64,000 nt of DNA, taken from assembly GCF_014839805.1 (NCBI RefSeq), contig NC_051132.1, positions 2,604,001 to 2,668,000 of the forward strand. Reading direction: 5' to 3'. Numbering within the stretch: position 1 is the stretch's first letter; the number at the start of each line of letters is the position of its first letter. The notes under the pieces were generated by a model that saw nothing but the letters and a program-made list of their open reading frames with translations, was not told where the DNA came from and did no database searches. The translations under genes were made by a program, and so were the position numbers. Positions 1 through 64,000 of the stretch are shown here, piece after piece. The stretch comes from Manduca sexta (lineage: Eukaryota > Arthropoda > Insecta > Lepidoptera > Sphingidae).

Positions 1-843
1 GATCTTTATCTACTTATCATGATTCACGCTCCATTTAACCAAGGTAATTAAGATAAATTATTTATAAAATTCGATAACTATTGACTGGTTGGTTTTTACG
101 TAATAATAATTTAAGTTGTAATTAAAGGCTTAATGATGTTGGGACTTCTGTTTCGGTCTATTACATTTAATAATAGTCTCAAGTTTAAAAAAGGTAATTA
201 GATATATTATGCTCGAGTTAAATAAATGTCATAATATGTATCTTAGTGGGTGAAACAAAATTTAATTTCTTGTAATCAAAAATATCATAACAGTATGGTT
301 AGTCATAGACTGGGCTACGGGAATAAATTTGTGCTTCAAAGGTTTGTACCAATGAGTAATAACATTTTAAAAAATAACACATTTACAAAAAATATACTAA
401 TATGCGCATTAAAAATATATTTAAAAAAAAACATCATTGTTTTGCTATTTCACGGTAGATTGATTAACGATTGCAGGAGCGCAACATTTTTGTATGTATG
501 TCCACTCTTTATGATCATAGAACTCTTTGCTTGTAAGTAATAAAAAAGAACGCATTAATTATAACAGGTTTTTAATCAATTAAATATTAAAACTAAAAAA
601 TGCTTAGTTAGGTACTTGTGTTAAATAATACATAGTAAGTATGAAGACAATGTTGTTTCACAAGTTTGCATTCTGAGAAAATTCACACCACAAATTTTAA
701 TAATTGTAATTAAAAACAAAAGAGGCATTTTTCGGATATTCAGACACAATATTTAACATATACAACTGCAAATAAAGAACACACTTAAATCTCATTAACA
801 TTTTTAAAGGCAAAAAACGGTTGCAATATTTCTGTCGTCCAGT
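1..843. other. AT-rich stretch, no gene seen
   Basis: Strongly AT-rich sequence with only short unsupported ORFs. It lies 3' of the small cysteine-rich ORF that ends at 844 and may contain its 3' UTR on the minus strand. I see no repeat boundary or domain here. Confidence 0.4.
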
Positions 844-984
844 CTAATCGCCCTCCCCGCCGCAGCAATCGTCATCCACCTCCACGCCACACATCTTCAG
901 GACAAACACACAGAGCGACACGCACAGGAGGCATCTTAGGATCTTGCCACAGCTTCCACAATCACAACTGCACGAACAACACAT
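844..984 (-). CDS. Cysteine-rich microprotein A (46 aa), function unknown
   Basis: A complete minus-strand ORF from ATG at 984 to TAG at 844. Twelve of 46 residues are cysteine. It starts MCCSCSC, has a hydrophobic stretch at residues 15-32 rich in Leu, Val and Cys, and ends in an acidic tail. The N-terminal cysteine cluster beside a hydrophobic segment could be palmitoylated or bind metal, and the middle could span or enter a membrane; both are inference. It aligns without gaps to the ORF at 5505-5642: C2, C3, C5, C12, L16, R17, C18, L19, C21, L24, C25, C32 and G33 are identical. That conservation is the reason to call it a gene despite its length. A TATAAA match lies on the same strand about 90 bases upstream. 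I do not recognise the family. Confidence 0.5.
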   Translation of the reverse strand: MCCSCSCDCGSCGKILRCLLCVSLCVFVLKMCGVEVDDDCCGGEGD

Positions 985-1070
985 ATTTTCTGTTTTCTCT
1001 TTGGTTAAAACTTCTTCAAGAGTTTCTTATCGGTCGCTACAATTATTTGTAGCAGATAATATTTTGTTAT

Positions 1071-1076
1071 TTTATA
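1071..1076 (-). promoter_or_regulatory. Possible TATA box for microprotein A
   Basis: TATAAA on the minus strand, about 87 bases upstream of the ATG at 984. The spacing would allow a 5' UTR of about 50-60 bases. Such motifs are frequent in AT-rich DNA, so support is weak. Confidence 0.2.
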
Positions 1077-1259
1077 TTTTGTTTAGACGAGTCAAGCCGT
1101 CCGTTCGTCAAGGCGTGACCACACCTTTTGTGCTCCTTTCCTTGAGCGATAGTGTACTCATTTGTAAAATGACGCATTTGCATGATTCACGCTGGTTATC
1201 ACACGCGTTTACTTTAGCATTTGTTGCGCCTGCGACTTTATTCGTTTAAGAAAAAAATA

Positions 1260-2270
1260 GGAAGATAAGTAATTTATGTATTCATTTACGCAGTTTTTGA
1301 CACATGAAACTTAATATTTGCATACATGGTAAAAATATGTAACAGATGAAAATTATAGATAACGAATTATATTGGTTCCTAAACAGCTTAAAATTAAACT
1401 CATACTGCAGTGGCAAATTGTAGATCAATGATTATCATTTCTGACAATAAGTTGATCAGTAAAAATAGATATGAGATACCAATTTATTCCTGATTGCTAT
1501 TACTCTCACAAGATTATGAAACAACATTTAGCGAACCAGAATTACGGAAATCGATACTTCGGTTCAACGAAAGAACCACTCTATGTACTTTATTTATTTA
1601 TGATTACGTTATCAGTTATCACCTTATCACAGGATACACAAATAAATAGATGTGCGTTTATCTTTATATGTTTGATAAAATTGTGTAATATCTAAGTCTT
1701 TCTGACGAACTATAAAATTGGTGATATTTTTGAACTCAACATTTAGGATAATAAATAAAAAAAATAATACAGGATAAAAAGTTTGTTTTCCGAAACAAAA
1801 TAAGTGTCACCGAGTTTGTCACTTTATATTAAATTAGCATTAAGTAATACCCACCCAGACAAATAAAAATTAAATTGCTGATCTTCAAAGAAAATTGAGA
1901 AAAAGAAGGTTTATTAGGCTCCGATCTGTGGAATGGGGGCGTTTGGAGAATTCCACCACGGTATACCCTTCCTGTCGTAAGAGGCCAATAGAGGCCATCG
2001 GGGGGTTGTCGGCGGGCGGCTGGGGGCCGTCCACCATTAGTGCGTTTCTGTGCGACCTTTACACATCTTCAGTTGACCCCCAGGATGGACGGCAGTGTGC
2101 CCTAGGCCTCATGCTGCCGTTGAGGTCGAGAGCGTCGTTTGATGCGCGGGGGCTTCTAAGACGATTTATTAGGCTAGTTGAACACTTTATATGTCTAAAG
2201 GCTCGCAAGACGGACAGCGTCGCTGGCTGTGTTATTTGCGTTGCCTGTGGATCTTTTTTTTAAACACGTC
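1260..2270. other. AT-rich stretch with a GC-richer patch of unknown origin
   Basis: Mostly AT-rich without coding signal. From about 1910 to 2250 the sequence is GC-richer and open in one plus-strand frame (1895-2263), but the translation has no recognisable domain and the patch abuts a dispersed repeat at 2275. It looks more like an old transposon fragment than a gene. Confidence 0.3.
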
Positions 2271-2274
2271 AACG

Positions 2275-2500
2275 TAACCCCACTGCACCTGATAAGTGGA
2301 GTGGGAGTCCAATAGAATGTCGACTGACGAGATTACTAACTCTCGACAGTCGACACAATTATGCCGGCTTGTTAGAAACGGATATACACAGACTGATCTC
2401 GGAACGCGACACATGGGCCACTATGACCAGTTTTAACTTCTTGTGTACGGTGGTCGCTATCCGGGCGGATATAAAATATATCCTACCATCAGCAAACGAT
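2275..2500 (+). repeat. Dispersed repeat family R2, copy 1
   Basis: Diverged copy of a repeat that recurs at 21985-22250, 32305-32515, 32768-32998 and 36960-37205. Shared signature strings include GTCGACTGACGAG and ATGCCGGC followed by TGTT. It has no ORF of its own and is probably a short interspersed or non-autonomous element. Confidence 0.7.
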
Positions 2501-2751
2501 GATGGTGTGGTCTTGGCTGTTGCGGTACGAATTACTATCACACCCAGACACGCTCTCTGTCTCGCGAGACCTTGCCGAACAAATTATTATCACAGCTTTA
2601 CTGAATTTCGCCAACAAATCTTAGTTTCGTATTCATAGACATAATATAGACTAGAATCTAGTCTAGAAACTATCTAGTTATTGGATACCATATCTAAACA
2701 ATCCTTTAAGCGCGCTGCTGTATTAAACGGCAGATCTAATCTAAAGCCGGT

Positions 2752-2932
2752 ATGTTAATACCGACTTGCCCAGGGTTATGGTTTTTCTTATCAAAAACGG
2801 AAATGATACAGAAATTACTTGCTTTGTTCCGTGCATTCAATGAAATTACGAAGACCGATGAATCATTCAATGATTTAATATGGGAAACTTACCCTATATA
2901 TAGAGCCAACTGTAAGCTTCCGAGTGAATTAG
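2752..2932 (+). CDS. Possible exon of unknown gene (weak)
   Basis: A plus-strand open stretch of about 60 codons with ordinary amino-acid composition that ends exactly at a good splice donor (GTAAGT at 2933). I find no convincing acceptor or partner exon and do not recognise the translation. It may be chance or a transposon remnant. Confidence 0.12.
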
Positions 2933-3598
2933 TAAGTTAAAATAGGAATTGTAAGAATCAATGAGTGCCAGGTCTAAATACCAACTACCGGGGGTGGCGC
3001 GGCCGGTGAGGCATAATACCCTGACTACAGCTCTTCCCTTACCATAGAGTAATGCTACCATCATAAGAAACTCCACTTATCAGGAGTCAGTTGATATACT
3101 AGTATAAATACTTTGAAGCATTAATATTTTATGAAAAGTAATAACTAATAATTACTTCAGCACTTATTTTATTATTTTTTAAATATGGCCTAGTGCATCG
3201 ATCTTTAGATACCTACTTAAATGGTTATGTGAGTAACCTTTGTGTAGATACAATTCGATCAAAAAGGAAAACGCTACAAATCACGTCCTTTGCGGCCTAA
3301 AAGGACCATGAAGGTTGCATTACTTAGCATATTAATTAGAGGTTATAACGTCAAATGTCGTGAAACGTTGAGTCATGATTTTCAAACTAAAATAAACAAC
3401 ACAATGTCAAAGAATATAATGTGTCCGTATAATATTATATAATATAGAGAATGAGCCGGAAGAAATATATCAATAAATCTGCCACTGCATTCTAGAATCC
3501 ATTGCTTTCATAATAGTGCTTAAGTTGTAATTTTAGTTTATTTGAATGCTTTATTGCTGGTTTTATGTGTCATACATGCTGTTGGATGTGATATTATT

Positions 3599-3960
3599 TT
3601 AAGGTGGTAGCTCAAGGTCCATTTTCATACATTTTGTTTCGGCTTTAATCTGGGTAACTAAACAAGTATTGGCAAGTAAAGAATTTAAATTCACGTCTAG
3701 TTAGTGATTAGTTCTCGCAGTTGAAGAAAAATGTAAAATAATTAATAATCATGGATATTTCTGCCTTTAAAATTTCGTCATATTAAATTTTAAAGGCCGA
3801 AATATCCATGATTATTAATTATTTACATTTTTCTTCAACTGCGAGAACTAATCACTAACTAGACGTGAATTTAAATTCTTTACTTGCCAATACTTGTTTA
3901 GTTACCCAGATTAAAGCCGAAACAAAATGTATGAAAATGGACCTTGAGCTACCACCTTAA
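3599..3960. mobile_element. Foldback MITE, copy 1 (362 bp, TTAA ends)
   Basis: Nearly perfect long inverted repeat: two arms of about 165 bp around a short centre. It begins TTAAGGTGGTAGCTCAAGG and ends with the reverse complement. TTAA at both ends fits the target duplication of piggyBac-type transposases, so it may be a non-autonomous piggyBac-like element; that assignment is inference. Related copies lie at 22772-22999 and 38976-39268. Confidence 0.85.
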
Positions 3961-4379
3961 AGGTTCGAGACAAAACTAAAAACGAATATTAAACCATACA
4001 GTCGGGCTACCAATTAGACTTAACAAAAAAATTACTATATCATGCCGAATAAATTAGCGTAATTGGCTTTTAAAGAGCAGATGGATAATACATGGGTTTG
4101 TGTAAGGAAAAATCTGTAACGCAAATCCAATATCTGTAATTACTATTATCTGTATATAAGCAAAAATGTTCCTACTTAATATTATCGTAAGTAATCAACA
4201 TTTTTCTCGGTATCGAATTATATTTTGTATTTATGACAAAGCATTTATTTATGATTGATGACTATTAGTATGAAAGGATAGATATTCCATATCAAATCGA
4301 CTTCAGTTAAAAATAGTTTCATTGCAATTTCTACTTCTGTGAATAAAAACCCAAATTGTGTACAAGTTTATTAACATTC

Positions 4380-5499
4380 TGTAAAACGCTCTTTTTACAG
4401 TAAACATTATATTAGCAAAATAATTACAGAATACAATTTTAGACATTCTTTTTGACAACGTCCAGCCAGAGAGAATAATAATAGAATAGTCGCCGCGTGA
4501 CATATCTTCTCTTCTGCCAGCCTGCCCGCGCAGCCGAATACTTCCGGAAACGCCCGATGTCATCGGCTAGGATAGCGGCGCGTCACATCGGCCATCCTGC
4601 AAAGTGAATACCGTAAGGTATTCACAAAAATAAATTTGAGAAAGTAGAACTGAATTGGGTACCTATATTTTAAACAAATAGGACCCAGCAACACAAATCA
4701 GAATGCTCATGGCTGCACACAGAATATGATCAGAATGCTCATGACTACAGACAATATGATCACAGACAATGAATGACAGAATATGTTCATGGTCACAGAC
4801 AGAATATGATCAGAATGCTTATGGCTACAGACAGAATATGATCAGAATGGTCACGGCTGCAGATAGAATATTATCAAAAGGCTCACGGCCACAGACAGAT
4901 CAGATTAAATAAAATAAACAGTTACGCACGTTCGCATTGTCAGCCTGAAGTGTTGCGCCACTAATTTGACTTCACATGACTCCAGTCATTCCTGTCTCCA
5001 ATGATTTAGTTTCTAAGAAAACACCCTCTCCAGTGAGCCAAGCAGCAGGCATAAAGAAGTTTTTGTTATGAATGTCGTTAATCGTACTAATGTGCAGACA
5101 TCAATTCCATATGCATTCCCAACATATTTACTTCAACAGATGTAGACGTTGCCATGGTAACTAAAAATCTGAGAATCTGGTTATTTTAATTTTGGCATTC
5201 AATGATTCATCACAGATTTATTCCGATAGTTCTCTTCACATTCGAATTCAATGTAACTTCAAATTATCATTTGTATAATCCCACTTCTGAATGTAAAACG
5301 CTCTTTTTACAGTAAACATTATATTAGCAAAATAATTACAGAATACAATTTTAGACATTCTTTTTGACAACGTCCAGCCAGAGAGAATAATAATAGAATA
5401 GTCGCCGCGTGACATATCTTCTCTTCTGCCAGCCTGCCCGCGCAGCCGAATACTTCCGGAAACGCCCGATGTCATCGGCTAGGATAGCGGCGCGTCACA
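4380..5499 (-). mobile_element. Miniature LTR retroelement (TRIM-like), 1.12 kb
   Basis: Two identical 208-bp direct repeats (4380-4587 and 5292-5499) start with TGT and end with ACA. The element is flanked by a 4-bp target duplication, ATTC (4376-4379 and 5500-5503). The 704-bp interior has no ORF for gag, protease, reverse transcriptase or integrase, so the element must have been moved in trans. Identical LTRs imply recent insertion. Minus orientation is suggested but not proven. The interior at about 4698-4900 is a degenerate tandem array. Confidence 0.88.
4698..4900. repeat. Degenerate tandem repeat inside the miniature LTR element
   Basis: Units of about 30-40 bp built around CAGAATATGATCAGAATG and a CTCATGGCTACAGACA-type half, repeated five or six times with substitutions and length changes. 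No coding potential. Confidence 0.7.
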
Positions 5500-5504
5500 A
5501 TTCA

Positions 5505-5642
5505 CTAGTTTTCTTCAGCGAAGTCCTCGCAGATCTCGTCACAGCCACACAGATGACACAGCATGGCACACAGCGTGATGCAGCACAAACACCTGAGACA
5601 CCGCATGCAGATGTCGTTGGAGCCGAAACAACAACAACACAT
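5505..5642 (-). CDS. Cysteine-rich microprotein B (45 aa), function unknown
   Basis: Complete minus-strand ORF from ATG at 5642 to TAG at 5505, with 14 cysteines in 45 residues. It starts MCCCC, has a hydrophobic cysteine-rich segment at about residues 15-32, then an acidic end. It matches the ORF at 844-984 position by position with no gap (for example LRCL at 16-19 in both), so the two look like diverged duplicates. A CACGTG E-box lies about 30 bases upstream of the start. The LTR element at 4380-5499 begins one base beyond the stop codon plus its target duplication, so any transcript must read into the LTR. The ORF itself is intact. Family not recognised. Confidence 0.5.
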   Translation of the reverse strand: MCCCCFGSNDICMRCLRCLCCITLCAMLCHLCGCDEICEDFAEEN

Positions 5643-5649
5643 CGCTAGT

Positions 5650-6743
5650 TGTGTTTACTGCACGTGTGGCTCTTGAGATAGATTTGGTTGTAGTCTAGAG
5701 CGAATGAAAATATTAGTATTATATTTATTGCTATTAATATCTTTATAATGAAACTCATTATTTAAAAGGTAAATAATTAATCTTAGGACTATTTTCTTGG
5801 TTGATAGGTATACTTTGCTAAGAAGTGGATTTCCAGTGGTTATTTGTACCGGTTAATATTGGATATTGAAGTGGCTTCTTGCAAAAACTAAATTTAAATC
5901 TTTTGTGCTATTTGTGTACAAAAGATATAGCATAGAAAACCAAAAGGAGTCCATTTACTTATTTTTAAATGTCGCCTAAACTAGCTTTAGTTGTAATTAG
6001 AATTATTTTCATAACTGGCCATGGTATTGAATTATCCCAGTGTATACAAAAAAAAATGAACAGTGTTTCAACTACTTACCTGTAACTTAAAATGTTTTCT
6101 CTATTCACTAAAATGTTCGGGTCGATATGGATCATGAATTCGCAACAAAACGGTTGCTTTCCTCTGAAATTTTGATGCCTCATTTTTACATTTATTTAGA
6201 AGTGGATCCTTACTTTGACACGTAATGATTGTTAATTGTCATTTTTTATTATAATTTTTTTATCTTTTAGCAAGTCATAATATTCGTTTTGAAGCATGGT
6301 TTGAAGGTTTTATGTATTGTAAGAATGTACTTCGTAAAACCAATATTATGCTTTAAGTATTAATACAATTTCTATTCGCATTTATATCGCTCCTCATGTC
6401 TTTTGCTTTTAATTGATTATAATTCACTTCTCTTTTGCATTTACTTAGATTATGCTGCTGTTACCATAAATATTTAGTGTTACTTAGTGGCATAACCTGG
6501 CTTTTTGCTGCGTGAGGCTGATCGATTTGCCCCACTATTTTAATATTTATTTATTCATAAAATTTCAATAAATTCATTTTGAATTTTACACTTCAAAATA
6601 TTGCGACGCTTGCCATCGGTGTTACAACAGACAGGCTATCGGTCTTTCTACGAACAAAAATCATGCGCCGACGCAACTCTACATTGGAATAGCATAGGAT
6701 AGGGGAATAAAAAACAAATGCGGCAGTAATAATATATTTGATA
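5650..6743. other. AT-rich intergenic stretch, nothing seen
   Basis: Lies between microprotein B and the 3' end of the CAP gene. No ORF, repeat boundary or structural RNA is apparent. Confidence 0.4.
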
Positions 6744-8590
6744 TCATGACGAATGTTCTTGCACTGTTTTCGACGCCATGCTGAACCCCGTGTCCTTGAA
6801 CAACTGGTCTACGTCATCTTTATCCAGCACCAGGGAAGCCTGGAAAAAGCTATCATTAGGTATTTTGTTTTCAGGTATTACAAGAAACTGTTGCATGGTC
6901 AGCATAAAAACTTTATGCTTTAAAAAAATCTTGCACAAAAAGCAGTATGTTTTGGTTCAACAGAATGAAATTTATTAAAAAAAAACTTACCACAGACTGT
7001 CTTCTCTCAGCCGAGATTGCTTTTGGACTTTGTACATTCAGAAGTGCGTTTGCGCCTGGCCTGACAATAATTACATAAAATATCAGTTTATACCCAAGGA
7101 TTCAAATCTTGCATATCTATAAGTATTTGTATAAAGGTAATTACTTACTGGGTTCAAATCTCACATTCGCAATTTTTGGAGAATGGACTCGGCCGACATT
7201 TGGTCCGTTCAATATTTTGGACAATTGGCCAGCATAAATGTGTCGACTAGCAACATCGTTGTTCTTGGCTTCTTGTTGATTGATTTTCCATAATACATCG
7301 TATTAATTCAACATTTACCTTACAGGTCGATCTCTTGTCTGCTTCCATCTAATCCTTGCTTGTGTTGCCTTAAACAGAAAATAATTAGAAACTTCAAACA
7401 CAATAAGATATAATAATTGCCAAGTTATTCCGGCAATGGCATATATTAAACACATAAAAAAATCACGACGAATTTAGTAATTTAGTAATTTCAGTAGAAG
7501 TTTCTTAAGAAGTTTGCTCACTCGTGTAATAGTGGGCCTTGCTGGGTCCATGGTGACTGTGAGACTTTGCTGATCTAATACGGAATAAGATATAGGTTGT
7601 TCCACGATTATCGCACGGTCCGCAGCTTCTTGACTCTCGCTGCAAAAAATAGGAAACAGTTTAATTAAAATAGCAGACGAAGTTACACAAACTAACAGAG
7701 CTGATAGAAATTATTATTTCTGATAAATTATCGAATTGTAACTTGGTGCCTTTATTACTGTAAAAATATAGTTCCGAGCTAGACTAGCAAGTAAATGTCA
7801 ATATCCCAATAACCTACTACTTTCTCGGGGATTACAAGAAGCATCTCTCAGTTATCCTGTGGGTGCTTGTTTTTATCGATAAGGATGATTTTGTGCAGTC
7901 AATAAAGGAGTTAAACCAACCGCCATTTTCCAAAGTAATGCCTTTTTGTAGGTCGCTCGGGATGTGCAACGGTAGCTATAGTTTGAAGGTGGCTTTCATG
8001 GGTTTTATGTTCACCTTTTTTCTTTGATAACTCCTTTTCAATCTTGTCTATGATTACTGCTTTTGTTACAGCCAACATTTTGGCTAAAACATAAATAATT
8101 GAATCTATATTATTTTCTTAACTTGATTTTGTTTTGTTTAAACGCTCTCAATACCAAGAGCAGATTATAGAACTATTGCGATTATAGAAATTTCACTGAT
8201 AAGCAACTGTATTTTCCCTATTACATTTTTTTTAAATCCCAAAAGCGAACGAGGCACAATCAAAAACTATGATTCATAAATGCTTGACTTGACACTTATG
8301 TAACGTTTTGCAAAACATTCTAAATACTTGTTTATTAACCTTGTATTTTATAGTCTTTGCTGGGTTGCATTTTCGTCGTGTATATTTTTTTTCGTGGTGC
8401 TGAGCCGATCCGAAGCCTCGTCTCCAATACCTCGTCTTCTTCAGATTCATTATCATCGTCGTCATAATGTCTTGCATTCTTTTCTGATGGTCGGCGAACC
8501 TGTGCAAGAACTCAGAACTGACATTTCAAGTTCTTGTCCAGCTAATTGTCTTTGAGCAGACGTGACGTCTATAGGCGTGTACCGAGGGTT
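6744..8590 (-). CDS. C-terminal extension of the CAP protein, exons 7-14
   Basis: Eight short exons continue in phase from the CAP domain. Residue types: an acidic patch (HYDDDDNESEEDEV), a basic stretch (APRKKIYTTK), a lysine/glutamate-rich helix (DKIEKELSKKKGE), then Ser/Thr/Pro-rich segments, ending in SMASKTVQEHSS. There is no known domain, no second transmembrane segment and no C-terminal CRISP cysteine module. Donors and acceptors of exons 10-14 are good and phases agree; exon 9 uses a weak donor (CG before GTTGGT). Between 8500 and 8566 the sequence also reads as protein in the exon 7 frame, so this is either a 67-bp intron with a poor donor or a one-base frameshift in a longer exon. 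Confidence 0.6.
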
Positions 8591-11500
8591 CTGACATTCG
8601 GTGGGATAAAATAATGCTACGAAGTAGATTAATTTACAATATCATCTGATTAATACTACTTAAAAGGGATAACTACTTCGAAGATGCTTAAGGCCTTAGT
8701 CCACCATGCTGGTTTAGTGCGGGTTATTAGACTTTGAAATTCTTTTGAAGCATTATGTATGCTCACGATGATTCCTATATACTTATAATTTCAATATTTG
8801 AAATTGTTATCAATAAGCGGTGATATTCAAATAGGGAGTAGAAATGGATGCTGAAACGAATTTCCGTTGGTTTAAAATCCACGGACACGCACCTTTGACT
8901 TTTTTAAAATGAAATGTGTAATCTTTGTAAATTATCGCCTATTTTAACGTAGAATGAAAACATTGTTTGGAATTCTGCAAACCTGAGAAATTTCCTGTAC
9001 GAATTTTGAGTGTATGTGTAGTCTACCCACCCGCAGTAGGCCTGCGTGGTGGACTTACGCCTAATCCTCTTAGTAGTAGATGAGGTCCGTGCCTAGCAGT
9101 GGGACAGATATACCAGGCTAATATTATAATCAGTAGTTATAATCCCTTTACTATTATCACAATTAATATATCATTTATAAGAATAAATTGTATCTATAAA
9201 AAGGTATTATGATAATATTATTTAATGTAATTTATCTACGAAGATAGAAATTCTTTGAAATCGAGTTACCACTTTATGATAATACATTAGTTTCGCCGTA
9301 AATATTTTTTTAAGCTATTAATTTTTTTATAGATAATACACATAATTAGAGAATATTTACAAGAATAATGTTGTGTAATGCATTGTAATTGCTGTGATAG
9401 ATTATAATTATATCATTACTGCCTAATGCATATCATTATGATTTGGTTTTATCATTCACACAGGCCGACATAATTGCGTCCACTGGCAAGGGGTAATCAT
9501 CTCTCTTCAATCGCCATTCCATCTGGAGTCTAGTGCACTTATCAGTTGTAATGGGGTAATTATTCCGTACCTATACATAATAGGCAGTCATGCCAAAAAC
9601 TTATACCACTAACTTCATCAAACCTCACTTACCGGCCCGCAAAGCAAAGGGTACTGAGACCTGGGTCGCCTCTCAGTGTGTATAGGACAGGGGTCCAAAG
9701 GCCCCGGTGAAATGGTCTTCTGACCCAACATGTTGGTATGTGAGAAGTCACAGACGAGAAGAAGTCGAGGCTTGGGAAGACTATGGCGAACAGCGCCGCA
9801 GCCCACTGCGCGGAGCCTCCATACTGCGAGCTGGGTGAAATGGCCCCACACTGCTCCTCTGGGAATCAACTCCTATTACCTAAGTAAAATTTTACTTGGA
9901 CCTTTTTGAGCAAGTCTGGCAGGGTACTTAAAGTATAAAATGACTTAGCATTATAAAGCTTAAGATAAGATATCTTAAGCTTCATCTGTCTTAAAGTGTA
10001 AAACGCAGTGCAATGTAATGTTTTGTGAAGTTATAGATAATTTTACTGCTCTATGTGGTGCTGTCACATTTCCACTAGGCAACCGGTATGGTCGTTCCTT
10101 CATTCATCTTCATAATAAGTCAGTAAGTTCATACTATTATATAAAGCAGAAGAGTTTGTTTGTTTGAACGTGCTAATCTCAGAAACTACCGGTTCGAATT
10201 GAAAAAATATTTTAAAGTTGAATAGCCCATTTATCGAGGATGGCTATAGGCTATATAACATCACGTTATGACCAATGGGAGCGGGGTAGTAATGAAAAAT
10301 GTCGCAAAAAGAGGCAAAATTTATTACTTTTGAGAGCTTCCGTTGCATGCGCTGCGAAAACAGTTAGAGTTATGCAACAATTATATATGACGGGATTGTT
10401 CCTCTCAAAAAAATTAAAAAAATATTATAAAACAAAGACCCCAGCCACATTTGTCTGCCTGACTGAACGCGATAAACTCAAAAGCCTAACGGATTTAGAA
10501 GAAATTTGGTATGGAGATAGTTTGTGACCCTGGGAAGTACGTTGACAACTTTCTGTCCCGGGAAAATATGTATCGTGACTGTTATATCAGAAAACTTTAG
10601 CCCGGAGAACGTTATCACGCGGGCGGAGCCGTGGGCAAAAGCTAGTGAAATATACATGTCACCTAGAGGTCAACTTAAACGGTGAAGTCAGCTGCCTCGG
10701 CTGGACCCGCCTCCTCTCACCCCACCACGCGTCCAGCACGCGACGGATCCCGCGCAGTGCACTCAGTGTATCCGAGTCGCTCGACTTACGCCACCTTACT
10801 TCCCCCACTGTCTGCCCTGCGTATGGATAGCGGACTGAAACAAGAGATTCAAAGTCATTCTCTTATGCCAAGTTTAGACTAGCAAGTGCTCGCAGCAATA
10901 TATTGCGCAAGAACTTACTGAATTAGATGCTGAGATGATGTCTCGCCGTAAGTTTTGCAAGTTCTAAAATTTGCTAAGACAGCTTACTGTGATTATTTAC
11001 TCGGTAAAAACTGCTTGCGAAAGTCATCCTCTGCAAGTTTTGCCGTTAATCTAAACTTTGATTTAGGATTATATTATAAAAAAGTATTTAGGACACTATT
11101 TACTTCGAAACTAATTTGTCTATTTTGGCATTGTCACTCTTGACCTACCAGTTTACCCTATATAAATGTGTGATAGAGTAAAGACTGCTTCCGTGGCGTA
11201 GTTATATTTCGTTCGCGGTACGACGTCGCTCTGGTATCCTGGTCGTACCCAGGTCGGGTAAATAGATATTGGCTTTTTCTATTCAATATCAACCGGGAGT
11301 CTGGTTTACGACTGATATGGCGACAGAACACACAGGCGAAAGTCGTGCTCTGGTTGCACCTCTGCCAACCTCTTCGAGTATAAAGACGTGATGTGTGTGT
11401 GACAGAGTAAGTATGGACTACAGTTGATCTGTTTGGCAAGAGCCTCAATAACTGGTGTTGGGTATACATGAGGGAGAAGTTTGATACACACCTGTCGCCC

Positions 11501-14500
11501 TACAGTCGTCGTGTACAAAACTGCACTGATCTGCAAGTCTTTGCGCGAGGAAAGCCAGTTCGCGATCCCATTCCTAAAAATAGACTGATAAAGAATTTGT
11601 ATAACAACAAAATGAAGATTTCTTTTGAGAGCTACTTATACTAATATTATAAATGTGAAAGTTTGTGAGGATGGACGTATGAATGTATGAACGTTTGGAT
11701 GTATCTATGTACAATATGTATGTTTGTTCCTCTTTCATGAAAAAACTTATTGAACGGATTTGAATGAAACTTTACAGTAATATTGGTTATATGATATATC
11801 AGAATAACACATAGGCTACAATTTATAATGATTTTATGAAATTTGATCATGATATAACGATACTTATCAAGTAAGGCGGAAAAAAATGTTCCGTAAAACT
11901 GCACGCGGGCGAAGCCGCGAGCAAAAGCTAGTAAATTATAAATATATTAATTCTACTATGAGGCTGTGGTCAAAATACTCACCACTAACATCATAATTCG
12001 TGGTTTCGGTAAATGTATCCCGCCACGAACTCTTTCATTCCCCGACGCAAGTCGTTGACGACGTCTTCAAATAGCATAACCGTAACAATAAAAATAGTTA
12101 GTTAAGTGGCCAAATTGTTCAATATTATAATATCTATTTGGGTTAGGAATCGGAAGGTTTTGCTTTGTGACCTCAGGACAGGGTAAAAATTTCAATGTTT
12201 TGATAGAAACACACGTAATTGACGTAGATGCGGCACCAGAAGTAAGCTCTAGTATCTATCAAGTGAATATAAATACAACATCAGTAGCGAAAGGTTCATA
12301 TAACCCGATTCCTGTCGGTTACAGTTTATGTAGAATATAATTACTTAATTATCATTAGAACGATTTGCAAACCTTATTTTTGCATATTAGTAGATTATTA
12401 TTGTCGGGTTTCCTTTTGGTAAATTTCACCTTTCGCCACTGTACGAGATCTAAACACTAATATTTCGGTAAAATATCTTACCTATTGATGTAATGTGTCA
12501 CGAAATTCTTTAGTTCGTCGGTGAATGCTATCTCTGTATAGTTTTCACACGATAGTCCGGGGCCGGGCTGCCGAACAAGAGTAGGGTAGAAAAGGGTAAT
12601 GGGAGTCACTTAAGCAAGTTTTCAAATAAAAGCTTATTTCAATATCAAATATTTATTGCTTATGTTTTATAACAAAAAACACTTATTTGTCTAACAATTG
12701 AGATCAGTTTTAATCATTTGGTACATAAACTTTGGGAAAAAATTAAGATTAAAAAATAGGTTTGACTCCCATTGCACTTACTTCGGGGCAATGGTGGTCA
12801 GCCTGTGGGAAATGAAGATCAAGTAAAACTAACACATATCGCAGACGTACCCTTCGGCAGAATCCCATCCAGTGCATTCTGCGTGTGCCCATTAATCCAC
12901 ATGTGGTACAGCGGTACCACATCTCATTGTTTCGTCCAAATTCACAGCATATCAAGCATCTATTTCCTGCGTCTTCTGCATCATCATTTTCGTCATCCTG
13001 GCACAAGTCGTTAGTGTTAGTGTCTGAGACTGATGTATCGTTTGAATCTTGAAGAACCTGTCTCTTTGCCCTTTGGGGACCCTCACCCTTCTGTACCTTA
13101 GTCTTCTTCCCCTGACCCTTACCTTTCCATTTCTTTTTTTCTTTCTCTTGCTCTTTCTGTATTTTTGTTATCTTTTTATTTTCCTTTTCTATCAAATCTT
13201 TCTTCAGTGGAGTTGAGGTTAATACAGTAGCATGCTGCTTCTTTCGACGCTGTTTCTCTTTAGCCACAGTTGTTTTCTCTGGTAATTTTATAAAATCGGA
13301 AAATTGAACATTTGACGTAGGATCAGACGACTCTTTGTCTTGTGATGTCGGGGAAGAGATAACTACTTGCGCTGATTCACTTACAGCTGATAAATCTAAT
13401 AGTTTTGATGTGCTCCTTACTCGTACTTTCGGCATCTAGAAACAATAATATTAACATTAGTCTTTTGCGGACAATGGGGGTCACTTGACTCTTATTAGCC
13501 GCTACTATACTGCCAACAAAATAATAACAATATAAAAAAAACCTAAGTTTGAATCGTAATATAAGACGCTTATCACAATTTTAAACATACAGACTACCTT
13601 TCTACAATATACAAAATTTGGTAAACTTAAAAAAACGACACTCACCTCTAATAATATTTTTTACGTAATATTACATTGACAACGCGCGAAAACAACACAC
13701 TACTATCTCTCAGCGACGGGCAGCGGTAACTGGCGGGGGGCGTTCGCGACGGGGCCGGCGGGTGTAGAGGGGGGTGTTATAGGCATGTTCCTAGGTTTCG
13801 GGTGCGTAGTTTCGTAGGTATGCGTGTGATTCCGATTGCCCGCTGACTCCAATTACCCGCCCTTCCCCTACGTTATATCACTGCATGAACAAAGTTCTTC
13901 TTAACAAATATAAATCGATGGCAATAAATATGGTACCCATTCTAGATGGTGTTTGGCACGTGTAGAAGCCTAGGAGACGCTTCCTTATGAGAGATTTAGG
14001 AAACTGGATACCTTTGTACCAAGTTCTAAAATACTGCTTTATGTACTTTTGCTGGCCAGTTTTTATAATCTCGTTTGAAGAATTATTGCCGGCATGACGG
14101 TTTTAACTGTTAACCAGATGATAGGGGTAGCAATCAGATTTACTCAAAAGTAATTTAAATTTCAACAGACTTTTATCATATGATGTCATTTTGACTATGA
14201 GCAGATGAGATGGTAGAATCAGTATAATGTAGAGCGCTACCCCCAGTGGAGCTGGCATTTTCTTGAGAATGTTTAAGTTTTATTGATTATCAAAGATGTC
14301 GTACAATTCTTGTTTCAGCTAACGTATGCTACCAAGGACTAATGTATGCTTTAAGGGAGCAACATAATATGCTTCCAGGGGCTAATGTATGCTTTCAGGG
14401 AGCAAAGTATGCTTCCAGGGGCTAATGTATGCTTTCAGGGGCCGACATATGCTTTCAGGACCGACGTATGCATTCAGGGATCAATAGAAATAAAGAACAC

Positions 14501-14735
14501 ATACGTTTCACGCGATATGCAATAATTGGCGACAATTTATATTTAGTAAGATGATTATTATGACCTATTTTATCAATGGAGTACAAAATAGTATACCAAC
14601 TTCAGGGAATTGGCAGGCGACATGTCTCCCCTTGCCCAGGCAGAGGCGTCGGTACCGCACCGAGCAGTATTGATAGTCGTCAGGCGCCGCGACTGCCGAT
14701 ATGACCAGCCACGCGTACAGAGCGTGCGTCAACAT
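6744..14735 (-). CDS. Secreted CAP-domain protein (antigen 5/CRISP-like), 14 exons
   Basis: Gene model on the minus strand. Coding exons in order: 14601-14735, 12482-12567, 11983-12064, 11492-11573, 10663-10816, 9633-9858, 8567-8590, 8340-8499, 7921-8083, 7522-7639, 7324-7368, 7149-7263, 6991-7055, 6744-6839. All phases fit and the sum is 1551 bp, 516 residues plus stop. The first 20 residues are a signal peptide (start MLTHALYAWLVIS), so the product should be secreted. Residues about 21-255 form a CAP domain, and the remaining 260 or so residues are a hydrophilic extension I do not recognise. CAP proteins include venom allergen 5 and CRISPs; roles in insects are diverse and mostly undefined. 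Weak points are the donors of exons 1 and 9 and the exon 7/8 junction, where a frameshift is the alternative. Confidence 0.75.
8686..9130. repeat. Diverged SINE family R3 fragments
   Basis: Two old pieces of the R3 SINE in opposite orientations (about 8686-8790 and 8865-9130), recognised from strings such as GGCCTTAGTCCACCATGCTGG and AGCAGTGGGACAG. They lie in intron 6 of the CAP gene. Confidence 0.55.
9633..14735 (-). CDS. CAP domain exons 1-6 of the secreted protein
   Basis: Exon 1 encodes the signal peptide and an N-terminal Cys-rich lead (YCSVRYRRLCLGKG) that ends CQFPE. Exon 2 continues PGPGLSCENY and a helix ending THYINR. Exon 3 gives RRRQRLASGNERVRGG, and exon 4 the strongly conserved EWDRELAFLAQRLADQC with the HDDC motif. 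Exon 5 contains ALRGIRRVLDAWWGE. Exon 6 carries the CAP signature WGHFTQLAVWRLRAVGCG and the second signature LLLVCDFS, followed by PGPLDPC. These motifs appear in the family order and join in phase across six exons spread over 5 kb, which is the main proof of the gene. The usual catalytic-like pocket residues His and Glu are only partly conserved (His in HDD and GHFTQ). Introns contain transposons at 10129-10645, 11636-11931 and about 12570-13885. Confidence 0.87.
10129..10645 (+). mobile_element. Non-autonomous Helitron in CAP intron 5
   Basis: Starts with TC followed by an AT-rich lead and ends in a GC-rich hairpin region and GCAAAAG, then CTAG before T, the hallmark of Helitron 3' ends. 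The interior phrase GCCCATTTATCGAGGATGG and neighbours is typical of lepidopteran Helitron copies as I remember them. It carries no Rep or helicase ORF. Its 3' end lies 17 bp from the splice donor of CAP exon 5. Confidence 0.75.
11150..11480. repeat. Possible decayed SINE in CAP intron 4
   Basis: Contains strings similar to SINE family R1, such as ACCGGGAGTCTGGTTTACG, with a GATATGGCGAC block. Diverged; boundaries uncertain. Confidence 0.35.
11636..11931 (+). mobile_element. Short Helitron in CAP intron 3
   Basis: Begins with a TATACTAATATTATAAATG lead common to lepidopteran Helitron ends and finishes GCGGGCGAAGCCGCGAGC, then CTAG and T. At 296 bp it fills most of the 409-bp intron between exons 3 and 4. 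Confidence 0.75.
12570..13885 (-). mobile_element. Decayed Tigger/pogo-type DNA transposon
   Basis: About 1.3 kb in CAP intron 1. The ends look like imperfect inverted repeats (left about 12575-12613, right about 13835-13880, both containing GGGTAAT followed by GGAGTCA). It carries only the C-terminal part of a transposase-like ORF, so it is an internally deleted, non-autonomous copy. Exact ends and target duplication are not resolved. Confidence 0.6.
12749..13435 (-). pseudogene. C-terminal fragment of Tigger/CENP-B-type transposase, frameshifted
   Basis: The ORF has the layout of the C-terminal tail of Tigger/jerky-like transposases: KLPEKTT, a run of basic residues, STPLKKDLIEKE, a Lys/Glu-rich coiled segment, an acidic patch and a zinc-finger-like CLICC...CTTC. 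The catalytic DDE domain is absent. At about 12890-12898 one extra A in CATTAATCC breaks the frame. In the next frame the finger continues WAHAECTGW...CDMC and stops at 12829, completing a PHD-like Cys/His pattern. The last 40 residues of the open frame are therefore out of frame and not genuine protein. Confidence 0.75.
14320..14480. repeat. Minisatellite, unit about 20-24 bp
   Basis: Seven or eight imperfect units built on TAATGTATGCTTTCAGGGG in CAP intron 1, 120 bp downstream of exon 1 in the direction of transcription. Confidence 0.85.
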
Positions 14736-17700
14736 TTTTTGGTGGCTGTAATGTTGATTAAATTTTGCACTGATTGAAAATTATCAACAGATTAAAGTAA
14801 ATACGTATTTTTAAGAATTCCTCTTAGATTGTTGCATAATAAATTAATTGTTGTTACAAATGCTTACATCTTTGATGATACTACGAATTGAATCTTGTTA
14901 TAAATATACTGTCCATTTAAAATCTAGCCGTATAAGATGTTTAACGCATAAATAATTGTGAAAAAAAATGTTTTAATTTACTTACCATTTAGAAAATTTC
15001 AATACAATATCAACAATTGTAAAATTATATAAAAATAAATAATAACTACATATTTAACAAAATAACAATTTTAAGTTGAAAGATATGTTTAGAAATCTTG
15101 GAAGAATTGCAGATATTTTAATGTAAACTGACAGCAATGAAACCTTATTAAGTATTTAGTCAGAATTGTTTAGGGAGGTGTCACACAGATTGCTAGTAAA
15201 TTAATGAAAAGATATCAAACGACCAGCGTTTTAGCTATAAAGTTGTTATTCACAGGCAAATGAATGCTGGCGCATTTATCGTATGCAAGTCTTTACGTAC
15301 CATGGCTTTTAAAGTTGATTTTGCAATTACCGTGTTGGCAATTTTATTACAATTATGTTTTCACATATTAAATGACTGAAAAAAATGTAAGAAATATCTT
15401 CTGTGAAATCAGCATCAAAATTGGTTGAAAAATAAAGAAGTTACTCATATATGAAATATTGCTGTGACCTAAAGTGGGGCCGTGGTGAGATTATCGCGCT
15501 TATCACTTTCGCACGCAGTCAGTGTTGTGACCGTTGACACATGGTGACGTCACAGTTTACTATTACTGTTATATGACATGTACCCCTTCCACCAAATTAC
15601 AAAGCTTTATAACTTTATTATTATTGCGAGGATTTTGAAAATACTCTTTCTGTTAGATTTAGGATGTTATTTATTTTGAAATATATATTTAAAAAAACTA
15701 GCCCATTGCTGCAGTGAATAAAATGAAACATAAAGGTTACGACAAAACAGTACTAAAATCCAAAATTAAACAACAAATCGCAGGTCGATTATTTTATTAT
15801 GAAATACAATAATTTATGTCATCGTATTTACAACGCTCAAACGTCCGCTTACTGGCTACCGCTATATAGTTACTATATCAACAATAGTACAGTACTATAC
15901 TTAGTATGATACACCGGTGACTCGCAGTGTGGGTGAGGTGTGCGAAGCGCAATCAGCGTACTAATATAGTCTTTATTACTCTTTATTTAAAGACTATGGT
16001 ATTCATAATACGAAATATTTTTATATTTATAATTTCTAAACCCGTCATACTCAACCTTTTTTTATAAAGCCACAAAGAAGTCTTACTTACGGCCACAAGG
16101 TTAATTCACTGACCTACCTTATTAATAACGAAATAAAAAAAATATTCCCTATTATCTGAAAAGTGACTACTATAAAAAAATTATTTAAAAAATATTGATA
16201 GAAGTATCCACCGGTGCCCTAAATCAAAATGAGAGTATTAAATCTGTAGTTCCAATTGTAAAGATCCAAATTTTAATATAAAATGATCAGTGATTTTCTA
16301 AAGTTTAATTCTTTATTTCAATCATGCAAAGCGAGAATACGTTATGAAGTTTTCAGTTGACAGTATACTAGCTTTTGCCTGTGGCTCCCGACATAATAAG
16401 TAGCCTATAGCACTCAAAAATAATGTAGCTTCCTATTAGTAAAATAATTTTCAAAATCAGTTCAGTAGTTCCAAAGATAACCCACTACAAACAAAGTTAC
16501 AAATTTTTCCTCTTTACAATTTTAATATACCTATAATAAATTTTGATCTATTTTTTTAACACGCTGACTGCACTTGGCAAGCAAAGGAAGTACACGAGTA
16601 ACTAACCTCTCTATATGGCATCGGTATCATTATACAAGATGTTTCAATGGTACATATTGACAGTCACATCCGATAATATAAAATTATTCTTACGAACGCC
16701 AAAATGCAGTCCCTTTTCACGAATTAACTAGTTATCACCAACTTTGCTTAACCTATAAGTTTTAGTAAGTAATGAGACGTATAATAACGTACCGACGTCA
16801 TAGGACGTTGCACCGATTATTGTTGGTAATTAATGATATTGGTTCGCGAAAACGATTTACAAAAAAATACATGTTCGTAAAAGTAATTTTAATCAAACAC
16901 GAAACTATTTAGTTGTGAACATTAAAATATTTCAAATAAAGCTTCATTTTTACAGAAAATATAATTCGTCGAGCACGTTCCACAAACTCAATAATATTTA
17001 TAGCTTAAATAATAAATTATTTTAAAACCATACCCACACCTAAACGTTACAGTGTTAACTATAAAATAAGTTCATAAAATTTCACACGAAATAAAAAATA
17101 CTCACATCAATGAAAAAATACATTTCTCTTAAAAAAAAAAATGTGTGAAATTTAAATATAATTTTATTGTTCAATTTACTATTTTACAATTTCAATTCTG
17201 CAAGGACTCATTCAGCCTTAATATTCTAAACGTACATTATTGTGACACAAGAATCCTTAGTTCATCGTGCTCTCGATAAATACGCGCAATTATTACTACA
17301 AAAAGGGATCAGGGCTTTAAACATACAAAACAAAAGCGGAGTAGAGTTCATGACTCCAATAGTCATCGTGGAGTTCGATATTCACACACTTTATTTCATT
17401 GAACAGTTCGTGAAAGATTGTTCGCCATATATTATTTATGCAAACCTTTTGAAATCTTACAAAAATAAAAAAAAATATTATTACAAAGTCATGGCGGAAA
17501 ATTGCAGCTATAGAAACCGTTCATCAAAATGTTTGCATAAATTCGAATTATAAAAATCGGTAGGGGTTACAAAAAGGTATTCACTTAAAAATACTTTAAA
17601 AAATTATAATCAAATTGACTACACAATAAAGCTCTAAAAAACATATCCAATTATATTTTCCAAAAACGCTACGAGATCTTCACAAAAATCCTATCATTCA

Positions 17701-20600
17701 TAAAAAATGTCCTAAACATTAAAAAAAAATGCAAAGCTGTTAAAGTAGCAAAATTTGGCGTTTTGTATAAAGTATGATTTTAATTACAGAACTGGATAAT
17801 TTTCATCTAAAGTTACAGACATTTTGACATTTATTTGCAACATGGATAGAATGAAAGGGAAAAAACGAATTATTAAAAAAGCCAACCACGCTGTTACTTA
17901 TAGATGCACGTTATTTTCCATGTTTTCTTACAAAATGACATTGGGAAACGCTCCTATCTCTTATACAAAGCATAAACATGTAAAATCTATCATATAAAAA
18001 AATGTCCTACATTAAAATGAGACTTGTAAAGCTATCGTATGTCTACTAATCATTTAGTAGCATAATAAGAATACGTTCTTTATAAAATACGTAATAATTC
18101 ATCTACATCTATAATACAATGTTTAAAAATGTTTGAATGTTGCGAGCGAATCGAACTAACTTACAAATTGTTGACAAAAAATGATGGAATGAAAACGGCA
18201 ATAAAACAACTTATAATGGATATTTTCTTATCGAAAAATGGTTTACATCTTACTTTGCTAAAATATTTTTCTTTTAATAAATTAAAATAACAAGGACTAA
18301 AAAAAGGGTAGAAATTAAAAAAAAAAAACACTGATCTTTTTTTCTAACGCGATTCGCTTCAACATTCTCTCATTAAATGCTTTTTTTTTGTTATAAAAAA
18401 ATCTTTTTTTACATAATTTACACATCAGTCGTAAGAAAAATATCAATAGTCTTATCGAAGCTGTATTTACACGTTAATTACAGAGGACGCCTTATGACGT
18501 CAAGTGAACTACATTACGTATGGAATTGTGATGTATTGTGATACCATGGTCGAGTACATTAAACTAAATTTAAACATTTTAATACATATACTTGATGTTT
18601 TACTAATCACACTTGTTATTTAGTCATGGAATAGTTGAAAATTAAAAGAATATTCTAGATTCTTTATTTATTCCATAGACTATCGTAGCAACCTTTATTA
18701 TGCTTACCAAATTACCAAAAATAGTGATGAAGTAAATGTAATAAAATATAAAGTTGGCACAACTTAAAACGTAAAAGACTTTTGATATATTATCTTATTC
18801 ATTTTTATTAAAGAGAACCTAAAAAAATAATAATGAAGTCATTAAAGGTTCTTCTGAAGTCATTTGAGTAAAACAATTAGATTAATTAAAATTTAATAAA
18901 ATCACACATTACAAATGGTCGACCTTAACTGGCAATACTAAACGTTGGTGTTGTCACTTAAAAAATATGGACATCTGAAATCAAGTTATTTTATATTTAA
19001 ATATAATTGTTTCCTTACTCTAATAACTATAAATAAATTTTATTTTCATAACAGAACTTTCGATTCGAGGGAATGTGTTATAAGAAAGAATAAATATGAT
19101 TCTTAGACTAATTAAAAAAAATGAAAGGAAAAAATATTTTAGTCAACATAACCAATGCTATGCAAAATATTATTGTATTACTTAAATAACTAAATAAACA
19201 CTTCATCGCATAGAAAAATATTGCTGCTATCTAAAAAGGACTTTTTTTTACTTAATTGATGTGTGCCAATATATAACAGTTTTTCTCTATTCTGGTTGGA
19301 AGCTCTTGTTGAGAATTTTTCCAAATACTTATTGGTTCGCAGCACTATTTCCGAATATTTGTTGTGTGACAAAAATAACCATTTCCAAACAATTCTATAA
19401 AAAATTTAATGCTTCATAAAATGTCAAAGAACGCAAAACGATTGCGTACTGCACCTGAAATTACCACAATAGAATATTTGGCAACATTTTACGCGGAAGT
19501 AAATTATCTTACTTATATTACATTTATCTGTTTGCAGTCAATAAGTTTTGACGATTACGATCAAGTATTATTGACAGCAGTCTCAAGTTTTAAGTTTTCT
19601 TAGCCTGTTTGAGGCATTTAGAAAGTTTAGTTTTAGGTGACCACGCGAAGATGGACAGTGCGTTCTTCGAAACAAAAAATTCGGACGTATAATCACGTTT
19701 ACACACATTCAATAAGAACGTGACTACACGTCCGTACCAATTTTATCGAAGATTTGTCAGTTAACGTTTTATAAATGGCAGCCCGGCATGGTCATATCTA
19801 GACCTTCTCTACTCTGTGTGGTCAAAGATTTAACAGCTAAGCCTATTAAGAATACCGTGATGGGTAAGTTTGACTGTTCCCAAAGGAAAAATCTATATCA
19901 AAGATAATAAATAAAGAAAGAAGACAGACTTTAGACATTAGCTAGCGCCTCATTTTATTTTTAGATAATGTTTTACGATAATCAGATGTGTGCAGAGGAA
20001 CATAAGGTTAATTTCTGGTATTCTTTGTCACCGCCTTATTTTTCACCGCTAGAAAATAAATAGAAATAAGAATGAATATGCCTTGTAGCTTAGACTATTA
20101 CTTAACTTACAAGTTTATTATCAAGGCAAGCCAACTAGACACTTAGACTAGATAAGGCAGTGATACTAGATGAAAAAGAATCGGAAAAAAAAGTGCATAG
20201 GAAGAGTAACATTTTTTAGAAAAATATTATTTTTCTATATTTGCAATTAAAATAGACCAATGCGAGAAAAAAATCGACTGCAATCGATAATTATTTTAAT
20301 CGATTTCATAACGATTATTATCATCAATTCGCCGTTATTGCTTAAAATGAACACAAAGTTTTGTAGTTATAAGTTAAGAGGTCAGAACTCGGGCATTTTT
20401 ATATGCAAAATTCATGTAGTCATAATGTTTTTATTCAATTTGTGACGAGCGTATGCCTATTCTATAAAACCAAACTAGCTTTTGCACGCTTCTTTGACTA
20501 CATATGTTACATGCGATAAACATAGTTAATTGAAAATTAAATTTTCAACGAAAATATAATTTTTCCAGCATTGTTGAGTTTGTTAAGTCAATGTTTGAAA
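14736..20600. other. AT-rich intergenic DNA
   Basis: The 5' flank of the CAP gene and the region up to the TATCGATA cluster. Very AT-rich with A runs; the only longer ORF (17242-17553, plus) has no recognisable features. One old Helitron is annotated separately at 16368-16535. Confidence 0.5.
16368..16535 (-). mobile_element. Old Helitron end fragment
   Basis: Reads on the minus strand to a GGGAGCCACAGGCAAAAG terminus followed by CTAG and T, as in the copies at 10129-10645 and 11636-11931. The 5' end is uncertain. Confidence 0.5.
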
Positions 20601-20619
20601 ATAAAATAAATACTTAATA

Positions 20620-20800
20620 ATCGATATCGTGTTGTAAATGTCCTTATGCTTTCACATGACATCCGGCTACTTTGATCCGTAAATATCAAATCAATACATA
20701 GGCCATAACACATTGATTTTCGATACACAATTCAGTTTATATGCGATCTATCGATACTGCCATAGAGTATCGATATCCAATTGTCAATTAACATCGATAT
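20620..20800. promoter_or_regulatory. Cluster of TATCGATA (DRE-like) sites
   Basis: Two exact TATCGATA palindromes (20749-20756 and 20768-20775) with near matches at about 20620-20630, 20720 and 20793-20800. TATCGATA is the DREF binding site in Drosophila promoters. No gene start is recognised nearby; the closest gene, attractin, ends at about 21.2 kb on the minus strand. Confidence 0.35.
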
Positions 20801-21214
20801 TAGTTTGTGAACAGTTCCAAATCTTAATATAGTGTTGAGTATTCAGTTCGTACACACATTGAGCAACTCCTATACATGTCTATGTACAGCACTTATTAAT
20901 TACATAAGCTATGTATGTACATTGGTGTTGTATTCTGAAACAATAAAGTTTAATTAGAATATGATTATTGTAATTATACAGTTTTTGGAAATATTCGATC
21001 ACAACAGATAGGATCGAAAACTAAATTGTGAAACATACAAATATGAATTTACTTGCTGCATAAGTTTTTAGAATAAGGGCGTATTTAAAATGCGTCCAAA
21101 TAAATTTTCAACAGCAATTGGCGTTTTATCGTTGATGAAATATATAGGATATTTTTGGATACAAAAAATCTAGACTCAAATATGCTGTAAAATTAAAATA
21201 GAACTTTAGGATAA

Positions 21215-21224
21215 TTTATTTATT
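21215..21224 (-). terminator. Polyadenylation signal of attractin
   Basis: Overlapping AATAAA hexamers on the minus strand, about 105 bases after the attractin stop codon. This predicts a short 3' UTR ending near 21.2 kb. Confidence 0.6.
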
Positions 21225-21326
21225 GGTTTTGTAAGGGTAGTATAGATAAGAGTGCGTTACCTGCGCAGTGCAGTGTAGTTACGTAGGTGAGGAGAGCGGG
21301 TGGCGGTGTGAGCGGTGTGAGCGGTG

Positions 21327-23389
21327 TCAGTGGTGGCGCGGGCGCTTGTCGGCGGGGTGGTGGTGGTGCGCGTGGTGGCCGAGCGTGACGAGCGCGGAGG
21401 CCACGGCCAGCCCGCCCAGCGGCGGCGCGCGCCCCGTGCCGCCCGTGGGCAGCCGCACCAGCAGCGACAGCACGGCCGCGCGCCCGCCCGCGCACGGCTC
21501 CAGCGCCACCGGCGCCGGCACGCCCACGCCTGCATGCACACCACACGACATATGCACTGACTTGTCAACACGGGTGACAATTTTATTTTATTTCAAATAA
21601 ACAATAATTTAATAAAATCTGACTGTTGAGTCACACTAATAACTCTTTTCACAACCCTGAGATGATGCCAAGAGGCGACGGCGATCGTCACAACTGGTTC
21701 ATTAGTTAGGTTAACATAAAAACTAATATACTCACTGCCTCCTCCCTTCTCGAGTTCGACGCACACCTGGCTGAAGGGGCGCGACGCCATCTGCTCCATC
21801 TCAACAAATAACCGCTGTCTCCTTCTGTACATGTCGTATCTCTGCGAGACAAAAATGATTTTTAGTGCTTCTTTTAATTCCAATTCTAATGAAAACGATT
21901 GATAAAAACTACTTTTGAGTTAGTACATAAATATTTAATAACATTCATCTTATTTGTCTATATATATCGTAACACAATATACAGTGGCGTTGCCATGGTA
22001 ACAATAAAACTTAGAAGCCCTGATCGTATTCATCGGATAGAGATTAGCGACCACCGAACACAAGGTATTAAAACTCGCTATACCATGATCCACATAAGTG
22101 TGTCACGTTCCAGAATGAGTCTGCGTATATCCGGTTCCAACAAACCGACAAAATGATGTCGACTGTCTAAGGGTAATCATCTCCTGTCAGTCGACATTCT
22201 ATTGGACCCCACTTCACTTACCATCAGGTACTTAGACACTTCCCTATGCACGTATAAAAAAAAAACAACTCACAAAGCGAGATCAAAAAATAGTTCAACA
22301 TCTATGCGCTAGTGTTAAACAGAACGGACACTACCTGTTTGATTTTCCACAGCGCAGCCGCAACGAGCAGCAGCAGCAAGAAGCACGATGAGAACGTGAT
22401 GAAGAACTGCTGCAGGTTCAGCTTGGGGTACTGCGAGAACGAGATCTGGATCCACAGCGGCGGCCGGAAGTCGTACACGTACACGAAGAACGTCGTGAGG
22501 GTCACGTTGTCCTCCACGCCGAACGCGTGCTCGGACTTGGCGAATCTGGGAAGGAAAATAACCATAAGGTCTCGGATATTATGTAACTTGGTGGACGACG
22601 ACTGAAGTGTAATGAAAAAGTTCTCCCAGTGTTTCGTGCTGGAGTTGGCCGGACTAACAATGAGACAGGCTAAAATGATCCTAGCTTTCATCTAAGAACA
22701 AAAGTATACTTCGTATAGCACTGAGTCCAGTATTCTCATTTATAATAACAGATCATATCAAATCATACAGCTTAAGGCGATACCTCAAGGTCCATTTTCA
22801 TACATTTATTTCGTCATATTAAATTTTAAAGGCCGAAATATCCATGATTATTAATTATTTTTACGTTTTTCTTTCAACTGCGAGAACTAATCACTAACTA
22901 GACGTGAATTTAAATTCTTTACTTGCCAATACTTGTTTAGTTACCCAGATTAAAGGTGAAACAAAATGTATGAAAATGGACCTTGAGGTATCGCCTTAAC
23001 TGGATCCAATTAATTGTATACTTTCCATCAATCTGGGATTTTAGATAAGATGTTTCAACTATCGTTATCGTGTCCTGTCCTACTCAGATAGACTTACTAC
23101 AAATGATTGTAAAAGGAAATTTTGTTAATGGTCCTGGGACCATCTGGATGTTTGACTCCTTACTTGTACTTGAAGTTGGAGCAGTTGACGTCGCTGAAGA
23201 GCGTGCGTTCGTTGGGGTCGGCGCGCGTGCGCACGGTGAGGTTCATGCGCGCGTGCGCGGAGCACATGATGCTGAAGTCCGCGTCCACGTCGGGCTTCAC
23301 CGGCGCGTTGCGGAAGTTTATGGCCGACAGGTGCCGGTCCTCCTTCTTTGACAGGTTGAACGTGAACTGGTAGTCTACTGCCAGATCAT
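21327..23389 (-). CDS. Atrn: Attractin exons 21-24: juxtamembrane region, TM helix and tail
   Basis: Exon 21 (23164-23389) starts DLAVDYQFTFNLSKKEDRH, like the conserved membrane-proximal region of ATRN. Exon 22 (22335-22545) has the transmembrane segment FFITFSSCFLLLLLVAAALW followed by KIKQ. Exon 23 (21736-21841) has the signature QMASRPFSQV of the cytoplasmic tail, the region linked in mammals to MGRN1 function. Exon 24 (21327-21529) ends the protein: EPCAGGRAAVLSLLVRLPTG, then GLAVASALV, as in vertebrates, and a lineage-specific histidine-rich end (HHAHHHH). Confidence 0.95.
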
Positions 23390-26300
23390 CTGAAATTAAG
23401 ATAGTTTATTTATACATATCCGTAAAACTAAACTATTTTTCGGTTTATATCGCGGTTTTTATATTTTGATTTTCTCCTGACGTTTCGAAGACTCTGTAGC
23501 CTTCGTCGTCACGGAAGGGACTGCTTTTTAAAGTGTAATTGTTACCATGTAGTGTTATTTAATTCTTTAGTCATTTAATATCAATGCCGGCTAATTTGTT
23601 GAAATTTTTTTTACAATTCTCAATTTTAAGGAATTCTGAGAATATTTTTTTACTATATTAATTTTAACTCAAGGAAGTAAATACCACTATGGGTTCATTA
23701 ATCACAATATTTTAGTTGGAAATGTGGCAGAAATATGAGGGTCTACTACCAACAAACGATATTTATGGTATTACTAGCGGACCCGACAGACTTCGTCCTG
23801 TCAAAAAGATTTGTAATATGACAGTTTTTTGTTCCTATCTATTTTATTGTCGGGGCAAAAATTCTCCTAAACAGAACCTTCACCCTGGTGATAGGGCGTT
23901 GTGAATAAAAAATAATTATTAAATAAAACAGATATAAGCATTTAAAAGTAAGTAATCTCTTTATTGGTAATCATCATAATTATTAACAAAACTCAGTTTT
24001 ATTTTCATTGTAGTGCTTTATGATATGCAATATTTTTTGTTTGATTCCCTGGTGCATAGACAAATAAATCTGATGGTTTTCCAACACGGGAACAGGCAAC
24101 ATACAATTGACCATGGGAGAAACATGGGTTTTTTGTATTTCAATGCCTTACAATGTGAGCAAACCGTGTTCATAGAACCAATAACAACACATTGGTAGTT
24201 ACTGTAGTCAATTGACACAACATAACTGAAAGCAGCTCGATTCAAACTTGCGCGATTATTAGTTGAATGTCTCGCTCGTGCTTCACACGTTTGTGATATC
24301 CGAATTCTTTTACGTTCATTTCGGTCGTCACGTTCTTGTGCAGTATGATTAGATCGGTAATTAGCTTGGTTTGTAGCATTTCGGGTTCTTCTACCTAAAT
24401 TTCCTCGTCTTACAGGAGGCATATCTATATTATTAATTATTATGCCACATGCAATAATTAGTGATCATAGCTAATTAAACACTCTGCACAAAACACGATA
24501 TACGAATTTGTTTCGTGTTGTTGACAAAAGTAAAGTCAGTAGAGTACGTAACAGAAAATCCAAGAAAAACAACACTTCAAATCGACAACGATTTTTTTTT
24601 AAATTTGATATGACTTGGAGTCATGTACTTTTGGTAACGGTTGTGTTTGTCTGATGTAATGACGGGAAAACATGCATTTTAAAGTAAAACAAAAGAAATA
24701 ATATCGCGAAGCCAACCAAATAACTAATGATATATTAAATTTTGTGACTGTTCAATTTAGTCGGGTCCGCGATATCACTTTTGTTGAGTTTCAGAACGCG
24801 ACATTACATTATTATATTCTGTGCTCCAACGCACACTGCTTTGATATTAGGAACACACTTACATTGCTTAGACAACAGTGAACTTTATACAATAGCAATA
24901 AAGCTCAAATTGACTCTACGTATTAGTTAGAAAATGTTTGTATGAGATAAAGAAAAGGACTGTTTTTAAGGATTTCCGGCAATTATTTGATATTTTCTCG
25001 CCGTGAAAACCATCCTTGAGCTTCGACGAATATTAAAAAAAAAAGAATTGGCCAAATTGGTCCAGGCGTTCTTGAGTTATGCGCTTACCAACACATTTAG
25101 CGATTCATTTTTATATTATAGATTACTCACAATAACAAGCTCCCTTGTTGTACAAGTCGGCGTGGTAGTGGTTGGTGTTGTCGCACTTGTCGCAGCGGTC
25201 GCCGGCCAGCCCCTTGGTGGCGCAGTAGCAGCGGCCGGAGTCGGGCGCGCAGGCGGTGGCGCGCTGGTTGCAGTCGCAGGGCTGGCAGGCGCCGCCGTTG
25301 AGCGGGTTGCCCCAGTGGCCCGGCGCGCACTGGCCGCAGTGCTCGCCCAGCGCGCGCGCGCCGCACGGCTGGATGCAGCGCGCCTGCGCGTCGCACAGCG
25401 CGTGCCCGTTGCACTGGCACGCCGGGCAGCGCGTGAAGTGCCATCTGCCAAGGTATCTTAGTGAGTAGTCAGAAAACGAGTAATTATCTGCAGTTTTTTT
25501 TTTTAATAAATCTGTAACTTTTTTTCGATTTAACGAGAAAATAGACCAACCAGATAAAGTTATTTTTGATATGACAACAAATTAGTTATTTCAGTTGGTT
25601 TATTTTCGAAACAGGATGCTTTATTAAGAATGGTCGTACGTGGCACATTTTTTTTCTTAATGTTTTTCATTATTATTTGTCTGCAGAGTGCACTAACGGG
25701 GCATTGTTTCATCCGTGTTCGAGTAAAGTAAAAGGTCTAATCACACCGGCGTATTGCAAGTGAGTTGTCAGTAGGAGTACCTGTGATGCGGACAGAGCGC
25801 GGGCGCGTGCGGGCGGCGCGCGCCGCCGGACAGGCAGGCGCCGCGGCCGCCGCCCGCGCCGTCGTCGCACCAGCCGCACGCCGGCTCGGACAGGCAGGCG
25901 CCGCACGCCTGGTGCAGCGCGCAGCCCACGCCGGCGCCGCCGCACGCCGCGCCCGCGCCGCCCGCGCCGCCGCTCGTGGCCCACGCGCGGCACCCGCCCA
26001 GCGGGAACGACGCGCCGTACGCGTTCTGCAACACCACACTCTCGTACCGCACTCACACACTATACTACACACGCATATAATAATTAAAACAAAATAATGG
26101 ACTTCATTTTTATGGCAGAATGAAACAACAAAATTGTCATACTAACAACAATAAGATAAAAATACTAGAGTAATCGAAAAATTATCTTATACTGTATTTA
26201 AAAAAAATGCTTATTAAGAGCTGTAGTAAGTGCCGTGTACCTTGTCAACGCATCTTGCAGCGGACGCGCACCAGATGCACTCCTCGGCTGTGCAGTTGGC

Positions 26301-29300
26301 GCAGCTCGCGAACGTCGCGCACGGCGCGCTGCACGCCGCTGACGACGACACGCTGCTGCAACACCACACAACATAAACACACGTTATAATCACACTACAC
26401 AACATACACATAATCTATAATCACAATACACAATATAAACATGCTCTATAATCACACCACACAACATAATCATCGCTCTCACTACCTCTAAATTCTTACT
26501 TATTTCATAATATTACAAGAATAGTTTAAACTGATTAAAGTGAATCAGAGGCAAAGAATCATAATTCTCAAACACTATATCTTTATATTGATCTTATGTA
26601 AAAAATTTACATTTTTAAATTTCTATAATTACATACATAACATCACGCATTTATCCCCGAAGGGGTATGCAGAGGCGCAACTAAGGCACCACCACTTTTC
26701 GCCAAGTATGTTCCGTCCCATGATGTGATAGGTGGCGAGCCTATCGCCATATCGGGCACAAATCCCAGACTCCGGGCTGATACTGAGCAGAAAAACCCAA
26801 ATATCACTTTGCCCGACCCGGGATTCGAACCCAGGACCTCAGAGCGCTATTGTACCGCTAATTTCTATAATTAATTATGCTAAAAATAACAACTTCTTGT
26901 TACATGCTGTATTGTCACAGGATGTTATAAAAATAAATACATAATAAAAATAATATATTTACCGTATTTCCTCGGAAGTGTTCGCAGCTTTACACTTGAT
27001 AGTGTCATAATCCCAGTAACACGCTCGCTGACTTAATTCCTCCGTGCCCTGGAAACGTAATCCATATTCTATTACATACATTCGTGTTGATTTTTTCCAC
27101 TATATCGTCATTGATGCATGGTATCGATATATTAAATAATGTTGACCATTTGACACCAACATGTCATTTATACCTAGTTCAAGCAATATATTTATATTAC
27201 ATTCAATTCATCCACAACATTTACTGGTGGTAGATCTCACATAATAGGTAAGTGTGAGTCCGCCTGGGTAGGTGTCTATTTCTCTCCGCCAAGCAGCAGC
27301 AGTGTGTAGTCACTGTTGTGTTCCGGTTTGAAGGACATTGTAGCCAGTGTAACTACTGGACATAATAAGACTTAACATCTTATGTCTTAGGATGGTGGAA
27401 TACCAAACAATAGTTTGTAATTCAAGGTGTTGGATGGTGTTTCTACAGTTTATGGGCGATCGTATCGCTTAACATTAGGCGAACAAGCTCGTCTCGTCAA
27501 AGCAATAAAAAAAATGCCACTTTATGGTTATACTTACATGTGTATGATGGTGTTGGTGCGCGTGACACGCGGCGCACGAGTGATACCTCCCGCAAACCTC
27601 CCTCAACGACTCCTCATTCGCGTGGCACTCTTCTATCGTCGTCGCTATCTGTAAGGTGCATTTCAAATAAGAATCGCTGTTAAACAGATTTTAAAGTTCG
27701 GGTGGGGTTCTAATTCTGTAATTACGGGTATTTAATTATCAGTGCCTATTATATGTCTTTAAATGTATGCAGAAAAGAAATGAAATTTAAATATGTCATA
27801 TATTAGTATAATTTTATCTGGCCCATTTCTACTATCGATGTAGAGATATTGTTAAATTCGGCCAAACTTTAACTAGATCAGGCTGATATATGCATGTTTA
27901 ACAAATACATGTTAGTATCTGTCTCAGTATTTTTTTAAAGCGCCTTACGACTATTTTCAATTAACGATCCCAATCTTAATCTTCGATCCGATCCGAGAAA
28001 TCAATCAAAATAAGTAGTAAGCATGTTAAAATCTATTCTAATTGGCCTATTTTCACGACAGATCGAACCAGAGCGACAGGGAGAATTTATTGAAATCGAA
28101 TCGATCGAAGTGAAGGTAGTGCATGGATCGGTTGGATATTAAGGGTTTGTTGTTAGCAACAGGGATAATTTATTGAAATTGGATCGATCGTAATGAAGGT
28201 AGTAGAAGTGCATGGATCGGTTGGGTATCAAGGCAGTGGTACCCGGCGCGCGCGCCGCGTGCAGCGCGCGGAGCTGGCGGGCGCGCACACGCCGCACCAC
28301 ACGCAGCCCGCCGACACGCACGCGCCGCACCACGCCGCGCCCACGCACCAACGCTCCTCTGCACACACAAGGCTCAGGACGCACCACACGCAAACAAATA
28401 AAACTTTATATAATCCATAAAAAGGACACGCGAACAATGTGTCTTCACCTTAATAGAAACAATAAGGAAAATGTTATTGGACATATTCTTAGTCATAGTC
28501 TCAGTAGAAGTTTAGGTTAAATTTAAATAAGTCATTAGTCTTAAGGCTAGATTGTTGTTAAAATAATGTTCTACATATAGTCGGCACATCATAGAACAAA
28601 AAAAATATATAATCCATAATGTGCGAAACAATTACACAAAGAATTCATGTTTCAATGCATTTTTTTTTTACTTTTTGGCATATTACGCTTATCGTTTTAT
28701 AACTAAGAAACTAAAATGTTTGCAAACGTTATTTTTTTTAATGGCTTCTAGGGCAGAAAAGACTAACGGCCAACCTAATAGCCGGAGGTCTTCGTCGCCC
28801 ATAAATGTCGATAAAGTAGTATATAATAAAGCAAATATTGGATTTTTTTTAAACTACGTAGTTGAACATTTCTTACCAAAAGCGGGCTCAACCACGCACG
28901 CCTTCACTGACTCGTCAAAAGACTCCTTCCATCCGACTCCTTCTAACTGAAAAAGAAAAACTATAAAACAGCCGATACAAATAACTTTTTAATTAGTTTA
29001 GTTCAATATATTTTTATAGGATATTGCAACTAAATAAATTTATACTAAATTATTTTATAATTTTTTTCACGACGGCACATGTCGCGATACCTTTAAATAA
29101 TCGCAGTTTCTTACTTGTTATTTCGACAGTACTTATAAAATAAGATGGAGAAACGCACATGACTCGATTATGTTTTGATATGTGTACGAAAGGCTTACCC
29201 CCTTATTCATAGACGATATTTATCTAAGGACGGAGCATTGCTATGTGTTAGTATTCTAATGTATTTCTATAACTAAAACATTAACATAGCCTAGGTACCA

Positions 29301-32300
29301 TTAGTGTCGCATGTCAAATATTTAGCTCGTACATCAATCGGTACCCATTATTTCCCTTATCAGCTCTTCAGTACCCTGTATAGGAGTCCGTTAGTATACT
29401 GTAATCAGTCTGAAACAGTATTGTCCCATCGATAGATCATTTCATCCACGAAGACACGCTCAACTATTTTCCCAAATCGCCTAGTGCGCGTGCGCAACGT
29501 CTAAACATATATAACTGAAAGGTGACTGACTGACTGACTGACATAGTGATCTATCAACGCACAGCCCAAACCACTGGACGGATCGGGCTGAAATTTGGCA
29601 TGCAGTTAGATGTTATGACGTAGGCATCCGCTAAGAAATAAATCTTCTTAGATTTTCGACTGATTGAACTGAAATTAAAGATTGGAGCTACTATGATGAA
29701 GACGTTCGCTTAAATAGGATTTTGATAAATTCAAACCCCATGGGGATAAAATTAGTTTGAACCTATCAGTACCGGGAAAATATGTAGCAAGACTTTTATC
29801 ATACAGTGGACTTTTATCCCGGACTTTTATAATTAAAACTCCTTCACGCGGGCGAAGCCGCGAGCAAAAGCTAGTACGTGATATGATGAATAGCGTTGGG
29901 ATAATGCTTGGATCAGTTCCCTAACTTTGCAAGATCCTCGTTCAAAAGGTGGTGCAGCGCGTCTTCGTGTCTGAAATAACCTAGAAATGCTGTCAACTCA
30001 CAGGCACACATATCTGCTGCTGTATCCGCCAAACGCATGGAATGGCGGTGGTCTTGGCGGCATCGAGGCACGCCGCTTCCGTTGTGTGCGTGTTACACTC
30101 CGCACCCGTCTCGAACTTCAACGCGTCCGAGCGGAGGCGACCGTCGAAACTGGAACCAATGCACATTACTTTAAAGTTCAATTTGGATTAATTTGGTGAA
30201 GGCATTCACTTTCCGTTTGGGAATTTTTAATAAGTCAAAAGATTGTTCAATGGCAATTGTTTATTTGGGAATCAAGATTATTAGAATCGTATAATAATTA
30301 TGTGTAATTTTGAAACAATAAATATTTTAGATAAGCTTTAATAGTGGTCAAATACTGAGTTTTATGAAATGTAACATTAATCTCTTTGCTGTTGAGAATT
30401 TTTAAATCCAATATTAATTATTACTATTGCTTATAGTGTCGGACCGACTTTCTTGTCCCATTTATTTATAGTTTAAAAAATACGAGTGTTAGAAATAATC
30501 AACATGAGTAGGTATTTAGAGTCATAAAGTAAGGAGACTCGCGACGGACCCGGCGTGCAGCAGCGCGGTGCGCCTCCTCAGCGGCAGCAGCGCCGCCGCC
30601 AGCGCCGCGCGCGCCGCGCCCGCCACCTGCTCCGCGCCCGCGCCCCCCGCGCCCCCCGCCGGGTACCACGCGCCGCATCTGCAGTGGACACCACGACTCA
30701 CACATTATAAAACGCTACAACACACGCCTATAGCTATCCCCCAAGGGTAAGGCAGAGACGCAACCATATAGGGATAAAAAATAATGATTTATAAAGGGCT
30801 TATTTTCCATTGAGCTATCAAATAAATGATGTACTAACTAGATATATTACTACCATATTTAATCTATTTGTGAAACTATTTTTTTATTATTTTTTCTGTT
30901 ATATTGTATCCTATAATTATACCATCTAATAATTTTAAAAACACTTGTAATTAAACACGCTGAAAAATTTGATGTCTTTTTCCACGTACCTGACGTCATA
31001 CAATATGGCACTCCCGGAGTAGCACCTGGAGCCGGCCGGGTTGGACACCGCGGCCGCCGCACTATCGTTGTGCGCGTTACCGCCGAACACTAACATTAAA
31101 CCTGAAAAACAAAACCGTTAAAATATATAACCAATTTTAAACCGACTTCAAAAAAAGGAGAAAGATTCGCGTATATTTTTTTTATAAGTCACATACTGTC
31201 TGACGTTATGGTGATTATGGGAGCTTACCAGGCGAGATGAACACAGCTGTGTGCAGGTATCTGGGGGTCGGCGCGGACGGCAGCGGCCGCCACATGCGGC
31301 TCTCCACCGAGTACTCGTACAGAGCTGACGACGGCGCCTGCAACATGACCAACCATATATAAAACTAACAAAATACACACACACACAACATCACGCATTT
31401 ATCCCCGAAGAGGTATGCAGAGGGGCAACCAGGGCACCCACTTTTCGCCAAGCGTATTCTATCCCATGATGTGATAGAAGACGAGCCTATCGCCATATCG
31501 GGCACAAATTCCAGACTCCGGGCTGATACTAAGCAGAAAAACCCAAATATCACTTCGCCCAACCCGGGATTCGAACCCAGGACTTTAGAGCGCTGTCATA
31601 CCACGCATGCAGTACAACTACGCCACCAAGGCAGTCTTCTTATATAGGTTTCAGCACTGTAAACGCGTGGCATATCACTTGCGATCCGTATGGCCGCGCA
31701 CAAGTTGAATGGGTGCGTGAGCTGCAGTCAATTTAGTTTTGTTTATTAATCCTCGTTTTAACAGTCCGTTCCGTGCCCAACAAAATTATCGCAACTTAGC
31801 TTGGTATATCCAAATGCCTACAGCCAGGTAGTGTGGTGCGTTACCTGCGTGGCCTCGGACTCGGACACGAGGCCCCCGTGCACGTAGACCTTCTTGGTGA
31901 GCGGGTCCCAGACGGCGCTGTGTCCGAAGCCGCCGCGCGCGGGCCAGCCCTTGGTCGCCGCCGCGGACCACACGCCCTCGTCTATGTAGTACTCCTGGAT
32001 GCACACACATAAAAACCATTTATCAAAAGTTTAAGAGGCAAAATGAGAGACTTTTCGCTGAGGTTTATTCGTCACATTTATAAATATGTGGACTAAAGCG
32101 AAATCGAAGCACGACAACTTACGACTTATTGCGATGATTCCACTCGGCGAGCTCTACCGATGCGACTCATCAGAAAGCGTCTATTGTTGATCTTTCATGT
32201 GATAAAAAATTAAAAACAACATAACAACAGATCGGTATAATTTCGTCTAGTTTATTTGCATGTGGTGAATAAAGCCTATTTCATATAGGCTTCCAGAGAA

Positions 32301-35300
32301 ATAAACCTACACATATGTTCCACCGTACACAAGATGTTAAAACCCGCCATAGTGGCCCACGTAAGTGTCGGGTTCCGGGATCCGTCTGTGTATATTCGGT
32401 TCCAACAGGCCGGCATAATTGTGTGACTGTCGAGGGGTTATCTCTCATCAGTCAACATTCTATTGGACCCCATTCCACTTACCATCAGGTACAGCGAGGT
32501 GCAGTACACATATAAAAAAAAGGTTTCTATGAAACTATTATTTTTATTAATTTTTTTGAAACACTCACCTGGACTAGATGCAAATAGCCGTAGTGCGGCG
32601 AGTGTCCGAAAAAAACCAGCATCACCGGTTTCCGTATAGCACCCATATACACCAACACCGCCGAGTGACCCGACACGTGCAGCCCACCTGGGGGATAGAA
32701 AAGATTTTTTTTTATTCATTTTTAATTCACACTCCTGCTGTTCCAACTAGTTGTAGATAAAATTAGTTCATGCGCATTTGATGGTAAGTGAAGTGGGGTC
32801 TAATAGAATGTCGACTGACGAGAGATGATTACCCCTCGGCAGTCGACACAATTATGCCGGCCTGTTGGAACCGGATATACACAGGCTGATTCCGGAACGC
32901 GACACACTTACGTGCGCCACTATGGCGGGTTTCACCTTGTGTACAGTGGTCGCTATCCGGGCGGATATAAAATATATCCTACCACCAGCAAATATCTAGC
33001 TATGTCATATCGAAAACGCTATCGCTATCGATGTATCGCTAGTGGTGACTGACCGCAGTGCTTGAGCGGCGGCTGTCGGTGCGGCGAGCAGGCGGTGGGC
33101 GTCGCGTTCCTCCACTGCGGCCGCTCCGCGTCCAGCCGCAGGCGCCACACCTCGTTCGTCACCTCGCCGCCGCGGCCTTCCAGGCCAGCCAGACCGCCGC
33201 TGTAACATAAATTAACATAAATTTAATGTTTTAAATTAGTAAGAATGCTTAACATTATTTATTGTATAACAATAAAAAATTGCCGTTAAATTAAAGGAAA
33301 GCTATTTAATTTCCCGCAAGTCAATAACGCGTGAGAAATACGGAATATAATATGGTGTTCTCTTAACACATTGATCCTAATATGAGTAAAATATTATTTA
33401 CAAAGTCACTGAGATATGCACGCGTAAGAACCCATTCGTATACAAATTTATTTAGTTAATGCCCCTTTACACCCCAAAATGTCCCAACACTCACCCCCTC
33501 TCGGGATCGTCGGAGGCCACGACTCCCCCGTACACGATGAGCTCCGACTCGTGCACGACGGCCGCGTGCGCGAACCGCGGCGCCGGCGCATCACCGACTG
33601 TCTCCACCACATCCCACTCGTTAGCCGCCACTTTATATCTGCAATAATTATATGAGTATTTGAGTGTAGGATAAATCTGTACTAATTACTAAGATCCTTT
33701 TTTTTATAAAAAATATTATAATTAACAGCATATTAAGTTGTGGACATTAGTATTAACAATATGTATGACAGGTTAAGGCAAAGAATTAATATGGAATAGA
33801 CAAAATTTTAATACACGTTAAAGTATGTAAAGATAGAGATATTTTTTGCGCCTCGTCAGTACCGACGAGATACCTGTATAGAAAGTGTGCGTTGTCGAAG
33901 GTCTCGCCGCCGACGCGCAGCAGGTCGTCGCGGTAGTTGAGCAGCGCGTGTCCGGCGGCGGCGGGCGGCGCGCGCGCGGGCGGCGCGCCGCGCGCCGCGC
34001 CGCGCGCAGCCCGCGCGCGCGCGCCGCGCGCGCACGCGCGCGCCGTGCACTGCCCCGCGCCGTACGCCGCGTTGCAGTCCTCTGTCCGACAGTAGACTAT
34101 GATCAGTACGAGTGCTCGATCTGCAGCCTACTGAGCTTTTGCAAGTGACCAACTGACTTTAATAATAAACCTAAAAAAACTCTCTCCTAGAATTCACTTA
34201 AGCTATACAGCTAATCTTTTAAGAATAAAACGATTAGTTAATTTAAAAATACTTTTAATTTAAATAAATTGTACCTGCGTTTTAAAACACTTATAGCCAA
34301 ATCAATGCACATTAATATGTATTGGATAATTCCAAAGGCACAATATTTGTGTTTAATTACCTAAAAAATGGCACTTGTAGTACTTAGAAATCATACTTTG
34401 CAATTTATATAAACAAACACCTCCAAATGATTACCTGGACACACAGGCTGGTCACACGCCACACCCGTCCAGTACGCCTCGCACTTACACGTGCCGTCTT
34501 CACATTCACCATGATCTGAAATTCGACACACCAACCTTAATTTAGAAACAAATAAAATGTGATTCATCGACATAAGTGTCTGCACAGTGTAACAAATTAT
34601 AGTGACGGCATCTTTGATGATCGGATAATTAAGTACAACGACATACCTAATTACTAGTTATACTGATAAGTTTTATATGAACAATTTAACATAACAACAT
34701 GAATCAGAAGTTTCTGGATTTGGTTATCAATTATAACAATGCAGTATACTATAACATGTTAGAACAAAACTGAACACACTAAAACAAAACCGAACACACT
34801 AGAACAAAACCGAACACATTAGAACAAAACCGAACACACTAGAACAAAACCGAACACATCAGAACAAAATTGAACATACTAGAACAATTAGTCCTATGAT
34901 CGTCGGACGGACACGAGTACGCCGCGTATGTGACGTTGAACCCCTCCATGGCGTACGCGTCGTCGCTGAAGAAGTGCAATAGAGCGCTGCCGGAACGCGC
35001 GATCACCTGCCGAGTCCAGCCCGACTCGCCGGGCTCCAGGACCCCACTGGAAATCACAATGCACACGGTTAGGAACTGATTATTTATTTCTTAAAAGAAC
35101 AAGGCATTATGGCATAATTAAGCTATACAGTCTTACTTATAAATTTTCGCAAAGCTATGCTTAGTTAAAATACAAATTTACTCGATCAGCTGTAAGTCAA
35201 AACCTGCCAACTTGCCTCTTAATAAGGTTTAAACTAGGAACCGGTGATGGTTTTGACAGCTGTCAAAACCATCACCTAGAATAGCTATTCTTAACCACCT

Positions 35301-38300
35301 CCTAACGCTAAAACAAGTTTATAAGTAAGACTGATAAACTACAGTTTTTTTTTAATAGTCACCATGTAGATTTCAGCAAGATTAAACGAAACAAGTACGC
35401 AGTTTTAATTATTTGGATATTATTGGATTTCGTGACTCGTGGAAAAGGATGCATGAAGTTAAAGAGTTTTTGACATTAGTAATGCAAAAATGTCGAAGAA
35501 TGCAAGGTGAACGAGTAATCCACGCACCGTAAGAAATGTTTATCCAGGAAGCACAATGGAGCTTAAAATAAAATCGCGCAGGCGTGTTCAAAAACTAGTA
35601 TAATTTTTCAAAGTTTGTATATTTGTTTATACCTGAACACAGCCAGCAATTTCTCAGCACGGACACTGTCCCCATCATACACATATAGATGGTCCCAGCC
35701 GCACTCAGTGGCGAAGCTCTCGAGCCTGATCCGCACCACGGGGGGCGTAGGCCCCAGCCGCGGAGGACTCACCAGCCAGGTGCACTGTGTGCTCACGCTG
35801 TAGTTAGAGGGTCCGTCGGTTATCACCCCCATAGGGGCAGTCAGGCTAAAAAAATAAAATATTTGTTTTTAGCAATTTTTTTTCATGGTTTTTATGTTCT
35901 CACCAGTATAGGTTTGCGAAACTCTGAGTTAAGTTTGACATGAACTAGGTAACTGGTTAAGAAATAGACTGTATCTCTGATAAGCGGGTAAACTAGTTGC
36001 GCCTCTACCTACTCCTTCTGGGAAAAAAGGCGACAGTGTGTCTTCATTAAAAAGTCGAACCTACGTCGTAAATAAAGTGGACCAATTAATATTTATTACT
36101 TTAAAAACAAGTTATATTTTCCTTGTTTTATGCATTAATAGGTATTTTAATTTATTCAAACAGTTTAGCATCTTACGTCTCACAATGAGATTCGGATATT
36201 ACATATTTTTTGTATCAAAAAGATTATAAACAGGTAAACAAGATGGCACACCACCGCAAAATAAGAGTAATTAAGATTGCATTCCAAGCTTTTAATGTCG
36301 AAACCATACGCTTGTCAAGCCTCACAAATTCAAACATGAGGATAAGACGATTGACTTAACTAGCGTAAGTTCGTAAGGGTTTACTTTGATGTCCGATCCG
36401 ATGGAGAGGCGGTTTTTGAACTAAAATATTAAGCACACGCATGTTTGTGTGTCGCCTGTAAAAAGTAGATTTGTTATTTGCGACTTTGCAAAGCGTGGCT
36501 CTGGCACAAAGAACAAAACTTTTATCGGTTGGAACCACTACATACAACACTTAAATTCTACATCTCACGTCTCAAGACTACCACACGTATCAATTTGTAG
36601 TTCTATCTACTTATGATCAATGCTGGACCTAAGCGACTTTTAAAGTCGCACAAACGCACCCGTGGCCTCAAAACAAAACCATCAAACAAAGGCATGCGGA
36701 AGCCGGCGTATATAAGCGGGTAAAATCCGCGGCCGTGCACTCGCCCTGCCCGCTCGGATAATTGCACAATAACGAGGCAGATGTCACACGATGATAACAC
36801 TGAATGATGGACATTTGCATCACAAATGGACAGCTGATTCATTAATGTGAAGATTAACGCCTACGTTATGTCGATGGGTGAAAGGCTAATTGACCTAAGC
36901 GAAATTTATTTCGTTTTTCTTTAAGTTTCTTCAAGAAATAGAAAATTGAGATTTTTTTTTATACGAACACAGCAATGTAACCCTACTACACTTGATGGTA
37001 AGTGGAGTGGGGTCCAATAGAATGTCTACTAACGGGAGATGATTACCCATCGCCAGTCACACACTTATGCCGGCCTGTTGAAACCGGCGTTCCGGGATCA
37101 GCCTGTGTATATCCGGGTCCAACAGGCCGGCAAAATTATGTCGACTTCTGAGGAGTAATAATCTCTCGTCAGTCGACATTCTACAGGGTCCCACGTGCAC
37201 GTATTAAAAAAAAAATCTTTGCTAAAATTGCTAGATGCCCATGTTCAGCAGTAGACATTCTGCGTCTGATGATGATGATTGCTAGAATTATGTCGGCCTG
37301 TTTTATTGCAAATACGTGAAGGTTAAAGTATCACTATCATATTTGTGATGCTGACTACCAAAGAATATACTAATATTTAACGAGCTAACTCCAATCAAAC
37401 AATATCCCCCAACCCGTCCCTATATTGCTACTAAACAACCAACATCAGAGTCCTAATTTAGTGTTGTACATAAATACATATCTGTGCTTATTCCTAGGTT
37501 AAAAATACTGACGTTCAATATTCTATATTGGAGCAGCGAATGAAGAGACCTTAAATAAGTAATGTGTGTGTGGATAATTTAGTTTAAGTCTGTGATTGAT
37601 CGAGGTGTTCTTGAAGTAATCTGAAGAACTTTACTTTTGGGAGTCACAATCATGCTTACAAGAGAACTACTACGACGTTAGTATGTGATTCTATATCCTG
37701 AATTCCATAGCACCAACTATCTTAAAGTCTGCTAGATTTAAGGAAGCTATGGTATACCTTCTGTTATGTTACATGGGACTGGGAGAAAATTTGAAGTAAT
37801 ATTTCTATGCAAAAACCCACTCTCAATACAGAAATAGGAATATGCTGTTAGTTTCTGAATGTAAATAATAATAATATGAGCCCTGTATTATATACTGTCC
37901 CACTGTTGGGCACGGGCTTCCAGGCTACTGAGAGGTATTAGGCCTTAGTCCACTATGCTGGTCTAGTGCAGATTGGTAGACAGCATACACCCTCGAAATT
38001 CCTATAGAGAACTCAGGTATGCAGGTTTCCTCACAATGTTTTGCTTTCACCGTTAAAGCAAGCAATAATTCACAAAGAATACACACGTAATATTTAGAAA
38101 AGTCAGAGGTGTGTTCCCAAGGATTTTAAACCTGCAGACATTCATCTCAGCAGTCAGATCCACACCCAACTAGACTATCACCATTAATAACTTTATATTA
38201 ATTAATAATCAAGTTATGATATTAATTATAATTATTAATTTTATATGAAAAACATGACTTGAGGATGATTTTTTGTCTATTTTTATACTCAGATCATGTT

Positions 38301-41300
38301 AAACAATTTGTTCTATGCTTTATTATTATTATTAATGTAACAGAACACCTGTGTATATGCCTTCGTACATATCATAAAACATCTGCTACAAAGTAAATAA
38401 ATCCTATATTGTTAACTAATGTAAATATGATATATAAAATTTCTTTTATATAATTTTTTTATAGATTCTCTGGGGGAACTCAAGAAAAAGCTTTTTTTAC
38501 AAGGGTCATAATATTCAAAATAATATCTATGTCATATTAATATCCACAATACAAGGTAAATAGTGAGTCAACTTTAAACTTCATTCTAGAGCCTAAAACA
38601 ATACTAGAATAAATTCCAGACCCCAAACATTGACAGCTTATATTTATATTTTCATCAGTAGGTATTTTTACACAGCTAACTATAGTACCACTGGGGCTAT
38701 AAATGTTGTCTTATTCAACATGACCAGTATGATTGTTTATTAATTTATTTCACTTATGAGTCAAACTTTAAATTAAATTCACAGATGTACAGCACCAGGC
38801 CTGGTGAATCACCATTCATGGGCAACTATGATCACTAAACATGAAGATAATCACGTCTCCCCCTGCCTGTTATCTTCATTCAGGTATACAAAAAACATAA
38901 AAATGGTCTTGTTTCAAGACATAAAACTTCTAGATCCTAGTATTATTTTGTTCTTGTGAATAAACATCTTTTATTTTAAGGCGATACCTCAAGGTCCATT
39001 TTCATACATTTTGTTTCGGCTTTAATCTGGGTAACTAAACAAGTATTGGCAAGTAAAGAATTTAAATTCACGTCTAGTTAGTGATTAGTTCTCGCAGTTG
39101 AAAGAAATATCCATGATTATTAATTATTTTTACGTTTTTCTTTCAACTGCGAGAACTAATCACTAACTAGACGTGAATTTAAATTCTTTACTTGCCAATA
39201 CTTGTTTAGTTACCCAGATTAAAGCCGAAACAAAATGTATGAAAATGGACCTTGAGGTATCGCCTTAAATAAATAAATGAAAATCCGTTTATTGCCTTAT
39301 TGTCTAGTTACAGCTATTATTATAAAGCACAGTAAAATTGTATAATTATAAAGGCAAAAGGAAGCCGTTCGGCTCATGCTGACTGGGACAGTAGTTCTGA
39401 GCAATGCCAATGTTCAGCCTCACCTAAACTTTTTGAGGTGATATGCCGAAGGTTAATAGTGGTTTTTTGGATACTGACATGGCATAGCAAGACAATGATA
39501 ATTAATAAAATCATGGCAGCCAATTTACAAATTAGGTACTATAGTACACACAAAACTGTTTATCCTTTAATATAATTCCCATTGTGCATCAATCATAACT
39601 ATGTAGGCTAATTAAATTGAACAGTCACATGTATCTAATTAGATTTATCAGATATTAATGTCGGTATTTCAGTAACTGTCCACACAATGCACAAATGTGT
39701 ACATAATTAAATTAATCTCACTAATATCATTAATGTGAGTGTGGAAGTTGGGATGTTTATTATAAACTCGGCAACACATGAATGATTTTTTTTCCAAATG
39801 AATCACAAATGAGTTTTTATTTATATACATAAAGAGGTCAAGTTCGTGTCTCTCATAGGGTGAGGGGGGGATCGAGGTTCCACTATTTGATACGTAGTTA
39901 TATTTGAATGATATTTGGCCACAGATAGATCATGACCTTACATGTCATCAAGGAGTTAAATGTATAAAGTATATAAACAAGGGATTAACATAGAGCCTAA
40001 TTTTTATTACTATAATTTGCTTCTATAGGAACTATTTGGATATTTTTCTTATTTTCTAAGTGGACAGTGTTGGCATTGTAGGAATGGTGCTATGAATTGC
40101 TGCAGTGATTAAGGGATTTTTGTAGCACAAAAGGCTTTTCACACGGGCAAAACTTTGGGCAACACCTAGTAATACAATATAATTTCTGACGTACAAACTA
40201 AATTTTTTATGTTTTCATTTAGATTTCTGGTTATGTAAAGTATGATGAACTGTTTCAGTATCTATCTGAGAAAATCTATACAACCCACATTAATGTGTTG
40301 TACAAAAATAACTATAACACCTCCAGGCCTTCTTCAATGTATCAATATTATACGCATATAATAAAAAAGAATAAAACATTGTTTCCATTTTCTGGTTAAG
40401 AAAGCAATATCAATTCATTATTTGTGTTGAATAAAAATATATATATGTTATACATAAAGCCTCATTTAAGATTTCAAGTTAAATTATACAATAAATGTTA
40501 TACCGTATTGACTCATTATGACTGAGAATAGTTTAATTAAGACCAGGTTTTGATAAAACATATGTATACCAGTCCATTATTAAATTATTTACCTTGTTGT
40601 AGGATTGTTATTTCACATGAGTTTTTGATGAGACAATATAAGCTTCAAGGAAACAACCAGCTTGTAATGGATAATTTTAGGACTCAACCAGCCTGTTTGA
40701 AGCAGACAAAATTATTGCCTTCCAAAAAGGACAAGTGCCAAATGCTACCAGCATGAAGATAAAAAAAAAAGTGATTAGTAAGATGAGGTTTTTAATCTAG
40801 GCACTAAAGGAACCATTGAGGTAGATGAGTCTTGTCTGAGATAATATGCTTAACAAGGCTTTTTGATTATGTTCTAATGTTTATTAATTTAAAGCCTATA
40901 TATTCCAGCCCTTGAATAGGAATTATAATTTAGTATAAGTATCAAGTGTCAATAAAGGCCTGCTTATTTGACAGAATAATGTAAAATAAAAATAGAACAA
41001 GCTCTAATAAAATACTGGCATGCACATTATCACAATGGTCATCATGTCAACATCTTCACAATCAAGATAAGCTAATTATACAGCTCGCAAATACTCCAGT
41101 GGTGTGAACAAAAAAGCATATTCAACTCGACAATACGAATACAAATAAATTTGCATATCGAAAACATTAAATGTGTTGCAAATTATTGGCACCAATAGTG
41201 TGTGTCAGGCGACGCAACGCCGACGTGACCTTCGGCAGGAAGTGAAGAAGCCAAAGTGTATAATTGGATAATCCTCTGGCTGCTTTCTCTTGCCAATTTC

Positions 41301-41617
41301 ATATACATCGCGGCGTGAAAGGGGTCACTGAACTGATCGCTCCAAACGCATTTTTGGGAGTGTCACCGTGTTCTGCATACTCACTTGACTTTCCCGCCGC
41401 AGTATTGACACTCGGGACCCTGCCAACCCTCGTAACAAACGCATGTTTCGTTCTTACAAACACCATTTATACAGTTATATTCACTGCACTTGGTATGAAC
41501 ACACTGACAAAACAATAACACTATGAGAACTGAACAAGGTAATGGCGACAGCCACCGACATTTTCGTCTGTATTTAGATTTGAACAGGAATAAGAACATT
41601 TGTAGAGATTCTACCAT
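21327..41617 (-). CDS. Atrn: Attractin (distracted orthologue), full 24-exon coding gene
   Basis: Coding exons: 41385-41617, 35633-35845, 34880-35046, 34435-34515, 33874-34081, 33495-33638, 33054-33199, 32569-32687, 31845-31994, 31229-31337, 30990-31101, 30550-30678, 30002-30149, 28877-28946, 28243-28358, 27538-27648, 26963-27048, 26241-26355, 25781-26025, 25131-25444, 23164-23389, 22335-22545, 21736-21841, 21327-21529. Every junction has GT-AG and matching phase; the sum is 3762 bp, 1253 residues plus stop. Family knowledge: a type I membrane protein. Mammalian ATRN acts with the E3 ligase MGRN1 in agouti/melanocortin signalling and neural maintenance; the fly gene is distracted. The order EGF-CUB-EGF-kelch-PSI-laminin EGF-TM-tail matches. 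No C-type lectin domain is seen. The start at 41617 was chosen because it best precedes the signal peptide; in-frame ATG at 41788 would add 57 residues. Confidence 0.93.
21985..22250 (-). repeat. Dispersed repeat R2, copy 2, in attractin intron 22
   Basis: Reverse-orientation copy of R2, recognised by CAGTCGACATTCTATTGGAC and nearby strings. Confidence 0.7.
22772..22999. mobile_element. Foldback MITE, copy 2, in attractin intron 21
   Basis: Ends TTAAGGCGATACCTCAAGG and its reverse complement. The right arm is full length but most of the left arm is deleted, so this copy can no longer form the long hairpin. Confidence 0.82.
23774..25122 (-). mobile_element. Helitron with fused Rep/helicase remnants, attractin intron 20
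   Basis: On the minus strand it begins TCTATAATATAAAAATGAAT at 25122 and ends with a hairpin region (GACAGGACGAAGTCTGTCGG) and CTAG at 23774, followed by T. It fills most of the intron between exons 20 and 21. The interior keeps both ends of a Helitron protein but not the middle. Confidence 0.82.
24005..24422 (-). pseudogene. Helitron Rep-helicase polyprotein, N and C termini joined
   Basis: The open frame from 24422 starts MPPVRRGNLGRRTRNATNQA and runs to VCSHCKALKYK, the usual N terminus of arthropod Helitron helicase proteins. From about 24132 the following bases encode, in a different frame, FSHGQLYVACSRVGKPSDLF and end AYHKALQ at 24005, the usual PIF1-like helicase C terminus. The Rep and most helicase motifs are missing. 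A large internal deletion has joined the two ends out of frame. Confidence 0.85.
25131..25444 (-). CDS. Atrn: Attractin exon 20: laminin-type EGF pair
   Basis: One 314-bp exon encodes CPACQCNGHALCD, CGQCAPGHWGNPLNGGACQPCDC and CYCATKGLAGDRCDKC. This is the tandem laminin EGF of attractin with all cysteines in place. It is GC-rich (over 65 percent by eye). Its donor GTGAGT is followed after two bases by the 5' end of a Helitron. Confidence 0.95.
25781..28946 (-). CDS. Atrn: Attractin exons 14-19: PSI (plexin-semaphorin-integrin) repeats
   Basis: Exon 14 (28877-28946) is a short linker with one cysteine. Exon 15 has CGACVSAGCVWCG; exon 16 ECHANEESLREVCG and HSCAACHAHQHHHTH; exon 17 ACYWDYDTIKCKA; exon 18 CATFASCANCTAEECIWC then RCVDK; exon 19 NAYGASFPLGGCRAW then ACGACLSEPACGWC. 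The cysteine spacing follows the PSI repeats of ATRN. In vertebrates a C-type lectin domain separates the segments equivalent to exons 17 and 18; here exon 17 splices in phase directly to exon 18. Confidence 0.88.
26640..26866 (-). repeat. tRNA-derived SINE family R1, copy in attractin intron 17
   Basis: On the minus strand it has a GGTTCGAATCC polymerase III B-box and the common body CAGCCCGGAGTCTGGGATTT. The same body recurs at 31390-31632, 42862-43095, 45112-45335 and 52431-52602. Resembles HaSE-type SINEs of Lepidoptera. Confidence 0.75.
29500..29874 (+). mobile_element. Helitron in attractin intron 13
   Basis: Starts TC at 29500 with a GACTGACTGACTGACTGAC run at 29523 onward and the phrase GGACGGATCGGGCTGAAATT. 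Ends GCGGGCGAAGCCGCGAGC, then CTAG and T. No ORF. Confidence 0.75.
30002..34081 (-). CDS. Atrn: Attractin exons 5-13: kelch beta-propeller
   Basis: Nine exons encode kelch repeats. Exon 5 ends with RVGGETFDNAHFLYR; exon 6 has RFAHAAVVHESELIVYGG; exon 7 TNEVWRLRLD; exon 8 SGHSAVLVYMGAIRKPVMLV; exon 9 GFGHSAVWDPLTKKVYVHGG; exon 10 PTPRYLHTAVFISPG; exon 11 MLVFGGNAHNDSA and CYSG; exon 12 CGAWYP; exon 13 FDGRLRSDALKF, then the lead into the PSI region (CVWR). These match vertebrate attractin blade by blade. Exon 5 (33874-34081) is extremely GC-rich and its N-terminal half is an Ala/Arg run where an EGF-like segment is expected. Exons 11 and 12 are also GC-rich and weakly conserved. Confidence 0.88.
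31390..31632 (-). repeat. SINE family R1 in attractin intron 9
   Basis: About 85-90 percent similar by eye to the copy at 26640-26866, with the B-box GGTTCGAATCC near 31575 on the minus strand. Confidence 0.75.
32305..32515 (-). repeat. R2 copy 3, intron 8 side of the exon 8 inverted pair
   Basis: Reverse-orientation R2 copy immediately downstream of attractin exon 8. Complementary to the copy at 32768-32998. Confidence 0.8.
32768..32998 (+). repeat. R2 copy 4, intron 7 side of the exon 8 inverted pair
   Basis: Forward R2 copy upstream of exon 8. With 32305-32515 it forms an inverted repeat of about 200 bp with exon 8 in the loop. Confidence 0.8.
34435..35845 (-). CDS. Atrn: Attractin exons 2-4: CUB domain and second EGF
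   Basis: Exon 2 (35633-35845) holds the CUB core, with CTWLV, FATECGWDHLYVYDGDS and LLAVF. Exon 3 (34880-35046) finishes CUB with SALLHFFSDDAYAMEGFNV and begins the EGF (YSCP). Exon 4 (34435-34515) completes it (HGECEDGTCKCEAYWTGVAC). The exon 3 donor was placed at A before GTATGT because that phase regenerates the EGF cysteine spacing NCSNHGEC. The donor is the last base pair of a 20-bp tandem array. Confidence 0.92.
34761..34880. repeat. 20-bp tandem repeat ending at attractin exon 3
   Basis: Six consecutive 20-bp units based on AGAACAAAACCGAACACACT with few changes. The last unit ends at 34880, which is exactly the last coding base of exon 3, so the authentic donor lies inside the final unit. 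Confidence 0.92.
35128..35333. mobile_element. MITE with CAGTCTTACTTATAAA ends, intron 2
   Basis: About 205 bp with terminal inverted repeats CAGTCTTACTTATAAA flanked by TA, suggesting a Tc1/mariner-type non-autonomous element. A second copy lies in the other orientation at 48734-48916. The centre contains a perfect 34-bp palindrome at 35243-35276. Confidence 0.7.
36960..37205. repeat. R2 copy 5, rearranged, attractin intron 1
   Basis: Two partial R2 segments head to head: GTAAGTGGAGTGGGGTCC at the left, and the complementary CAGTCGACATTCTA at the right. Confidence 0.65.
37885..38185 (-). repeat. SINE family R3, attractin intron 1
   Basis: Reverse-orientation copy of the tRNA-derived SINE that is best preserved at 56216-56548. 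Confidence 0.7.
38976..39268. mobile_element. Foldback MITE, copy 3, attractin intron 1
   Basis: Both arms are nearly full length and the loop is only about 35 bp. Ends TTAAGGCGATACCTCAAGG and its complement, as in copy 2. Confidence 0.85.
39815..40168 (+). mobile_element. Possible diverged Helitron, attractin intron 1
   Basis: The right end reads CACGGGCAAAACTTTGGGC, then ACACCTAGT, a decayed version of the Helitron terminus seen elsewhere in the window. The left end is uncertain. Confidence 0.3.
41385..41617 (-). CDS. Atrn: Attractin exon 1: signal peptide and first EGF
   Basis: A basic stretch (KSKYRRKCRW) precedes a hydrophobic core (CSVLIVLLFCQC), fitting a signal peptide with a long n-region. 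An EGF module follows (CSEYNCINGVC, then CVCYEGWQGPECQYC), equivalent to the first EGF of vertebrate attractin. The donor is AA before GTGAGT. Intron 1 is about 5.5 kb, the largest of the gene. Choice of start codon is the main uncertainty. Confidence 0.85.
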
Positions 41618-41789
41618 TTTGGTGTATGCATTTTCATCGAGTTTTGTTATATCGCGGACGTATAAGCGGTTCCGACGTCGCGTAGTTTCGTACGGTACTA
41701 AATTTGGGGTTGTCAAAGCTACAGAAAAATTTGCCGAGACTTTTTGCAAAATATCAGAATTAATAACTAGAAAAAAAATTAAATACATA

Positions 41790-42860
41790 TTTATTTCACA
41801 CTTTTTGCTCTATTATTCGTTTCTTTTTGAGATTTATGGGTATGTAAATTACACTCCTTTATGTATCAAAATTAATATACAATATTCTGTCGATTCTTAG
41901 AAAACAATATTTATTAAGTTACTCCGTTATTCTAAAAGTTACGGGTAGCGATGGAAGAATTAAAACTATTCATTAATAAAAAAAAGTCTAATTCTATGAA
42001 TATAGTCAAACAAATCTATAATTTACCGACTATTTTTAAGAATTGGTCACACTGACTTGACATTATCATAAACGGGCTGCCATGATTTAAAAACATGGTT
42101 TTATTTGCAACAGATTATAAAACTTCGTTGCTTAGATGTAAGTTTATTATTTGTAATTTAAAAATGTTGTTACTAATATTTAGAAATCGTTACTTTGTTT
42201 CATAAAATTATTTATTTTTTATATTGTAATAATAATGTCTTCAATTAGCGACATCTGTGGTAAATCTTCATTACTAAATATTAATCAAATAATTCCGTAA
42301 AACTCGGTAGATGGCATTATAGGCCTAAAATTGTTTTTTAGATTTCTCGTAAAGTTCATAGCGCAGTTACGCAAATAAAATATGAAGACGTATGTAATGA
42401 ATATAAATAAATATTAATTATATTATTTATCTCTTTAAAATACACAGACGGAAAATAATATGAAAATGGATACAATAAAAAATCAGCACTATAATACGAA
42501 TGTCATTAATAGGTATGTATAATGTGTATACTATATATGTGTGTACAAGTAAGTACCTAAGTACATAAGTAATTAAAAAAAACCTTATTTTAATGATACT
42601 TGAGAGCTGTCTTAAAGAAATCATAATGATTATTTTCCCTCGGAATTACCTAATTATTTCTTTGTTTGTTAATTCTTTTATCTATTTACCGAATAATGTT
42701 AATTGTTATTGTATACTGTCATTTGAAATAATAGAAAATAACTAATAAATAATAACATAATGATAATATTATCTAGCCTATATCGATAGTTGGGTGTGGA
42801 ACGGACTGCCGAGACGAATGTCCGCAGGTTCTAATATTATCTACTAAACGAACAAAAACG
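41790..42860. other. Atrn: 5' flank of attractin, AT-rich
   Basis: Presumably holds the attractin promoter and 5' UTR on the minus strand. No clear TATA or initiator can be singled out. A short R3 fragment lies at about 42778-42832. Confidence 0.35.
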
Positions 42861-42861
42861 C

Positions 42862-43095
42862 ACATCACGCCTTTATCCTTGAAGGGGTAGGCAGAGATGC
42901 AACTAGGGCACTCACTTTTCGTCGTATTTCGTCAATCAAGAAGTAGGAGGCGAGCTTATCGCCATGTCGGGCACAAATTCTAGACTCCGGACTGATACTG
43001 AGAGGAAAAACCTAATCACTGTCTAACCCGGGATTCGAACCCAAGACCTCAAGGCGAAAGTCGTACGCCTCATGCAATACAAGTACACCACCAGA
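42862..43095 (-). repeat. SINE family R1
   Basis: Diverged copy with GGGTTCGAATCCCGGG on the minus strand and the shared CAGTCCGGAGTCTAGAATTT body. Confidence 0.7.
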
Positions 43096-43099
43096 ATAT

Positions 43100-45110
43100 A
43101 ACAAGTTGATATGTAGCATGAGGCAGATCCACGTGTTATGTGTGTTGGTAAACGGCAGTTCTGTGCCTTATGGGCCGCCGCACATATGGCGGAGCGCAGT
43201 TACTTGATTTTGAATATTATTTCAATGGAGGCAATGTCGATAATAGTTTGACAAGAAAAAATTCTGCGCTGCTCTCCACCATAATATATGCACTGGCCCT
43301 ATTGTAATGCACAAGCGCACTTACAAGATTTCGTAACATTATTTAAAAAAATATTGCGGTTTTGTAAGTTTTCTAAACGTTTTCAGAGACATAAATTGAT
43401 TAATTTTATTTACATTTAAAAGTGATGGCATTTGAAAGGTTTGCGGGTTAGCAATTGATCCGCATCCACGCCCTATGGTACTAAACAATTTACAAACCTA
43501 TTTAAATAAAGAATTATTTACACTATCCGGTCCTAAAATATTTTTAACATTTACTCTTCTTAATTCTTTTCTAAATTTTAAACAATTTCATCAACTACTC
43601 TTTAGTTAGTCTCTTAGTTGAAACGCCAATTTTCCTGACTAATCTTTGCATAATACATCGGAATGACAAAACAAAACTAGTACACAAGCCAGGTTTCCAG
43701 TAGCTATTTGGAAGCGTATCGATGCGACGTGCTTGAGTTACATGACATTGATAGCCGCGGCTAATGCGCGGCTCGCGTGTCGCGGGTTCGATTCCGAATA
43801 GCGAAAAATAACCTAGAATATAATATTTGGCTTTTTGGGTATGAAACAATTAATGGAATGGTAAATTCGGCACAGTGCAGGGGTTGGAATAAAATCGCTT
43901 TTTATGTTACATATTTACGCTTTTTTATCGTAATATTTATTAGCCCTATAATAAAATACTAAATAGCAGGATACCTATATATAGCTAGGTATAGTTACAA
44001 CAATTGTCAATGTTTTTGACCGGCCAGACTTTCACCTTTTTGATGTCGGTTGAAAATAATGGTTGCCTCCAGCACAATATCTGAATAAATGTCAGTACTA
44101 CATACTTATTTAGAAACAAACCAAGATTAATCTGGAAAGTATTCAATTGAAAACTTGTAGGGACTTATCTAACTGCCGAAATAACTAACGCAAAATAATA
44201 CAATAAACCAAAATATAAAAATTAAACTTCTTATACCAGAATAGTGCTTTGAATTCGGGTAAAAAAATATATCCGGCCGAAGCCGCGAGCAACCACTAGT
44301 CACCAATATTTATTCCATTAAAACCAGTCAATATCTCGTCTCTGTAGAATCCAAAATAATGACGAAGGTAACATCAACTCATACAAATATTAACATTATA
44401 TACAATCGTAGCGATTTCCATCGAAAATGCTCGCAATTTTAACAAAATAATGTCCGTTGCACATGCGATGACAACATTTAAACAAACATTATGTTTTCGG
44501 AATTATAAAAACGCTCCAAAACTTTCTACGGTTTTGTGAATTAGCATACCAACGAATTTTATAATCACGAACGGGTTAGAAAAGTATTTTAGAACCGTAT
44601 CCGATATTTTTGTACTCAACTGTATAGTTTTGAAATAGTTATTCTTATTATTTGTTTGAATTTTATTTTATTGTTATTGTTCATAATCACGAAAGGGTTA
44701 GATACTTAAGTGTTTTGAAACCATATGGAACAATTGCGACTGTAATATTATATTGAGATTATGTTGATTTTATAAAAATACATGGTCTCCGATATTTTTG
44801 TACTCGATTGTATAGTGTTTAGTGTTGTAATGGTTATAGTTATTTTGGTATCTGTTTTAATTTTATTGTTATTGTTGTCATTAGTATTCTTAAATTTAGA
44901 GTTAGATTATATTGCTAGATGTTTTTTTTTGGCTAAGTGCTGTAAACTTTCATTAAATTTGTAAATAAATAAATAGTGGATATGACACAGTAACTTTCGG
45001 CAAATGAGCTGGAGTCAGATTGAATGAGTACTTGAAGGAAGTCCAGTTAATCTCCATTATAACTGGTACAGTTTAGTGTCATAGTAGAGCTGATTAAATT
45101 AAATATACAC
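43100..45110. other. AT-rich intergenic stretch with small repeat remnants
   Basis: No gene seen. At 43725-43800 a tRNA-like B-box (GGTTCGATTCC) suggests a SINE head. At about 44278-44299 there is a Helitron-type end (CGAAGCCGCGAGC, then CTAG). Confidence 0.35.
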
Positions 45111-45111
45111 A

Positions 45112-45335
45112 CATACCGCCTGTATTCCCAAAGGGTTAGGCAGAGGTGCAACCAGCACACCGACATTACGCCTGTGTGTTCAGCCCATGATGTGATAGCG
45201 GGCGTCCCTATTATCATATCGAGGACAAATTCCAGACTTCGGGCTGATAGAACAGAAAAACCCAATATGACTACAACGGGATTTGAACCCGAGGCGTCGG
45301 AGTATTGTACCGCGCACACAATACAATATAATATT
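45112..45335 (-). repeat. SINE family R1
   Basis: Diverged copy with GGGTTCAAATCCCG on the minus strand and the CAGCCCGAAGTCTGGAATTT body. Confidence 0.65.
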
Positions 45336-45339
45336 ATCA

Positions 45340-48300
45340 TATAGTCGATTCATCCCTAATAATTTCACATGTTAGTAGTGGCGAAGAGTGAATTTTTTTA
45401 AAAGGTATCTCGAGCCAAAAAGAAGTTGCCTTAGTTGACATATCGCGGCCAATTTAACAAAAAAAAAAAAAAAAAATACGGCATACGTAAATAAACGTAA
45501 AAGGGAAGCCGTTAGGAATAGGGCTGTATGGAAGCTTCGCCACTGCATGGTAGTGTTCACTGTTCATGACAAATGTTAATTAAGTCGCACCTGACAGTGT
45601 TGCCATAAAACAATTTATTAATAACTTCGATATTTTACGAAAATAATTTTGTCTATAAACAAAAATGGCCAAAATTTCCCACCTGCTGGTAATTTGGCGA
45701 ATTATGGCGGTGATCGCGTGCAAAGCCTCGCATTCTGCGTGATAGCGATAACGAGACCTTTTCATTTTAATATTTAAGCAATTGCCTAATTACTGGCAAT
45801 TATATAAAATAATAGAATTTGTTTTGATGTAGTATAATTGTGGCCGGCACGGTTGAGCAATTTGTTATTGTTTGCGACGATTAGGCGTCATAATTCATCA
45901 CGTTTACGTTTATATAAATATGCCATTTATATTTATAGGATATTTCCTAAGAGATAGATGTGGAATGCTGTATATATACTTAATTCAAAACGTTTATTTT
46001 ATATTATTAACGCTAGGTCAAAACTGCCGAGCTAAGCTTAAAAGCGGTATCTCAAAAAAAAATCAAAATCTTAATTTTTATATCGTTAGATAGCTTAAAG
46101 AAATATCCATCCAATAAGCTTACCTAAATAACAGTATCTTGTTTAGAACTTGTTAAAAAAACCTTAAAATAGTTTCTCTATCTCCGTTTTACTTACAAAA
46201 CTATAAAACTATATTTACAAAACTTCGATTATCTCGAAATAAGGTTTCTCTGACATACCGCTTTTGCGCTTAGCACGGCAGAAAAGTACCCTGAACCGGC
46301 AGAAAGGCATGAAAAGATTGATGAAGGCGGAGGAAGCGAGAGACATACCGCTATGGGAGAGAGGCGTGATACTATGTATGTAAAACGTTTATGCATAGAA
46401 TTGATTCAATTTGAAAGTAATTGTTAATGAAGATTACGCTTGGAAGTTCATAAGATGAGATATTGGTCAAGCGACAGATTACTCCCGCTTTAAAACTTGG
46501 GTTTAAACCATAGATAAGGCAAACGGAAATAGTATTTTTCATTCAATAAAAATGAAAATAAAAGACCACTATAATTGTATGTCGTAGGCAAATGTTTGTT
46601 TTGGGTCTCGTTGTTATAGGACTGGAAGTTCCTCGTAGTTCCTGACATGGACTACAATATCTATTTCCATCTTATTGTGATGATATAATTATAAAAAATA
46701 GCGCTTGTTTAACAAGTTTGAAGACAATTTATTTATCTCATTTATTATTATATTTGGTCGGATTATACGTTTATATAAAGAGTAGCATTAATTCAGAAGT
46801 TGAGAAACAACTTGATGTCATAAATTATATAAGTAGTAAAGTAAGAATTAAAAACCAATTTCGTTATTATACACTTTGGCATAAAGAAAAAGTTAATCCA
46901 TAAAGAGTTAAATTTGTGTTTAATATTACATTATTCATTTATTTAACTGCAAGCGCATGTCGAGGGTTACAAAAAAGTAAACGGACCGGTCTAAATACAT
47001 AAGTTTGTATGAGTGATATTCAAATGATCTGCAGTTTTTACAAATGATTTCATCATGTTGGTATTTTTGTCTATGTTTATTATTGTTGACTTTTTCTACA
47101 AAAAGGTGCGTTTCTTGCAATAAGGAAGTATTCGGATTATTAGATTTGGTGGTAAACATAAAAAAGACAGTTGGAACAAATTTATTTAAAAATGTAGCGC
47201 ACGATATGTCCCTATAACTAAGTTATTAAAAATAATGTATTCATAAATGAAAGTTCTAGAGATATTTGCCAAGATAAGTCAATAACAGCACAGCTATATA
47301 TTAACTTGTTTATTACAAATCCGCCATGTTACTTATACTTAATACATAAAAACAAAACCAAACCATAAATAAAGTTAAATCACACGCCTATCAACCTAAC
47401 AAAAACAAACAAAAATTCAAATTTGGAACGTCGACGAACAAAAATCGTGTCCCCGTCCCTCGCACGCAGCTGCGCGTTGACCAAGCCCCAAGGTCAGTGC
47501 CATTGTGCTTCGCGAGTGCATTGCCCAAAGGCTGCAAGCGAAAAATACACGCACACACGCGCCATGCAATATTGTGCAAGACGGTGTGAGTGCACTCCGT
47601 ACAAAAAGTATCCGAATTGTGCATCAACGATTAAGTTATGTGTAGACAGGTCTGTTTATTATGCCTACGATTCCCTGTTTGAATGTTGAGTAGTTTCCGA
47701 TTGTTATGAAATTTGTTGTTTGAAATTAAGAGAGGCTGTTTGTTTACTCGTTCAGTATTAATAAATTAGGTAGACACAGTCTTGGTAACATGTATAACAT
47801 CTGTCAAATGTTGCTTCTGTCTAAATTGCTTTACTATCTTGAATTTTTAGATAGATTTCACTCTGTAAACTAACGGATATTATAATTTATCTTACAATGA
47901 TTCATGACAGGCCTTGTCTCATTAAAGATGATCAAAACAGCATCCCACTAATGTGAAGTAACCTCTTTATATGCTGCATCACCGAGTATAAAGTTGGCGT
48001 AGGAACTAGCACCTACATTATCCTTTTGACGTAACCTGTGGTAAACTGAAAGATGACCTAAGTGATTTAAAGAGTAGGTCATGTTTTTGTAAAATTGTTC
48101 TTATTCACTTGTTTAGTTAACTACTTATTAATTGTCGCCTTGCATTAGTTAGATTTTGCAATAATAGATCACTTATAAGCACAGAGGTACACTAAGAAGT
48201 AAGAGAAAGTTTAATGTGGTTTGTCCAGCACGCTGGCCTAATGCGAGTTGGTAGACGTCATTTTCCTTCGAAATTCAAATTTTGTGTTATATGATTCAAT

Positions 48301-49545
48301 AGAAAGACTCCGTGGTAGACTGTCGTATACAATATAGTTCTCAAAAATTCTCCTTAACGGCGATTCAAGACGAGTACTAGGATTAGTTGTAGGTAGAATC
48401 CTGCATAATTTTGACAACCGGACCAGTCATTACTCTAATTGATCCAACTTATTTCTATAAAGCTTAGTATAATCACGTGGTAAGCTCCTCAAATCATATA
48501 GATCAGCTATATAGAGTTGCTTCTTAGTACTTCTACTGGATTAACTGAATGTCCCGTTGACCCTCGCAGGTGTCGCGCGTAATGCCATGCATAAGATGCG
48601 GAAAGCCTTACCATTCACTTTCTAAGAAAGCGCGGCGCGTTCGTGTTAGTGAGAAGTAAACGGGAATGATACCTTTATCGAAATTAACATTATAGCAATT
48701 GTTAGGAATACGTATTTAAGGGTTGGTTTTATACAGTCTTATAAACTTGTTTTAGCATTAAGAGGTTAAGAATTGCTAAAATAGCTGTAAAAACATTAAC
48801 GGTTCCTAGTTTAAACTTTATTAAGAGGCAAGATGGCGGATATTGACTTACAGCTGATCGATTAAATTTGTATTTCAACTAAGCATAGCTTTGTGTAATA
48901 TTTATAAGTAAGATTGATTATGTCTGTATCTAATTATCAAATACCTATATAGGTGACCAAATACAAAAGTTAATCTTCCAAATAAATGATAAACGAGAGT
49001 CCATTCTATATAACCTATATATGTTAACTGGTGAATAATATTTAGTTTAACACCATGAAATACGCCTTTAGATATTGGAAAGTAGTACTACGTATCTAGT
49101 ATGAAAAAATCCAGGTGAAAACCACAAAAAAAATTGTATTTGTCGTCAAGCACCGCTATGTTCCCGTTTGAAGCTTAGCATTTAATTTCAAAGATTGACG
49201 AGCGCAGTGGAGAATCACGCATGCTTTGTAACGCAAAGTTTTGGTGGTGTTAGTGTTTACTGTTTAGGCCAGTCGTAACGCATATGATCGAGCCAGTAGC
49301 TTGCAAGTTTCAACATAGTAGTATAAAAGAAGATGTGTGATTTGGGGCATTCGATTTAGTTGAACGACATTAACCTATACTCGAAATATATTCTTCGGTA
49401 AACATATTCCAAATCGTCATCCGACAAATAAAATTGCTTTTCACTCTTCGGCAACTCCTTACTCTTTGCGCACCAAAAAAACCGTATCAAGCACCCGAAT
49501 TATACTCACACAAACACGCAAGTAAGTCAAGAGCAAGGGAGTAAG
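45340..49545. other. Intergenic DNA, no supported gene
   Basis: AT-rich, with a MITE copy annotated at 48734-48916 and an R3 fragment at about 48205-48275. Short ORFs (for example 47391-47689 on both strands) have no coding signal beyond length. Confidence 0.4.
48734..48916. mobile_element. MITE with CAGTCTTA-type ends, copy 2
   Basis: Inverted relative to 35128-35333 and similar over most of its length (for example AAGCATAGCTTTGTG and GGTTCCTAGTTTAAAC). It lacks the central palindrome. Confidence 0.65.
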
Positions 49546-49548
49546 GTC

Positions 49549-49652
49549 ATGGCTGCGCTTTCGGCGGCGAATCGGCCGTTTTCGGCGTGGCTCGGGTGCG
49601 CAGGCGCAGCGGTGATTGCTCGCGCGCATGGCTTTGTCCTGATGTATATTAG
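49549..49652 (+). CDS. Possible CpG-rich first exon (weak)
   Basis: An isolated GC- and CpG-rich patch in AT-rich surroundings. An ATG at 49549 opens 34 codons starting MAALSAANRPFSAWLGC that run into a good donor, AG before GTATGT at 49653. No downstream exon was found, so this could be a first exon, a non-coding RNA start or chance. Confidence 0.2.
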
Positions 49653-49699
49653 GTATGTACGGATTTAGGTTGGTTAGGGAATTATATAACGTTATGTTC

Positions 49700-51230
49700 T
49701 GTTTAAGTTTATTGCGTGTTTAGGCCAATGACATACGTCTAGCGGGATTTTTTTCTTTTTGCATCATTTCCAAATGATTAAAATATTGTTCGTTGATTTG
49801 ATTAGTTTTAGGTGATTTTATGTAATTACCAGTAATGATAAAGTTACATCTCAACTTTCACATTACAAATGACGCAGGCTAGTCATATATACTTACTGAG
49901 GAATGAAGTCTCCAGTTATAACATATTCTGTATCTATGCGGATAATTGAATAAGCGATTATTCTGCATCCTTTTGTAATTTAGTTAGTTTAATGACAAGA
50001 CGAAACTAAGCCTCTTGTCTGAGTGTATCTATTCTCCATAATAGCAATACCGAAACCTTAGATAATAAATTCTTGGCAATATATCGGGATTTTGGGTTTC
50101 CCTACTTACGGCTATCTCAAACATGGGACAATCAAAACAAAGCTTTTTTGACATGATTACAAATGAGTTATTTTGATTGGTTCGTTCTCTGAATCAGATT
50201 GAAGATTAAGATTTCGATCGTTTATTAAAAACCTCTTAGGAATATCAAGTTTTGCTAACATGTACATGCAGACTGATAAGCGACAGAAATAGAGTCGTTC
50301 TAACCAGACGGAAAGGCACGAGGGATTATGAAATGATTACTACTAATTATGAAATGATTTAGTTGAACCTGTAAAATGTTCTACATTATTAAGATTCCGT
50401 CAAGATTAACTCTACTTCCAATTGAAAAAGCAATTCTCATCAGAGAAGAATAGACAAGAAACTCTGGTGTTGCTCAAAATAAATTTAAGGTATAAACTAA
50501 ATGATACTGAGAAAGAAAATACTTCTTTTTGCAATTGTTTAGAGCAGTTCACTCATATACTCGTAAAATTGATAATATTTTTTTATTCCCATGCGAGCGT
50601 ACAACCCTTTCAGGAATCATGAATTAATTGAATCGGAATGGCCAAATAGAAAGTATATTAGGTTTACTTTTTGCGATCTGAAATATGTAGAGACAGATTA
50701 TAGAGTAGATAAGGGAAAATAATTATTAATGATGGCACAATATAAAGATTTTCAACCATTTCTCCCTGCCCTAAATGCATTCCGGCGTAGAGTCGGCAAC
50801 CACATTTTTTCATTTATGTTACATAACAAAATTAATTTTTGGCGCCGCTAGAATATCTTTTATTTTTCTTAATAAGTTGATTAATGTATTAATGCCGTCT
50901 CTGTGTTGAGTTTTTGTAATTTTATTTGTTTAAGATTAGTTTTCAATATATACAATATATACCTACTTTTCAAGTTTGTAAGAGTAATTCTAGGAATCGT
51001 ATTATAGAATTCCTTTGCCACTATTAAAAAATAATATAATTATTTTAAATCAGAACGTGTGTGCAACGTTCGGCGCCTAAATTGTACTCTACACGGATTG
51101 GTTTGCACCGCGCGGTCGATAGATGGCAGCTGTAGTTCGAAGCGATAGAACAGCGTTTACTGGCATACTGCCACCGTTCTGAAAGATTTATTTATGATTT
51201 TGACAGGCTTATATATAATAATAAATAATA
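49700..51230. other. AT-rich intergenic stretch, nothing seen
   Basis: Only short unsupported ORFs. Confidence 0.4.
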
Positions 51231-51545
51231 ATATCAGCCCTGTATTATATACTTGCCCACTGCTGAGCACGGGCCTCCTCTACTACTGAGAGGGATTAGG
51301 CCTTAGTCCACCACGCTGGCCTAGTGCGGATTGGTAGGCTTCACACACCTTCGAAATTCCTATAGAGAACTTCTCAGATGTACAGGTTTCCTCACGATGT
51401 TTTCCTTCACCGTTAAAGCGAACGATAAATTCACAAAGAATACACACATGATTTTTTAGAAAAGTCAGAGGTGTGTGCCCTTGGGATTTGAACCTGCGGA
51501 CATTCGTCTCGGCAGTCCGTTCCACACCCAACTAGGCTATCGCCG
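51231..51545 (-). repeat. SINE family R3
   Basis: Well-preserved copy in reverse orientation, with TATTATTATT-type tail complement at the left and the tRNA-like head at the right. Confidence 0.8.
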
Positions 51546-52430
51546 CTTATATAGGTGAGATATATTTTAAAATAGGCAACGTAAAAGAGCTAAGTGAAAA
51601 AATAAGGTATTATTACAAAAAAAAAAAAAATCTTAAACGTAAAGTTTATCTTGAGAAAACCAAACGACGGTTTACGTTTCGGAGGAGTTATAAGCATAGA
51701 AAAACTTAGCCAAACTGTTGCACAAACCTTTGATTCAAACTCAAGACCTGTCTGCAAATCATATACGTTGTTACTCAAAAAGTCGGCATTCTACATACCC
51801 AAGATTACACTTGAAATTCGTCATTCCGCCATTTTCAACAAACGATCCCAATTGTTTTTATTGATGTATCTCAGTAGTCCAATCGGAACAAAGTTTTTCG
51901 AACGTGCTTAGAAATAAGTAAAATCGGATTGCAGATTGTTTATTTTAAAAAGGCTGATAGAGAACTGCACCCATATTCTTTCGAGTTAGGTAAGAGCAGT
52001 TTAGAGTGATATAGGAGTGATCATCATGACATCGGAGTGCGCAGATAAACATTGTTTACAGGTCGACGGTTATCGAGAATTAGGAAATGCGATGTTTTCA
52101 TAATTAAATGTGATGCGACTTTATAAAACTCTACGTTTAAACATTTTTTTAATTTATTTTTTTATTCAAGCCTTGCCAAAGTTAATTAATGTGCTTTTTC
52201 ATTGATATTCTCAGTTCATTCTTTTAAGACTATGGGCTATACAATAATCCATAAAAAAAAATTACATGACAGTGAAAACGATATTGTTGCAGAGTTTCAT
52301 AGAAATAAGTGGAGAAATAGACAGATGTAGATAACGAATTTTTTATATTAATGTAGAATTTGTAATTAATGTAGATTTAAGATTTTTTTAAAAATATTTA
52401 AACATTAAACAAAACAAACAATCTCAGAAC

Positions 52431-52602
52431 ACGCCTTTATCCTGAACAGGCAGGCAGTAGTGCAACCAGGGCACCCGCGAGCCTATTGCCATATCAGGCA
52501 TAACTTTGAGGCTCCGGGCTGATACTGAGCAAAACACTTAACATCACTGCCCGACTCCGGATTGAAACCCAAGACCTCAGAACAGTGTAGCTACGTGCAC
52601 AC
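52431..52602 (-). repeat. SINE family R1 interrupted by an LTR element
   Basis: The SINE runs to GTGCACAC at 52602 and resumes after the LTR element as AATACGACTATGCCACC at about 55111, matching the continuous order in the copies at 31390-31632 and 45112-45335. Confidence 0.75.
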
Positions 52603-55108
52603 TGTAATGGAAGGATGGATATATATGTTGAGACGTGTTTATGGTTTCAGGTTCTTTATTGTACTGCTGTCATTATACTAACTTATTACAATACATTACA
52701 TAGCTTATATACTAAGTACACACACTACACCTTCCCCCTTTGGGAAAAAAAATAAAATGTTTACACATTCTTATTTTTTTTTTTTACGTATACATAATAT
52801 AAAATTCTTAAGTTATTCAATATGTGGGTATAACAATTATTTATAAAACTTAAAAAAAATAATTACTAAAAAAACATGACCATTATAACTTGCCAGTAAA
52901 CTTTCTTTGTTATAACCACAATACATACGAGTACTTTATACTAAACTTATGTTATACCTACAGAACGCTTGTCATACATTTCACATAATTTTACAAAATA
53001 TTTTTCTTTGTATTCTTCATCAATAAAATATACTTTAGTACTTTTTTCACTTTTTATAATATAACTTACTATATCTTTATTATTCTCATCATTTATATTG
53101 TCTATAATTTTACTAGACCATTTATCTATACTCTTTAACAACTTAACTTTTTTCTTCTCATTATTCATAGTCTCAACATTTGTCGACATTTTAATATCAT
53201 TATTTTTATTCTTCACCTCATTATTTCTCCTACTATATTTACTTGTTACTTTCTCTACCTTCATAATATTTATAAATTCAGTATTTAGTTTTATTCTTGG
53301 ATATCCTATATTATATTTTCTTATCACTCTTATAAACTTTTTAATATCTTTTCTATTACTCCTATTCTTATTGATTTTCAATTCCTTAATATTTATATTT
53401 CTACAAAATACTTCTACATCTCTTATAAAATTCTTACCTATCGCTAAAAATTGTAAGTCTAAGTATAATTTCTTATTCGAAGGTATATAAATACAAAATC
53501 CTTCATTTGATAAAACTATGCTTTCACTACAATCCTCTATATTATTTCCTAAAATCAATTCTGTATCTTTAGACTTCTTATTTACAATCCCTTTTTCTAA
53601 TTGATTGACGTTTCCTGCTTGAGGTTGTTTTAAAATTAAAATATTATCCTTACAAATATCGATTTTTTCATTAGGCTCAATTAACTCTTTTTTAGGTTCT
53701 GATGACTGTATACCTGTAACTACATCGAATTTATTTTCATTACAAACATTTACATCAGTAAAAATATCAACTTGAGTATTGTCACATACGGGGCTAGGAT
53801 CAGATTTCATTACGCTGTTGTTTAAAATATTTAAATCGATGCACTCGGACAAGTCGTAATGCGATGATTGCTGATCTTGCGAAATGCACTCGCTATTGGA
53901 CACCTTGTTTTGATGTGCTAATATGGTGTGCGAATGATCCATATTTGATTCAATGTTAGCCTGCTTATTAAAATTTAAACTGTTTTCTAACTCGATTTGT
54001 ATTTTTTTTGGTAAGAGATAATGGACCATATCTGACAATAAATCTTGCACATTACTATAATTTTCTTTTAGGTTAAATTTTGCTACTGTAGTTAATCGGG
54101 TTTTTAAAACAAAGTTAATTAATATAGGTTTTGATTTCTCGTTAAGCAAGCTGTTATAAAAATCTATGTTTGTAATTAGTTCTATGGTTGTAGTATCCTC
54201 CCTTGTCATAACCGGTAATAAATCTAGTGCAGTTTCAAAATCAAAGTTTTCTGCCATTATTACTTAAATTGTTAATGTTGTAAGAACAAAAAAAAAAAAA
54301 AATTAATTATTGAAATATCAAAAATAATAAATTTCGTTTAACAAGGTCTTTTCAAAAGTATGCTATTAATGTAAATTAATATTAGAGTCTATCACATAAA
54401 GTGTAAAAACGAGTAAAATTTAAAAATGTAAAAAGGATATAAATTGTATCTTCTTCATGAAGACAGCTCGAACCTTCGTGGCTTAACGATGCGGCTGGGC
54501 TGCTGCCTGGTACTGCGTGCTGGATGGGCCGGGCTATACCCTGGACTCCTTGGGCCGGGATTACCCTGGACACCGCTCGAACATCTTGATTTCTTCTTTT
54601 TTCTTGCTTCTTAATTATTATTTTATTTCATATATACTTCTTAGTCATATTTCTTCTTACATGTATTTTTTTTCTATATGTCTTCCATATTATTTTATCT
54701 TCTTAAATCTTCACTTTTCATTCTTGCTTATTAGTATTTACTTTCTTCAATAATTAATATAATTTTCTATCTTCATTTTTCGTTCTTCTTACATATTTTC
54801 TTCCTTTTAATTTATATCTATTTCTTAAAAATATTTAATGTAATTCTTCATTATCTTTTTAACGTTTTTTTTTTCATACTTTCTTCTATCTTGATTTAAA
54901 TATAGTTTTTCTTCTTTAATATTTAAAATAATTTCACTGAACGTCGCGCGCTAGCACGAGGCTGCGCCGACGCGACTGGCTGGGTCGCCATGTAATGGAA
55001 GGATGGATATATATGTTGAGACGTGTTTATGGTTTCAGGTTCTTTATTGTACTGCTGTCATTATACTAACTTATTACAATACATTACATAGCTTATATAC
55101 TAAGTACA
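52603..55108 (-). mobile_element. Non-autonomous LTR retrotransposon, 2.5 kb
   Basis: Identical 118-bp LTRs at 52603-52720 and 54991-55108 (ends ambiguous by two bases because of CA repeats). The flanking target duplication is CACAC or ACAC. On the minus strand the 5' LTR is followed at once by TGGCGACCCAGCC, a plausible tRNA primer site, and the 3' LTR is preceded by AAAGGGGGAAGG, a polypurine tract. An AATAAA lies in the LTR. The interior holds one ORF (52947-54257) and an AT-rich leader. There is no reverse transcriptase or integrase, so it needs a partner element. Confidence 0.88.
52947..54257 (-). CDS. Gag-like ORF of the LTR element (436 aa)
   Basis: Single intact ORF in the element, same orientation as the primer site and polypurine tract. 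Residues about 8-85 (ALDLLPVMTREDTTTIELI, later FVLKTRLTTVAKFNL) resemble the N-terminal part of insect Ty3/Gypsy gag proteins as I remember them. The middle is Asn/Ser/Asp-rich and low complexity. The last 180 residues are Lys/Asn-rich with basic patches (for example KNRSNRKDIKKFIRVIRK), perhaps nucleic-acid binding. There is no zinc knuckle, protease, reverse transcriptase or integrase motif. The C-terminal part might derive from another portion of the parent polyprotein; that is a guess. AT-biased codon use fits the element, not host genes. Confidence 0.6.
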   Translation of the reverse strand: MAENFDFETALDLLPVMTREDTTTIELITNIDFYNSLLNEKSKPILINFVLKTRLTTVAKFNLKENYSNVQDLLSDMVHYLLPKKIQIELENSLNFNKQANIESNMDHSHTILAHQNKVSNSECISQDQQSSHYDLSECIDLNILNNSVMKSDPSPVCDNTQVDIFTDVNVCNENKFDVVTGIQSSEPKKELIEPNEKIDICKDNILILKQPQAGNVNQLEKGIVNKKSKDTELILGNNIEDCSESIVLSNEGFCIYIPSNKKLYLDLQFLAIGKNFIRDVEVFCRNINIKELKINKNRSNRKDIKKFIRVIRKYNIGYPRIKLNTEFINIMKVEKVTSKYSRRNNEVKNKNNDIKMSTNVETMNNEKKKVKLLKSIDKWSSKIIDNINDENNKDIVSYIIKSEKSTKVYFIDEEYKEKYFVKLCEMYDKRSVGIT

Positions 55109-55139
55109 CACAATACGACTATGCCACCGACGCAGTTAT

Positions 55140-56200
55140 GCTAGTTTTTGTATTTTTTGATAACACAGTTCCTTGTATAAATGCGACCTTGCGACCAAGT
55201 GTCCCGCCCCGCGGCGGTTATTCTGAATATTTCGCTTGCGGTCGACATTATCTCTTCGACAGTCATTGTCAATTCTTCTCCTGACACGTGACATTTGGCT
55301 GACGGCTGCTGTCAAATTAGCAAATTTTGTTTTATTATGAAAATTGGCTGATTGATTGCCGACGAATTGTAAATTATGCGAACTTTTTCAGAGTGTTTCG
55401 GTTTAATATTATAATGTTTGTCATGAATATTAGTAAGCTCTAATATCTTCCATTTTCAGTCCTCAATTTTTTTATTTGAAGGCGTGCAGGTATCTATGAT
55501 TTTTCTCGTAGAGTGTTATTAAGCAGTGGAGTGGACCATGTATTTCTTAGAGGACTTATTGAATCAATTGTTTTATATTTGTGGGCAATCATATTATGTC
55601 GTATTTGTTTTGTTATCTATAATTTTTAATATTTTCTAGGTACACTTACCCTTTGCAAAAAAACTATGATTTTATGCTTAAATTAAAATTACTTTATAAA
55701 ATCCTGGCATTGTAACAAATTTAAGTTCTATTCTTGTCATTCGTTTACGTTATTTGCAGTAAGTCAGTCTGCAAGGGTTTTCAACAAACTGTTAATTGGT
55801 ATGGGTATAAAAATTGTTTTTTGTTAAACTACCCACTTACAGCGCTCGCCGATAGCCTGATTACAGGTTCTTGGTTAACTTTGTATGCTTTGATGCGGTT
55901 GGTGCGTCCTATGTTCGTCCGCCAGCTGTCAATTCACTTTTATTTATTTCCGCCTTTTTTTTTGGGCCAAGACAATATTTTTTACAACCTACAGACGTTA
56001 AAAGTGAATGCACAAAAAGTCTTTTGTAGAGCACTTTAAAAAAGGAACTCGAAAATTCAAATCTTTTTGTGGCAGTGTAATGCAAACTTTTTGTATTCTA
56101 TTTGTATTTCGAATGTCAGCCATTTTTAATTGGGTTCACTTTTGTATAATCATGGCCGACAAAAAAGTATTTTATGTGAAGATAAACTAATATGAAAAAT
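55140..56200. other. AT-rich intergenic stretch, nothing seen
   Basis: Short ORFs only (for example 55734-56039), with no domains or splice structure. Confidence 0.4.
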
Positions 56201-56215
56201 ATATTATGTAATAAT

Positions 56216-56548
56216 GAAAGCGGCGATAGCCTAGTTGGGTGTGGAACGGACTGCCAAGACGAATGTCCGCAGGTTCAAATCCCAAGGGCACACACCTCTG
56301 ACTTTTCTAAAATCATGTATGTATTCTTTGTGAATTTATCGTTCGCTTTAACGGTGACGGAAAACATCGTGAGGAAACCTGCACATCTGAGAAGTTCTCT
56401 TTAGGAATTTCCAAGGTGTGTGAAGTCTACCAATCCGCACTAGGCCAGCGTGGTGGACTAAGGCCTAATCCCTCTCAGTAGTAGAGGAAGCCCGTGCTCA
56501 GCAGTGGGCAAGTATACAATACAGGGCTGATATTATTATTATTATTAT
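56216..56548 (+). repeat. SINE family R3, full-length reference copy
   Basis: A tRNA-like head with A-box TAGCCTAGTTGGG and B-box GGTTCAAATCC, a body and a TATTATTATT tail. Flanked by a 10-bp target duplication ATGTAATAAT (56206-56215 and 56549-56558), which marks it as a completed retroposition event. Confidence 0.88.
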
Positions 56549-59348
56549 ATGTAATAATAATTGTGCTGTCAGGTAGTTATAATTACATATATTTATTCAA
56601 GAATATGGAAAGCAATATGTTTGTGTGGGTAAAAATGTGTTTTATATTAGGGCGAAAATAGAAATAAAACAAATGCACTTCAACAAATGAAAGAAATTTA
56701 TTGTATACAGGTTTTTAAATATTTTCGCATTCTCACACCTGCCTAACCAGCCATCTCGTTAATATATTTAACGTAAGTTATAAACACCATATAGACACGG
56801 GACAATACACGATGAACAAAAAACAGTTTTTTTTTTCATTCAAAATTGTCCCATCCAAAGTTACAAAGTACGTAAGAAACAATTTTAATATAATATTATC
56901 TACAATTCCACAATGTCAAATCGGTCTTTTTCAAATTAACTTTAAAGTCGCCTGGCGACTTCGAATTTTTGGACGTTTTAAAAATTTTCCACATTTTTCT
57001 CTCAACTATCAAAAATTTCAGTCGAAACATTGTCGAAATTTTTTTCATACTAAAAATTTGACTAGATTTTTTTTAAATACAATAATGTTTGGGCCAATTG
57101 TAATCGCCAATTGATCATTTTGAGGTCTCCCGCGGCGGGAGGACCTAACATCACTTGACTTACTGAGGAAATGAAAAATATATAATAGCTTTATTTTATA
57201 TAAAGTTTAATAAAAAATAATCATCAATGAGTCGCTTAAATTAAGGCGAAATCTATCAATGACATTTAAACAATTGTAATAAAAAACTAAAGGAACAAAA
57301 TAACAAAAAAAATATAGAGGCGAGTGAGGGTATATTGAAAAAAAAATATTTCATATAAACTTGTACTCAATAATTAAATAACAATATTATAATTTGATCT
57401 TATTAGCTCTTTTCGGAGTTTATATATTATTTAAAAAATGAAATGTGAGCGTTTTACATTTATCGATAACATTTCTACATTACGCGTCGGTCCGCTGCCT
57501 GCTCGGGATTGCGAAAAGAAACACGTAATCTCAAACCGGCGGCACAGAACGTGTACGTGTAGAGGAAGTGGCGTGAGGCGTCCCCCAGCAATGTGATGTT
57601 ACCTCGCTTAAGCGTTCAATTTACTCGTATATATTACATTTTAAAACATTTTCTAGTCCAATCAACACCGTACCGTTTCATAAACATAACATTATATTTA
57701 ATATGTCTAAAATTAAATGCTTCGTCTTGTACATATTCTTTTTATACTTAAACAAAATAATGTGTGGACGCGACGCGACGCGGGTGCGCGCGCGCCGCCT
57801 TGATCCTTTAGAACGTCCGTTACACTATACCTTTCCACGATAATTCTAAATGTCAATAATAATAAGTCGAATTATTGTAATAATAGTACAATAATTATTA
57901 AAAATTAATCATCTAGAAAATACATACGAGATGTAAAAAGGAAAACAATTAGTGACAATAAAGGTGATCTTACATTAGAGAAACATAATCCCGTTCCCCG
58001 CGCGCGCACCGAGGCCGCGGCGTCGCGCTCGCGCCGGCACAACAACTGCAACATACCCCCGGGCGCGCGCGCAGTAACGCGCATACAGTTAGGTACAGTC
58101 ACACAAACAAACAACTTCTGTTCAAAATGCTTACAAATAAGATCTGGCAATGTCTTTTACGAGTTCCCCGCGAAATCCCAGCTCGACTAACACGTCTCGT
58201 TTTAAATTCAAAATTCGAACTCCGTAACTCGGCGGTCGAATTTTAAAAATTCAAAATGAGAACAATGCACTCGCCTCCGTTGGAACATGGAGAGCGCGCG
58301 CTGGCTGTATGCAGTTTGCACATAGTGGTCGGTTCGCGTCTCGCGGATTCCTATATTATCATTTGTTTAATTAATGAAATGCAACTCCCGTCCGTTGTCT
58401 TTTTGTTCCTGGACCGATCGAGGACCGTTCAAGACTCTAATCTAACCCTTACGGAGAATTTATTATATTTACGAAAAAAATTAACAAAATATTAAAGAAT
58501 TACTACCGGCTACCTATTAATTGAAAAATTACACTACAGTATCAACTAAAATGCTTAAACTATGTGGAAAAAAAAATGTTCGAACAATATACAATAAAAA
58601 TGATTCACTAATAAACGAGCGATCTCGTGGCGCGAGCGGCGCGGCCGGGCGGCTGTCGTCCGAGGCACTGCGGCCCACATCATCGTCGAATGAAACTCCA
58701 TTGTTGCTATTGAGGTATTTGAATAGAGGCAGATTTAAATTTTTACTTTTTAGTGGACTCTGACAACAACCGCCTCCAGCCTCGTCTAAAATAATCAACA
58801 CACATGAGATGCTTTGGAATTAACTGTACGCGCTTAGAATGTTGATTATTTTAAATGTGTGGTGCATCGCTGTAAATAACATTTTAAGTGTTAAGGCGGC
58901 GTATACCATTTGTACAGACCGAGCGCGTGTGAGCCACGTCGCCATTTCTACTACATATCAGTCGCGAACTCTCTTTGTGTCCCGGGAATAGGGAACCCCG
59001 TACGCTTTCACATAAAACAATGACATGTTTAACATCTCAATATAATTAATATATAGGGTTATTTAAAATAAAGCCACTTAAAATTAACTAACGTTACAAA
59101 ATAAGATTAAATAACATAATGATTTGTTCCCGATTCAAAAAATATTTATATTATAATTAAAAAAATCTAGTAACATTCTAAACGGAATGTTGATTATTAT
59201 CTAAATTCTCTTTGCAAATTGTCCCATCCTATTTCTGTACAAACTTACACAAAATAACCTTTTTTAAGCTATCAACAAATGTCAGGCATAACACACAGGT
59301 CCGTGTACGTATTTAAAAAAAGAACTTGTTCGATTTTAAAAAATCCTT

Positions 59349-59541
59349 TTCGAATAAATTCGAAATGCGGGTCTGGTAGTAGGTCCCTAGGCAAAGTTTC
59401 GAAAAAAAAGAAAAAATCCATTTTTAATTTGTTTCTTTTCTTGAATAACTCGAAATGCGGTCTGGTAGTGTAGTATTAATAAATATAATACGAATTTTTA
59501 TAGTTTGTGTTTTCGAATAAATTCGAAATGCGGTCTGGTAG
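59349..59541 (-). repeat. Three copies of a 30-bp motif in the E93 3' UTR
   Basis: Copies at 59349-59379, 59439-59468 and 59511-59541. On the transcript strand the core is CTACCAGACCGCATTTCGA followed by ATTTATTCG. Spacing is about 90 and 72 bp; the sequences between are unrelated. Confidence 0.8.
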
Positions 59542-61224
59542 GGTTGTCAACACGACGGTAAATATTTTATTCAATGTATAAAAGTACTCAATGAGATAAA
59601 TGCACGTAACGTTTTTTAGATTTTTTAAATACTAAACGCTAAAAATACGTCGAAAATTATGCACAGAGAGAAACAAAGGTGAAAGTATGCTATCGACTAG
59701 TAAATTTTGAATATAAAAATTTTTGTATTTTTCATTAACAGAGAATGCATTCGACATCTCGGCACTGGGGATATGTATTTTGATTTGGATATTGTTTGTT
59801 AAATAGTCGGTCCGCGGGTAAATAGTATGCAATGCATGTCGAAACGTCGAAACCACACTCCAACAGTCCTATTTTGCACATCCGTGGTCTCCGAAGAAAA
59901 TGCACGATGTTTAACTTGTATATAATATAATTATGTATATATTTAGTTACATACATAATACAAAGATTTCTTAATTTCCATGAGGCGCACATTTACACAT
60001 AACTTACAATAAGTGTCGTATGATAATTTTATATCCAATAGTTTTACCTAGATTTATCTGGGAGAGCGTATACATTTTTTCCATCTCGTACTTCAATAAT
60101 ATACTTTTGATTGAACACCAAAAAATTTCACAAATTTGAAGATATCATTTAGTATTTTTTTTTGAGGATTTTTGGGCTAATTATATTTTTTAAAGTCGAC
60201 AAGAATATAATAATGATTATCCACATTTTTGTATAGTCGATAAAACATTTAAAACTTGGACCATGAAAAATAAGAATATATCTTCTTAAGATACAATAAT
60301 AGTACATAAAATATATAAGTTCACTAGATGTATTTAATGTACGTACGTGTGTATATAAATGATGGGGGGCCTGCGGGCCCCCGCGGGTCGTCACTCAAAC
60401 CGCACTCGTAATACCTAAATATCACATTCAGTAATATGGAAATCCACGTGTTAGCTTAGACACACTTTAAATTACCATTATTTTATACAAAATAATAATT
60501 GCACATAAGTCCTTGCGAGCCGACGTCGCCTCGCCGCTGCTCGCGGCGCTGGCGCCCCGCCTCTACTACTAGTGCCTTTCCTTTATCTCGCGATACAAAA
60601 GACAGTACCACAACCGCACTACCCGCCATTAGCGCTAATAATTTCATTCAATATATTACCTATCTAATTATAAAAACACTGCACAAAATCTGCAATAGTT
60701 CACTTAAAAATCGATAACATTTACACTCATAGCTAGCTTTATCATTAATTTGTTGCAATGTTTTTTTTTCATTTTAGTTAATTAAAAATTACTTTTAAAT
60801 AGTTAATTTTATAACATTAACTTTTGGTTGTCTTTTACTTAAAAAACAAGGTCGAACGTCGAGGCTCTCCGGATTAAGGTGAGTTTGGACAACCCTAGCG
60901 TCGTATGTGACACTCACTGTCGTTCTATTTATTTAAATTTGAAATCTCTACTATAACATTATTTTTTTTAAAACGTCGTTATAATATTCGAATACACTTT
61001 TGAAATAAGTTGTATTAAAAAATGATTTCTATGTATTTTTCATAGACAGCGATGCAAAAAGCATGTCGCGTTTTATGAGAACAACATTGAGCGTCGCAAC
61101 AAACGCAGCCGACACCGTCATGGGATACTAAACACTACTATATTGTGATATTGCATTAGTAAAGCTGTGATATATTGAACTGGTTGTGACTTTTAGGTAA
61201 CTATTGTGATATTTGGTGATACAT

Positions 61225-61290
61225 GTGTCGTGTTTGTGTGTGTATGTGTGTGTGTGTGTGTTGTGTCGGTGTGTGTATGCAGTGTGTACA
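61225..61290. repeat. (TG)n microsatellite
   Basis: Imperfect run of TG dinucleotides with a few TA and TC interruptions. Confidence 0.85.
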
Positions 61291-61571
61291 GCGGGGCGGT
61301 ACACGGAAGCAGAAAATGAAACTGGACGCGTCATGTGTCGCGTGTGTGAACACTGGGCTGTGGACAAACGCGGGAACGAAGGGATGAGCCGGCGGAACTG
61401 GGATCGTGTCGGTTTATTGTCAGTAGGTGAGTGTTCGGAGCGGGCGGTCGCGCCGCCCGACGGAATGTACTTTACATAATATTATCACATAGAGCGAGGA
61501 GATCGGAACGTCTCGCGTTCAGTACCCGACGTGCGTCAGTGCATGCGGTAGAGCGGGGCGCGCGGGCGGCA

Positions 61572-62970
61572 CTAGGCGCGGTCGGGCGGCGCGGCGGGCG
61601 GCGCGGGCGGCGACAGCGGCGCGGGCGCGGGCGGCGTCGGCGTGCCGTTGCGCGGCCGCAGCTTGTCCGCGCGCAGCCGCTGCACCGCCTCGCGCATCTC
61701 CGCCGCCAGCGCGTGGTCCGAGCTGTCGATGCGCGGGCGCCGCGCGGGCGGCTCGTCGGGCTCGCCCGCCAGCCGCCGCATCAGGCTCGGCGCCTCCGCC
61801 CCCGCGCGCGTCTCCGTCAACCGCTGCAGCAATGCCGCGCCCGGGCGCTCCAGGCTCGATCGGATGATGCCCTCGAGGAACGAGCCGTTGGTGGGAGGCG
61901 GCGCCTCGTCGCGCAGCCTCCGCATCATGTGCGACGCGTACAGATCGGGCCCCGGGGGCGGCGGGAACCCGGGCGCCGGCCAGAACGGGTAGCCGGTCGG
62001 ATAGCCCGGCGTGTCGGGCCCGTTAAGTCCGTTCGAAAACGGCTTGGTGGCGGGCTTTGGTGGCGGCGGCTTGGGCGGCTGTGGTTTCACCTCTTGCGGT
62101 GGCTTGGGCTCGCGCTTGCGCGGCCTCATGAGATGCCGTTCTTTAACCTTGTACTCGAGCGTAGAGTGCGGCACGCCGTAGTAGGAGCCGGCGCGGTGCA
62201 CCGACATCTCTCCGCGCTGCACGGCCTTCACCGCCTCTACAAGGCTATCTCTGTCGTAGTTCCGGTACTTGCCGCGCTTGGGCCGCGTGCCCTTGCCGCC
62301 GGCAGCCGGCTGTCCGTTGTTGGCGGGTGCCTTCGAGTTACTCGGCATCGCGTAGTTGCGCTGGTTGTCCGGCTGCGTTTTGATGACGGACACATGTCGC
62401 GCGTCCGGCCCGCGCAGGAACTGTAGGTCCGGTTGATGCGATCGGTCGATCGGCTGCTGGAACTTCTGGCTGATGCTCTTGGCGATGACGTCGTTGAGTG
62501 AGGTGAAGATGTGTTGGGTGGCAGGCGGGTCCGCGTACACGCCCGGCAGCAGCATGCTGGGCGAGGGCTGCAGCGGCTGCGGCGGCGGCAGCAGCGGCGT
62601 GACCGGCGCGAGCGGCGCGGCCGCCGGCGAGGGGCTCTTGTCGTCCGGCGGCGGGAACGTGGGTATCTTGAGGATGACGGAGGGCGGCGAGTCGGGCCGA
62701 TCGGCGTCGCTGTCGGGCTCGGAGTCGGGCGGCTCCGCATGTCCGAACTTGCTGACCTTGTTGCGCAGCGTGGAGCGCGGGATGCCGTAGAGCGCGGCGG
62801 CGCGGCGCGTGCCCAGCCGGCCCGCCTGGATGTCGCGCAGCGCGGCCTGCAGCTCGTCGTCGGTGTAGCCGCGCCGCGCCGCGCCCGCCGCCGCGCCCGC
62901 CACCCCCGCCACGCTGTTGCCGGGCGACGCCGACGCCGAGCCCGCGCTCTCCGCGCATGCACGCTTCAAT
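61572..62970 (-). CDS. Eip93F: E93 / Mblk-1 transcription factor, last coding exon
   Basis: The exon begins after the acceptor CTATAG at 62971 and ends at TAG 61572; one leading base completes a codon from the previous exon, which is outside the window. The 465 residues contain two pipsqueak-type helix-turn-helix motifs. The first, at residues 33-76, includes [20 protein letters not shown] and [15 protein letters not shown]. The second, at 231-288, includes [20 protein letters not shown] and [18 protein letters not shown]. The rest is Pro/Ala-rich with a conserved-looking [18 protein letters not shown] between them. E93 is the ecdysone-induced nuclear factor that specifies adult development and autophagy in metamorphosis; the bee orthologue is Mblk-1. 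The upstream CtBP and nuclear-receptor motifs would lie in earlier exons. GC content is very high. Confidence 0.93.
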
Positions 62971-64000
62971 CTATAGACAAACGATTATTGTTAAAATCAA
63001 TAAAAACTAGTGCGCGATATTCCCGATAAGTCGCTGTTATTTTAAGTAAATCGAACCATTACTTGTATTTCATAGATCCAGCTCGGATTGCAACAACTTC
63101 GTGATTACACTATTCACACTATTTGCATGAGTTTGTTTTTAAAATGTGCGGATATTGTATCGGGCATTACAATAAATGGTAGGTACCATTTAGGTTCTCG
63201 ACTAATCAAGTACTAACAAATACATAAGTAGATATATTTGTTTACAACGTATTTTAAATTATCCTGGTTCCAAAGATTCCTCCGTCCTTGTAAATTGTAA
63301 TGTATGCTTATGTGAACAGCATACAACTCAATATCCTTCTAAAATTAACCTTATAATATAAAGCACATAGTTGTGTATTCTTTAAACAGGATAATTCAGT
63401 GCAAATAATCGAGTGCAGCTTAACCGTGAGTCACGGTGGTGCATTTTTCGCCATCCAGGTCAACATCACAGTAAACACGACAATCGCTCAACACCAAACA
63501 TTTCGAAACCGTATTTAATTTCAGATAACGAATTATTTGCGTACGTCAGATAACGGCTATGGAAGCGTCTTTACACCACCCTTGAGATAGCAAAAAACAG
63601 TCGTGTTCCATTTCATTAAAGTTCACAATTGAGCGCGTTCGATTGTCGTCTTCGATTTCATTTTTTAAGTTCTTGTTTTTCGTTGTGCGCGCTATTTTAT
63701 TTTGTACCTAGGGGCTATGTATTTAGGGTTGCAATCCGGTCGCGGGGATGGGAGCGATCTCTGAGGATGCAAGGTCGATGCACCGCCAGTCTATCGGTGC
63801 ATTTTTATTTGTTTTGGCCGAGTCGTGCGACCCACATCTCGGCGGACCGAATGAATTTATTCTGCTATCGATTGGCCATTGTGTATAATATCGGAGACAT
63901 TGGCTTCTTTATGGAAACGCACTGGAGTTGACTGGCTCTATATAAATTGCGTTTTTCTTGTGTTTGCTTTTGTTCTATTTGCCGAAACAAGGGGAGTGCA
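62971..64000 (-). other. Eip93F: E93 intron
   Basis: Sequence upstream of the E93 last exon on the minus strand. AT-rich; no further exon recognised before the window ends. Confidence 0.5.

Follow-up and report, generated by a model that had tools for sequence, protein, structure and literature searches.

Two short open reading frames on the minus strand of the Manduca sexta genome, ORF A and ORF B, are best explained as two paralogous genes, old, diverged, unannotated and apparently without introns, that are under purifying selection and encode cysteine-rich, presumably membrane-attached microproteins; the probability of this reading is put at roughly 0.55. Both are located within a stretch of 64,000 nt on contig NC_051132.1, hereafter the window. 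Coding and selection are supported, and homology between the two peptides beyond what composition would give is supported by computation. Their absence from annotation is probably due to small size.

The ORFs and the DNA between them

The two frames had been pointed out in a first-pass annotation of the window, and their coordinates, strand, codon counts and cysteine counts were confirmed (Table 1). Cysteine makes up 26 % of the residues of ORF A and 31 % of those of ORF B. Both peptides start with MCC and carry at least five cysteines, and no proline or glutamine, in the first 12 residues; the acidic tail of ORF B, like that of ORF A, has a net charge of −6. ORF length by itself is uninformative, because 746 first-ATG ORFs of 35–70 aa are found in 264 kb. 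GC3 is 0.66 in ORF A and 0.70 in ORF B, against a flank GC of 0.31 and 0.34, respectively, and exceeds the amino-acid expectation at 36 % GC (P = 5e-5 for A, 1.5e-4 for B) and also at 45 % GC (P = 0.009 and 0.002).

Table 1. Features of the two ORFs and of the element between them (window positions unless residues are stated)
Feature	Position	Strand	Description
ORF A	844–984	−	46 aa, ATG to stop, 12 Cys
ORF A segments	residues 1–13; ~14–33; 34–46		Cys-rich N-terminus; hydrophobic, Cys-bearing segment; acidic tail, net charge −6
Candidate native polyadenylation signal of ORF B, AATAAA	4367–4372	−	8 nt past the stop on the empty site
Target-site duplication ATTC	4376–4379 (left copy); 5500–5503 (right copy)		4 bp
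Short, young LTR element between the two ORFs	4380–5499	.	1,120 bp; context, not part of a microprotein gene
LTRs	4380–4587; 5292–5499		208 bp each, 208/208 identical, around a 704-bp middle
ORF B	5505–5642	−	45 aa, ATG to stop, 14 Cys; layout as in ORF A

In-frame stops occur 15 and 30 codons upstream of ORF A, with no further ATG within 120 nt, and 5 codons upstream of ORF B. One TATAWA word per ORF is present within 600 nt upstream, at −92 and −105, although these carry little weight because AT-rich DNA yields them by chance. No AATAAA is found in the 600 nt downstream of ORF A, only ATTAAA at 143, 268 and 578. Apart from a CA-repeat, no other ORF of at least 25 % Cys is located in the window or the 200 kb to its left (masked stretch included), and the 20 kb to its right contain a single ORF at 15 % Cys, unlike A and B. 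Pfam returned nothing for two frames of the left neighbour, nor for two frames read as an attractin tail.

The LTR element, absent from the first-pass annotation, takes up 1,120 bp of the 4.5 kb that separate the ORFs and begins five bases past the stop codon of ORF B (5505–5507). Its terminal repeats are identical, its ends are of the TG..CA type (TGTAAA..GTCACA) and it is flanked by a target-site duplication. Forty places of this LTR at 99–100 % identity were scored, of 855 candidates. Because of the element, the candidate AATAAA is now approximately 1.1 kb from the ORF B stop.

Resemblance, selection and a partial third copy

A and B share 15 identities without a gap, 8 of which are cysteines; all 14 of the identical positions first listed are present, with E44 as an additional fifteenth. 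With M1 fixed and the remaining residues shuffled 50,000 times, this count was reached in 6e-5 of shuffles at one offset and in 2.8e-4 when the best among seven offsets was taken; with composition kept in three segments it was reached in 0.003. The ungapped BLOSUM62 score is 83; in 20,000 shuffles, each scored at its best offset of seven, the mean was 5.2 with an SD of 13.5, and 83 was never reached. By our reading A and B are the top non-repeat pair among 277,885 ORF pairs in 264 kb, where 88 pairs with at least 24 identities were treated as repeat copies and not inspected singly. In tblastn without composition adjustment, B is the best non-self match of A in the 264 kb (E = 8e-8), the next being a CA-repeat (E = 0.014).

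Chance resemblance between two Cys-rich non-coding ORFs is very improbable given the shuffles, the all-pairs ranking and the changes between B and the partial copy described below, most of which are synonymous, even though Cys-rich low-complexity peptides are easily alike and composition-adjusted BLASTP of A against B is not significant (E = 0.06 for one comparison). Other frames share residues as well: the coding frame has 15 shared residues, the two remaining sense frames have 9 and 10, and the antisense frames have 7 to 9 over codons 1–33. Thus, DNA composition accounts for part of the likeness. As had been reported, the flanking DNA fails to align, with identities of 19/60 (5′) and 22/60 (3′), the 3′ flank of B being taken from beyond the LTR element.

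Over codons 2–33, A and B differ with pS 0.91 and pN 0.42. Identities at codon positions 1, 2 and 3 are 17, 21 and 11 of 33. Synonymous sites are saturated and replacement sites less diverged. Two unrelated Cys-rich frames would give similar pS and pN, so these values lean on the shuffle tests.

A further copy, 5′-truncated and likewise absent from the first-pass annotation, is located on another contig, C12, and matches residues 24–45 of B plus the stretch containing B's candidate polyadenylation signal. The DNA match spans 75 bp at 82.7 %. Across codons 25–45 (21 codons), 7 changes are synonymous and 4 are replacements (Fisher P = 1.7e-4, omega 0.06); transition weights of 1 to 8 give omega values of 0.13 to 0.25 and P between 0.001 and 0.022. 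Around AATAAA, 20 of 21 bases agree between the two loci, this 21-nt stretch having been picked by eye and its TGA being the stop of the C12 copy. The copy was detected by protein search, which favours conserved protein; the DNA match and the non-coding 3′ match speak for a true copy. With 22 codons only, it may be a dead fragment.

Replacement changes are thus rarer than synonymous ones, as in a paralogous family under purifying selection. The dN/dS comparison proposed at the outset for orthologues came out in favour of selection with this partial paralogue in their place (omega 0.06 to 0.25), and both pS/pN between A and B and the 7 versus 4 changes between B and the C12 copy support the original preference for selection on the protein over recent duplication.

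Homology to the C12 copy starts at B codon 23/24, with an AG immediately before it, a boundary expected of a spliced exon, and A and B might then be exons of longer spliced proteins. This is quite improbable: both frames run uninterrupted from ATG to stop, are preceded by in-frame stops at 15 and 5 codons and align from M1. Additionally, a search for a first exon of the C12 copy found no ATG-TGY-TGY on the plus strand in the preceding 19.5 kb, and among database proteins of ~64–203 aa there were 10 word-sharing candidates, none at E ≤ 10.

Genome searches placed ORF A at one place, and ORF B at its own place and at the partial copy on C12; these searches are insensitive, because the B query did not list A and the A query did not list B. 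Separately, a 22-bp DNA match between window positions 6242–6263 and L029 was seen, which is absent from the filtered comparison.

Database searches

The first-pass annotation knew of no family with this layout, which holds as far as was searched. Neither peptide matched any Pfam-A family by hmmscan at E up to 10, a search in which HMMER filters can drop weak matches, and no protein-database entry was found: among proteins of ~25–80 aa none shared a word, in a database that may not hold 45-aa proteins. The database does contain moth proteins, because a control with the E93 exon of the window retrieved the Manduca sexta record and, among the 120 matches listed of 576, 38 named Lepidoptera species. 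A PDB profile search gave 0 matches, and of 17 pattern matches in IMG/VR, 0 were confirmed by tblastn. Literature searches for small Cys-rich insect proteins yielded no title or abstract opening with such a layout. The idea of FAST-like fusion peptides, with one literature-search entry (PMC11952523) as its sole lead, was dropped.

Predicted membrane attachment and known small cysteine-rich proteins

The highest 15-residue mean hydropathy is 2.74 in A and 2.30 in B, compatible with a membrane. AlphaFold models are of low confidence (pLDDT 58.7 and 53.9), too low for a fold search. Both models place a helix in the hydrophobic segment, again with low confidence: residues 15–31 in A, and a broken helix of 9–15, 19–32 and 35–44 in B. 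At 17 residues, the helix in A is on the short side for spanning a membrane. The shared cysteines of the segment fall on one helix face (P = 0.005, post hoc test), and the seven cysteines of B at 15–33 are more spread (R = 0.55, P = 0.04).

The A and B peptides are probably attached to membranes, putatively by S-acylation. The modelling hints at a helix of residues ~15–32 with Cys 18, 21, 25 and 32 on one face, beside the basic K/R14 and R17. This stripe, together with N-terminal Cys 2, 3, 5 and 12, would be putatively S-acylated on the cytosolic side, which would hold or cluster the peptide at the membrane. The acidic tail would remain exposed, as a putative partner contact.

A metal-thiolate peptide is unlikely; its cysteine clusters would hold zinc or copper in the manner of metallothionein, with the hydrophobic residues either incidental or packed round the cluster. 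Size and Cys content (26 and 31 %) are like those of insect metallothioneins, and the N-terminus of A, CC-x-C-x-C-x-C-xx-C, resembles a metallothionein cluster. However, metallothioneins have Cys clusters without a hydrophobic core, whereas the centre of A and B is strongly hydrophobic, the segment's shared cysteines lie on one helix face, the alternating CxC run of A is not retained in B, and no Pfam match exists. Less likely still is a disulphide-bonded peptide that is secreted or lumenal, residues 1–29 acting as signal or signal-anchor. Basic residues, hydrophobic segment and acidic Cys-bearing tail do follow the usual order of signal and mature peptide, but the shared cysteines lie before and within the hydrophobic segment, and hence would be removed or buried.

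The S-acylated, membrane-attached reading can also be set beside other small proteins. CYSTM (cysteine-rich transmembrane module, Pfam PF12734) proteins have a polar Pro/Gln-rich N-terminus and a Cys module at the end. A and B are likewise very small and Cys-rich around a hydrophobic segment, yet match no Pfam profile, have a Cys-rich N-terminus without Pro/Gln and end in an acidic tail. Phospholamban and sarcolamban micropeptides, compared by description, are similar in that the predicted short helix of A and B bears a heptad-like stripe (Cys 18/21/25/32) and could assemble in the membrane, but A and B have far more cysteine and an N-terminal Cys cluster.

That A and B represent a moth- or hawkmoth-restricted family of novel design, with a Cys cluster at the N-terminus, a helix striped with Cys and an acidic tail, membrane-anchored through multiple S-acylation, long selected and missing from the searched database, is a tentative possibility. 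The motif M-C-C-x-C, then L-R-C-L-x-C-x-x-L-C, then C-G plus an acidic tail could be sought in other moths. The young LTR element beside the ORF B stop would serve as a natural test of how strongly expression changes when a candidate native polyadenylation signal is displaced. If real, A and B carry a clear prediction, that they are S-acylated and membrane-bound, and would be protein-coding genes that the searched protein sets lack, even though the insect is well studied.

Resemblance between the two reading frames

ORF A and ORF B are unannotated, cysteine-rich microprotein ORFs lying 4.5 kb apart on the same strand of the window, which spans C18:2604001–2668000 of the 470-Mb assembly. Among ATG-initiated ORFs of 25–150 aa in the window, the three highest cysteine fractions belong to ORF A, ORF B and a shorter start of ORF B. 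CA-repeat apart, they are the only ORFs of 28–120 aa with at least 25 % cysteine in the surrounding 264 kb. In-frame stops are found close upstream of both (15 and 30 codons before ORF A, 5 codons before ORF B), thus M1, the first aligned residue, is likely the true start.

The gapless alignment reported in the first-pass annotation was reproduced, with 15 identities, 8 of which are cysteine. Chance would seldom produce this: the observed identity was reached in a fraction of 6e-5 of 50,000 shuffles at a fixed offset, in 2.8e-4 of 50,000 when the best of seven offsets was taken, and in 0.003 of 50,000 with segment-wise composition kept. None of 20,000 shuffles attained the ungapped BLOSUM score of the pair, 83. 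When the first 35 residues of 746 ORFs of 35–70 aa were scored in all 277,885 pairs, A–B scored 91; by our reading of the listing, from which 88 further pairs with at least 24 identities were omitted as assumed repeat copies, other pairs of equal score look like repeat copies and those without such a look score ~41 or below. BLASTP of A against B with composition adjustment was weak (E 0.06), which counts against homology. On the tests run, the resemblance does not appear to be due to chance.

Coding signal and a third copy

The earlier proposal of protein-level selection rather than recent duplication was also supported. DNA identity between A and B at codon positions 1, 2 and 3 is 17, 21 and 11 of 33 sites, and GC3 is 0.66 (ORF A) and 0.70 (ORF B) versus flank GC of 0.31 and 0.34. 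The coding frame shares 15 residues versus 9 and 10 in the other sense frames; antisense frames share 7 to 9 (codons 1–33). Over codons 2–33 pS is 0.91 and pN 0.42, values that by themselves would look alike for unrelated frames, hence homology rests on the shuffle tests. Given homology, the pattern fits a duplication that is old and has been under selection on the protein, and does not fit a recent one. Within the 8 kb examined, the DNA around each ORF has no other match in the 264 kb at E 1e-6.

A genome-wide search with ORF B returned itself and one further place, on contig C12 (E 1.9e-5), aligning to residues 24–45 with 18/22 identical. Across codons 25–45 the copy is separated from ORF B by 7 synonymous changes against 4 replacement changes (Fisher p 1.7e-4, omega 0.06). 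Varying the transition weight from 1 to 8 gives omega values of 0.13 to 0.25 and a probability of 0.001 to 0.022 for as many synonymous changes. A fragment dead from birth should carry more replacement changes, from which we infer that most of the divergence arose under selection, either in the C12 copy or in its full-length source gene. The copy has a sense codon at the position of the ORF B stop, followed by the TGA that ends its own frame. Around AATAAA past the ORF B stop, 20/21 bases agree, in a stretch picked by eye that includes the TGA and beyond which homology fades. The copy begins directly after AG, at ORF B codon 23/24, and the preceding 19.5 kb contains no first-exon start (ATG-TGY-TGY) on the same strand; the copy may be either an exon or a fragment. 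Genome searches with ORF A and ORF B each missed the other, so further, more distant members may exist.

Surrounding features

Coordinates of the microprotein ORFs and associated features
Feature	Position	Strand	Description
ORF A	844–984	-	46 codons, ATG to stop
LTR element	4380–5499		Young element of 1,120 bp; identical 208-bp LTRs, TG..CA ends, 4-bp ATTC duplication
ORF B	5505–5642	-	45 codons, ATG to stop
Attractin-like gene	~21.3–42 kb	-	Pfam attractin and EGF domains
E93/Mblk-1 exon	61575–62984	-	HTH_psq domains; 100 % match to Manduca sexta protein
5′-truncated ORF B copy	C12:547068–547136 (L029 1501–1569)		Conserved polyadenylation-signal stretch

The 208-bp perfect repeat beside ORF B is a dispersed LTR, 99–100 % identical at the 40 places scored of 855 candidates; several of these 40 are paired ~4.7–4.8 kb or 0.9–1.0 kb apart. 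Five bases, one base plus the duplicated target, separate the element from the ORF B stop, and the coding frame is intact despite the insertion. In the empty site AATAAA lies 8 nt past the stop codon; with the insertion present the same AATAAA is ~1.1 kb away, and the first AATAAA now encountered along the strand lies at 283 nt. Downstream of ORF A there is no AATAAA within 600 nt. In the middle of the element (4697–4895), degenerate direct repeats recur at intervals of 32 or 48 bp.

A perfect 140-nt inverted repeat occupies 3598–3961, its 84-nt centre containing a 40-nt inverted repeat (98 % complementary); it may represent a fold-back element or else have arisen as an artefact of assembly. 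The attractin-like gene lies to the right of the microproteins on the same strand, with Pfam attractin domains in two frames. Its 3′ end is placed near 21.3 kb by our reading of the frames, in which Pfam found nothing.

Novelty and possible membrane attachment

Neither A nor B matched Pfam. Searches dependent on shared short words gave no candidate among proteins of ~25–80 aa, and 10 among those of ~64–203 aa, none at E ≤ 10. Their own Manduca proteins did not surface either, thus both seem to be missing from the protein sets searched. Annotation often omits proteins this short.

Both peptides have a cysteine-rich N-terminus, a hydrophobic cysteine-bearing segment whose start carries K/R14 and R17, and a tail with a net charge of −6. 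The predicted model of A is one helix (15–31; pLDDT ~75 in the best block), that of B being poorer, with the helix broken. Shared cysteines 18, 21, 25 and 32 fall on one helix side (P 0.005, post hoc), and the full set of seven segment cysteines in ORF B is spread more widely (P 0.04). Metal binding is the main rival reading of these peptides. Multiple S-acylation commonly occurs where cysteines cluster beside basic residues close to a short hydrophobic helix; as the layout matches this setting, a membrane-attached peptide seems most likely. Such a peptide would be held at the membrane, putatively via multiple S-acylation, and its acidic tail would be left free.
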